From positions 1 to 40,313 of the forward strand of contig JACREX010000208.1 in the NCBI GenBank assembly GCA_016212695.1: 40,313 nucleotides of DNA, read 5' to 3'. The stretch is from Bacteroidia bacterium. Its GTDB lineage: Bacteria; Bacteroidota; Bacteroidia; Bacteroidales; GWF2-35-48. Shown here piece by piece: positions 1-40,313 of this stretch. The notes beneath the pieces are model-generated. The model ran no database searches, was not told the DNA's origin, and worked only from the letters and a program-made list of their open reading frames with translations. A program made the translations under genes and the position numbers. The stretch's first letter is position 1. The number at the start of each line of letters is the position of its first letter.

Positions 1-34
1 AATCTTAGTTCATTAAAAAGTTTCATGTTTTTTT

Positions 35-64
35 GTATCTTTGTGTTTCAAGTAGGAAAGATAC
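35..64. repeat. Short inverted repeat near left edge
   Basis: GTATCTTT (35-42) is repeated inverted as AAAGATAC (57-64) with a 14-nt spacer. The left arm overlaps a TATCTTTG word (36-43) that fits the Bacteroidota -7 box, but no plus-strand gene follows and no -33 element was found. It may be a hairpin downstream of the exported-protein gene on the minus strand, or a remnant. Otherwise bases 1-183 show no gene. Confidence 0.3.
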
Positions 65-183
65 GAAAGTATTCTTGTTCTTAGCATTTGGAAACCCTTG
101 AGTTATCAACATAATATTGTTTAAAGACAGACTCTAATTAACAGATAATGACATAACACAAATATATTTTCTTCATTAAATAA

Positions 184-1440
184 TCAGGAATCCAGTTCCA
201 TTACATACAATGCCATGAGGTCGTCGGAAGTCGTTTTGCGGTAAAGAAAATACACCCTGTTATTGCAGACTTTGATTTTATTAATAAATTTGAATTTCGG
301 GATTTTTACCTGGCGGCCGGGCTTGCCTGTCTGAAGGCTTATTTCACATAACGAAGAGATACCGTCTTTAACATAAAGCGTATAGGCTCTTTTACAAACT
401 TCGTCAATAAACATAGCCTCTTCCCAGTGCAGTGATTTATGAAAATCAATCCGGACATCTTTTTCAAGGGTTCCTGTCTCGCTGTAAAATTCAAGTTTGG
501 AATCTACGAAATTAAAAATCACCAACTGGCCGTCAACTTTATACATCGGCGCATAAACGGGATCGAAAAAACACATCTCCTCAAAACGGATATCCGCTTC
601 TGTAGGAGGATTAGTTCCCATGGCAAAAAACCGGTCTCTCGACACCAGCATCCGCATCCCTGCATCGTCTGCAATCACTCTCATTTTTTCGTAAGAAGTG
701 TCGGAGATATTTGCCTTGTAGTAAGTCAACACCTGGTTCCTGAATGAATAATTTTTCAGATAATAATAATTTTCAATATTTGCGATACAGGGTTCAAGTC
801 CTTTAAAAAATTCTTCTTTTGGCGCAGGATAAATCAGATGGAACCGTGTCGAATCGTAAAAAACCTGGTACGCTTCTCTATCGGTTACCAGATGCAGGTT
901 GCCCATGCAATCTTTATAAAATTTCCCGTCGCTTCCGATTGGGGTAGAACACAAGGTGTCGCCGTCTTTATTCATCAGCACAAGCCATGGATTTTTGTCT
1001 TTTAAATAGTTGTAGTTGTAAACAAGCATTAGAATATTTTTCCCCATGAACTCATAATCGTTCACTGCCAGTAATTTTTTCGCCACTAAGTTTATAACTT
1101 TATCTGCAGACACTGTTACCGGGGGCAGTTCCGTGTTTTTTACAGTCATGTAAACTTTAATCTCCTTACGGATTTCCCTGAAAGTGATTGTTTGAATTTC
1201 ATACGCAAGATGAGAGAAATTTATTTCTACAGGAAACTGATTGAAAAATATTTTAAACTTTCCGTTTTTATCCGAATAAACGCCGGCATTCGGTTTGCCG
1301 GTTTTGACGGCAACCTTTTCGATGGGCTTATCGGTTCCGCTTTCAAGGATTGTGCCTGAAAGGATGTAACTATCATTCTGTGCAAAAGAATTCAGTATTA
1401 AGAATAAAACAAAAATCAATATTGCAACAATGTGTTTCAA
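184..1440 (-). CDS. Exported protein: carboxypeptidase-regulatory-like domain plus beta-propeller-like region
   Basis: A 418-residue protein with a clear signal peptide (hydrophobic residues 4-18, ending SFAQ). Residues about 24-110 form a CarboxypepD_reg-like beta-sandwich (SGTILESGTDKPIEKVAV, then GVYSDKNGKFKI), a module common at the N-terminus of Bacteroidota surface proteins. The remainder, about 120-418, is made of repeated beta-rich stretches such as VLMNKDGDTLCSTP and LEFYSETGTLEKDV and resembles a six-bladed propeller, although no blade motif is definitive. It is the last gene of the ECF sigma unit, 10 nt after the anti-sigma-like gene, which suggests a periplasmic or surface partner or a target of that regulon. 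Substrate and exact function are unknown. Confidence 0.75.
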   Translation of the reverse strand: MKHIVAILIFVLFLILNSFAQNDSYILSGTILESGTDKPIEKVAVKTGKPNAGVYSDKNGKFKIFFNQFPVEINFSHLAYEIQTITFREIRKEIKVYMTVKNTELPPVTVSADKVINLVAKKLLAVNDYEFMGKNILMLVYNYNYLKDKNPWLVLMNKDGDTLCSTPIGSDGKFYKDCMGNLHLVTDREAYQVFYDSTRFHLIYPAPKEEFFKGLEPCIANIENYYYLKNYSFRNQVLTYYKANISDTSYEKMRVIADDAGMRMLVSRDRFFAMGTNPPTEADIRFEEMCFFDPVYAPMYKVDGQLVIFNFVDSKLEFYSETGTLEKDVRIDFHKSLHWEEAMFIDEVCKRAYTLYVKDGISSLCEISLQTGKPGRQVKIPKFKFINKIKVCNNRVYFLYRKTTSDDLMALYVMELDS

Positions 1441-1450
1441 TGCTTATCAA

Positions 1451-2563
1451 TTATTTTTCTACCTGTTTTAATTTTTGTCCTGCTCTTTCTGCATAAAAAC
1501 CTTCTTCGGAAATAATTTCTTTTAATAATTTTTTTGCGGATTCAATATCTTCTTTTTGCTGCAGGGATAATGCCTTATACCACTTTGCTTCCTGGTAAAA
1601 AGTAGTGATATCCGAATCTATGGCTTTGTCGAAAAATTCAATGGCTTTATCGTGCTTTTGAAGATTGTATAAACAGAGTCCGCCATAGAAAAGCGCATTC
1701 AGATCGTCTGAATACCGGCTGAGAATTATATTAAAATCTTTCAGCGCTGATTTATAATCGCTGCCGACAAATTTTTGCAGGGCATCGCCAAGAAATTTAA
1801 TATACGGGATATCCCCGGTTTCATTTTCTTTTGAACCGGAAGAACTGCTTTCCCTGTTTTCAAATTTTGCATCCACACCTGAATTACCCGACAGTTTTAT
1901 GCGGGTTCTGTGCATCTTTGTATAATCTGCGACCTTCAGATCAAGTATGTATGTGATGGGAAAATTTGAGCGTACAATTTTACTGTTCCCGATTATATTA
2001 TCACGGTTTAAAGATTTGTTTTCATCCGATACATTATAAACCGGTTTCGAAGAAATTGAATTCACTGTGGTATTTTCAGATTTATTTTCAACTACTGTTT
2101 CCGGCTGATTTTTCAACGCCACCCGATAGGTGATCTGTTTTTCTTTTTCAATTACGCGGGCTTCTTTTATTTCGTTATCAGAGAGGATTTTTACAGGAAT
2201 GGTTTCTTTTTTGTGAACGGAGATTGTCTTATTAATCAATTCATGGTTTTGCGATAACGGATTTTCCCGGAACACCAAAAAATATAATAACACAAATGCT
2301 GCTGACAGAACAACCACAGAAAATACAGCCACAAAAATACCTGACGAAAATATAGTTTTCGAACCTGATACTTTTGTCCTGAAATCCTTCTTCATTGGAT
2401 CAATGTCATTAATTGCCGATGGGAATTTTTTATATCCTTCCACAGCATCCGCAAGAAAGGGATCGTCGGTTAATTTTTTCTCAAAAGCATCTGTTTCTTC
2501 CGGAGATAACTGTCGGTTGATGTACTTTTTGATAAGGCCGGTATTTGGTAATTCCTGTTTCAT
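1451..2563 (-). CDS. Membrane anti-sigma-like protein with periplasmic TPR region
   Basis: A protein of 370 residues if started at the ATG at 2563. A TTG at 2587 would extend it into the sigma gene, but the ATG lies 4 nt after the sigma stop and is preferred. The cytoplasmic N-terminus (LIKKYINRQLSPEETDAFEK) resembles the short helical start of Bacteroidota anti-sigma proteins. One transmembrane helix follows at about residues 72-97, then a polar low-complexity linker rich in Ser, Asn and Lys. The C-terminal third has TPR-like helices (YGGLCLYNLQKHDKAIEFFD). Its position directly behind an ECF sigma gene supports an anti-sigma or sensor role, with the TPR side facing the periplasm. No zinc-binding ZAS motif is visible, so the assignment rests on topology and context. 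Confidence 0.7.
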   Translation of the reverse strand: MKQELPNTGLIKKYINRQLSPEETDAFEKKLTDDPFLADAVEGYKKFPSAINDIDPMKKDFRTKVSGSKTIFSSGIFVAVFSVVVLSAAFVLLYFLVFRENPLSQNHELINKTISVHKKETIPVKILSDNEIKEARVIEKEKQITYRVALKNQPETVVENKSENTTVNSISSKPVYNVSDENKSLNRDNIIGNSKIVRSNFPITYILDLKVADYTKMHRTRIKLSGNSGVDAKFENRESSSSGSKENETGDIPYIKFLGDALQKFVGSDYKSALKDFNIILSRYSDDLNALFYGGLCLYNLQKHDKAIEFFDKAIDSDITTFYQEAKWYKALSLQQKEDIESAKKLLKEIISEEGFYAERAGQKLKQVEK

Positions 2564-2567
2564 AACG

Positions 2568-3137
2568 TTAATTTTCGTTTTTTTCAAGTATTATTTTCAG
2601 GTTTCTTTTTCCGTTCTGGATATAGCTTTTCACCTGTTCAAACGAATAGCCGGTATTTCCGGATATTTCATGATACGACATTCCTTTCAGGTAAAATAAT
2701 TCGATGCACACCCGCTGTTCGTCTTTGAGCCCTGTTAATGCTGATTCCAGCAGGCACAACTGTTCTTCCCTAATGATAAAATCATCATCATTGGCAATTT
2801 CCGGAAATTCAGCATTGTATTTTTTTTCTCTTTCCATGGTTTTTTGGTTTTTCCGCAAGATCATCAGGCAGCGGTTTTTGGTTACCGAATAAAGCCATGT
2901 CTTGAAATTATTTATTTCATATACCTTAAGTTCTTCGATCAGGTTTTCAAAGATCAGCAGCACGGTATCTTTGCTTTCCGGGGTGTTCTGCAGGTATTTC
3001 AGACAAACGCCGTACACTAAGGGAGAATACCGTTCAAATATCTCCCCGATATATTTTTTATCCCCGCTTTCCTTATACCAGCTTATAAGTTGCTGATCGG
3101 AATAATTTCCCAGTCGTTTTTTATAAAGAAACTGCAT
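2568..3137 (-). CDS. ECF-type RNA polymerase sigma factor
   Basis: A 189-residue sigma-70 family protein of usual ECF length. Region 2 lies at about residues 20-95, including YSPLVYGVCLKYLQN and the FKTWLYSVTKNRCLMILRK segment that corresponds to region 2.3/2.4. Region 4 lies at about 128-182 (LTGLKDEQRVCIELFYLKGM, then YHEISGNTGYSFEQVKSYIQ), a helix-turn-helix that would read the -35 element. It sits between a plug-domain protein gene 54 nt upstream and the anti-sigma-like gene 4 nt downstream, all on one strand. It probably controls a cell-surface signalling regulon. It could be functionally equivalent to SigP, the ECF factor tied to PorX/PorY in P. gingivalis, but nothing in the sequence proves this. 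Confidence 0.88.
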   Translation of the reverse strand: MQFLYKKRLGNYSDQQLISWYKESGDKKYIGEIFERYSPLVYGVCLKYLQNTPESKDTVLLIFENLIEELKVYEINNFKTWLYSVTKNRCLMILRKNQKTMEREKKYNAEFPEIANDDDFIIREEQLCLLESALTGLKDEQRVCIELFYLKGMSYHEISGNTGYSFEQVKSYIQNGKRNLKIILEKNEN

Positions 3138-3141
3138 AGTT

Positions 3142-3171
3142 CAAAAATACATAAAAACTTCAATCTTCAAA
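3142..3171 (-). promoter_or_regulatory. Possible promoter of the sigma gene
   Basis: Read on the minus strand there is TATTTTTG (3142-3149), matching TAnnTTTG, with TTTG at 3168-3171, 18 bp upstream. The -7 box ends only 4 nt before the sigma ATG, so the transcript would be nearly leaderless. That makes the call tentative. Confidence 0.3.
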
Positions 3172-3191
3172 GACCCGCAGATATGGCATTT

Positions 3192-3923
3192 TTATTTATT
3201 GATTTTATCCATCCTTGCTTCCCATTCCTTAATGGTTTCGAAATAACTTTTGGTTTCGATCACTACAACACCACCCGTAAAATCTCCGTATTTGGCAGGC
3301 ACGCCTCCTGAATAGACATTAAAGCTGCCGATGGCACAACCGGGTATAGCATTCTGCAAACTTTCCACCCGGATCCCGTCAATATAAAAAGCCGAGGCAT
3401 CAGACCGCGAACCCCTGAAAAATATCTCATCTCCATTGGCGCTCACTTTAAAATCTGTGGTAATATTTCTTAAAATACCGGAGATATCCCTTGTATCGGC
3501 CATTCTTTCGATCTCTGCGGCACGGATTGTTTTAATCGTGCCTCCTTCGGGGTCAATGATATTATCGCGGAATTCTTCTTTGGTGGCTTCTTTGAGCATA
3601 ATACCTTTCTCATCAAGGACTATATTCACAAAAGTGATTTTGTCCGAATAGACATAAGCTCCCGAAACCGTTTTCGGACTTCTTCCGATAAAGGTAACGG
3701 TAACATCATAGCTTCCGGCAGGCAGCGGCTTGATGGTGTATGAACCGCGCTCATCGGTTGCTGTTCCTCTTTTATTATCGCCTATTTTTACAAACACATT
3801 GGCCCCGGGCAACGGATCTTTACCCCCTTCATCATACACGATTCCTTTAATCGTTCCGTTCTGCGCAGATACTACGGTATATAAACCGAGTATTACAACT
3901 GCTAAAAATATTAATTTTTTCAT
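3192..3923 (-). CDS. Barrel-less TonB plug-domain protein with carboxypeptidase-regulatory-like domain
   Basis: A 243-residue exported protein (signal peptide to about residue 20, VVSAQ). Residues about 24-108 form a CarboxypepD_reg-like domain (GIVYDEGGKDPLPGANVFVK, then GTATDERGSYTIKPLPAGSY). Residues about 115-228 look like a TonB-dependent receptor plug: IRAAEIERMADTRDISGIL, then FFRGSRSDASAFYIDGIRV, then YSGGVPAKYGDFTGGVVVIE. A full receptor would continue with more than 500 residues of beta-barrel. Here the protein ends 20 residues later, and the sigma gene begins 54 nt further on, with no barrel remnant between. It therefore looks like a deliberate short architecture and not a recent frameshift. 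It is the first gene of the unit with the ECF sigma and anti-sigma-like genes, so a signalling role is plausible. Confidence 0.82.
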   Translation of the reverse strand: MKKLIFLAVVILGLYTVVSAQNGTIKGIVYDEGGKDPLPGANVFVKIGDNKRGTATDERGSYTIKPLPAGSYDVTVTFIGRSPKTVSGAYVYSDKITFVNIVLDEKGIMLKEATKEEFRDNIIDPEGGTIKTIRAAEIERMADTRDISGILRNITTDFKVSANGDEIFFRGSRSDASAFYIDGIRVESLQNAIPGCAIGSFNVYSGGVPAKYGDFTGGVVVIETKSYFETIKEWEARMDKINK

Positions 3924-4002
3924 GACATTACATTTAATTTGTTAACACTTTTCCTTTTAGGTGCCGGGAAGTTTCCATTTCCATAAAAAAACACAAAATA
4001 AA

Positions 4003-4034
4003 TTTGTTTCCTTATAGGGAAATAATTATCTTTG
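4003..4034 (+). promoter_or_regulatory. Bacteroidota-type promoter for the first toxin-antitoxin pair
   Basis: TTTG (4003-4006), 20 bp, then TATCTTTG (4027-4034) match the Bacteroidota -33/-7 consensus. The first codon of the toxin remnant is at 4051, giving a short leader. The site lies in the 127-bp gap between this pair and the divergent plug-domain gene. Confidence 0.6.
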
Positions 4035-4050
4035 AAAAAAATTATAAAAA

Positions 4051-4242
4051 ATGGATCATAAATTCAATGTGGAATTTCTTGAAGATGCCATGAGATTTTG
4101 GACAAAACATAAGCAGAAGGAAAAATTAGTAATTTGCACACATGGAATTGTAAAGAAAACAAACAAGACACCACAGAAAGAAATTGATAAAGCAGAACAA
4201 TGTAGAATTGAATATTTAAAAATAAACAGATATGAAAACTAA
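4051..4242 (+). pseudogene. Internally deleted HigB/Gp49-like (RelE superfamily) toxin
   Basis: Only 63 residues are encoded. The first 17 (KFNVEFLEDAMRFW) match the start of Gp49-like/HigB-type toxins, and residues 18-63 (EKLVICTHGIVKKTNKTPQK, then EIDKAEQCRIEYLK) match their C-terminus, which ends with the familiar THG-hKKT-KTP-KEI-KAE pattern. The middle of the usual roughly 110-residue protein is missing, including the strands and basic residues that form the RNase fold and most of the active site. The reading frame is kept. The junction falls at Phe-Trp, which recalls the FAFW-type motif before the C-terminal part of full toxins, as if recombination joined two similar words. The gene overlaps the antitoxin gene by 11 nt. 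It probably makes no active toxin, though the C-terminal piece may still bind the antitoxin. Confidence 0.7.
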
Positions 4243-4573
4243 TAATAAAAATAAAAACATACAGACATGTACTCTTGACGAATTAACGGATAAGTATATT
4301 GGGAAAAAGGGTACTGCAGAGAGAGAAAAATTTGAATATGAGTTAAGAGTAGACATTATCGGAGAAATGATAAAACAAGCCCGTCATGAAAAGAACATGA
4401 CACAGGAACAACTTGGTGAATTAATTGGCGTTCAGAAAGCTCAAATATCGAAAATAGAGAATAATACAAAAGATGTAAGATTTTCTACGATATTAAGAGT
4501 GTTTGAAGCATTAAAAGCACGAGTTAATTTATCAATTAAATTTGAAAACCACAAATTGTACAAAATGGCTTGA
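4232..4573 (+). CDS. XRE-family antitoxin, HigA-like
   Basis: A 113-residue protein with an HTH_3 domain at about residues 48-103: IGEMIKQARHEKNMTQEQLG, then ELIGVQKAQISKIEN. The N-terminal stretch (LDELTDKYIGKKGTAEREKF) is typical of antitoxins that accompany Gp49-like toxins in Bacteroidota. It begins inside the end of the toxin remnant, the usual toxin-first HigBA order. It likely binds its own promoter. The antitoxin is intact although its toxin appears gutted, so it may now be only a repressor or may protect against related toxins elsewhere. The final residues (ENHKLYKMA) go slightly beyond the usual end. Confidence 0.82.
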   Translation: MKTNNKNKNIQTCTLDELTDKYIGKKGTAEREKFEYELRVDIIGEMIKQARHEKNMTQEQLGELIGVQKAQISKIENNTKDVRFSTILRVFEALKARVNLSIKFENHKLYKMA

Positions 4574-4602
4574 TCGCAACAGTTTCTATCATCATGCAAG
4601 CC

Positions 4603-6750
4603 CTACAAGCCTATTAATTTCAATATCTCTTCATCAGAAGAGACATCTTTGAATTTAGAGTTTAGTGTAGCAGGCTCAGGAAGAGAAATGAATTTTGATA
4701 AGACAGGCAGATAATTTTTTTCTGCAAAGTCCGCCTTTTTAGTAGTGTTGCCTTCTGCATTGTATTGTGCATGGAGCTTGTCTAAGAGTTTCTGCCCTTT
4801 TTTATTTATGTATTTAAACGCTTTATCGGCTGCATATTTTGTTGCAAATTCTTTTCTTTTGCTTTCTATGTCTGTATTGTATTTTGAAATTTTTGCCATG
4901 TTTTGAATGGCAGTGTTTAGTTTCCCCAAAATATCCTTTCCTAAATTATATTTCCGGCTGCTGTAATATTGTTTTTCGTAAGTTTTTGCCAAGCCTGATA
5001 TTTCTTTTAATTCTGCTTTCTGGACTGCTTTTTCTAAGCTGATTGAAGTTGTAAACGCACTTAGCTTTTCAGTAATTTCTTTTGATTGTACAGGTATTGA
5101 ATCGTAGTAAAAAATAAAGCCTTCGATATCATCATCTGTCTTGGCTTTTTTAAGTTCCGCATTAATTGCTTCAGTATATTTTTCTGAAATTGAGATTAAG
5201 CGTTGCGTTGTTAGCGCTAATTTTGGCCCATCATGACATTTTGTTAAATATGCGTTCCCTTTTTTATATAATATTTTCTTTTCAGGGTTGGGTTTATATC
5301 TTGATATTGTTCCGCCATAAGAATCCGTTACATTGGCTCTAATTTTAAATTCACCAACTGATTTTAAAAATCTGTCAATTACAGCAGCATCAGATAATAC
5401 CTTATTATGGGCATAAATATTCTGGCTTGTTATTTTACCGGTTTCATCGTATTTGGTATAAAGACCATCACGGAGACCTTCAGAAGTTATTAGTGTTTCT
5501 TCATCTATTTTCCCGCCCGGGTAATATGTTTTGCAATAACCGGCATTTAGATTAAAATCTTTTTTTAACACACCGTTATCGTACCATTCTTTCTCGACTT
5601 TTGTGGTTTTATTTTTCTGGGATTTCATTTGCCCGTTCGGATAATATTCTGTTTCAGTCTCAGCAGTTTTCTCAACAAGCAATTGCCCGGGTTCCGACCA
5701 TTCTTTGTAGGTTTTGTCTTTCAGGTTTTCTTCCGTATGAATTTTACCGGATTCATAATATTGCTTTTTAAATTCAGGCGACTGATGCAAGATAAGTATC
5801 CCCTTATTATTATATTCCTTAGTTTCATTGGCGCTATCGCATTTCAATATCGCACCATCTTCATACCATTCTTTAAAAAACCCGGTTTTGATATTTTTTA
5901 TACTCTTAAGTTTACCGTCCGCAAAAAATTCCTTTGTAATATTCCACTCAATTGAAGACAACACCTTACCATCTTCTGAATACTCTGTTTTACCATCAGA
6001 TTTCAATTTCCCAGTTTCATAAAATTCTTTTTTACCATCAAATTTTATTTTTCCATTTTCGTAATATTCAATATTGCCGGATTTTTTTATCTGACCATTT
6101 GGATAATAGGGTGGATCCTTTTTAATTCCATTTTCGTAATATTCCGTCTTTAGAATTTTCCCGTTGTTATCAAAAGTCTTCATTAGGCATTTCAAAGCGC
6201 CGCTATTAGATATTTTATCATAATAGCCGGATGTGTTTTTTTCAAAATCAAATGATGCATCCAACTCATTTTCTTTCGTAGTGGATGTTTTTTCCTCCTC
6301 AACCCTGCCTTCGCAATTATATAATTTGAAACTAAAATTCCAGGTTTTATCTTTATTCTGTTGAACATTAAGTTCATGTTTTAGTTTTTTATTGTTATTA
6401 CAGCATTGATAGTCCTTTTGCAGGCCATTTAATAAACCATCTTTAAAATTCAAGACAGTGTACGGTTCAGGAATTTTACTGCACTTTGTGCTGTAATAAG
6501 TATATTCGCCATCTAACACGCCGTTTTTATAATGACAAATAAATATTAGCGTTCCGCCTTTCCAAAAACGCTCAAACTTACCGTGCTTCAGGTAAGGTGG
6601 TTTATCAATCACAGTATATTCATCATACGCCGTATAATCGCCAATATAACCATCAACCCCTTCAACCCACTCCCGTTTTAGCACTAATTTTTGTGAGAAG
6701 GATATAAATGTTATAATCGAAAGCAGCAGTGTTATATAAACTTTTTTCAT
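4603..6750 (-). CDS. Exported YwqK/MORN-like repeat protein
   Basis: A 715-residue protein with a signal peptide (to about residue 19, FISFSQ). About 14 short repeats of the type EYYENGKIKFDGK fill residues roughly 60-470 (YYPNGQIKKSGN, EWYEDGAILKCDS, EYYPNGQMKSQKN and others). They match the repeats of the YwqK antitoxin family, which resemble MORN motifs and fold as stacked beta-hairpins. The last 230 residues are Lys-rich and probably helical or coiled coil. The gene follows the WG-repeat gene by 3 nt and is the last of a three-gene unit. The family label refers to B. subtilis YwqK. No toxin gene is recognisable here, and an envelope or scaffold role is as likely as antitoxin activity. Confidence 0.75.
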   Translation of the reverse strand: MKKVYITLLLSIITFISFSQKLVLKREWVEGVDGYIGDYTAYDEYTVIDKPPYLKHGKFERFWKGGTLIFICHYKNGVLDGEYTYYSTKCSKIPEPYTVLNFKDGLLNGLQKDYQCCNNNKKLKHELNVQQNKDKTWNFSFKLYNCEGRVEEEKTSTTKENELDASFDFEKNTSGYYDKISNSGALKCLMKTFDNNGKILKTEYYENGIKKDPPYYPNGQIKKSGNIEYYENGKIKFDGKKEFYETGKLKSDGKTEYSEDGKVLSSIEWNITKEFFADGKLKSIKNIKTGFFKEWYEDGAILKCDSANETKEYNNKGILILHQSPEFKKQYYESGKIHTEENLKDKTYKEWSEPGQLLVEKTAETETEYYPNGQMKSQKNKTTKVEKEWYDNGVLKKDFNLNAGYCKTYYPGGKIDEETLITSEGLRDGLYTKYDETGKITSQNIYAHNKVLSDAAVIDRFLKSVGEFKIRANVTDSYGGTISRYKPNPEKKILYKKGNAYLTKCHDGPKLALTTQRLISISEKYTEAINAELKKAKTDDDIEGFIFYYDSIPVQSKEITEKLSAFTTSISLEKAVQKAELKEISGLAKTYEKQYYSSRKYNLGKDILGKLNTAIQNMAKISKYNTDIESKRKEFATKYAADKAFKYINKKGQKLLDKLHAQYNAEGNTTKKADFAEKNYLPVLSKFISLPEPATLNSKFKDVSSDEEILKLIGL

Positions 6751-6753
6751 ATA

Positions 6754-7629
6754 CTACTTTTTATTGCCTTTACAATCAAATGAAATACCCTGTTTTTCTG
6801 AATACTGATTTTTAAAAACGATATCTTTGTCAGAAAACACAGAACATATTTTATATTTGGGTTCAAGCTTGACTTTTGCCTGTGAATCAATCAAGCCATA
6901 TAATCCTGTTGAATTGGACAAGACTTTTGCCATGCCGCAAGCATTAAACTCAATTTCTTTGTAATCGCTCTTGCTCGGGTCAAGAATAATCTTACAATTT
7001 TTATCCATTATACCCTTCACATCTCCTTTAACATTCCGGTCATTAAAAATTATAAAGCCGTTATTGATTTTATAGTCAAGAATTAATTTTGTTTGAAGGG
7101 GTAAAACATATTTTCCGGTAATATCCATAACGCCAACACTATCGCTTTTTGTAATGATTAATAAATTACTTGCGACATCGCTTATAGCGTTAAATTCCGG
7201 TTTCAAAATCAATTTGCCTGTCTTATCCATCAAACCAGAGGGGAAAGATGTACTACCCAAATAAATTACACCACCTGATATTTCAACATTTCCCCCATTT
7301 ATCCCTGCTATCTTTATCAAACCCTTCCCTAAGTTTTTCGCTTGAACGCAAGATATGTCGGAAATGAACACGCCCTTTGGATTAATAACACGAAACTGTT
7401 TATTACTGTTTGGCACTGCAAGTTCATCCGTAGAAACAATTGCCAAACCGTCCTTAAATTCTTCGCCATAGGTGAACGTTGGCTGAATGAGTACTTTTTT
7501 TGTTGCCTTATCTTTGTACCCGACCTTCCCGTTTTCCCTGAACAGTATCAGGTTTTGAGATACGGCCACGCTTATGTTATAGACAAAAAGAAATAATAAA
7601 AAATAGATTTTCGTTTTTATATTATCCAA
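6754..7629 (-). CDS. Exported WG-repeat protein
   Basis: A 291-residue protein started at TTG (7629), since no in-frame ATG precedes the signal peptide (LLFLFVYNISVAVSQ). It contains WG/KWG-type repeats: RENGKVGYKDKATKKVLIQP, then SGLMDKTGKLILKPEFNAIS, then VGVMDITGKYVLPLQ, then GLYGLIDSQAKVKLEPKY. Each has the pattern G-hhD--GK-hh-P-a. WG repeats form beta structures of uncertain function and are abundant in Bacteroidota exported proteins. It lies 8 nt after the 75-residue protein gene and 3 nt before the YwqK-like gene, which suggests co-transcription and a shared complex of repeat proteins. Confidence 0.8.
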   Translation of the reverse strand: MDNIKTKIYFLLFLFVYNISVAVSQNLILFRENGKVGYKDKATKKVLIQPTFTYGEEFKDGLAIVSTDELAVPNSNKQFRVINPKGVFISDISCVQAKNLGKGLIKIAGINGGNVEISGGVIYLGSTSFPSGLMDKTGKLILKPEFNAISDVASNLLIITKSDSVGVMDITGKYVLPLQTKLILDYKINNGFIIFNDRNVKGDVKGIMDKNCKIILDPSKSDYKEIEFNACGMAKVLSNSTGLYGLIDSQAKVKLEPKYKICSVFSDKDIVFKNQYSEKQGISFDCKGNKK

Positions 7630-7637
7630 TTAAGTTA

Positions 7638-7865
7638 TTAAATTGTATTCAAAAAGTTTTTTAATTCTTCTATATTAAAAATCATATCTTGTTTCTGCCT
7701 GTTAACTGTTCTGTTAAAATCATCTTCGCGAAAAGATAAAAATCGAATAACTCTATTACCATTTTCATCATCTAAAATTTGATAACATGCGGGTGCGAAT
7801 GTTTGTTTAGCCCAGTTTATTGATCTATTCGTGCGAGGGAAATCATTTAAATCTATTAGTGCCAT
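7638..7865 (-). CDS. Small protein of unknown function
   Basis: A 75-residue soluble protein that I do not recognise. It has no signal peptide or membrane segment, a mixed N-terminal half (DLNDFPRTNRSINWAKQTFA) and a helical C-terminus (IFNIEELKNFLNTI). It is the first gene of the unit with the WG-repeat and YwqK-like genes and is transcribed away from the XRE regulator, with the palindromic operator between them. Coding potential is supported by its place in a tight gene row. Its role is open: it could be an immunity or antitoxin-like protein, or a cytoplasmic partner. Confidence 0.55.
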   Translation of the reverse strand: MALIDLNDFPRTNRSINWAKQTFAPACYQILDDENGNRVIRFLSFREDDFNRTVNRQKQDMIFNIEELKNFLNTI

Positions 7866-7916
7866 AATTCAATCATTTTTAAGTTTGTTATTGCAATTAT
7901 AAATAAATTTTCCCAC

Positions 7917-7936
7917 TTATAGCACAAGTGCTATAA
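7917..7936. promoter_or_regulatory. Palindromic operator-like site between divergent genes
   Basis: TTATAGCACAAGTGCTATAA is a perfect inverted repeat with 9-bp arms and a central AA. It lies 31 bp before the XRE regulator ATG and 51 bp before the divergent 75-residue protein gene. Its length and symmetry fit a dimeric XRE-family repressor, so autoregulation and co-control of the minus-strand unit are likely. No good TAnnTTTG box is visible next to it. Confidence 0.6.
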
Positions 7937-7967
7937 ATATTTTTTTCATTCTTGGCAAATTGCTGCC

Positions 7968-8237
7968 ATGAAAAAACGTGGCACAGGCAGAAAAAAACGC
8001 AGGCTTATTTTCGACCGCAAGGGCATTGAAGCATTTGCCATTCGCCTGAAAGAGGTTCGTAAAAAAACCGGCATATCACAGAGCCAGCTTGCTTTTGAAG
8101 CAGGTATCTCTCTGAGCCAGGTGGCACGTATAGAAACTGCACGAATCAATCCTACCCTTAGCACAGTATTTGCCGTGGCCCGCGCACTCAATGTTTCCAT
8201 TTCAGAACTTTTCCTTTTTAATTTGCCCACCGAGTAA
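7968..8237 (+). CDS. XRE-family transcriptional regulator
   Basis: An 89-residue protein with a very basic N-terminus (KKRGTGRKKRR) and an HTH_3 domain at about residues 24-82: LKEVRKKTGISQSQLAFEAG, then ISLSQVARIETARINPTLST. A stand-alone regulator of this size usually works as a dimer that binds palindromes. The perfect palindrome 31 bp upstream is the obvious candidate site. No partner toxin or restriction-modification gene is adjacent, so a C-protein or antitoxin role is not supported. The divergent three-gene unit is the most likely target besides itself. Confidence 0.85.
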   Translation: MKKRGTGRKKRRLIFDRKGIEAFAIRLKEVRKKTGISQSQLAFEAGISLSQVARIETARINPTLSTVFAVARALNVSISELFLFNLPTE

Positions 8238-8268
8238 TCTGGTTTTGATTTCGCAGGTTGTCGAGAAT

Positions 8269-8299
8269 TTTGTTATTTCCAAATTAATCGCTATCTTTG
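8269..8299 (+). promoter_or_regulatory. Bacteroidota-type promoter for the export cassette
   Basis: TTTG (8269-8272), 19 bp, then TATCTTTG (8292-8299). This is one of the best promoter matches in the window and lies 31 bp before the ATG at 8331. It probably drives the exported-protein, cargo and PorP/SprF genes, which are separated by only 5 and 7 nt. Confidence 0.62.
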
Positions 8300-8330
8300 T
8301 ATTTAGAAAACGAAATTTGAAATCTAAACC

Positions 8331-8888
8331 ATGAAAATTAAAATTGGTCATCAGTCATCAGTCACCTGTGGTGAGCATTGCCGAACCATCAATCGTAAAT
8401 GGCTTTCCCTTATACCCTATTTTTTCCTCCTCTCATTCTCTGCTGCCGCTCAAAATGAATTATCAAAAGAAACTCCAGATAATAACAACTATTCTTTTGC
8501 TCCAAATACGAATGTACAGCTTATTGTTCCGCTTCATTTCAAGCCCTATGAATCCATTAATGGTTTTATGCACCCGGGCTCATCGGCAACCCTGCAGGTA
8601 AAAGAAATTGACAAATCGTTTAAAAGCGTAGTAAAGAACATTAGCGATGAAACATTTACAAGCCAGAATTGCAGGCTTATTACAAAAGCAGAAGTTAAAA
8701 CCGCTAATGAAAAAGACGCTGTTATTTACATAGTATCATTTACAACAGGCGGCATTCCATATGAACGGATGATGCTGATTACAGGCGATGATAAAAAGGC
8801 CGTATGGATCAATGCAAATTACCCCGAGGAAATAAAAATTCTATTGGTGGATGTAATCCGGAAAAGCCTGTTATCTGTTAAATATTAG
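8331..8888 (+). CDS. Exported protein with PsbP/DUF1795-like fold
   Basis: A 185-residue protein. After an unusual 23-residue N-terminal extension it has a signal peptide core (WLSLIPYFFLLSFSAAAQ). The mature part, about 50-185, has the order of elements seen in PsbP-like/DUF1795 proteins: VQLIVPLHFKPYESINGFMH, then ATLQVKEIDKSFKSVVKN, then a late strand before YPEEIKILLVDVIRKSLLSV. The family resemblance is from pattern only. The extension contains a heptad repeat (8347-8367) that is translated as part of residues 6-12, so the start of the gene seems to have been altered by repeat insertion. It is 5 nt upstream of the large cargo gene and may assist its secretion. Confidence 0.7.
   Translation: MKIKIGHQSSVTCGEHCRTINRKWLSLIPYFFLLSFSAAAQNELSKETPDNNNYSFAPNTNVQLIVPLHFKPYESINGFMHPGSSATLQVKEIDKSFKSVVKNISDETFTSQNCRLITKAEVKTANEKDAVIYIVSFTTGGIPYERMMLITGDDKKAVWINANYPEEIKILLVDVIRKSLLSVKY
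8347..8367. repeat. Heptad repeat GTCATCA inside a coding start
   Basis: GTCATCA occurs twice in tandem (8347-8360), followed by the related heptad GTCACCT (8361-8367). It lies between the ATG and the signal peptide of the exported protein at 8331. Because 7 is not a multiple of 3, gain or loss of a unit would shift the reading frame. Confidence 0.6.
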
Positions 8889-8893
8889 AAAGA

Positions 8894-11800
8894 ATGTTTT
8901 TACAAAAACTTATAGCGAGAAAAAAAAGTACGTGCACAACGCATCGTTCCTGCTCTTATTTAACCTGTTTAATTATTTCACTGTTCCTGCTTTTTAATTT
9001 CAATCATCGCAGTTATTCGCAGACCTTTACTGTGACCCACGATATCCCCTATGCAACGACAAACCAATATATGTGGGGGCCAAACGGCAGCAACTGGAGC
9101 CTTGATACAGCTTTTTCGCTTTTCCAACAGACATGGAACGAGTCGTGGGGTTTTGACGAAATAGCCAATATTTTCGGAACCCAGTGGGGCGTTGCTTTTA
9201 ATGCTTCCACATGGGGACTTCTCGGATCTACGTTCACGATACAGGGCTTTTCCAGCGGTTCTGTTGACGTCAATTACCCGGTGCGGATCTATATGAATTT
9301 CCCGGCAAACAATTCGTTTAACCCGGGACAGATGGTTACGATCAGTTCTTCTTATGACGTGCTTCCCGGCTGGGCGCTGGATACGCATTTTCCGCCGGTG
9401 GGATCCATCACGCTTGATATTGATTTCGGAATGGGCGCCAATATGGACCTGATAGCCTGCTTAGGCTCCTGCGATACGTTTCATATCATTCCACCCATTA
9501 ATATTCCTGTTGATTCCATAACCATCTTTCATGTAAGCGGCGACCCGCAGGACACCATGATTTATCCCTGCTGGGATTCCATAATCGGTTTCCACTTCTG
9601 CCACGATACCATGCTGCCGATCCATTTCCCGGACTGGTGGAATATCGGATTAACCGGCGAGATCACGGTTCCTTTTGTTATCACCACCGACACCCTGATT
9701 GACAAATGCCTGTATGCAAGCGGCGACAGTTCGTATTTGCATTTCAACCTGGATATCCTGCAATTTCTTTCGGCTATGGCCGGATTTATTCCAGATCCGA
9801 CAGGAAGCAACATTCAGCAGTATATCGGGTATCTGAATGATACTATTACTTTGGATGTGGGATTTACAATTAATATCATTTATTCTTTGCTCACTGCCGA
9901 GATGAATATGAACAGCGCCCTGCACCAGGATTTTACATTTTGCGCGGAACTTTTTACAACCTATACATTCCCTACAAGCCTGCAATATTCCGTTACCGAC
10001 CCGGCAAATAATGATGAACTTATTTCCAGCGGGACCAATGATACGATGACGGTGAAGGTGGGAAATGATCTCAACCTGCATTATCCGTGCAGCGGGTATC
10101 CGACCATGAGTATCGGAACCTCGCATTTTATGCATAATGACTTTACCAACCACACATGGGACAGTATTTCATTTGATCTTGTAATAACCGCACTGACTGT
10201 TCATATAAATATTCCTACATTCAAAGCGTTGCCATCGGTTGAAATTCCGGAATTCTGCATACAAACCGACGATGGTAAAATCTGCTCGCCGTCTTATTCA
10301 CATCCTCCGGTATTTTCAACTCCCCAGGCAGGAGGCAACGGAGATCAGGATTCAACAGATTACATGGACATCATGGATATTGACTGGCAGATCGGGCCCT
10401 TGTTCCAGTGGAATATTCCTTTAGGATCAATCCCTTTTACCTGGTTCAATGAAACTTGGGAGCTTCAGGGTTTTAATACGGCGCCTTTATTTCCGAATAC
10501 CCTGATTGTACCGAATCCTGAATTATATGCCTCCCTGCAGGTAGATAATGTGATGTGTTTCGGAGAGAATACCGGCGTCTTTACGGTTCATGCAAATTAC
10601 GGAACGCCGCCATACACTTTTCAATGGTCAACCGGTGCGGTTCATACGCAGATTTCGGCTAACGACAGCGTAATTGGCGGAGCGGGCACATACAGTGTTA
10701 CCATCACCGATTTCAACGGGTGCTCCACACAGGTTACAGGATCTATCATTAATGCTTATCTGCCGCTTGCTGTTTCCCTGACCGGATATGACCTGTTGTG
10801 TTATGGAGACAATACCGGGTATATCACATCTAATGTAACAGGGGGCGCTCAAGTTTACAATTATCACTGGTCGCCCACATTGCCAAATGTTGCTAATCCT
10901 ATAAACCTATCCATAGGTACCTATTACCTTACCTTAACGGATGCTGTGGGATGTACGGAGACAGCCATGGTAACCATTAACCAGCCGCCCTATATGGATG
11001 TTTTAATTACAGGAACACAGATTGTACATTGCAACGGTTCCTGCAACGGCGAAGCCATTGTTAATGCTTCCGGAGGCACGCAACCTTACATTTGCGGCTG
11101 GTCAACCGGCGATACCACATTCCATCTTACAGATTTATGTGTTGGCCAATATCAGGTTACTGTAGCCGATTTGCACGGTTGCGATACAGCGCTCACGGCA
11201 ACGGTCACAGACCCGTCGAGCATGACGCTCACGGTGAAACCGGGAAATGTTAGCTGTCATAGTTTCTGCGACGGGAACATTGAAGTGGTGATGAACCAGG
11301 GAATCCCACCCTATACTTTTTATTGGAACGACGGGCAAACCACTAATCCTGCCGACAGTTTATGTCCCGGATTATATACCGTTACCGTAATGAGCGGCGA
11401 CAGTTGTCTCAGAATGACCGAATACGAGGTAACCCAACCGGATACTTTGATTGGCAGCCTTACACAACCTGCCCCGGTGATTTGTAAAGGAGATAGCGTT
11501 TTAATCTCAGCAGGCGCAACCGGAGGCACCACTCCGTATACCTATGCGTGGAGCAATACTGTTTCTGACCAAAACAGTATCTGGGTTACCGCAGGAACAT
11601 ACTCCTTAACAATAGCCGATCATAACCGGTGTGTGGATTATAAAAATATTACAGTTACAGAGCCTGCACTGATTGTATTTAATCCGAGTGTAACAGTTAC
11701 AAATTGCATACAGTCGTGCAATGGAGTTGCTGGCGTTCAGCCTGAGGGCGGCGTGCCTCCGTATTATTATCACTGGAGTACGGGAGCTACCACTTCTTTT

Positions 11801-12421
11801 ATTTCTCACTTGTGCGCAGAGCAATATTATGTTACACTTACCGATTCTTTAGGTTGTATAAAAAATCAATCTTACACGGTAGGGATATATCCGTATCCGC
11901 CCACATTGGATGCAACGGTAGACGATAATTCCATTTTCAGTGGGCGCTCAACCATTCTTCATGCCACCGAAATACAATCGTATTCATACATATGGACGCC
12001 GGCATATGCATTAGACGATCATCATTCGGAAAATCCGGTGGCAAGCCCGCGGCAGACCACCACATATACGGTTCAGATTACCGATTCCGTTGGGTGTACG
12101 AACTTAGATACCATTACCATTTTTGTAAATGAAGTATTATGCGCAGAACCCTATATTTTTATTCCGAATGCTTTTTCACCGAATGGTGACGGTAAAAACG
12201 ATGTTCTGAAAGCGGAAAGCGATATAACCGATGATATTTATTTTGCAGTGTACGACCGGTGGGGAAAGGCGGTTTTCGAGACCACAAATATTCACGACGG
12301 ATGGGATGGCGCCTACAAAGGCGAAGCATTAGCCCCTGCGGTTTTTGTATATTATTTTAAAGCGAAATGCATCAACAACAAAACTTTTGAAAAGAAAGGA
12401 AATGTGACACTGATAAGATAA
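8894..12421 (+). CDS. Large SprB-repeat surface protein with T9SS type B sorting domain
   Basis: A 1175-residue exported protein (hydrophobic signal about residues 22-42, ending SYSQ). Residues about 45-540 are a beta-rich region I do not recognise, with several Cys pairs. Residues about 550-1000 carry six SprB-type repeats (PF13573-like), each starting near VMCFGENTG or VSCHSFCDG, continuing with GTPPYTFQWSTG or GIPPYTFYWNDG and ending YSVTITDFNGC. One Ig/PKD-like domain follows to about 1080. The end (FIPNAFSPNGDGKNDVL, then VYDRWGKAVFE, then DGWDGAYKG) is the gliding-motility-associated type B C-terminal domain, exported by T9SS. Type B cargo typically needs a PorP/SprF partner, and one is encoded 7 nt downstream. 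It is probably an adhesin-like surface filament protein. Confidence 0.9.
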   Translation: MFLQKLIARKKSTCTTHRSCSYLTCLIISLFLLFNFNHRSYSQTFTVTHDIPYATTNQYMWGPNGSNWSLDTAFSLFQQTWNESWGFDEIANIFGTQWGVAFNASTWGLLGSTFTIQGFSSGSVDVNYPVRIYMNFPANNSFNPGQMVTISSSYDVLPGWALDTHFPPVGSITLDIDFGMGANMDLIACLGSCDTFHIIPPINIPVDSITIFHVSGDPQDTMIYPCWDSIIGFHFCHDTMLPIHFPDWWNIGLTGEITVPFVITTDTLIDKCLYASGDSSYLHFNLDILQFLSAMAGFIPDPTGSNIQQYIGYLNDTITLDVGFTINIIYSLLTAEMNMNSALHQDFTFCAELFTTYTFPTSLQYSVTDPANNDELISSGTNDTMTVKVGNDLNLHYPCSGYPTMSIGTSHFMHNDFTNHTWDSISFDLVITALTVHINIPTFKALPSVEIPEFCIQTDDGKICSPSYSHPPVFSTPQAGGNGDQDSTDYMDIMDIDWQIGPLFQWNIPLGSIPFTWFNETWELQGFNTAPLFPNTLIVPNPELYASLQVDNVMCFGENTGVFTVHANYGTPPYTFQWSTGAVHTQISANDSVIGGAGTYSVTITDFNGCSTQVTGSIINAYLPLAVSLTGYDLLCYGDNTGYITSNVTGGAQVYNYHWSPTLPNVANPINLSIGTYYLTLTDAVGCTETAMVTINQPPYMDVLITGTQIVHCNGSCNGEAIVNASGGTQPYICGWSTGDTTFHLTDLCVGQYQVTVADLHGCDTALTATVTDPSSMTLTVKPGNVSCHSFCDGNIEVVMNQGIPPYTFYWNDGQTTNPADSLCPGLYTVTVMSGDSCLRMTEYEVTQPDTLIGSLTQPAPVICKGDSVLISAGATGGTTPYTYAWSNTVSDQNSIWVTAGTYSLTIADHNRCVDYKNITVTEPALIVFNPSVTVTNCIQSCNGVAGVQPEGGVPPYYYHWSTGATTSFISHLCAEQYYVTLTDSLGCIKNQSYTVGIYPYPPTLDATVDDNSIFSGRSTILHATEIQSYSYIWTPAYALDDHHSENPVASPRQTTTYTVQITDSVGCTNLDTITIFVNEVLCAEPYIFIPNAFSPNGDGKNDVLKAESDITDDIYFAVYDRWGKAVFETTNIHDGWDGAYKGEALAPAVFVYYFKAKCINNKTFEKKGNVTLIR

Positions 12422-12428
12422 ACTGGAA

Positions 12429-13448
12429 ATGACCGGAAACAAAATAACATTTTTATTATTCCTCGTGATGGCAACCGTTACATGCTATGCGCAGGATATT
12501 CATTTCTCGCAGTTCAATGCCTCGCCGTTGAACCTGAATCCTGCATTAACAGGAGGCTTTGATGGCGACCTGCGCGCCATCGGAAATCACAAACGGCAAT
12601 GGATGTCGTTCACAAATGCATATCAGACCTTCTCCGCTTCGGTTGATGCAAGGCTGAACCCGTTAAAGTTCGGACGCAGTTTTATAGCTGTCGGCCTGCT
12701 TTTTAATACCGACAAAGCCGGCGATGCTGCCTTTGGCACAAACCAGATTAAATTATCGGGGTCTTATAATATAATGCTCACACAAGACAGCGCTTTGAGC
12801 GGATCCATCGGGATCAACGGAGGATTCAACCAGCACAGCATTAATTACAATGCGCTCACTTTCGGCAGCCAGTTCGACGGAAACCAGTTTGATCCGCAGC
12901 TATTTCACGGAGAAACATTCAATAATGATAATATCAATTATCTCGACGTTTCTGCAGGCTTAGGGTTATCCTATATTTTCACACCCAAGTTTTCTGCAAA
13001 CACGGGGATATCATTTAATCATATCAACAAGCCCAAGCAGTCGTTCTGGGATGTGAATTCCGTTCAGCTCGATCAGAAATTTACGATTCACGGAGGTGTG
13101 GAATGGAAATTTACCAGAGACCTCACGTTGTTTCCGAGCGCCGTATATCAGCGGCAGGGCAGGCTCCAGGAATTAGACCTGGGCGCATTGCTTAAAATGA
13201 ATATTGATAATGTTTCGTTTCATGCCATATATTTCGGCGGCTGGATGCGGGCCCAGGATGCCGGTATTGTCGAGTTCCGGTTTGATTACAGAAGTTTCAA
13301 CTTCGGAATCAGTTATGACATCAATTATTCCAAACTGAATGTTGCCAGCCAGGGTAAGGGCGGCATTGAATTATCAATCATTTATATATTCAAGAAATAC
13401 AGAGAAGTAAAATTACCCTACTATAAGAAGTGCCCGGTGTATATGTAG
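12429..13448 (+). CDS. PorP/SprF-family outer-membrane protein
   Basis: A 339-residue protein with a signal peptide (ends CYAQ). The mature start, DIHFSQFNASPLNLNPALTG, is the hallmark of the PorP/SprF family, followed by HKRQWMSF and alternating beta-strands of an outer-membrane barrel (IAVGLLFNTDKAGDAAFG, INGGFNQHSINYNALTFG). SprF-like members are dedicated to secretion or surface attachment of a particular type B cargo, usually the neighbouring one. Here the gene starts 7 nt after the SprB-repeat cargo, an obvious cargo-partner pair. It is not necessarily the core PorP; several paralogues per genome are normal. Confidence 0.92.
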   Translation: MTGNKITFLLFLVMATVTCYAQDIHFSQFNASPLNLNPALTGGFDGDLRAIGNHKRQWMSFTNAYQTFSASVDARLNPLKFGRSFIAVGLLFNTDKAGDAAFGTNQIKLSGSYNIMLTQDSALSGSIGINGGFNQHSINYNALTFGSQFDGNQFDPQLFHGETFNNDNINYLDVSAGLGLSYIFTPKFSANTGISFNHINKPKQSFWDVNSVQLDQKFTIHGGVEWKFTRDLTLFPSAVYQRQGRLQELDLGALLKMNIDNVSFHAIYFGGWMRAQDAGIVEFRFDYRSFNFGISYDINYSKLNVASQGKGGIELSIIYIFKKYREVKLPYYKKCPVYM

Positions 13449-13488
13449 TGTGTAATAGAAAACCGTTAACAGACGATATTAAGGAAAG

Positions 13489-15492
13489 ATGATGAAGGTT
13501 AAAAAGTTTTTCGTATTTATTCTTGCTCTTACAGTTTTCAATACCAGTTTCTCACAGGATTTCCGTCAATACATAAAAGAAGGAGACAAGCAGTTTGACG
13601 AAGCGAATTATTACTGCGCAGCCTGGTTTTATAAAAAGGCCATGCAATTAGATGGTTCATTGTATGATGTCATCTATAAATATGCAGAAGCAAGCCGGAT
13701 GAATACCGATTACAATGAAGCTGAAAAATACTATCTGAGAATTCTTGAGGATAACAAAGCGCGTTTTCCGCTGGCGCTTTTCTGGCTTGGGGATGTGCAG
13801 AAAAGCCAGGGGCAATATCAGAAAGCGCAGAAAAATTTCAGCGAGTACCTTAAGCTGCACGAAAACGAAGGGGATTATTTCGCTAAAAAATCAAAGCGCG
13901 AAATATTATCCTGCGAAACAGCATTGGTTTTAAAATTCGACCCCACGGATGTAAACATAATACATATTGATACATCTGTAAATACGGTGAATGGAGAATA
14001 TGCCCCCAATGTGATCACTGACTCCGTGATGTTTTATTCCTCGCTGATCAGTACTAAAAATACAAAAGACACCAATATGCTTTGCGCAAAAATTTTTATG
14101 GCAAAGAATATCCGTGACACTATTTATGCAAAAGGTGTTATGCTCGACACGCTCATCAATTCTGCAGGGTATAATGTGATCAATCCTTTTTTCCATACTG
14201 CAACACAAACCTTATATTATTCCAAATCGCCAGTAAAAGTTACTGAAGGCAAGAGCCAGATATATCGCTGTACCTTTAAAAATAATCACTGTACCTCTCC
14301 TGAAAGATTACCGGATAAAATCAATAAACCGGATTATTCCAATTTACAACCCTCGATTGCAAAAACAAAAAAAGGCGATATTTTTATGTTTGTATCTGAC
14401 TGCAGCGGAGGCAGCGGCATGATGGATATCTGGTATGCGCCGTTGGATAACGACGGTAATTTCGGTGATGTAAGAAACCTTGGCATCCGGATGGATATTG
14501 ATACTTCCTTAGCGCATCTCTATGATACAAAATCAAAAATCAATTCGCCTGACGATGATATCTCTCCCTTTTATGACGAATATGATTCGACGTTATATTT
14601 CAGTTCCCAATGGCACAACGGACTTGGAGGTTTTGATATTTTTAAAGTAAAGGGCGACTTCAATAAATGGGGAGAGCCTCAAAATATGGGGTATCCTGTT
14701 AATTCGAGCTGGAATGATATTTATTATACATTAGACACCAAAGGGAAATATGCTTTTTTTGCATCCAACAGAAAAGGTTCCATGTTCAAGAAAAAAGAAA
14801 CCTGCTGCAATGATATCTGGACCTATAAAGTAAATAAAATCCGAAAGATTGACTCCCTTTTAACAGCCCAGCAGGTCAAAGAAAAAGTAGAACGCCAGGT
14901 AAAAGTATTTGAAAAAGAGATCAAACAATTAGTTCCTCTTACATTATATTTTGACAACGATTATCCGAACCCCAAAACTAAGGATACGGTTACTACTTCT
15001 GTTTATGATTTTTTATTTGACCAGTATATGGGAAGGGAAGCCGAATTCAGAACCAAATATTCCAAAGGATTATCAAAAACCCAGGCGATAAAGGCAGTTG
15101 ACGAAACCGACGACTTCTTTTTAAACGAGGTTCAGAAAGGATATGACGGCTTAGTGGGATTTACTCAACTTATGGAAGAGCTCCTCTCGAAGAACCAGGT
15201 AATTGTTGTTACGATGAAAGGGTATTGCAGTCCGCTGAATACGTTTGATTATAATAAAAACCTTGCAAAACGGAGGATCTCCAGCCTGATGAATTATTTT
15301 ATGGAATATAAAGGCGGTCTGTTTAAAAAATATGTAGATAACAAACAACTCATACTGGAACAGGTTCCGATTGGAAAACTGTCGAACTCAAATGTGAGTG
15401 AAGACCTCAAAGACCAGCGTAATTCCGTTTACAGCCCCGCCGCATCGCTCGAAAGAAAGATACAGATTATAGCGGTACAACTTACCCGGTAA
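13489..15492 (+). CDS. PorE-like protein: TPR, PD40 propeller and divergent OmpA-like domain
   Basis: A 667-residue exported protein (signal ends FSQ) preceded by an AAGGAAAG ribosome-binding site; the second of two adjacent ATGs is equally possible. TPR helices lie at about residues 22-130 (NYYCAAWFYKKAMQLD, YLRILEDNKARFPLALFWLG). PD40/WD40-like strands lie at about 150-435 (MFVSDCSGGSGMMDIWYAP, LYFSSQWHNGLGGFDIFKVK). The last part, about 475-667, begins LTLYFDNDYPNP and has the OmpA-like helix TFDYNKNLAKRR, but an insertion of about 100 residues separates the two. The position of the usual HTD aspartate reads YCS, so peptidoglycan binding may be lost or different. The domain order matches PorE of the T9SS. 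It probably anchors or assists the upstream cargo and SprF pair. Confidence 0.8.
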   Translation: MMKVKKFFVFILALTVFNTSFSQDFRQYIKEGDKQFDEANYYCAAWFYKKAMQLDGSLYDVIYKYAEASRMNTDYNEAEKYYLRILEDNKARFPLALFWLGDVQKSQGQYQKAQKNFSEYLKLHENEGDYFAKKSKREILSCETALVLKFDPTDVNIIHIDTSVNTVNGEYAPNVITDSVMFYSSLISTKNTKDTNMLCAKIFMAKNIRDTIYAKGVMLDTLINSAGYNVINPFFHTATQTLYYSKSPVKVTEGKSQIYRCTFKNNHCTSPERLPDKINKPDYSNLQPSIAKTKKGDIFMFVSDCSGGSGMMDIWYAPLDNDGNFGDVRNLGIRMDIDTSLAHLYDTKSKINSPDDDISPFYDEYDSTLYFSSQWHNGLGGFDIFKVKGDFNKWGEPQNMGYPVNSSWNDIYYTLDTKGKYAFFASNRKGSMFKKKETCCNDIWTYKVNKIRKIDSLLTAQQVKEKVERQVKVFEKEIKQLVPLTLYFDNDYPNPKTKDTVTTSVYDFLFDQYMGREAEFRTKYSKGLSKTQAIKAVDETDDFFLNEVQKGYDGLVGFTQLMEELLSKNQVIVVTMKGYCSPLNTFDYNKNLAKRRISSLMNYFMEYKGGLFKKYVDNKQLILEQVPIGKLSNSNVSEDLKDQRNSVYSPAASLERKIQIIAVQLTR

Positions 15493-15504
15493 CAATCCAA
15501 TGAT

Positions 15505-15579
15505 ATGTCAAATTTATGATGTCAAATGTCAGATGTTTCCTTGTCGCTTTATCTTGTTGTATGCTTGTAAATTTGACAT
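15505..15579. repeat. Heptad array and 12-bp inverted repeat between genes
   Basis: TGTCAAA starts at 15506 and 15520, and TGTCAGA at 15527, all in one 7-nt phase with a fourth heptad between them (15513-15519). In addition, ATGTCAAATTTA (15505-15516) is repeated inverted as TAAATTTGACAT (15568-15579), with 51 bp between the arms. The right arm contains a TAnnTTTG word (15568-15575) that could also serve as a -7 box for the next gene. No -33 element is well placed. Confidence 0.6.
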
Positions 15580-15615
15580 TTTAATTTTAAACCAATTGCG
15601 TTAATTAAGGATTTG

Positions 15616-18438
15616 ATGAGCAAAAAGTCCGGGAATAAAAGAAACAGCAAAATAAAAAGTCCTTATCTGATAAAAAAGACTACTGAACCCGGTACAGGTA
15701 ATTTTTTCAGCAATCATAAATATCAATTCTTTTTATTAATAATACTTTTAATAACAACTGTCCTATATTTTAAAACGCTTCATTACGGATTTATCGAGTG
15801 GGACGACGACAAGCAGATCACCGACAACTTCCTTATAAAAAAACTGAATTCAAATACCTTTGAAAAACTCTATGAATTTGACAAACACACTTCGTTCACG
15901 CTCCTTACCTATTCCATAGATTATCATTTCAATAAACTTTCGCCTTTTATTTACCATCTTGAGAATATTATCCTGCATTTGCTGAATATTATTCTTGTAT
16001 TTTTCCTGATAAGAAGAGTATTTAATAATTCCAATATTGCTATCATTTCATGCCTGCTCTTTGCCATACATCCCATGCGGGTGGAATCAGTAGCCTGGGT
16101 TTCGGAACGAAAAGATCTTTTATTTACATTCTTCTCTTTGTCCGCTTTAATGGTTTATTTGAACTATATAAACCGGAACCTGAAATTTATATTTCTGATA
16201 TTATTTATTATAGCTTCCTGGCTGGCATCAGTATCAAAGATTCAGGCTGCTGCAATCCCTGTTATTATGTTCCTTTTTGATTACTACTATTCAAGAAAAA
16301 TAAGCCTTTTAATGGTCTATGAAAAGTTTGTACTCTTATATTTCTTCTTTGTCTTTCATATTAACTTTTTAAAAGATCCCCTTTCAACAGCAACATCCTT
16401 TGGTATATTAGCGCTTTTATTTATGATTTTTTATTTTGAAAAACACAGGGACAACCTTTCATTAAGACAGAAAATAATTTTTATAGTTTTAGGTATCCTT
16501 CTCTTTATTTCTTCTTTCCAGAAGATACTGCTCACCCCCTTTATTTTGTGGTTTATTTATGAGTCAACTCCTGCAATACTGCCGCAACAATATGCGCTGT
16601 ATCGTGAAAAAATTGCAGGTAAATTCAGGAATATTACGGTATCAAAATACAAATTTATTATACTCGCTACCAGTCTTCTTTTATTTATATTTTTTACTTT
16701 TCTGCTTCAGCAGAAATTCGGTTTCTGGTCTGCAGATAACCAGTCGTCTCAACATTTTTATTTTTTCGACCGGGTATTTATGGCAAGTTATGCGCTTTGT
16801 TTTTACCTGCTGAATTTCATTGCTCCGTTTTACCTGAATGCACTGCATCCGTATCCATTAAAAATAAACGGTTTTTTACCGGGTGAATATTACATTTCAA
16901 TAGCGTTGGTTATCGGGCTGATCGTTTTTTTCATCTGGCAATACAAAAAACACCCGCTGTTAAAAAAGCAATTTCTTTTCTGCATCCTGTTTTTCTTCCT
17001 TAATATTTCTCTTGTATTGCATATTATCCCAATCGAAGGAAGATTAGTTGCTGCTGACCGTTATTCTTATTTTGCCTACATCGGGCTTTTTGCATTAAGC
17101 GGTTTACTCTTTGAAGATATCAGGCAAAATCTTATAAAATTTAAAAAAATACTTTTCGGCATTTTTATGGTTTACATAGTATGCTTTACTTTCTATACAT
17201 GGAAAAGAACAGATGCATGGAAAGATACCATCAGCCTGTTTACAGACGTATTAAATAAGAATCCGGATATTTCTTTTGCCCATAACAACCTTGGTGCGGC
17301 GATGCTGAAAATCAAAGATAAAAAAGCAGCATTTTATCATTTAAATAAAGCAATAAAATTAGATTCCACCTTTTTGCTGGGTTATTATAACAGGGCCATG
17401 GCATTTTTTCAGTTCAATGAATTAGACAGTGCGCTTCACGACCTGAACCGGTTAATTTCCATTAAAAAAGACAGCAACAGTTTGTCTATTGAATATAACG
17501 ACAGGGCCATGATAAAATTAAATTTAAGAGATTTTGACGGGGCAAATATGGATTTTGAAAAAGCCATCAGCCTGAACCCGAATTCTGCAAAAGCCTACAA
17601 TAACAGGGGTTGGTATAAATACAACCGGGATGATCTCCCAGGCGCCATGGCAGATTGCAACAAAGCGCTGGATATTAATCCTGACCTAGACGATGCCTAT
17701 TCCAACCGGGGCTGGTACAAATTACTCTTAAAGGACAAAGACGGTTCTTTCAGCGATTTCACGAAAGCGGCAGAGTTGAATCCGTATAACGAAAGAGCCC
17801 TTTGCAACAGGGGTATCATTAAACTTCAGAGCAACGATCCGGAAGGCGCCATATCGGATTTCACAAAAGCGGCAGAACTCAATCCCTACTTTGACTTTGC
17901 TTATATAAATCGGGGATACGCCAACTTTATGAAAGGAAATTATAAAAATTCCATACGAGATTATTCTGAAGCGATCAAACTGAATCCGAAAAAATCCGAA
18001 TCGTATCAGAACAGGGGATGGGCGTATCTGTGTTTAAAAAATTTCAGGGAAGCGCTCTGCGATTATGATAAAGCCGTCAGCATGGATTCAACGGATGTTA
18101 CAGCCCTTTGCAACAGGGGATGGGTAAAATTCCAATTGAATGATATCAGCGATGCGGTAGAGGATATCAATAAAGCCCTTCTCATGAATCCCAAACACGA
18201 AAAATCATACTTATACAGCGCAATTATCAGCTATCGGCAAAAAAACAAAAAAGATGCCGGGCAGGATTTTAAAATGGTAGCAGAACTCAATCCTTCCAAT
18301 GCAGAGGCTTTATATTATCTTGGATTAATAAAGTTTGATAAAAAAGACCTGCAGGGAGCGTGTGAAACATGGAAAAAATCTTTTTCCCTCGGATATAAGG
18401 AAGCCGGTGAATTGATAAAGAAGAATTGTAAAAATTGA
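15616..18438 (+). CDS. TMTC-like integral membrane protein with 11 TPRs, putative GT-C glycosyltransferase
   Basis: A 940-residue protein from the ATG at 15616; an AAGG ribosome-binding site 5 nt upstream favours it over the TTG at 15613. Residues about 35-530 contain around a dozen membrane helices. The first loop has YGFIEWDDDKQITDN, the acidic motif of GT-C enzymes, and HPMRVESVAWVSERKD at about 152-167 is characteristic of TMTC-like proteins. From about 545 to the end there are 11 TPRs of 34 residues with the NRGW-type start (AYNNRGWYKYNRDDLPGAM). Eukaryotic TMTC proteins are O-mannosyltransferases. Bacterial relatives are mostly uncharacterised, so protein glycosylation is an inference. 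The gene stands apart, between the T9SS cassette and the sugar cluster. Confidence 0.82.
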   Translation: MSKKSGNKRNSKIKSPYLIKKTTEPGTGNFFSNHKYQFFLLIILLITTVLYFKTLHYGFIEWDDDKQITDNFLIKKLNSNTFEKLYEFDKHTSFTLLTYSIDYHFNKLSPFIYHLENIILHLLNIILVFFLIRRVFNNSNIAIISCLLFAIHPMRVESVAWVSERKDLLFTFFSLSALMVYLNYINRNLKFIFLILFIIASWLASVSKIQAAAIPVIMFLFDYYYSRKISLLMVYEKFVLLYFFFVFHINFLKDPLSTATSFGILALLFMIFYFEKHRDNLSLRQKIIFIVLGILLFISSFQKILLTPFILWFIYESTPAILPQQYALYREKIAGKFRNITVSKYKFIILATSLLLFIFFTFLLQQKFGFWSADNQSSQHFYFFDRVFMASYALCFYLLNFIAPFYLNALHPYPLKINGFLPGEYYISIALVIGLIVFFIWQYKKHPLLKKQFLFCILFFFLNISLVLHIIPIEGRLVAADRYSYFAYIGLFALSGLLFEDIRQNLIKFKKILFGIFMVYIVCFTFYTWKRTDAWKDTISLFTDVLNKNPDISFAHNNLGAAMLKIKDKKAAFYHLNKAIKLDSTFLLGYYNRAMAFFQFNELDSALHDLNRLISIKKDSNSLSIEYNDRAMIKLNLRDFDGANMDFEKAISLNPNSAKAYNNRGWYKYNRDDLPGAMADCNKALDINPDLDDAYSNRGWYKLLLKDKDGSFSDFTKAAELNPYNERALCNRGIIKLQSNDPEGAISDFTKAAELNPYFDFAYINRGYANFMKGNYKNSIRDYSEAIKLNPKKSESYQNRGWAYLCLKNFREALCDYDKAVSMDSTDVTALCNRGWVKFQLNDISDAVEDINKALLMNPKHEKSYLYSAIISYRQKNKKDAGQDFKMVAELNPSNAEALYYLGLIKFDKKDLQGACETWKKSFSLGYKEAGELIKKNCKN

Positions 18439-18510
18439 TTTTTTTTTAGTTTTACATTTTCCAAATTTAAACGATATGGTTTGGTGCTCTGTAAAAAAAT
18501 TATCACATAC

Positions 18511-18532
18511 CATGGGAGTCTGAATTCCCATG
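18511..18532. repeat. Small inverted repeat upstream of the sugar cluster
   Basis: CATGGGA (18511-18517) and TCCCATG (18526-18532) form a 7-bp stem with an 8-nt loop, in the 143-bp gap before the aminotransferase gene. It may be a weak terminator for the TPR gene or a leader hairpin; no T-run follows directly. No gene or clear promoter is seen in the rest of this gap. Confidence 0.35.
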
Positions 18533-18581
18533 TTATTTACGGCCATATCCTGAGTGAAGATTTTAAAAGATCAGAATTAAA

Positions 18582-19700
18582 ATGGAAACCATACAAAAAA
18601 TTCCTTTTTTCGGAATTGACAGATTTTATAAAAAATACAGCGCTGAAGTTTCAGAAATAATTTCAACCGTGTATCAAACCGGGCAGATGATGGACGGCCC
18701 TTCTGTTGCCGGGTTTGAAAAAAACATAGCCGCATACTGCAACAGAAAACATGCCATAACAGTAAACAACTGCACGGATGCTTTGTATTTTTCCCTTAAA
18801 CTTGCCGGTATAAAAGAAGGCGACGAAATTTTAATCACCGGGTATTCATTCATCGCTTCCGTTACGCCTATATTAATGCTTAATGCAATCCCTGTTTTTG
18901 TAGATATTGAACCGGATTATTTTAGTATGGACATGAACGACCTTGAAAAAAAGATCACAAAAAAAACCAAAGCCATCTTAGCGGTTCATCTTTACGGACA
19001 AGCCATGCCGCTTGACATACTTGAAACGCTCTCTGCAAAATATAACCTGATATTGATTGAAGACGGAGCCCAGGCTTTGGGTTGCTCTTATAAAAATAAA
19101 AAAGTCGGCAGTACAGGTTTGCTTAGTTGCACAAGTTTTGACCCGACCAAAATTATCGGGGCATTTGGCACAGGCGGAGTACTGTTTACGGATGATTATG
19201 AAATTTACAAAGAAGCTAAAAAGCTGAGATATCACGGCAAAAACGATAAAGGGCAATATGAAATGCTTGGCTATAACAGCAGGATCAATTCAGCACAGGC
19301 GGCATTATTAGATTTTCAGTTAATGAAGATTGAAGATATAATCTTACAACGGCGTAATGTAGCTGAATTATACAATCGCTACCTGAAAGAAATCCCTCGT
19401 TTAGAAACTCCGAAAATAAATCCGGACGGCATTGCCACCTTCCATAAATATGTGATAAAAACCGAAAAACGGGATGAGTTGAAAAAATATTTAGGAACGC
19501 AGGGAATACATACCATGATACATTATGATAAAGCAATGTTCGAAAATGTCCTGTTTGAAAAATTTGATTACAAAGCCGAAAATATTCACCGGATACACCG
19601 GATTAAAAACAAAGTGTTATCTCTTCCGGTTTATCCCGGGTTGACAGAAAATGAGGCAGGGTATATCTGCCAAAAAATAAAAGAATTTTATTCATACTGA
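18582..19700 (+). CDS. DegT/DnrJ/EryC1 sugar aminotransferase
   Basis: A 372-residue PLP-dependent aminotransferase of the sugar-nucleotide family. The N-terminus has GQMMDGPSVAGFEKNIAAYC. The PLP ring-binding segment is IEDGAQALG (Asp161), and the Schiff-base lysine is Lys190 in SFDPTKIIGAFGTGG. The end of the fold (LGYNSRINSAQAALLDFQL) is also conserved. It would transfer an amino group from glutamate to a 3-keto or 4-keto nucleotide sugar. The closest functional types are FdtB/QdtB, WbpE/PorR and PglE, and I cannot choose between them by eye. The acetyltransferase encoded next is the natural partner for acylating the new amino group. It is the first gene of the surface-sugar cluster. Confidence 0.9.
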   Translation: METIQKIPFFGIDRFYKKYSAEVSEIISTVYQTGQMMDGPSVAGFEKNIAAYCNRKHAITVNNCTDALYFSLKLAGIKEGDEILITGYSFIASVTPILMLNAIPVFVDIEPDYFSMDMNDLEKKITKKTKAILAVHLYGQAMPLDILETLSAKYNLILIEDGAQALGCSYKNKKVGSTGLLSCTSFDPTKIIGAFGTGGVLFTDDYEIYKEAKKLRYHGKNDKGQYEMLGYNSRINSAQAALLDFQLMKIEDIILQRRNVAELYNRYLKEIPRLETPKINPDGIATFHKYVIKTEKRDELKKYLGTQGIHTMIHYDKAMFENVLFEKFDYKAENIHRIHRIKNKVLSLPVYPGLTENEAGYICQKIKEFYSY

Positions 19701-19762
19701 TGACCGACGATTAACGACCGATTACCGATTACCGATTACCGATTACTGGTTACTGGTTAACA
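19700..19762. repeat. Nine-heptad array between sugar genes
   Basis: Nine consecutive heptads run in one phase from 19700 to 19762. ATTACCG occurs three times in succession (19721-19741), followed by ATTACTG, GTTACTG and GTTAACA, and preceded by the related heptads ATGACCG, ACGATTA and ACGACCG. The array begins on the last base of the aminotransferase stop codon. The rest of the 145-bp gap is plain AT-rich sequence. Confidence 0.8.
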
Positions 19763-19845
19763 AAAATAAAATGTATAAATTCAGGCCATTCAGAGTATAA
19801 AAATATAATTTTAAAAATTGAAACTTTAATAATAAATTGTTTGTT

Positions 19846-20439
19846 ATGCTGATTATCGGAACAGGCGGATTGGGAAAAGAAATCCTCGGTATATTGATCG
19901 AAGACGGGTTCAGCGATGAAATTTGTTTTTTCGACGAAAATCCAAATGCCCCGGATCTCTTATATTATAAATTCAAAGTCTTTAAAACTCCCGAAGATTT
20001 AAAACAATATTTCGCTAAGGGCGATAAGCGGTTTATCACGGGTATCGGGAATCCCCGCATCAGGGAAAAACTGACAAGCAGGATACAGGATGCGGGAGGC
20101 GAATTATATTCTGTGATTTCAAAAAAAAGTTCGATATTTTTTTTAAATGAAAAATATAATGGAATAATTATCCAGCCGGGCGTAGGGATTTCTCACAATG
20201 TTAAAATAGGCACAGGCGCTGCGATACATATTAACTCAACGATAGGGCACAGCACAACCCTTGGCAAATACGTAAATGTCGGACCCAATGCAACTATTAT
20301 CGGACCTGTTGAAATCGGAGACTATTCATACATCAGCGCGCAAGCGGTGATTCTGTCTCATTTGAAAATCGGAAAAAATGTTGTGGTAACTACAGGAAAA
20401 ATCATTGACCGGGATCTCAACGATTTTGAAACATGCTGA
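19846..20439 (+). CDS. NeuD/PglD-like sugar N- or O-acetyltransferase
   Basis: A 197-residue protein if started at the ATG at 19846; a TTG at 19837 adds three residues before the Rossmann start LIIGTGGLGKEILGIL and is less likely. Residues about 1-80 form the PglD_N nucleotide-sugar-binding Rossmann domain. Residues about 95-190 are a left-handed beta-helix of hexapeptide repeats (IIQPGVGISHNVKIGTGAAI, then VGPNATIIGPVEIGDYSYIS). The histidine of STIGHSTTLG fits the catalytic base of PglD. It would acetylate an amino-sugar nucleotide with acetyl-CoA. Its position between the aminotransferase and the amidotransferase suggests sequential steps on one sugar. Confidence 0.87.
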   Translation: MLIIGTGGLGKEILGILIEDGFSDEICFFDENPNAPDLLYYKFKVFKTPEDLKQYFAKGDKRFITGIGNPRIREKLTSRIQDAGGELYSVISKKSSIFFLNEKYNGIIIQPGVGISHNVKIGTGAAIHINSTIGHSTTLGKYVNVGPNATIIGPVEIGDYSYISAQAVILSHLKIGKNVVVTTGKIIDRDLNDFETC

Positions 20440-20533
20440 TGCGGGAACAACAAAAATAATTCTTTGTATTGATAATATTCAAATCAAGGTATTATTGTTA
20501 TTTTTGGAAAATCTTATAACAGATTGCTTTCCG

Positions 20534-22423
20534 ATGTGTGGTATAACAGGTATTTACTGTTTTAATGAAAGGGGCAAACCCTTTATCAAGAAAATATATC
20601 AGGCCGTGAATTCTCTTTATCAGAGAGGACGTGACAGTCGCGGCATTTATACTCATCATAATGTTGCCCTTGGCCATTCCCGGTTGTCTATAATTGATAT
20701 TTCTGATGCAGCATCACAACCGTTTACTGATGATTCGGGCAGATATACTGTTGTTCTCAATGGTGAATTTTATAATTACATGGAGTTCCGCCCCGGCCTG
20801 GAAAAAAAAGGCTACAAATTCCGTTCTGAAAGCGATACGGAAGTTTTGCTTAATTTGTTTATTGACGAAGGTGCGACATTTATCAATAAAGTTAACGGTG
20901 ATTTTGCCTTGGCTATTTACGATACTGTTGAAGAAAGCCTGTTTCTTTTCCGCGACAGGATGGGTGTAAATCCCTTACTTTACTATGTTGATAAGGACAA
21001 ACTTATTTTTGGTTCTGAAATGAAGGCCCTGCTGGCTTTCGGGATTCCAAAAGAAATTGAACATGCTTCTGTTTACGCGTATTTTCAATTGAATTACATT
21101 CCTGCGCCCTATACGATTTTTAAAAATGTAAATAAAATTATTCCGGGTGAATATCTTTATGTAAAAGGGAACTCTGTCGAGAGGAAAAAATATTACTCAA
21201 TCCCGTATTTAAAAGACAATTTATCTTCGATCAGTTATAAAGATGCCCAGGAAAAACTTATCGGATTATTGGATCAGGCGGTTCAGCGGCGTCTTGTTTC
21301 TGACGTTCCTTTAGGAGCATTCTTAAGCGGGGGCGTTGATTCAAGTATTATCACGGCTCTTGCATCAAGGCATGTTAACCGGATAAGTACATTCTCCATT
21401 GGCTATAAAGACGAGCCGTACTTTGATGAAACGAATTATGCCCGCCTGGTTGCTAAAAAATATAATACAAACCACACGGTTTTTTCGCTTTCAAATGATG
21501 ACCTGTACTCGGTATTGCATAAAGTTCTTGATTATACTGACGAGCCGTTTGCCGATTCATCGGCGCTTGCCGTTTATATTTTAAGTATGCATACCCGCGA
21601 AAAAGTAACTGTTGCGCTTTCTGGCGATGGCGCCGATGAACTTTTTGCAGGATATAACAAACATAAGGCTCATCTTAAAGTCCATAATGCAGGAATTTTA
21701 GAAGAATTAATAAAAACAGGCCATCATGCCCTGAAGGTATTGCCGCAATCAAGAAACAGCAGTCTTGGCAATAAATTCCGGCAAATGAACCGTTTTGCCG
21801 AAGGGATGAAGATGACCGAGAAAGACCGGTACTGGAGATGGTGCTCGTTTGCAAACGAAAAACAAGTTCGGAATTTATTACCGGTAGAAAAATCCGAACA
21901 GGAGTACGCCGACAGGAAAGCCCGTATTTTACAGAAGATTGATAATAACACACCATCCATCTATAATATCCTTTATACGGATATGCATCTTGTTCTGCAG
22001 GGCGATATGCTTGCAAAAGTGGATCTGATGTCTATGGCAAATAATCTTGAGGTAAGGGTTCCGTTTCTTGATCATACGGTTGTGGATTTTATTTTTTCGC
22101 TGCCCGATTCTTATAAGATTGAACCGGCAATTGGGAAAAAACTCCTGCAGGATACATTCCGCGAAATGCTGCCTGCTGAGCTTTATAACCGGCCTAAACA
22201 TGGATTTGAAGTACCCTTGTTAAAGTGGTTCCGCTATGAATTAAAATCAATGATCACGGATGATTTATTAAGCGACCGGTTTATTGCGGAACAAAACTTT
22301 TTTAATCCGAGTGAAATAAAAAAATTTAAAAATAAGCTTTTTTCAGCCAGTCCAGGCGATATTCAGGCGCGAATATGGGGATTGATAGTTTTTCAATACT
22401 GGTGGAAAAAGTATTTTGCATAA
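20534..22423 (+). CDS. asnB: AsnB-type glutamine-dependent amidotransferase
   Basis: A 629-residue protein. The start is fixed by MCGITGIY at 20534, because Cys2 becomes the N-terminal nucleophile of the class II glutaminase domain; the open frame continues upstream but is not used. The glutaminase domain covers about residues 2-190 (RGRDSRGIY, GHSRLSIID, LNGEFYN, ESDTEVLL). The synthetase domain has the ATP-binding SGGVDSS near residue 265, then ALSGDGADELFAGY and EVRVPFLDH. The length near 630 matches AsnB-type enzymes of polysaccharide clusters, such as WbpS-like enzymes that amidate a uronic acid, better than the shorter housekeeping asparagine synthetase. Because of its neighbours, sugar amidation is a serious alternative to asparagine synthesis. 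Confidence 0.88.
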   Translation: MCGITGIYCFNERGKPFIKKIYQAVNSLYQRGRDSRGIYTHHNVALGHSRLSIIDISDAASQPFTDDSGRYTVVLNGEFYNYMEFRPGLEKKGYKFRSESDTEVLLNLFIDEGATFINKVNGDFALAIYDTVEESLFLFRDRMGVNPLLYYVDKDKLIFGSEMKALLAFGIPKEIEHASVYAYFQLNYIPAPYTIFKNVNKIIPGEYLYVKGNSVERKKYYSIPYLKDNLSSISYKDAQEKLIGLLDQAVQRRLVSDVPLGAFLSGGVDSSIITALASRHVNRISTFSIGYKDEPYFDETNYARLVAKKYNTNHTVFSLSNDDLYSVLHKVLDYTDEPFADSSALAVYILSMHTREKVTVALSGDGADELFAGYNKHKAHLKVHNAGILEELIKTGHHALKVLPQSRNSSLGNKFRQMNRFAEGMKMTEKDRYWRWCSFANEKQVRNLLPVEKSEQEYADRKARILQKIDNNTPSIYNILYTDMHLVLQGDMLAKVDLMSMANNLEVRVPFLDHTVVDFIFSLPDSYKIEPAIGKKLLQDTFREMLPAELYNRPKHGFEVPLLKWFRYELKSMITDDLLSDRFIAEQNFFNPSEIKKFKNKLFSASPGDIQARIWGLIVFQYWWKKYFA

Positions 22424-22430
22424 ACTGAAA

Positions 22431-23657
22431 ATGCAGACTCCAGTTTTATATATTTCATATGACGGAATGACCGACCCTCTCGGCCAGTCGCAGGTTATCC
22501 CTTACATCAAGGGGCTTTCAGAAAAAGGCTTCCGTTTCACTCTTTTAAGCGCAGAAAAAAAAGAAAATTTTCATAAAGCAAAAGATGCTGTTTTGAAGGA
22601 ACTTTCGGAATACAATATCGGATGGGAATATATTATTTATACAAAAAAACCTCCTGTTTTATCAACACTTTATGATATACAAAAATTAAAGACAAAAGCG
22701 CTGAGTTTATACCGTCAGAGTAATTTCAGAATCGTTCACTGCCGGAGTTATATTGCCGCTTTAGTTGGGCTGTATCTGAAAAAAAAAATCAGCGTGAAAT
22801 TTATTTTTGATATGCGGGGTTTTTATGCCGATGAACGTGTGGACGGAAAAATCTGGAACCTGAAAAATCCCTTGTACAATCTGATTTACCGGTATTTTAA
22901 AAGAAAAGAAATAGAATTTTTCACAATGGCAGATTACTCGGTTTGTCTTACAAATTCCGGAAAAGAAATCATTCAAAACTGGGATGTATTTCGTAACCAT
23001 AAACCATCTGTTGAAGTTATCCCCTGCTGTACCGACCTGAATCATTTTTCAAAAAATAATATTGATCCAGTATTAAAAAATAAATTTAAAGCTGAATTAT
23101 CCCTGTCAGATACTGATTTTGTTTTATCCTATCTGGGTTCTATAGGCACATGGTATATGCCCGAAGAAATGCTTCTCTTTTTTAAAAGGTTATTATTAAA
23201 GAAGCCTGAATCGAAATTTCTTTTCATCACCAAAGACAATCCGGAGGTAATTTTATCTATTGCTGAAAAACTGCAGATCAATAAAAATAAAATTCTTGTT
23301 TGCAGCGCCGGGAGAAATGAGATGCCAACCTTATTAAGCCTGAGCAACATTTCAATTTTTTTTATAAAACCGGTTTTCTCAAAAAAAGCATCTTCGCCGA
23401 CAAAACTCGGAGAGATCATGGGAATGGGTATCCCGGTGATATGCAATTCGGGCGTGGGAGATGTGGATCATGTAATTAAACATGGCGAATCCGGTATCTT
23501 AGTGAATAAATTTGAAACAAATGATTTTGATAAAGCGATTGACACGATGGATGCCCTGTTAAAAATTCCTTCACAGAATTTTGTGGATATTGCAGAAAAA
23601 TATTTTTCATTGCAAAAAGGAATTGAGAGTTATTATAAGATTTATCAGGCACAATAA
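22431..23657 (+). CDS. Glycosyltransferase family 4-like protein
   Basis: A 408-residue protein from the ATG at 22431, 7 nt after the amidotransferase stop; a TTG at 22416 would overlap that gene and is rejected. The N-terminal domain starts LYISYDGMTDPLGQSQVIPY, a signature of GT4-type enzymes in surface polysaccharide clusters. The C-terminal Rossmann domain has the acceptor and donor segments VLSYLGSIGTWYMPEEM and PTKLGEIMGMGIPVICNSG, the latter containing the conserved glutamate of the EX7E-like region. It is probably a cytoplasmic or membrane-associated retaining enzyme that adds one sugar to a lipid-linked chain. Donor and acceptor cannot be read from the sequence. Confidence 0.85.
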   Translation: MQTPVLYISYDGMTDPLGQSQVIPYIKGLSEKGFRFTLLSAEKKENFHKAKDAVLKELSEYNIGWEYIIYTKKPPVLSTLYDIQKLKTKALSLYRQSNFRIVHCRSYIAALVGLYLKKKISVKFIFDMRGFYADERVDGKIWNLKNPLYNLIYRYFKRKEIEFFTMADYSVCLTNSGKEIIQNWDVFRNHKPSVEVIPCCTDLNHFSKNNIDPVLKNKFKAELSLSDTDFVLSYLGSIGTWYMPEEMLLFFKRLLLKKPESKFLFITKDNPEVILSIAEKLQINKNKILVCSAGRNEMPTLLSLSNISIFFIKPVFSKKASSPTKLGEIMGMGIPVICNSGVGDVDHVIKHGESGILVNKFETNDFDKAIDTMDALLKIPSQNFVDIAEKYFSLQKGIESYYKIYQAQ

Positions 23658-23708
23658 AGCTATACTGCAAACGGTTACAAATTTAACTTTTATTGAACAG
23701 ACATTGTC

Positions 23709-23755
23709 AAATTGTTATACTTGCCTACCGGCAGGCAGGTTGCTAAATTGTTATA
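23709..23755. repeat. Palindrome flanked by 11-bp direct repeats
   Basis: AAATTGTTATA occurs at 23709-23719 and again at 23745-23755. Between them lies TGCCTACCGGCAGGCA (23722-23737), an almost perfect palindrome with one G-T mismatch, followed by a further CAGG-type word. The arrangement resembles a small palindromic insertion with duplicated flank. Confidence 0.55.
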
Positions 23756-23790
23756 AATCAATCATTAATAGTCTATGTGATAATTAAAAT

Positions 23791-23824
23791 AACCATTTAA
23801 CAATGTCAACAATTTAACCATTTA
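23791..23824. repeat. AACCATT/AACAATT word repeats
   Basis: Four related heptamers, AACCATT, AACAATG, AACAATT and AACCATT, start at 23791, 23799, 23808 and 23816, separated by one or two bases. The word AACAATT also appears on the opposite strand in the flanks of the palindrome at 23709-23755. Together the two elements fill much of the 198-bp gap before the next glycosyltransferase gene; no gene was seen there. Confidence 0.5.
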
Positions 23825-23855
23825 AAGTATAACTGAAACCGTTAATAAAAAATTT

Positions 23856-24944
23856 GTGAAAAAAATATTATATATTGTACCTCACAGGATGGGCCGATCT
23901 CCGGGACAAAGGTTCCGTTGTGAGCAATATATTGAGTTTCTGGAGCAGCAGGGTTTTCAGGTTAGCTATTCGAATCTGATTGCCGAAGAAGAAGACGAAG
24001 TATTTTATAGCAACGGGAAATTCTTTCAAAAACTTTTGCTTTTTATAAAAGCTTTCAGGCGAAGACTGCGTGATGTAAAGAGGGCTTCGGAATACGACAT
24101 CATTTTTATTTACAGGGAAGCCCTGATGATAGGCACCACGTATTTTGAGAGACGTTTTGTTAAATCCGGCGCAAAGATTATTTTCGATTTTGACGATTCC
24201 ATATGGCTTAACGATGTTTCCCAGGGAAATTATAAACTGAAATGGATGAAAAGGCCTGCCAAAACTTCTGATATAATAAGACTTTCCGATATGGTTTTTG
24301 CAGGCAATACCTATCTGGCTGATTACGCACAACAATATAATAAAAACGTGAAAATCGTACCTACCACAATTAATACAAACTATCATACCCTGAGAAAACC
24401 AAAATTTAATCACAGTGCAATATGCATTGGATGGACCGGAACATCCACTACATTGAAACATTTTGAAGTGGCTATACCTGTTTTAAGAAAACTAAAGCAA
24501 AAGTATGAGGGCAGGATTTATTTTAAAGTCATTGTTAATTTTCCATATGAAGTGAAAGAATTAGATTTACTTGCTACAGAATGGAGAAAAGAAACTGAAA
24601 TTGAAGATTTGTCCGAATTTGATATTGGGATTATGCCGTTGCCTGACGATAACTGGTCTAAAGGGAAATGCGGTTTTAAGGGATTGCAATACATGGCCAT
24701 GGAAATCTCTACGGTAATGTCGCCGGTGGGAATTAATTCAGAAATAATAAACGACGGGGAAAACGGATTCCTTGCCAACTCTGATGAAGAATGGGCAGTG
24801 AAACTTTCAAAATTGATTGAGTCTCCTGAATTGCGTGAAAGGCTCGGTAAAGCGGGGCGACAAACGGTTATTGAACGGTATTCGGTAGAATCACAAAAAA
24901 ACGACTATCTGAAATATTTCAATGAATTGCTCGGTATCTCTTAA
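23856..24944 (+). CDS. Glycosyltransferase, GT-B fold
   Basis: A 362-residue protein starting at GTG (23856) with ILYIVPHRMGRSPGQRFRCE, the typical opening of a group of Bacteroidota surface-sugar glycosyltransferases. Middle motifs are KIIFDFDDSIWL and DMVFAGNTYLADYA. The donor domain has ICIGWTGTSTTLKHFE and IGIMPLPDDNWSKGKCGFKG, followed by EISTVMSPVGINSEII. It is the last sugar gene before sprE, and a repeat-rich gap precedes it. No membrane helix is present. The transferred sugar cannot be predicted. Confidence 0.84.
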   Translation: MKKILYIVPHRMGRSPGQRFRCEQYIEFLEQQGFQVSYSNLIAEEEDEVFYSNGKFFQKLLLFIKAFRRRLRDVKRASEYDIIFIYREALMIGTTYFERRFVKSGAKIIFDFDDSIWLNDVSQGNYKLKWMKRPAKTSDIIRLSDMVFAGNTYLADYAQQYNKNVKIVPTTINTNYHTLRKPKFNHSAICIGWTGTSTTLKHFEVAIPVLRKLKQKYEGRIYFKVIVNFPYEVKELDLLATEWRKETEIEDLSEFDIGIMPLPDDNWSKGKCGFKGLQYMAMEISTVMSPVGINSEIINDGENGFLANSDEEWAVKLSKLIESPELRERLGKAGRQTVIERYSVESQKNDYLKYFNELLGIS

Positions 24945-24985
24945 AAGAACATTTATTTTTAACCTCAATATAAAAGTTCTTTTAA
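24941..24985 (+). terminator. Hairpin overlapping the end of the glycosyltransferase gene
   Basis: TTAAAAGAAC (24941-24950) and GTTCTTTTAA (24976-24985) are perfect 10-bp inverted arms with a 25-nt AT-rich loop. The left arm includes the stop codon. The long loop and the lack of a clean T-run make it a weak terminator candidate. Confidence 0.4.
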
Positions 24986-25002
24986 AAAATCAAAAAATAA
25001 AA

Positions 25003-25010
25003 TAATTTTG
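25003..25010 (+). promoter_or_regulatory. Possible -7 box before sprE
   Basis: TAATTTTG fits TAnnTTTG and lies 40 bp before the TTG start of sprE. No TTTG is found at the expected 19-20 bp upstream, so the call is weak. Confidence 0.3.
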
Positions 25011-25049
25011 TAAAATTATAGTTATTAGAAAAGTAAAACTCATATTGAC

Positions 25050-27728
25050 TTGAATAAAGCATTTTTAAAATACATATCCTATCTGCTTTTCATTAGTCTT
25101 GCCATTTTATTTGCCTGCACTACTGAGAAAAACACTTTTGTTACCCGTACATATCATAATGTTACCGCTAAATACAATGTGTATTTTAATGGCAACGAAA
25201 GCTTTAAAAAAGGAACGCAAAAGCTTTATGACAGTTATAAAGACAACTATTCGAGGATACTGCCTGTCTTTACATATTCTGATGAAGCCGCTGCAAAATC
25301 TGTTACTCAGGAAATGGATAAAACCATTAAAAAAGCCTCGAAGCTTATAAAATACCATTCCATAAAAGTAAAACCCAAGCAGCCTTCCGGCAGAATCTCA
25401 AAGCGCAAAAAAGAATTCCTTGCAAAAACTGAATATTGCAAATGGGTAGACGATGCATACCTGTTGATGGGGAAAGCGCATTTCTACAAGCATGATTATT
25501 TCCAGGCAAGAATAAATTTCGAATACATAATTGTCCAATACAAAAATGAAGAAATCCGGTATTATGCAACATTATGGCTTGTCAGGACCATGCTTGAAAC
25601 CAACCAGTTTAATAAGGCAAAAGAAACGCTCGACCTGTTAGATGCGGATAAAAAGCTGCCCCGGAAGATCAAAGGAGAAATGGCGTCTATTTATGCGGAT
25701 TACTACCTGAAACAAAAAAACTATGAAGAAGCAACCACCGAACTCCGTAAGGCAATTGACAAAACCGGAAAAAAACGCTTACGAACACGCTATAAATTCA
25801 TTCTTGCGCAGATTTACCAGAAATTGGGCGAATACAAAAATGCCAGCAACCTCTATGCGCAGGTCATAAAAATGAACCCGCCTTATGATATGGCCTTCAA
25901 TGCAAAAATTAACAGGGCAACCTGTTTTGATGTTGAATCGGGCGATTCAAGAGAAATTAAAAAACAGCTTGAAAAAATGCTTAAAGACGGTAAGAACAAG
26001 GATTACCAAGACCAGATTTATTACGCAATCGCCAATATTTATTTTAAAGAAAATTCTATTGATGAAGCGTTGAAAAATTATAAATTGTCTGTATTAAAAA
26101 GTATAAGCAACAATGACCAGAAGTCTGTTTCATACTTAGCTATTGCCGATATTTACTTTTCAAAGCTCGATTACAGGCCGTCTCAGGCATACTACGACAG
26201 TTGTGTCGCGTTCCTTGACAGAAAATATCCGGATTATGATAAAATATTTCTTAAAACCGCCAATTTGAATGAACTCATTGAAAACCTCAATATTGTTGAC
26301 CGGGAAGACAGCCTGCAAAAAGTCGCCAAAATGCCAGAAAAAGAGAGGTTCAGGTTCATTGATAATTTGATTGAAAAAGTTAAAGAGGAGGAAGCGAAGA
26401 AAAAAGAGGAAGAACGTCAGCGACAGTTAAACATGATGTTTGATGCAAAAAATCAAGGAAATACCCAGCAATCTTCAAGTGGTAAATGGTACTTCTACAA
26501 TCCTTCGACATTAAGTTCAGGATTCGCTGAATTTGCACGCAAATGGGGGAACCGAAAGATTGAAGATAACTGGAGACGAAAGAACAAAACTGTAGTTTTA
26601 TCAGATGATTTGGATAATAATTCGGGAAATTCAACGGATTCTACAAAAACAAAACCCCTGAGCAATAAAACAAGGGAATATTACCTTAGAAATTTACCGA
26701 TTACAGACTCCCTGATGACACGGTCTCATCAGAAAATTAAAGATGCCCTGTATAAACTAGGCAGAACCTACAAAGATAAACTTCAGGATTATCCGAAATC
26801 GATCGGGTCGTATGAAAATTTAAATAAACGTTATCCTAAAAATGAGTACCTGCTGACAGCCTGCTATGAGTTGTTTTTATTGAATAAACTAATTAAGAAC
26901 CAATCGCAGACCGATGCATATAAAAATCAGATTTTATCAAATTTTCCCGATAGCAAATATGCCAAAATCCTTCAGAATCCGAACTATCTCGACGAGTTGA
27001 TGACCAATTCCAAATTAGCTGAAGAAATATATGTAAAAACATTTGACCTGTTCAAAAAAGGTAATTATCCGGAGGTGATCAAAAATTGCGAAACAGTGGA
27101 AAATTCATATCCTGAGAACCGGCTGGTTCCCCAGTTTGCATATATGAAAGCTGTTTCATATGGTAAGTCCACCAGTAATGATAACCTGAAAAATGAATTA
27201 AACGCGCTGATAAAAAAATACCCGAACAGTGAAATTGTAGTGCCTGCACAAGACATCCTCACTTACCTTCAGAAAGGCAGTTTAAGCGATATCAAGCAGA
27301 AAATTGCAAATGATAAATTTTATACCGACACCATCAATACGGTCTCGGAAGTTTCACTGTATTCATATGCAGAGAATGCCCCGCATTATTATGTTCTTAT
27401 TCTCCCGAATACAAAAGCAATTGATGCGAACCGCATCTCGTTTGATGTTTCGAATTTTAATATTGATAATTACGGAATGGCCAATTATAATGTAAGCGCT
27501 ATCATGCTGAATAAAGAGTTTCATATTATTTCCGTCAAGAGTTTTGCGAATAAAATACAGGGAATGAGTTATTACAATTCAATCAAAAATAATCCGGAAA
27601 TATTCAAGGATATTGCTCCGAACGACTACCGGCAGTTTATCATTTCTGCAGACAACTTTGCAGCCCTGTTCAAAGACCAGGATGTCGGGAAATATGTTTT
27701 ATTTTTTACGAAGAAATATCTTGAGTAG
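25050..27728 (+). CDS. sprE: T9SS lipoprotein PorW/SprE
   Basis: An 892-residue lipoprotein. The start is TTG (25050), which gives a proper lipoprotein signal peptide ending LFAC at Cys23; no in-frame ATG fits. The mature N-terminus (KNTFVTRTYHNVTAKYNVYF, then NGNESFKKG) is highly characteristic of SprE/PorW. TPR-like helices fill about residues 60-400 and 560-760 (FQARINFEYIIVQYKNEEIR, GEYKNASNLYAQVIKMNP), with a Glu/Lys-rich charged stretch near 430-460. In Flavobacterium and P. gingivalis this protein is required for T9SS and links the Sov translocon with the PorKN ring. PorX is encoded 32 nt downstream, a pairing known in other Bacteroidota. Confidence 0.9.
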   Translation: MNKAFLKYISYLLFISLAILFACTTEKNTFVTRTYHNVTAKYNVYFNGNESFKKGTQKLYDSYKDNYSRILPVFTYSDEAAAKSVTQEMDKTIKKASKLIKYHSIKVKPKQPSGRISKRKKEFLAKTEYCKWVDDAYLLMGKAHFYKHDYFQARINFEYIIVQYKNEEIRYYATLWLVRTMLETNQFNKAKETLDLLDADKKLPRKIKGEMASIYADYYLKQKNYEEATTELRKAIDKTGKKRLRTRYKFILAQIYQKLGEYKNASNLYAQVIKMNPPYDMAFNAKINRATCFDVESGDSREIKKQLEKMLKDGKNKDYQDQIYYAIANIYFKENSIDEALKNYKLSVLKSISNNDQKSVSYLAIADIYFSKLDYRPSQAYYDSCVAFLDRKYPDYDKIFLKTANLNELIENLNIVDREDSLQKVAKMPEKERFRFIDNLIEKVKEEEAKKKEEERQRQLNMMFDAKNQGNTQQSSSGKWYFYNPSTLSSGFAEFARKWGNRKIEDNWRRKNKTVVLSDDLDNNSGNSTDSTKTKPLSNKTREYYLRNLPITDSLMTRSHQKIKDALYKLGRTYKDKLQDYPKSIGSYENLNKRYPKNEYLLTACYELFLLNKLIKNQSQTDAYKNQILSNFPDSKYAKILQNPNYLDELMTNSKLAEEIYVKTFDLFKKGNYPEVIKNCETVENSYPENRLVPQFAYMKAVSYGKSTSNDNLKNELNALIKKYPNSEIVVPAQDILTYLQKGSLSDIKQKIANDKFYTDTINTVSEVSLYSYAENAPHYYVLILPNTKAIDANRISFDVSNFNIDNYGMANYNVSAIMLNKEFHIISVKSFANKIQGMSYYNSIKNNPEIFKDIAPNDYRQFIISADNFAALFKDQDVGKYVLFFTKKYLE

Positions 27729-27760
27729 GAATCGTACCTTGTTTCCAAAATTAATTTACC

Positions 27761-29317
27761 ATGAAGAATATTTCTATATTGTGGACCGACGACGAGATTG
27801 ATCTGCTGAAACCCCATATCATGTTTCTTGAAGCAAAAGGATTCCATGTAGCCACTGCCAGCAACGGGGATGATGCTGTGGATCAAGTGAAAAAGAATAA
27901 TTTTGATATCATTTTTCTGGATGAGAACATGCCCGGGTTAAGCGGTCTTCAGACCTTGGCAAAAATAAAAGATATCAGCCCTGAAGTACCGGTGGTGATG
28001 ATAACAAAAAGTGAAGAAGAAGATATTATGGAAGAGGCTATCGGTTCCAAAATATCAGACTACCTTATAAAACCTGTTAACCCGAATCAAATACTTCTCT
28101 CCATAAAAAAAAATATTGATACCAAGCGGCTCATCACTAAAAAAACCACTTCAGATTATCAGGCCGAATTCGCAAAACTTGCCATGTTGATCAATGAGGC
28201 AAGAACCTATACCGATTGGATTGCCGTGTACAGAAAACTTGTTTACTGGGAACTGGAACTGGAGGCTTCGAACGACAATACCATGGATGAAGTATTGCGT
28301 ATGCAAAAAGCTGAAGCCAACAATGCTTTTGCAAAATTTGTAAAAAAGAATTACCTCAACTGGTTTGATAAAAATGTTCTAGATAAACCGCTTTTATCGC
28401 CGGGCTTATTCAAATCGAAAATATTCCCTATTCTCGACAAGCAGCAGAAAGTATTTATGATTTTAATTGATAATCTCAGGTATGACCAGTGGAAAACCAT
28501 ACAACTCTTAGTCTCCGAGTATTATAATATTGACGACGACGGGATTTATTTCAGTATTCTGCCAACCGCAACCCAGTATGCCCGCAATGCCATATTTTCC
28601 GGATTGATGCCCTCTGAAATCGGAAGGCTTCACCCGGATTTCTGGATAGATGAAGAAGACGAAGAAGGGAAAAATATCCATGAAGAAGAATTGCTGGGAA
28701 AACAGTTGAACCGTTCAGGAAAAAATTTCAAAATACATTTCGAAAAAATTTTTGATAACAAAGCAGGCGAAAAATTGGTTGAAAACTTAGGAAACATCCT
28801 GGATAATCTGTTAAATGTAGTTGTATTTAATTTTGTTGACATGCTCTCCCATGCCCGCACGGAGTCGAAGATGATCCGCGAACTGGCCAATGACGAATCG
28901 GCCTACCGCTCTCTTTCTTTGTCGTGGTTCAAACATTCTCCGCTTCTTAATTTAATTAAGGAATTATCCCTGAAAAACATTAAGATTATTCTCACTACCG
29001 ATCACGGAGCTATTCGGGTTGGCAATCCCATCAAGGTTATCGGGGACAAAAACATAAGCACCAATCTGCGGTACAAGCAGGGGAAAAGTTTAAATTATAA
29101 TCCCAAAGAGGTATTTGAGGTTACCCAGCCGCAGAGAGCCTATTTACCCTCTGCGAATATGAGCACTTCTTATATTTTTGCAACTAATGATGATTTTTTT
29201 GCTTATCCGAATAACTACAACCATTATGTGAAATACTATAAAGACACGTTTCAGCACGGCGGTATTTCATTGGAAGAAATGCTGATCCCATTAATAACAC
29301 TCAGCCCGAAATCCTGA
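27761..29317 (+). CDS. porX: PorX: response regulator fused to a PglZ alkaline-phosphatase-like domain
   Basis: A 518-residue protein. Residues 1-120 form a receiver domain with acidic residues at WTDDE, the phosphorylated Asp54 in FLDENMPG and the lysine of YLIKPVNP. The C-terminal part (about 200-518) is a PglZ domain with metal-binding candidates in LIDNLRYDQW (near 233), the TATQYARN nucleophile region (near 269), TTDHGAI (near 411) and FQHGGISLEEM (near 497). In P. gingivalis PorX works with the kinase PorY and the sigma factor SigP to control T9SS genes, and its PglZ domain hydrolyses nucleotides. PorY is not in this window. The gene overlaps tsaE by one base (TGATG). Confidence 0.93.
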   Translation: MKNISILWTDDEIDLLKPHIMFLEAKGFHVATASNGDDAVDQVKKNNFDIIFLDENMPGLSGLQTLAKIKDISPEVPVVMITKSEEEDIMEEAIGSKISDYLIKPVNPNQILLSIKKNIDTKRLITKKTTSDYQAEFAKLAMLINEARTYTDWIAVYRKLVYWELELEASNDNTMDEVLRMQKAEANNAFAKFVKKNYLNWFDKNVLDKPLLSPGLFKSKIFPILDKQQKVFMILIDNLRYDQWKTIQLLVSEYYNIDDDGIYFSILPTATQYARNAIFSGLMPSEIGRLHPDFWIDEEDEEGKNIHEEELLGKQLNRSGKNFKIHFEKIFDNKAGEKLVENLGNILDNLLNVVVFNFVDMLSHARTESKMIRELANDESAYRSLSLSWFKHSPLLNLIKELSLKNIKIILTTDHGAIRVGNPIKVIGDKNISTNLRYKQGKSLNYNPKEVFEVTQPQRAYLPSANMSTSYIFATNDDFFAYPNNYNHYVKYYKDTFQHGGISLEEMLIPLITLSPKS

Positions 29318-29748
29318 TGCAGTTAGAAATCAAATCCCTCGAACAAATTGATAAGGCGGCAAAAAAATTTCTTCACTTTTTTACTGCAAACATTCGTCAT
29401 CCGTCAGTAAAAATCTTTGCTTTTTATGGAGAGATGGGCGCGGGAAAAACTACTTTCATTAAAGCCCTGTGCAAGGCTGCAGGTGTAGTGGATATTGTAA
29501 ACAGTCCAAGCTTTTCGATCATCAATGAATATAAAAATAAAACAGGAGGACAGGTCTATCACCTCGACTTCTTTCGTATTAAAAGTATTGAAGAGGCTTT
29601 TGATGTAGGCTATGAAGATTATTTTTACAGCGATAATTATTGTTTTATAGAATGGCCTGAAAAAATTGAACCGCTGCTGCCTGAAAATACTGTAAAAATC
29701 AGCATTATCGTAAATACTGACAATACCCGGTTGCTAAGGTTAGTGTGA
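29317..29748 (+). CDS. tsaE: tRNA threonylcarbamoyladenosine biosynthesis ATPase TsaE
   Basis: A 143-residue protein of standard TsaE size. The Walker A motif is GEMGAGKTTFIKAL (about residues 34-47), followed by the switch-like SPSFSIINEY and the Walker B-like VYHLDFFRI; the FIEWPEKIEPLLPEN segment near the end is diagnostic. With TsaB and TsaD it forms the complex that adds threonylcarbamoyl to A37 of ANN-decoding tRNAs. Its ATG shares a base with the porX stop codon, so the two are translationally coupled. The porX-tsaE neighbourhood is common in Bacteroidota. Confidence 0.95.
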   Translation: MQLEIKSLEQIDKAAKKFLHFFTANIRHPSVKIFAFYGEMGAGKTTFIKALCKAAGVVDIVNSPSFSIINEYKNKTGGQVYHLDFFRIKSIEEAFDVGYEDYFYSDNYCFIEWPEKIEPLLPENTVKISIIVNTDNTRLLRLV

Positions 29749-29808
29749 AAAATGGTAATCTTTTACTATTCCTTCACTAATTCATGAGAAAAATTCATTA
29801 ATATTTTT

Positions 29809-29816
29809 TATTTTTG
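29809..29816 (+). promoter_or_regulatory. Possible -7 box for the second toxin-antitoxin pair
   Basis: TATTTTTG fits TAnnTTTG, 16 bp before the antitoxin ATG. No -33 TTTG is seen at the right distance. Confidence 0.35.
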
Positions 29817-29832
29817 TGAAAAAAAATAAATC

Positions 29833-30141
29833 ATGCAAACATTGATAGTAAAAGTTGACACTGCCGCCAATGCCGGATTGTTAGCTTCTTTTCTGAAAAC
29901 CATACCATATATAGCATCGGTAAAAGAAGACCTGCCTGCCAGCCTGCCCCGACTTGTCGGGGGTAGGCAAGGAAAAAAACAAAAGCCCCTGACTGCCGAA
30001 GACTGGTGTAAACCATCGGCACGGCCTGCAACCGACGAGGAGATTGAACAAATGATTGCCGAATGCGAGGCAAGCCCTTTTGTGACTACAGAAGAACTCA
30101 GAAAAAATGTAACAAAACGGTTTAAGAAATGCAAAATGTAG
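29833..30141 (+). CDS. Putative antitoxin with an in-frame palindrome insertion
   Basis: A 102-residue protein encoded directly before a ParE-like toxin and overlapping it by 13 nt, hence the antitoxin call. The N-terminus (MQTLIVKVDTAANAGLLASF) is a strand-helix start seen in small Bacteroidota antitoxins, and the C-terminal half is helical and charged (TDEEIEQMIAECEASPFVTT). Residues about 34-47 (LPASLPRLVGGRQG) come from a GC-rich palindromic element inserted in frame. That stretch is unlike the rest and likely forms a loop between the N-terminal fold and the toxin-binding tail. Without it the protein would be about 88 residues. Confidence 0.72.
   Translation: MQTLIVKVDTAANAGLLASFLKTIPYIASVKEDLPASLPRLVGGRQGKKQKPLTAEDWCKPSARPATDEEIEQMIAECEASPFVTTEELRKNVTKRFKKCKM
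29931..29968. repeat. Palindromic element inserted in the antitoxin gene
   Basis: The core CCCCGAC-TT-GTCGGGG (29947-29962) is a perfect inverted repeat. With one bulged G the stem extends outward to CCTG and TAGG (29943-29967). It is preceded by CCTGCCTGCC (29931-29940), a word related to the palindrome at 23722-23737. The element keeps the reading frame. Confidence 0.7.
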
Positions 30142-30431
30142 AGTTTGGGGTTAAATGGTCTGAAAAAGCAGAGAACAGTATCATAAGCATTATGAACTAT
30201 ATCTCTGACAGAGGCTCTCCCGAAAATGCCATTACATTTTTTAATAAACTGGAGGCCTTTGGCAACAGCCTTGCCATTCTCCCGAGCAAATTCCTTGTGT
30301 GCCGCCAAAGCAGGCTTGCCCGGTATAATTACCGCTGCGCCGTATTTCACGAAAATTATATTTTCGTTTACCGAATTACAAAAACCGCTGTTATTATTAT
30401 AAATGTGGTTCATGCAAGCTTGTTAAATTAA
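30129..30431 (+). CDS. RelE/ParE-family toxin
   Basis: A 100-residue protein of ParE type: VKWSEKAENSIISIMNYISD at the start (two helices), then ITFFNKLEAFGNSLAILPSK, then the strand region NYRCAVFHENYIFVYRITKT and VIIINVVHASLL at the end. This is the ParE order of helices followed by a sheet with a conserved YRI/V-Y core. It overlaps the antitoxin gene by 13 nt. ParE members poison gyrase while RelE members cleave mRNA, and the sequence alone does not decide. The toxin looks complete, unlike the first toxin in the window. Confidence 0.85.
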   Translation: MQNVEFGVKWSEKAENSIISIMNYISDRGSPENAITFFNKLEAFGNSLAILPSKFLVCRQSRLARYNYRCAVFHENYIFVYRITKTAVIIINVVHASLLN

Positions 30432-30566
30432 CTGCTTCAATTTTTCCCGCACCCTTTTTATAAGCGACTAAAAAATCAATATACAAAATAATAAATTTAA
30501 AAATATTCCTGATAAGATTATTTCCTCAATATTAGGAATCAGGGTACAAGAGAAAAAAATAAAAAA

Positions 30567-30597
30567 TTTGCTAATTCAATTATTAGTTATACTTTTG
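30567..30597 (+). promoter_or_regulatory. Promoter of the rimP-nusA-infB operon
   Basis: TTTG (30567-30570), 19 bp, then TACTTTTG (30590-30597), a good Bacteroidota promoter. Transcription would start near 30603, giving a leader of about 60 nt that contains the hairpin at 30628-30650. The region from 30432 to 30566 is AT-rich with no gene or tRNA visible. Confidence 0.62.
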
Positions 30598-30627
30598 TAA
30601 CCAGTTGTAGCTGGCGATAGATTTGGT

Positions 30628-30650
30628 AATAGGGGACAATGTCCCCTATT
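30628..30650 (+). terminator. Leader hairpin upstream of rimP, possible attenuator
   Basis: AATAGGGGACA and TGTCCCCTATT flank a single A, a perfect 11-bp inverted repeat followed by TTATT. It sits inside the leader between the promoter and the rimP ATG (30664). It could work as an attenuator or transcript-start hairpin. Alternatively it is a mobile palindrome, because a similar GGGGAC-GTTGTCCC core occurs at 37403-37416. Confidence 0.5.
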
Positions 30651-30663
30651 TTATTGGATACAA

Positions 30664-31209
30664 ATGATAAATAAAGATTTTATAAAAAATTTAGTTGAAC
30701 AGAAAATTTCCGGAACCGGTATTTTTATTGTTGATATCACGGTTGGGAAAGGATATAAAATTTTTATCAGGGTTGATAAAAAAAACGGGATCACACTGGA
30801 AGAATGTGAAAATATAAGCAGGTTTGTAGAGCAGAATCTCGACAGGGATAAACAGGATTTTGAACTTGAAGTATCCTCCCCCGGCATTGGAGAACCCTTT
30901 AAAGTTATACTACAATTTTATAAAAATATTGGAAAAACCGTATCTGTTATTACAAAAGATTCCGGCAAGAAGACCGGGACCCTGATTGCTGTTAATGATA
31001 CCGAAATTGAAATCGAAGCGGAAGAAAAACAACCCTTCGGCTTCCCCATCAACCATTTCGACCCTTCGACAGGCTCAAGGCTCAATGGCCTCTGGGCAAC
31101 GAATCAGGGCAGGAAAACAGAGTATTCAAAAAAGAAAAAACTTGTTAAAAATAATTATAAATTCCCTATAAACAGTATCACAGTTAAAGAGGTTGTTTCA
31201 TTTAAGTAG
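30664..31209 (+). CDS. rimP: Ribosome maturation factor RimP with an internal insertion
   Basis: A 181-residue protein, longer than the usual 150-160. The N-terminal domain has ITVGKGYKIFIRVDKKNGIT, LEECENISRFVEQNLD and LEVSSPGIGEPFK, the family signature. The C-terminal SH3-like domain has KKTGTLIAVNDTEIEIEAEE and ends YKFPINSITVKEVVSFK. Residues about 123-148 (starting PFGFPINHFDPSTGSRL) do not belong to the family and coincide with a repeat-like DNA insertion. RimP assists 30S subunit assembly. The insertion falls in a beta-hairpin of the SH3-like domain, where a loop could be tolerated. The gene is first in rimP-nusA-infB, 21 nt before nusA. Confidence 0.92.
   Translation: MINKDFIKNLVEQKISGTGIFIVDITVGKGYKIFIRVDKKNGITLEECENISRFVEQNLDRDKQDFELEVSSPGIGEPFKVILQFYKNIGKTVSVITKDSGKKTGTLIAVNDTEIEIEAEEKQPFGFPINHFDPSTGSRLNGLWATNQGRKTEYSKKKKLVKNNYKFPINSITVKEVVSFK
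31030..31107. repeat. In-frame repeat-like insertion in rimP
   Basis: This stretch of about 78 nt is richer in C and G than the surrounding gene. It contains CCCTTCGACAGGCTCAAGG, which resembles a short repeat word (CCCTTCGACAAGCTCAGGG type) found in many bacterial genomes. It adds about 26 residues without breaking the frame. The ends are approximate, set by where the RimP pattern stops and resumes. Confidence 0.6.
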
Positions 31210-31230
31210 AAAAGTTAATAGCTTAAAAAA

Positions 31231-32466
31231 ATGGAAAATTTAAACTTGATAGAAACTTTTTTGGAATTCAAGGAACTGAAGAATATCGACAGGCCCACCA
31301 TGATGAGCATTTTGGAAGATGTTTTCAGAAGCACAATCGTTAAAACCTTTGGTTCGGACGAGAATTTTGATATAATTATCAATATTGACAAAGGCGATTT
31401 TGAAATATGGAGAAACCGGGAGGTTGTTAAAGACAAAGATATTGAAGACCCGAACAGGCAGATCGGTTTAAAAGAAGCACGGAAAATTGACCCGGACTGC
31501 GATATCGGCGAAGAAGTTACAGACGAATTAAAATTTTCAAGTTTCGGAAGAAGATCAATCCTCGCTTTGCGCCAGAATCTCACAGCAAAAATCATGGAAC
31601 TGGAAAAGGATAATATTTACAACAAATATAAAGACCGCATCGGAGAAATCGTCTCTGGCGAAGTATACCAGATATGGAAACGTGAAATTCTTATATTGGA
31701 CGACGAAGGCAATGAATTGATCATCCCGAAAACAGAACAGATACCCACAGATTTTTTTAAGAAAGGCGATACATTGAGGGCGGTTGTCATTAAAGTGGAT
31801 ATGAGAAATAATACCCCGCTTATCATTCTTTCAAGAACATCTCCCGCTTTTCTTGAACGATTATTTGAACTGGAAGTTCCTGAAATTTTCGACGGCTTGA
31901 TCACCATCAAAAAAATAGTACGCGTTCCCGGCGAAAGAGCCAAAGTTGCCGTTGAATCATATGACGACCGTATTGATCCCGTAGGCGCCTGTGTAGGCGT
32001 AAAAGGATCCCGGATACATGGTATTGTTAGGGAATTGCGAAATGAGAATATTGACGTAATTAATTTCACTCCGAATATTCAACTTTACATTCAAAGGGCT
32101 TTAAGTCCCGCAAAAATAAATTCTATTAAACTAGACGACAGCAACCAGCGGTGCGAAGTTTTCCTTAATCCCGACCAGGTATCGCTGGCTATCGGAAAAG
32201 GCGGTTTAAATATAAAACTTGCCGGACAGCTTACAGGATATGAAATTGATGTTTACAGGGAGATTGACGATGACGATGAAGATGTGGATCTCGACGAATT
32301 TGCAGATGAAATCGAAAGTTGGATTTTAGACGAACTGAAGGCCATTGGTTGTGATACTGCGAAAAGCGTTCTGGATTTATCAGTCGAAGACTTAGTAAAA
32401 CGAACCGATCTGGAAGAAGAAACAATAAAAGATGTAGTTAAAATATTAAAATCTGAATTTGAATAA
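31231..32466 (+). CDS. nusA: Transcription termination/antitermination factor NusA
   Basis: A 411-residue protein with the full NusA order. The N-terminal RNA polymerase-binding domain covers about 1-125 ([20 protein letters not shown]). The S1 domain covers about 130-200 ([18 protein letters not shown]). KH1 and KH2 cover about 205-345 ([18 protein letters not shown], then [20 protein letters not shown]). An acidic linker and one helix-hairpin-helix repeat at about 350-411 ([20 protein letters not shown]) close the protein. It is followed by infB, with the IF-2 ATG 22 nt after the nusA stop. The order rimP-nusA-infB is conserved across bacteria. Confidence 0.97.
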
Positions 32467-32488
32467 AATAAAGATAACATCACATTAT

Positions 32489-35488
32489 ATGCTCGAAGGT
32501 AAAAATATTAAACTGATTAAAGTCGCAAAAGAGTTTAATGTTGGGATTCCCACCATCGTTGACTTTCTCAAGAAAAAAGGTATTGAGATAGACTCGAACC
32601 CAAACACTAAAATCACAGATGAGGCTTTTTCTCTGCTTGTAAAAGAGTATAGTACCGATAGCAATATTAAAAAGGAGTCGAAAGAACTCAGCCTTCGCAA
32701 TAAAGAAAAAAGAGAAAGCCTTGCCCTTGACATGGAAAGCTATAAAAAAGAACCCTCTCAGGATGTTGAAGATACAATTCAGATTAAAGATTTTAGCGGA
32801 AAATCAAATGAAATCCATGTAAAAGTTATTGGTAAAACAGAACTGGAATCCGAAGCGAAAAAGAAAGCTGCAACCGAAAAAGAAACAAAAGAAAAACAAG
32901 CAAAAGATAAAAAAACTGAAGAAAAACAGGTGGAAAAAAAGAAAACAGAAAAGAAAACCGCTGCCGAAAAGAAAAAAGAAGAAAAAACCGCTCAGAAAAT
33001 CATTGAAGAAATACCTACCGAAAAAATTGAACTTGAAGAACCTAAAGTTTTAGGTAAAATTGATCTGGATTCAATCAACCAGAAAACCCGTCCTGCAAAG
33101 AAAACCCGGAAAGAGAAAGACCAAGAGAGAAAAGAAAAAGAAAAGGAGAAAGAAAAAGCGAGAAGGCTTGCAAAAGAATTAAAAAAGAAAAAGCGGAGCA
33201 AAGAAGAAGCCGAAGATTTAAAAGCCGAGATCGATTCTGAAGTTGAACAGGAAGCCGATGCTATTCAATCTGCAAATCTGGACGATATCGGAATAAAAGA
33301 GGACAATGTTTTTCATACGGTAGTTGAGAAATTGTCGGGACCAACTGTTTTAGGCCGGATGGACCTGCCGGTAAAAGAAGATAAAAAGCCACCCGTTATT
33401 CCACTGCCGGGTGATGAGAAAAATAAAGAATTTAGGAAAAAGAAAAAACGTAAAAGAATAAAAAAGGATAAAGAAGAATTTGTTTCTCTCGATCCGAAAT
33501 TTGAAGAAAAGGTTCATGAAGGAGGAGTAAAAAAGAAAAAATTCTTTGAAAGAAGAGATAAAAAAAGAATTTATAAAATTGAAGTGGATGAAGAGGAAGT
33601 GGATAAGCAGATGAAAGAAACTCTTTCAATAATGTCATCAAAAACAAAATCAAAAACCTCAAAATACAGAAAAGAAAAAAGAGAAGAAGCCAGCCAGAAA
33701 CTGCAGGAAGAAATTGAAAGGCAGGAAGCGGAAAAAAATATTCTGAAGGTTACTGAATTCGTTACGGTGAATGAACTTGCTTCTATGATGAATGTGCCGG
33801 CTACCCAGATTATCGCTACCTGTATGAACTTAGGTTTGTTTGTTTCCATAAATCAGCGCCTCGACGCCGAAACCATGGCTCTTGTTGCCGAAGAATTCGG
33901 TTTTAAAATAGAATTTGTAAGTATAGAAGCATTAAAAGATATTGTTGAGGAAGAAGATAAACCCGAGGACCTTGTTTTCCGTCCACCCATTGTTACGGTG
34001 ATGGGACATGTTGACCATGGAAAAACAAAACTGCTCGATTTTATCAGGAATACCAATGTGGTTGCCGGTGAAGCCGGAGGAATTACCCAGCACATCGGCG
34101 CATACCACGTTACCCTTGAGGGTGGGAAAAAGATTACCTTCTTAGACACTCCGGGCCACGAAGCATTTACTGCTATGCGCGCCCGCGGTGCGCAGGTTAC
34201 AGACATCGCAATTATTGTAATTGCAGCCGACGATAATGTGATGCCCCAGACAATAGAAGCAATCAACCATGCACAGGCGGCGGGCGTTCCCATTGTTTTT
34301 GCAATCAATAAAATTGATAAACCCACGGCAAATCCTGAAAAGATAAAAGAAGAATTAGCGAAAATGAATCTTTTAGTCGAAGACTGGGGCGGTAAATACC
34401 AGTGCCAGGAAATAGCCGCAAAACCGGGGCTTAATGTGAATCTTCTTTTGGAAAAAATATTGCTCGAAGCCGAGATGCTCGACCTGAAAGCAAACCCGGC
34501 TAAACGGGCCGTAGGTACGGTTATCGAATCGTCATTAGACAAAGGCCGCGGCTATGTTGCAACGGTTCTTGTAAAAGCGGGCACGTTGAAGATCGGCGAT
34601 ATTCTTCTTGCAGGAAGTTATTCCGGCCATATAAAAGCCATGTATAATGAAAGAGGACAAAAAATTACAGAAGCGGGCCCTTCTGTTCCGGCCATGATCC
34701 TTGGCCTGAACGGAGCTCCCCAGGCAGGCGATCCGTTTAATGTTATGGAAAGTGAACGCGAGGCGCGCGAAATCGCCAACAAACGCGAACAACTGCAACG
34801 CGAGCAGGGCCTTAGAACTCAAAAGCACATTACGCTTGATGAAATCGGGCGCCGCCTGGCTATAGGCAATTTCAAAGAAATAAATCTTATCGTGAAAGGC
34901 GACGTTGACGGCTCCATCGAAGCTTTATCCGATTCGCTGATAAAATTATCCAATGAAGAAATCCAGGTAAGCGTTATTCATAAAGCAGTCGGACAGATTT
35001 CTGAATCGGATGTAATGCTGGCTTCTGCATCCAATGCAGTGATTGTGGGATTCCAGGTAAGGCCGTCGGTGGCTGCCCGAAAACTTGCAGAACGCGAACA
35101 AATTGAAATCCGCCTTTACTCCATTATCTATGATGCCATCGAAGAATTAAAAGCCGCTATGGAAGGCATGCTTTCACCCGAATTGAAAGAAGACGTTATA
35201 GGTACGGCAGAGATAAAAGAGGTATTCAAGATAACAAAGGTTGGTTCAATAGCCGGCTGCTTAGTTCTCGACGGAAAAATCAACCGCCATGTAAAAGTCC
35301 GCGTGATCCGCGAGGGTATTGTGATTTACACAGGAGAACTTGGGTCGCTAAAGCGTTTCAAGGATGATGCAAAAGAAGTGAGCGCAGGCCTTGAATGCGG
35401 TTTGAATATTGATAAATACAATGATATCAAAGCAGGCGACCTGGTGGAAGCCTTTACTATATCGGAAGTAAAGAAAAAGCTGAATTAA
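32489..35488 (+). CDS. infB: Translation initiation factor IF-2
   Basis: A 999-residue protein from the ATG at 32489; the open frame reaches a TTG inside nusA, but [20 protein letters not shown] is the normal IF-2N start. Residues about 60-440 are a very Lys/Glu-rich low-complexity linker, longer than usual. The GTPase domain has GHVDHGKT near residue 505, DTPGHEAF near 553 and NKID near 607, with [10 protein letters not shown] as switch I. Domains II, III and C follow ([52 protein letters not shown]). It places initiator tRNA on the 30S subunit. Its stop overlaps the stop of the convergent exported-protein gene by 4 bp. Confidence 0.97.
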
Positions 35489-35973
35489 TCCATTTCTTTT
35501 AATATAAATATCACAACGTTTTTAATTCCGTCATTAAAATCGGAACAGCCCACAGATGAGTTGTTACCGAATTGGGGAATTAACGTGAAATTATCCAAAT
35601 TGAACTCCATGGTCATCTTTTTACTGGTTCCTTCAACTTCAGGGGCAAGGCCTTTGTCGTTCACAGTAGTGAACTTAATATGATCTAAGTTTTTCTTTAC
35701 ATCGCTGTCTCCCTTTTTAACAGAAAGAGCCATACAATGGGTTTTTAAAATTTCTTTTTTCTTATCTTTTTTCACTTTATAAATAATGAGACCATATGTC
35801 TCAATTGTAGTGGTCATCATCTCTTTTTTCCCGGGACAGGTAGTTTCGTATTCATATTCCTTGCCATCATAGCTAAGCCTTCCGGAATATTTGTTCGTGT
35901 TCTGGCTCAGAGCCGTCATTGTTAAGCCTGTCAGCATAAAACATACTGAAAAGAAAAGCATAAATTTTTTCAT
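35485..35973 (-). CDS. Small exported protein of unknown function
   Basis: A 162-residue protein starting at the ATG at 35973 ([20 protein letters not shown], cleavage after LSQ). The open frame extends further upstream to 36045, but that part is encoded by the heptad array and is unlikely to be translated. The mature protein is rich in Lys, Thr and beta-strands ([38 protein letters not shown]) with Cys in TTCPGKK, KTHCM and VGCSDF. I do not recognise a family. It converges on infB, with the two stop codons overlapping by 4 bp, so mutual read-through or antisense effects are possible. Confidence 0.68.
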
Positions 35974-35983
35974 ATACATTAGT

Positions 35984-36067
35984 TTTAGATTTGTGATTTT
36001 TTGATTTATAATTAAAAATTTAGAATTTACGATTTCATACCTCATACCTCATATTTCATATTTCATG
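35984..36067. repeat. Twelve-heptad phased array
   Basis: Twelve consecutive 7-nt units keep one phase over 84 nt. Read on the plus strand most begin TTT: TTTAGAT, TTGTGAT, TTTATAA, TTTAGAA, TTTACGA, then TTTCATA and CCTCATA words (CCTCATA twice in tandem at 36040-36053), ending TTTCATG. On the minus strand the units read as xxxxAAA or TATGAGG. The array lies 10 nt upstream of the ATG of the exported protein at 35973. Confidence 0.8.
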
Positions 36068-36106
36068 TAAAAATATAAAAATTTTAAAAACTGAAAACAA
36101 ATTTTA

Positions 36107-36114
36107 TACCTTTG
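36107..36114 (+). promoter_or_regulatory. Possible -7 box for the YD-repeat protein gene
   Basis: TACCTTTG fits TAnnTTTG and lies 22 bp before the ATG at 36137. No TTTG is found 19-20 bp upstream, so only half of the promoter is supported. Confidence 0.38.
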
Positions 36115-36136
36115 TAACCTATAATAGTGAAAATTT

Positions 36137-37372
36137 ATGCCCGGCATTTCAAAAAAACCAATTATTATAATCCTGACAGGTATTATTTTAATTTTATTGC
36201 TTGCCCTCTTTCTTCTCTGGCATCATTATAATAAAACAGCAACTCCACCAGCCATAAAAGTCCCTGTAAAAAAATATGTTCATAAAATAAAACCGGATAA
36301 TCTTTATTCATCAAATAAATATTACAAATGGGTTAATGGGGCGCTTTGCTACCGCGAAGTATTCACATTCGACGGGAAAGGCCGCGTGAAAGAAAAAAAA
36401 CGTATCAAGCCCGACGGGACCACGATCAGGAGATATACGTTCACGTATGATAAAACGGGAAATACAACGGAATGGAATATTTATAACTCCGACGATATCC
36501 TGAATTATAAGGTGATTTACCAATACGACAAAAACGGGAATGAAACCGGAAAAAAAATATTTGTTGCCGACGGAACCTTGATTGCCAACAATGATTTGGT
36601 TTACACGAATAAAGAAAACATAACCCTTGATACCAGTAACCAGGTAATTGTTTCCCTCGATTATAAATCAAGTTTTATTTACGACAACCGGGGCAATAAA
36701 TTGGAAGAAGATATTTTTTACGAAAACGGAAGTTTGTTTCTTCTGAATACTTTTTCGTATGATGATAAAAGCAGGAAAACCGAAGAAAACAATTTTAACT
36801 CAAAACATAATTTAATCACGAAATATACCTGCACTTACGATGAAAAGGGCCATAAAACGGAAGAGAGCAGTTTCAATCCCACAGGTCTTTACAGGAGATA
36901 TAAATATACCTATGACGACAAAGGCAATGTTACGTCTTTATCGAACCTTGCTCCCAATGGAAATCTGCTGAGAAAATACGACTATGAGTACGACGGCAAA
37001 AATCATAGAATCAGCGAAACCTGCACAAGAGCGGATGGTACTCTCGACGAAAAAATATTGTACACGTATGATGCTAACGGAAATAAAACAGAAGAAAAAA
37101 TCTTGCTGGGAAATGGTAATCAAAGCGGCAGGAATACATACCTGTATGATAAAAAGGGAAAAAAGAAAGAAGAACGAAACTATAACGAAAACAATGTACT
37201 GGTTGCCATTACTACCTATAAATACGATGCTAAAGGGAATGAGACCGAAGTGGCAACTTTTAACTCTTCTATGGCGCTGACACAAAAATTTCTTTACGCG
37301 TATGATTATGATAAAAAAGGAAATGTCATACGTAAGAATACTTTCTCTTCCGATAAAGGAGGCGGTAAGTAA
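36137..37372 (+). CDS. Membrane-anchored YD/RHS-like repeat protein
   Basis: A 411-residue protein with one N-terminal membrane helix (residues about 7-29, IIIILTGIILILLLALFLLW) and no cleavage site, so it is probably anchored in the inner membrane and faces the periplasm. From about residue 60 to the end it consists of roughly a dozen repeats of about 22-25 residues of the type YTYDDKGNVTSLSNL, YEYDGKNHRISETC, YTYDANGNKTEEKIL and YKYDAKGNETEVATF. These resemble the YD repeats of RHS proteins that build beta cocoons, but this protein is short and has no toxin tip. The function is unknown. It is flanked by repeat-rich DNA on both sides. Confidence 0.75.
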   Translation: MPGISKKPIIIILTGIILILLLALFLLWHHYNKTATPPAIKVPVKKYVHKIKPDNLYSSNKYYKWVNGALCYREVFTFDGKGRVKEKKRIKPDGTTIRRYTFTYDKTGNTTEWNIYNSDDILNYKVIYQYDKNGNETGKKIFVADGTLIANNDLVYTNKENITLDTSNQVIVSLDYKSSFIYDNRGNKLEEDIFYENGSLFLLNTFSYDDKSRKTEENNFNSKHNLITKYTCTYDEKGHKTEESSFNPTGLYRRYKYTYDDKGNVTSLSNLAPNGNLLRKYDYEYDGKNHRISETCTRADGTLDEKILYTYDANGNKTEEKILLGNGNQSGRNTYLYDKKGKKKEERNYNENNVLVAITTYKYDAKGNETEVATFNSSMALTQKFLYAYDYDKKGNVIRKNTFSSDKGGGK

Positions 37373-37390
37373 AGAAGGTTTTTAGAAGCC

Positions 37391-37440
37391 GGTAATCCCG
37401 AAGGGGACGTTGTCCCACATGGGACTCACGGTCGGTAATC
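37391..37440. repeat. GGTAATC pair enclosing a GGGGAC palindrome
   Basis: GGTAATC occurs at 37391-37397 and 37434-37440 and is the reverse complement of GATTACC, the word of the heptad array at 19700-19762. Between them GGGGACGTTGTCCC (37403-37416) is a palindrome, and a further GGGAC at 37421-37425 could pair alternatively with the same GTCCC. The element fills the 74-bp gap between two convergent genes and might act as a terminator, but no T-run follows. Confidence 0.5.
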
Positions 37441-37446
37441 GGGGTA

Positions 37447-39231
37447 TTATTTCAAAATAGAAATTTTTGAAGTAATCATCCGGTTGCCCATCGTTACATT
37501 TATAAAATATATACCATTGATAAGGTTTGTAAAATCAAGCCGGTACTGGTTCTGTTCCATTTTTGTTATATAAAAGCCAACCGGTTTACCCATCATATCA
37601 TACACTTTAACATCCACCTTTCCGGATAATTCTTCCCCCAGGTCAATAACTGCAAAATCACCTGCCGGATTCGGGAAGATGATGATATTATCATTGGTTT
37701 TTACTTCATTCACACCTGTGAGGCAGGGTATAATCATCAAATCAAGAGAAGAAGTTTTGTTGTAAACAGCCTGGCAGGTTTTCCATGTACCGCTGTTGTA
37801 TACATACATGGTGTTGTTGCCATACATACCCCTGTCGAGCGCCATATTGAAAACAACCGTATCCGGCGAAGTAACGTGGGAAAGGTCGTAACCGACAAAG
37901 AAAGTCCCGTCAATAGGCACCGGAACGGTAAAATTTATCTGGTTGTAACAATTTGGGACCAGCGTGGTATTTGAAAGATTTACATTAACGGAACCAAGCG
38001 CTGTGCCGGCGGGTGTTGTTGTGCCGCCCCATATCTTAAAGGTAACATAGGATGTGGTATTCAGATGTAATATTCTTTTTCTGACAGAAATAATGATCCG
38101 GTTAACTTCATTGAAAGAATAACTCGAAAATTTTTCGGCATAAATCTTTCCATACTTGTTCGAGCCCGGAAGATATCCCATACCCGACGATGAAGGAACC
38201 TGGTAGAAAGTAATAAGTTCGCTTTGCAGGACATTGGTTAGCGTGTCGCAGTAACTTGGAATTTGAGCGGTTGTTACAAGAATATATTCGGTTTTTGTCA
38301 ACGTACCCGAACCGTTCGGATTGGTAGCCGTAAGAGTTACATTTTTAAATCCCGTAGTATTGTAAGTTACTCCCATAGGGTTCTGAATATCTGAAGTGGC
38401 AGGTGTTCCGTCGGGAAAATACCACTGCCATTGCAAGGGGTTATTGGTTGACTCATCTGTAAAAGTTATTTCCTGTCCGACAACCGCCAACCTCGGTCCT
38501 GCGGAGAAATCAGCAGTGGGAGCTACAGTTCCCGCATCGGTAAGTACATGAATATATCCCTGCTTTCTTAAAGAATCGCTGCCAAGGGTATTGGTCGCAG
38601 TTAATGTAACATCATATGTGCCTGCAGTATTATATTTGATATAAACCGGATCCTGCAGGGTTGATGTGGACGGCGTGCCTCCCTTGAATTTCCAGAACCA
38701 TGACAGGGGCTCTCCGTGTGTCATATCAAAAAAATTGATACTGTCGCCAACCAGGATGGTTGTGAAATCTGCCGTGAATTTTGCATCAGGAAATAATATG
38801 CTGGGTTCAATAACCGTAATATATCCGGGTTTCATAAGACTGTCGTTACCCGATGTATCGGTTACTTTCAACGCTACGTTATACACTCCGGCGGTATTAT
38901 ATTTTATCTGTGGATTTTGCTGTGTGGATGTATCAGGAGCGCCGCCTGCAAAATACCAATGCCAGCTTGTTATAGGCCCGGATGTAGAAGTAGACAGGTC
39001 GGTAAAATGAACCGTGTCGCCCACTACCACTGTGGTCGTATCACAGGTAAAAGCAGCCGTCGGAGTATCAGCCTTTGCTTTGAGTAAAGCGCTTGGAGCA
39101 TATTTAAAATCAGCAATATTCAGAGAAACATTTTTTGCAAAAAGTAAATTGCAGAAGAGCAGCAATACAAATAAACAGGTTGCAGGTTGCATGTTGCAGA
39201 TCAGATTTTGTTTTTTTTGAACTTTAGTCAT
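37447..39231 (-). CDS. PKD-domain surface protein with T9SS type A sorting domain
   Basis: A 594-residue exported protein. Two starts are possible, ATG at 39231 or ATG at 39192 (MQPATCLFVLLLF); the second gives a more normal signal peptide. Three PKD domains follow at about residues 57-145, 147-232 and 235-320, each with W-W-F-GG-P and YNTAGVYNV-type ends (SWHWYFAGGAPDTSTQQNPQ). A beta-rich domain at about 325-515 (FKIWGGTTTPAGTALGSV) may be an adhesive or binding module. The C-terminus (about 520-594; IIIFPNPAGDFAVIDL, GIYFINVTMGNRMITSKISI) is the type A sorting domain removed by PorU on export. The likely fate is cell-surface attachment or release. Confidence 0.9.
   Translation of the reverse strand: MTKVQKKQNLICNMQPATCLFVLLLFCNLLFAKNVSLNIADFKYAPSALLKAKADTPTAAFTCDTTTVVVGDTVHFTDLSTSTSGPITSWHWYFAGGAPDTSTQQNPQIKYNTAGVYNVALKVTDTSGNDSLMKPGYITVIEPSILFPDAKFTADFTTILVGDSINFFDMTHGEPLSWFWKFKGGTPSTSTLQDPVYIKYNTAGTYDVTLTATNTLGSDSLRKQGYIHVLTDAGTVAPTADFSAGPRLAVVGQEITFTDESTNNPLQWQWYFPDGTPATSDIQNPMGVTYNTTGFKNVTLTATNPNGSGTLTKTEYILVTTAQIPSYCDTLTNVLQSELITFYQVPSSSGMGYLPGSNKYGKIYAEKFSSYSFNEVNRIIISVRKRILHLNTTSYVTFKIWGGTTTPAGTALGSVNVNLSNTTLVPNCYNQINFTVPVPIDGTFFVGYDLSHVTSPDTVVFNMALDRGMYGNNTMYVYNSGTWKTCQAVYNKTSSLDLMIIPCLTGVNEVKTNDNIIIFPNPAGDFAVIDLGEELSGKVDVKVYDMMGKPVGFYITKMEQNQYRLDFTNLINGIYFINVTMGNRMITSKISILK
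39179..39199. repeat. Heptad repeat GTTGCAG in the signal-peptide region
   Basis: GTTGCAG, GTTGCAT and GTTGCAG are consecutive heptads (39179-39199). They overlap the second possible start codon of the PKD protein on the minus strand and encode part of NMQPATC. Confidence 0.65.
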
Positions 39232-39272
39232 ACCATAGCTTATGTTTTTGATGCCTGAGGTCGTATGATTGA

Positions 39273-39289
39273 TTTTAGATTTGTGATTT
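39273..39289. repeat. 17-nt word shared with the 35984 array
   Basis: TTTTAGATTTGTGATTT at 39273-39289 is identical to 35983-35999. Both copies lie upstream of a minus-strand gene for an exported protein. The remaining DNA between 39232 and 39457 shows no gene. Confidence 0.75.
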
Positions 39290-39294
39290 CAAGA

Positions 39295-39302
39295 CAAATA
39301 TA
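39295..39302 (-). promoter_or_regulatory. Possible -7 box for the PKD protein gene
   Basis: On the minus strand this reads TATATTTG, fitting TAnnTTTG, 63 bp before the first ATG. No -33 element is evident. Confidence 0.3.
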
Positions 39303-39363
39303 CTGTTTTTTGTGAAGAAAAAGAAATTATATTTATTTTTTCACTCTCTGTAACTCAAGACCT

Positions 39364-39380
39364 GTTCCGCTTTGCGGGAC
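39364..39380. repeat. GTTCCGC-TTT-GCGGGAC hairpin
   Basis: GTTCCGC (39364-39370) and GCGGGAC (39374-39380) pair except for one G-T wobble, around a TTT loop. This is a third kind of short GC-rich palindrome in otherwise AT-rich DNA. It lies between two genes on the same (minus) strand and may also help to end transcripts from the gene at 39458-40051. Confidence 0.5.
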
Positions 39381-39457
39381 GCTTCGATGAACCATTTCAT
39401 GTATAAACTACAGACAACATATCGCTAATAATGTTTCTGGGTATTTGGAATTGAGGC

Positions 39458-40051
39458 TCATTTCTTAAAGCAACACTCCGGAAGATTTTTAAATTGCTCC
39501 GGTGTGAGTATTTTCTTTAATGCATCCAGCTTTTCTTTTTGGATCTTATCTAATTTTTCCATATCGCCGCCGGTAGATTCCTTCAAATCAAAATATTTTA
39601 AAATAACTTCATGAACCCTGGGTACCTGGTCGTCTTTGAGTTTCAATTTTTCAGTAAGCATTTTCAGCGCCATTTCTGCTCTTTCTTTTGGAGGCATGTT
39701 TTCCATATCATGGCAACATTTCATTTTTTCTTTGTGAATATATGCCATGTTCTCTTTTTCATCATCAAAATCATCTACAATACATATTTTTTTTTCAAAC
39801 ACGCCATCCATCGGTTCATGCCGCATAATAAGATTGTCGCGCATACATTCTCTTTCATATTTATGATGCATGATGCATTGAAATAACGCCGCCTGTAAGG
39901 CAAAAAGAATCATGACAAAACCAAAAACAATAACAAAATAAGATACAAAACCGAAGAATTTTCCAAGATTCTCAGACCTGGTCTTGGCAAGCAGGAACAT
40001 TCCCAGTATCACCACTAACAATGCAAAGCAAATAACAACTGCTAATATCAT
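39458..40051 (-). CDS. Membrane protein with Cys/His/Met-rich, CpxP-like C-terminal part
   Basis: A 197-residue protein with two N-terminal membrane helices (about residues 1-22 and 32-55). A region then follows that is rich in His, Cys and Met: CIMHHKYERECMRDN, MRHEPMDG, KMKCCHDMENMPP and a final ECCFKK. The C-terminal helices (AEMALKMLTEKLKLKDDQVP, then LDALKKILTPEQFKNLP) resemble the LTxxQ helical-hairpin proteins CpxP, Spy and CnrX, which respond to envelope stress or metals. The combination suggests a membrane-anchored metal-binding or copper-sensing protein. The fold is inferred from pattern and the metal is unknown. No cation-transport gene is present in the window. Confidence 0.7.
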   Translation of the reverse strand: MILAVVICFALLVVILGMFLLAKTRSENLGKFFGFVSYFVIVFGFVMILFALQAALFQCIMHHKYERECMRDNLIMRHEPMDGVFEKKICIVDDFDDEKENMAYIHKEKMKCCHDMENMPPKERAEMALKMLTEKLKLKDDQVPRVHEVILKYFDLKESTGGDMEKLDKIQKEKLDALKKILTPEQFKNLPECCFKK

Positions 40052-40262
40052 AACGTTAAAATTTAATATTTCGACTACTCTATTAAAGGCTTTTCGTCTT
40101 CCGCCTGATTTTTTACAAATTATTCCATGATAATCAACGTAAAGTTATTTATGAATAATCCAGTTTAAATTGTACCTAAATTTCTAAAATGAAAATACTG
40201 AAATATCAAATAATTTCCGAAAAGTCAATAACATAAACTCAAAATTAATTTTCATCTACCAG

Positions 40263-40313
40263 ATGACAAAAAAAATGATTTATCAATATCCTACATATCG
40301 CATGGTTATTGAA
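40263..40313 (+). CDS. Possible start of a gene cut by the window edge
   Basis: ATG at 40263 opens a frame that stays open for 17 codons to the last base (MTKKMIYQYPTYRMVIE). There is no convincing ribosome-binding site or promoter, so this may be chance. The rest of 40052-40262 is AT-rich with no gene seen. Confidence 0.2.
   Translation, partial: MTKKMIYQYPTYRMVIE

Follow-up and report, generated by a model that had tools for sequence, protein, structure and literature searches.

Drifting heptanucleotide arrays in a Bacteroidales genome and their probable growth in 7-nt steps

A heptad array between divergent genes beside infB

The window, meaning the whole 40,313-nucleotide stretch of DNA analyzed here, is contig C131 of a 4.03 Mb genome in 259 contigs. 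Beside infB it contains a gene gap, bounded by the start of a small secreted protein gene on one strand and that of an RHS repeat protein gene on the other, in which a tandem array of 7-nt units is located (Table 1). A longer ORF version of the left neighbor, extending to 36045, would cross this array. The identity of its 84 bases at lag 7 is 0.714, compared with 0.355 ± 0.062 for sequences drawn from a first-order Markov model of the same bases, and it was equaled by none of 20,000 simulated sequences at lag 7 and by none of 5,000 at any lag from 3 to 15. With a segment score of 35, the maximum of the window, it is also the most lag-7-periodic 84-base stretch found there, and its right half is the cleanest part. 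The first-pass annotation described a strict, single 7-nt phase over the entire array; the periodicity is real, but the phase is imperfect, with a 1-nt slip at 35999, within a T run between TDNGATT-type units, when the GATT motif is followed.

Table 1. Heptad arrays of the window and the genes flanking the main array
Feature	Positions	Strand	Details
GTCATCA doublet	8347..8367	+	marginal; score 13 over wider stretch
Weak heptad stretch, ATGTCAA-like	15506..15533	.	score 9, within chance
Second strong array, ACTGATG ACCGACG ATTAACG ACCGATT x4 ACTGGTT x2	19696..19759	.	score 33
Small secreted protein gene (left neighbor), no Pfam family	35485..35973	-	start 35973
Main heptad-phased array	35983..36066	.	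TTTTAGA TTTGTGA TTTTTTG ATTTATA ATTAAAA ATTTAGA ATTTACG ATTTCAT ACCTCAT ACCTCAT ATTTCAT ATTTCAT
Left block, three TDNGATT-type units	35985..36006	+	TTAGATT 35985-35991, TGTGATT 35992-35998, TTTGATT 36000-36006; from sequence, motif from PMC4476775
Right block, YYTCATA units	36032..36066	+	matches on own-genome contigs C206, C256, C14, C38, C157, C32 (DNA search, E 2e-8 to 4e-4)
Protein gene with RHS repeats (right neighbor)	36137..37372	+	start 36137; same-genus relative likewise adjoins infB
Short array CAGGTTG CAGGTTG CATGTTG	39176..39198	-	score 14, clear

Four further sites of 7-nt pacing had been listed for the window, two of which hold up as a strong and a clear array, while a third is marginal and the last falls within chance, about 6 lag-7 segments of score ≥8 being expected by chance in 40 kb. 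The strong array begins where a DegT-type aminotransferase gene ends, at its stop codon, and shares words with other loci. The term intergenic, used in the initial description, applies to the main array but not to two of the other sites: the clear array codes for some of the N-terminal residues of a PKD protein that bears a type IX secretion tail (ORF 37447-39231; translation and Pfam), and the marginal GTCATCA doublet is N-terminal coding sequence of a predicted secreted protein of 185 aa.

Elsewhere in the window, a gene for a sigma-70 family (ECF-like) sigma factor is found at 2568-3137 and one for a response regulator fused to a PglZ domain at 27761-29317. The region encoding the N-terminus of infB (32870-33160) is built from coding repeats that are rich in A and G and have periods of 6, 15, and 30 nt; these are unrelated to the heptads.

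Abundance and distribution of lag-7 arrays

Lag-7 segments were classed as strong at a score of at least 16. By this threshold 662 kb of the genome, sampled without bias, hold 63 such segments, compared with 0-10 at each of the non-harmonic lags between 4 and 20, and with 29 and 27 at the harmonic lags 14 and 21. A larger sample of 823 kb contains 80, against 0 in its order-2 Markov control, and extrapolation from the sampled density gives about 380 arrays for the whole genome. In the larger sample 52 of the 80 arrays lie outside ORFs, though ORFs make up 90% of the sequence, an intergenic share that is approximate as ORFs were called by length only. The genome thus carries many short arrays with a 7-base period and words that drift from copy to copy. 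The first-pass annotation had proposed a search for a genome-wide intergenic excess at lag 7 over controls, and the excess is present; its observation that the same pacing recurs with many different words likewise extends to the genome as a whole, where the excess is specific to lag 7. Chance or AT-rich composition might still be invoked for the smaller sites listed in the window, which are short and include the stretch at 15506-15533. As an explanation of the 7-nt pacing it has a negligible probability, since Markov controls yield no lag-7 segments of score ≥16 and no excess of similar size is seen at lag 6 or 8, and for the main array it is refuted.

The genus-level comparison is between one draft genome and a single genome of the same genus (G001), with other genomes sampled as one or a few stretches each. 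G001 contains 24 lag-7 segments in 299 kb, compared with 2 in 291 kb from 20 genomes of the same order. The infB neighborhoods of 80 further genomes, almost all of them Bacteroidota judging by title, contain 14 lag-7 segments in 1.35 Mb, a number not above that at several other lags; four of these come from 11.8 kb of one MAG from Lac Pavin (L184), with words such as CTCATAA and AACTTAT. Four consecutive TDNGATT units occur at 45 sites in the present genome, compared with 12 for the reversed control pattern, and in 37 of 296 Bacteroidota genomes, mostly from other families of the same class, where part of the hits are TTAGATT, whose own reversal is identical, making the reversed control uninformative for those. 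Three consecutive YYTCATA units are found at eight loci of the present genome and sporadically in six other genomes among 198 searched. The array trait is patchy across Bacteroidota and dense in this genus. Missing mismatch repair was considered as a cause of the genus-level excess and rejected, since MutS is present in all 16 genomes, relatives included.

Unit resemblance and words shared between loci

Adjacent units are more alike than in shuffled order, both within the main array (p = 0.0002) and across 33 long arrays (z = 16.7). Unit identity declines from.745 to.651,.594,.542, and.492 at distances of 1-5 units, compared with.743,.651,.614,.596, and.587 in simulations of single-unit duplication with mutation, which were put through the same detection procedure because detection itself favors adjacency in part. 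The initial reading, that slippage was not of the ordinary kind because neighboring units differ, is not supported by these data: neighbors are the most alike, their resemblance decays with distance, and stepwise duplication with mutation yields ladders of this type in simulations that come close to the observed decay, so that the contrast between slippage and differing neighbors fails. Beyond three units the observed decay is steeper than the single-unit model predicts. Some joining of arrays would explain this steeper tail, and joined arrays or another process must contribute. End-growth and a purely composite model of two joined arrays were also considered, and each alone fits the decay worse than single-unit duplication. 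Units of higher order also occur, for example (ATTACTG ATTACCG)n and (AATAACG AATAACG AATTTTG)n, as expected where duplication of several units yields two- or three-unit repeats.

Words are also shared among arrays at different loci. In the unbiased sample of the present genome, 25 array pairs are strongly cross-similar (score ≥20), compared with a mean of 2.6 and a maximum of 8 in 20 replicates of a null in which the history of each array is replayed from a random intergenic heptamer founder. In G001 the corresponding number is 20, with 1.4 expected, while pairs between the two genomes (5, with 3.7 expected) are not above chance. A larger, biased sample groups words into clusters around GATTTAG/AAACTTC, ATTACYG, GTCATCC, AACGAAT, and GTTAATT. 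The main array matches other loci of its own genome over 32-54 nt (E 2e-8 to 2e-7), and the order GATTTnn followed by YYTCATA is found at three loci, the two being intermixed at a fourth. In G001 the equivalent gene gap, from infB to the RHS gene, also contains heptads, but of other, TGTTGCA-like words. Sharing within each genome together with a lack of sharing above chance between the two suggests that seeds probably also spread between loci; words seem to do so within a genome and to turn over between species. The case for this spread is built on the sharing of words and on a single composite order present at only three to four loci. No shared flanks, mobile element, or carrier of the spreading words was found. 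A DNA search for plasmid relatives returned scattered partial matches only, none covering 80% of the query. The CTGAGCnnnGTCGAAG repeat was rejected as an associated element, with 0 of 8 copies near arrays in the present genome and 4 of 9 in G001.

Taken as a whole, the explanation that we consider probable, with considerable room for doubt, combines in-place slippage of 7-nt units and mutation, transfer of seeds between loci, and persistence where constraint is low. DNA synthesis would slip by one 7-nt unit, duplicating or deleting that unit in place, while ongoing point mutation would keep neighbors similar and allow distant units to diverge; the period would be held because only whole 7-nt steps are gained or lost. 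Seeds would be transferred between sites of one genome, probably via template switching or short-homology recombination between arrays, which would give rise to a shared, genome-specific vocabulary and to mixed arrays such as GATTTnn then YYTCATA. The arrays would then persist where sequence presumably matters little: between genes, in signal peptides, in the linkers of proteins, and in one SpoIIE phosphatase loop. Neutral or weakly tolerated growth under low constraint is the simplest account of them. The slippage model leaves the step length of 7 unaccounted for. One hypothesis relates the heptamer step to how much DNA the active site of the polymerase accommodates (cited in PMC4692102).

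A simpler version, in which each array arose by independent slippage from its own local heptamer and no exchange took place between loci, would equally produce the resemblance of neighbors and its decay, and would fit the confinement of most doublet words to a single array (54 words in 56 arrays). We regard it as unlikely, given that within-genome word sharing is about 10-fold above the random-founder null and that matches to the main array elsewhere extend over 34 nt and 54 nt (E 2e-8 and 1e-7). The arrays could also be written by a dedicated enzyme, such as a reverse transcriptase that uses a short RNA as its template and copies it 7 nt at a time; the result would likewise be a limited, genome-specific vocabulary and an excess at lag 7 only. 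Such an enzyme appears very improbable as the cause: reverse transcriptases do not segregate with the arrays, the present genome having two weak matches and G001 one while they also occur in 8 of 14 further genomes from the order, the decay between neighbors fits local copying, and the search for a candidate template RNA found none.

A more speculative proposal is that the arrays of one genome evolve in concert, words being exchanged among dispersed arrays while a lineage-specific process amplifies only 7-nt steps, such that the vocabulary turns over within the genus while the sites may stay. We put this forward tentatively, as a possibility that may well prove wrong. If true, it would represent a miniature bacterial counterpart of the concerted evolution of satellites, and it would supply signal peptides and loops with new sequence, because a stop-free 7-nt array codes for a seven-residue periodic peptide in each of its three frames.

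The position of the main array, between divergent starts and upstream of a TAnnTTTG-type box seen by sequence inspection near 36107, would suit rows of 7-bp regulatory units bound by a protein or an RNA-binding factor, a role that has been suggested for TAACTGA sets in Beggiatoaceae (PMC4679880). Against such a role, the words of an array drift from unit to unit, the two genomes have different words at a shared site, and arrays occur in coding sequence as well. Gap type shows no clear preference (co-directional 16/181, divergent 3/60, convergent 2/38). The main array also lacks a stable fold, with non-significant z values of -0.22 and 1.20 for the two strands, and a search of the window gave no Rfam match, so that the array lies in no intron. 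Regulatory function is, on this evidence, quite improbable as the reason for the arrays.

Arrays within genes and known heptamer repeats

Segments internal to ORFs mostly fall in permissive places, where the arrays reshape proteins by supplying signal-peptide sequence and by lengthening a SpoIIE phosphatase loop. A 7-nt array read in any of its three frames without stops gives, by arithmetic, a peptide period of seven residues (21 nt). The signal peptides of several unrelated proteins resemble one another as a result of heptad coding, as in LTLNVQLLTFNCLGQ (L024), LTINCQLSTINCFGQ (L052), LIFNLQLLTSNCHAQ (a GldN protein, L044), and LITFNVKLQTLNCSAQ (L041); enrichment across all 154 predicted signal-peptide ORFs is not significant, with 5 hits at lag 7 and 6 at lag 6 under a loose threshold. 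Four paralogs of SpoIIE phosphatase have arrays within the loop that separates NNPLY from KPDKMP, which there measures 30-45 aa, compared with mostly 12-21 aa in array-free copies. Two of these four share a near-identical loop, with 99% DNA identity against 90% and then 70% downstream.

The SpoIIE phosphatase family is itself unusually large, with 76 match places in the present genome and 62 in G001. Many of its members are split by insertions within one loop in the present genome (L026 17803-18999, L070 4754-7291, L022 12481-14787, L075 11471-14782) and few in G001, and the same loop is also filled by other repeat-like peptides (SEAQRNEAIL, L030).

An overrepresentation of heptameric simple sequence repeats has been reported for many bacteria, the described repeats including GGGGAYT of Nostoc, GGGAATC of Xanthomonas, and three tandem heptanucleotides of Calothrix (PMC4692102). 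The present arrays resemble these in their tandem 7-nt units, which exceed other unit lengths, in their mainly intergenic position, in species-specific words, and in the presence of many arrays between the same genes yet with a sequence that varies between species. They differ in that the known repeats comprise one or a few G-rich words in fairly uniform units, whereas the present arrays drift, contain several word families, and enter coding loops and signal peptides. Degenerate class I heptads of the form TDNGATT are known from the P6b stem-loop of the Nostoc trnL intron (PMC4476775), where, as in the left block of the main array and at the 45 genome sites, the 7-nt step is kept while the letters change. 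The Nostoc heptads lie in one intron helix and must fold, whereas the main array, with its three tandem units and 1-nt slip, is non-intronic and has no excess fold. The likeness to heptanucleotide STRR repeats of heterocystous cyanobacteria that was proposed from the sequence alone is supported as a general resemblance, with words compared through the TDNGATT consensus only. The accompanying statement that no Bacteroidota counterpart had been named was mistaken: TAACTGA direct repeats have been described in Beggiatoaceae, Cyanobacteria, and five Bacteroidetes, and gene gaps of Bacteroidetes also hold heptamers of other sequence and "larger assemblages of heptamer repeats" (PMC4679880). Those sets share with the present arrays a location in gene gaps and an absence from close relatives, but consist of a fixed word, often upstream of starts, and TAACTGA doublets number 0 in about 1.16 Mb of the present genome.

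Tolerance of small repeats within coding sequence has a precedent. Rickettsia palindromic elements (RPE) are small repeats tolerated in frame within protein-coding genes, though these are palindromes of a fixed type, whereas the present arrays are tandem, drifting, and mostly non-palindromic. The inverted repeats that define REP and RPE sequences are not a feature of the arrays in the present genome, where an inverted partner accompanies 5 of 56 arrays against 1-3 in controls; in G001 it accompanies 6 of 23, a subset only, against 0-3. A general hairpin structure of the arrays was rejected on the grounds that it applies only to this subset in G001 and that the fold of the main array is not significant.

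Compared with known heptamer repeats, the arrays of this genome form a variant that is denser, uses several words, and drifts, with a genome-specific vocabulary and incursions into coding sequence, and a search of the open literature found no paper on that combination. The search likewise found no demonstration of why the heptamer step is 7, despite the overrepresentation of such repeats in many bacteria. A genus with dense, drifting arrays beside nearly array-free relatives offers a natural setting in which to ask which property of polymerase or repair fixes the step length, and whether sequence passes between small arrays on a bacterial chromosome.

Two further repeat elements were observed. 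In G001, GTTGCAG arrays lie in inverted orientation on either side of a CTGAGCGnAGTCGAAG-type hairpin (L092 11540-11640; L101 13909-14060; L111 14247-14330), a composite element not seen in the sample of the present genome. In the present assembly, nine contigs (L004, L005, L006, L010, L011, L012, L015, L016, and L019) have TTTCATCTTTCATATTGCAAA at about 70-90 nt from their end, the pattern expected when assembly breaks at a multi-copy element.
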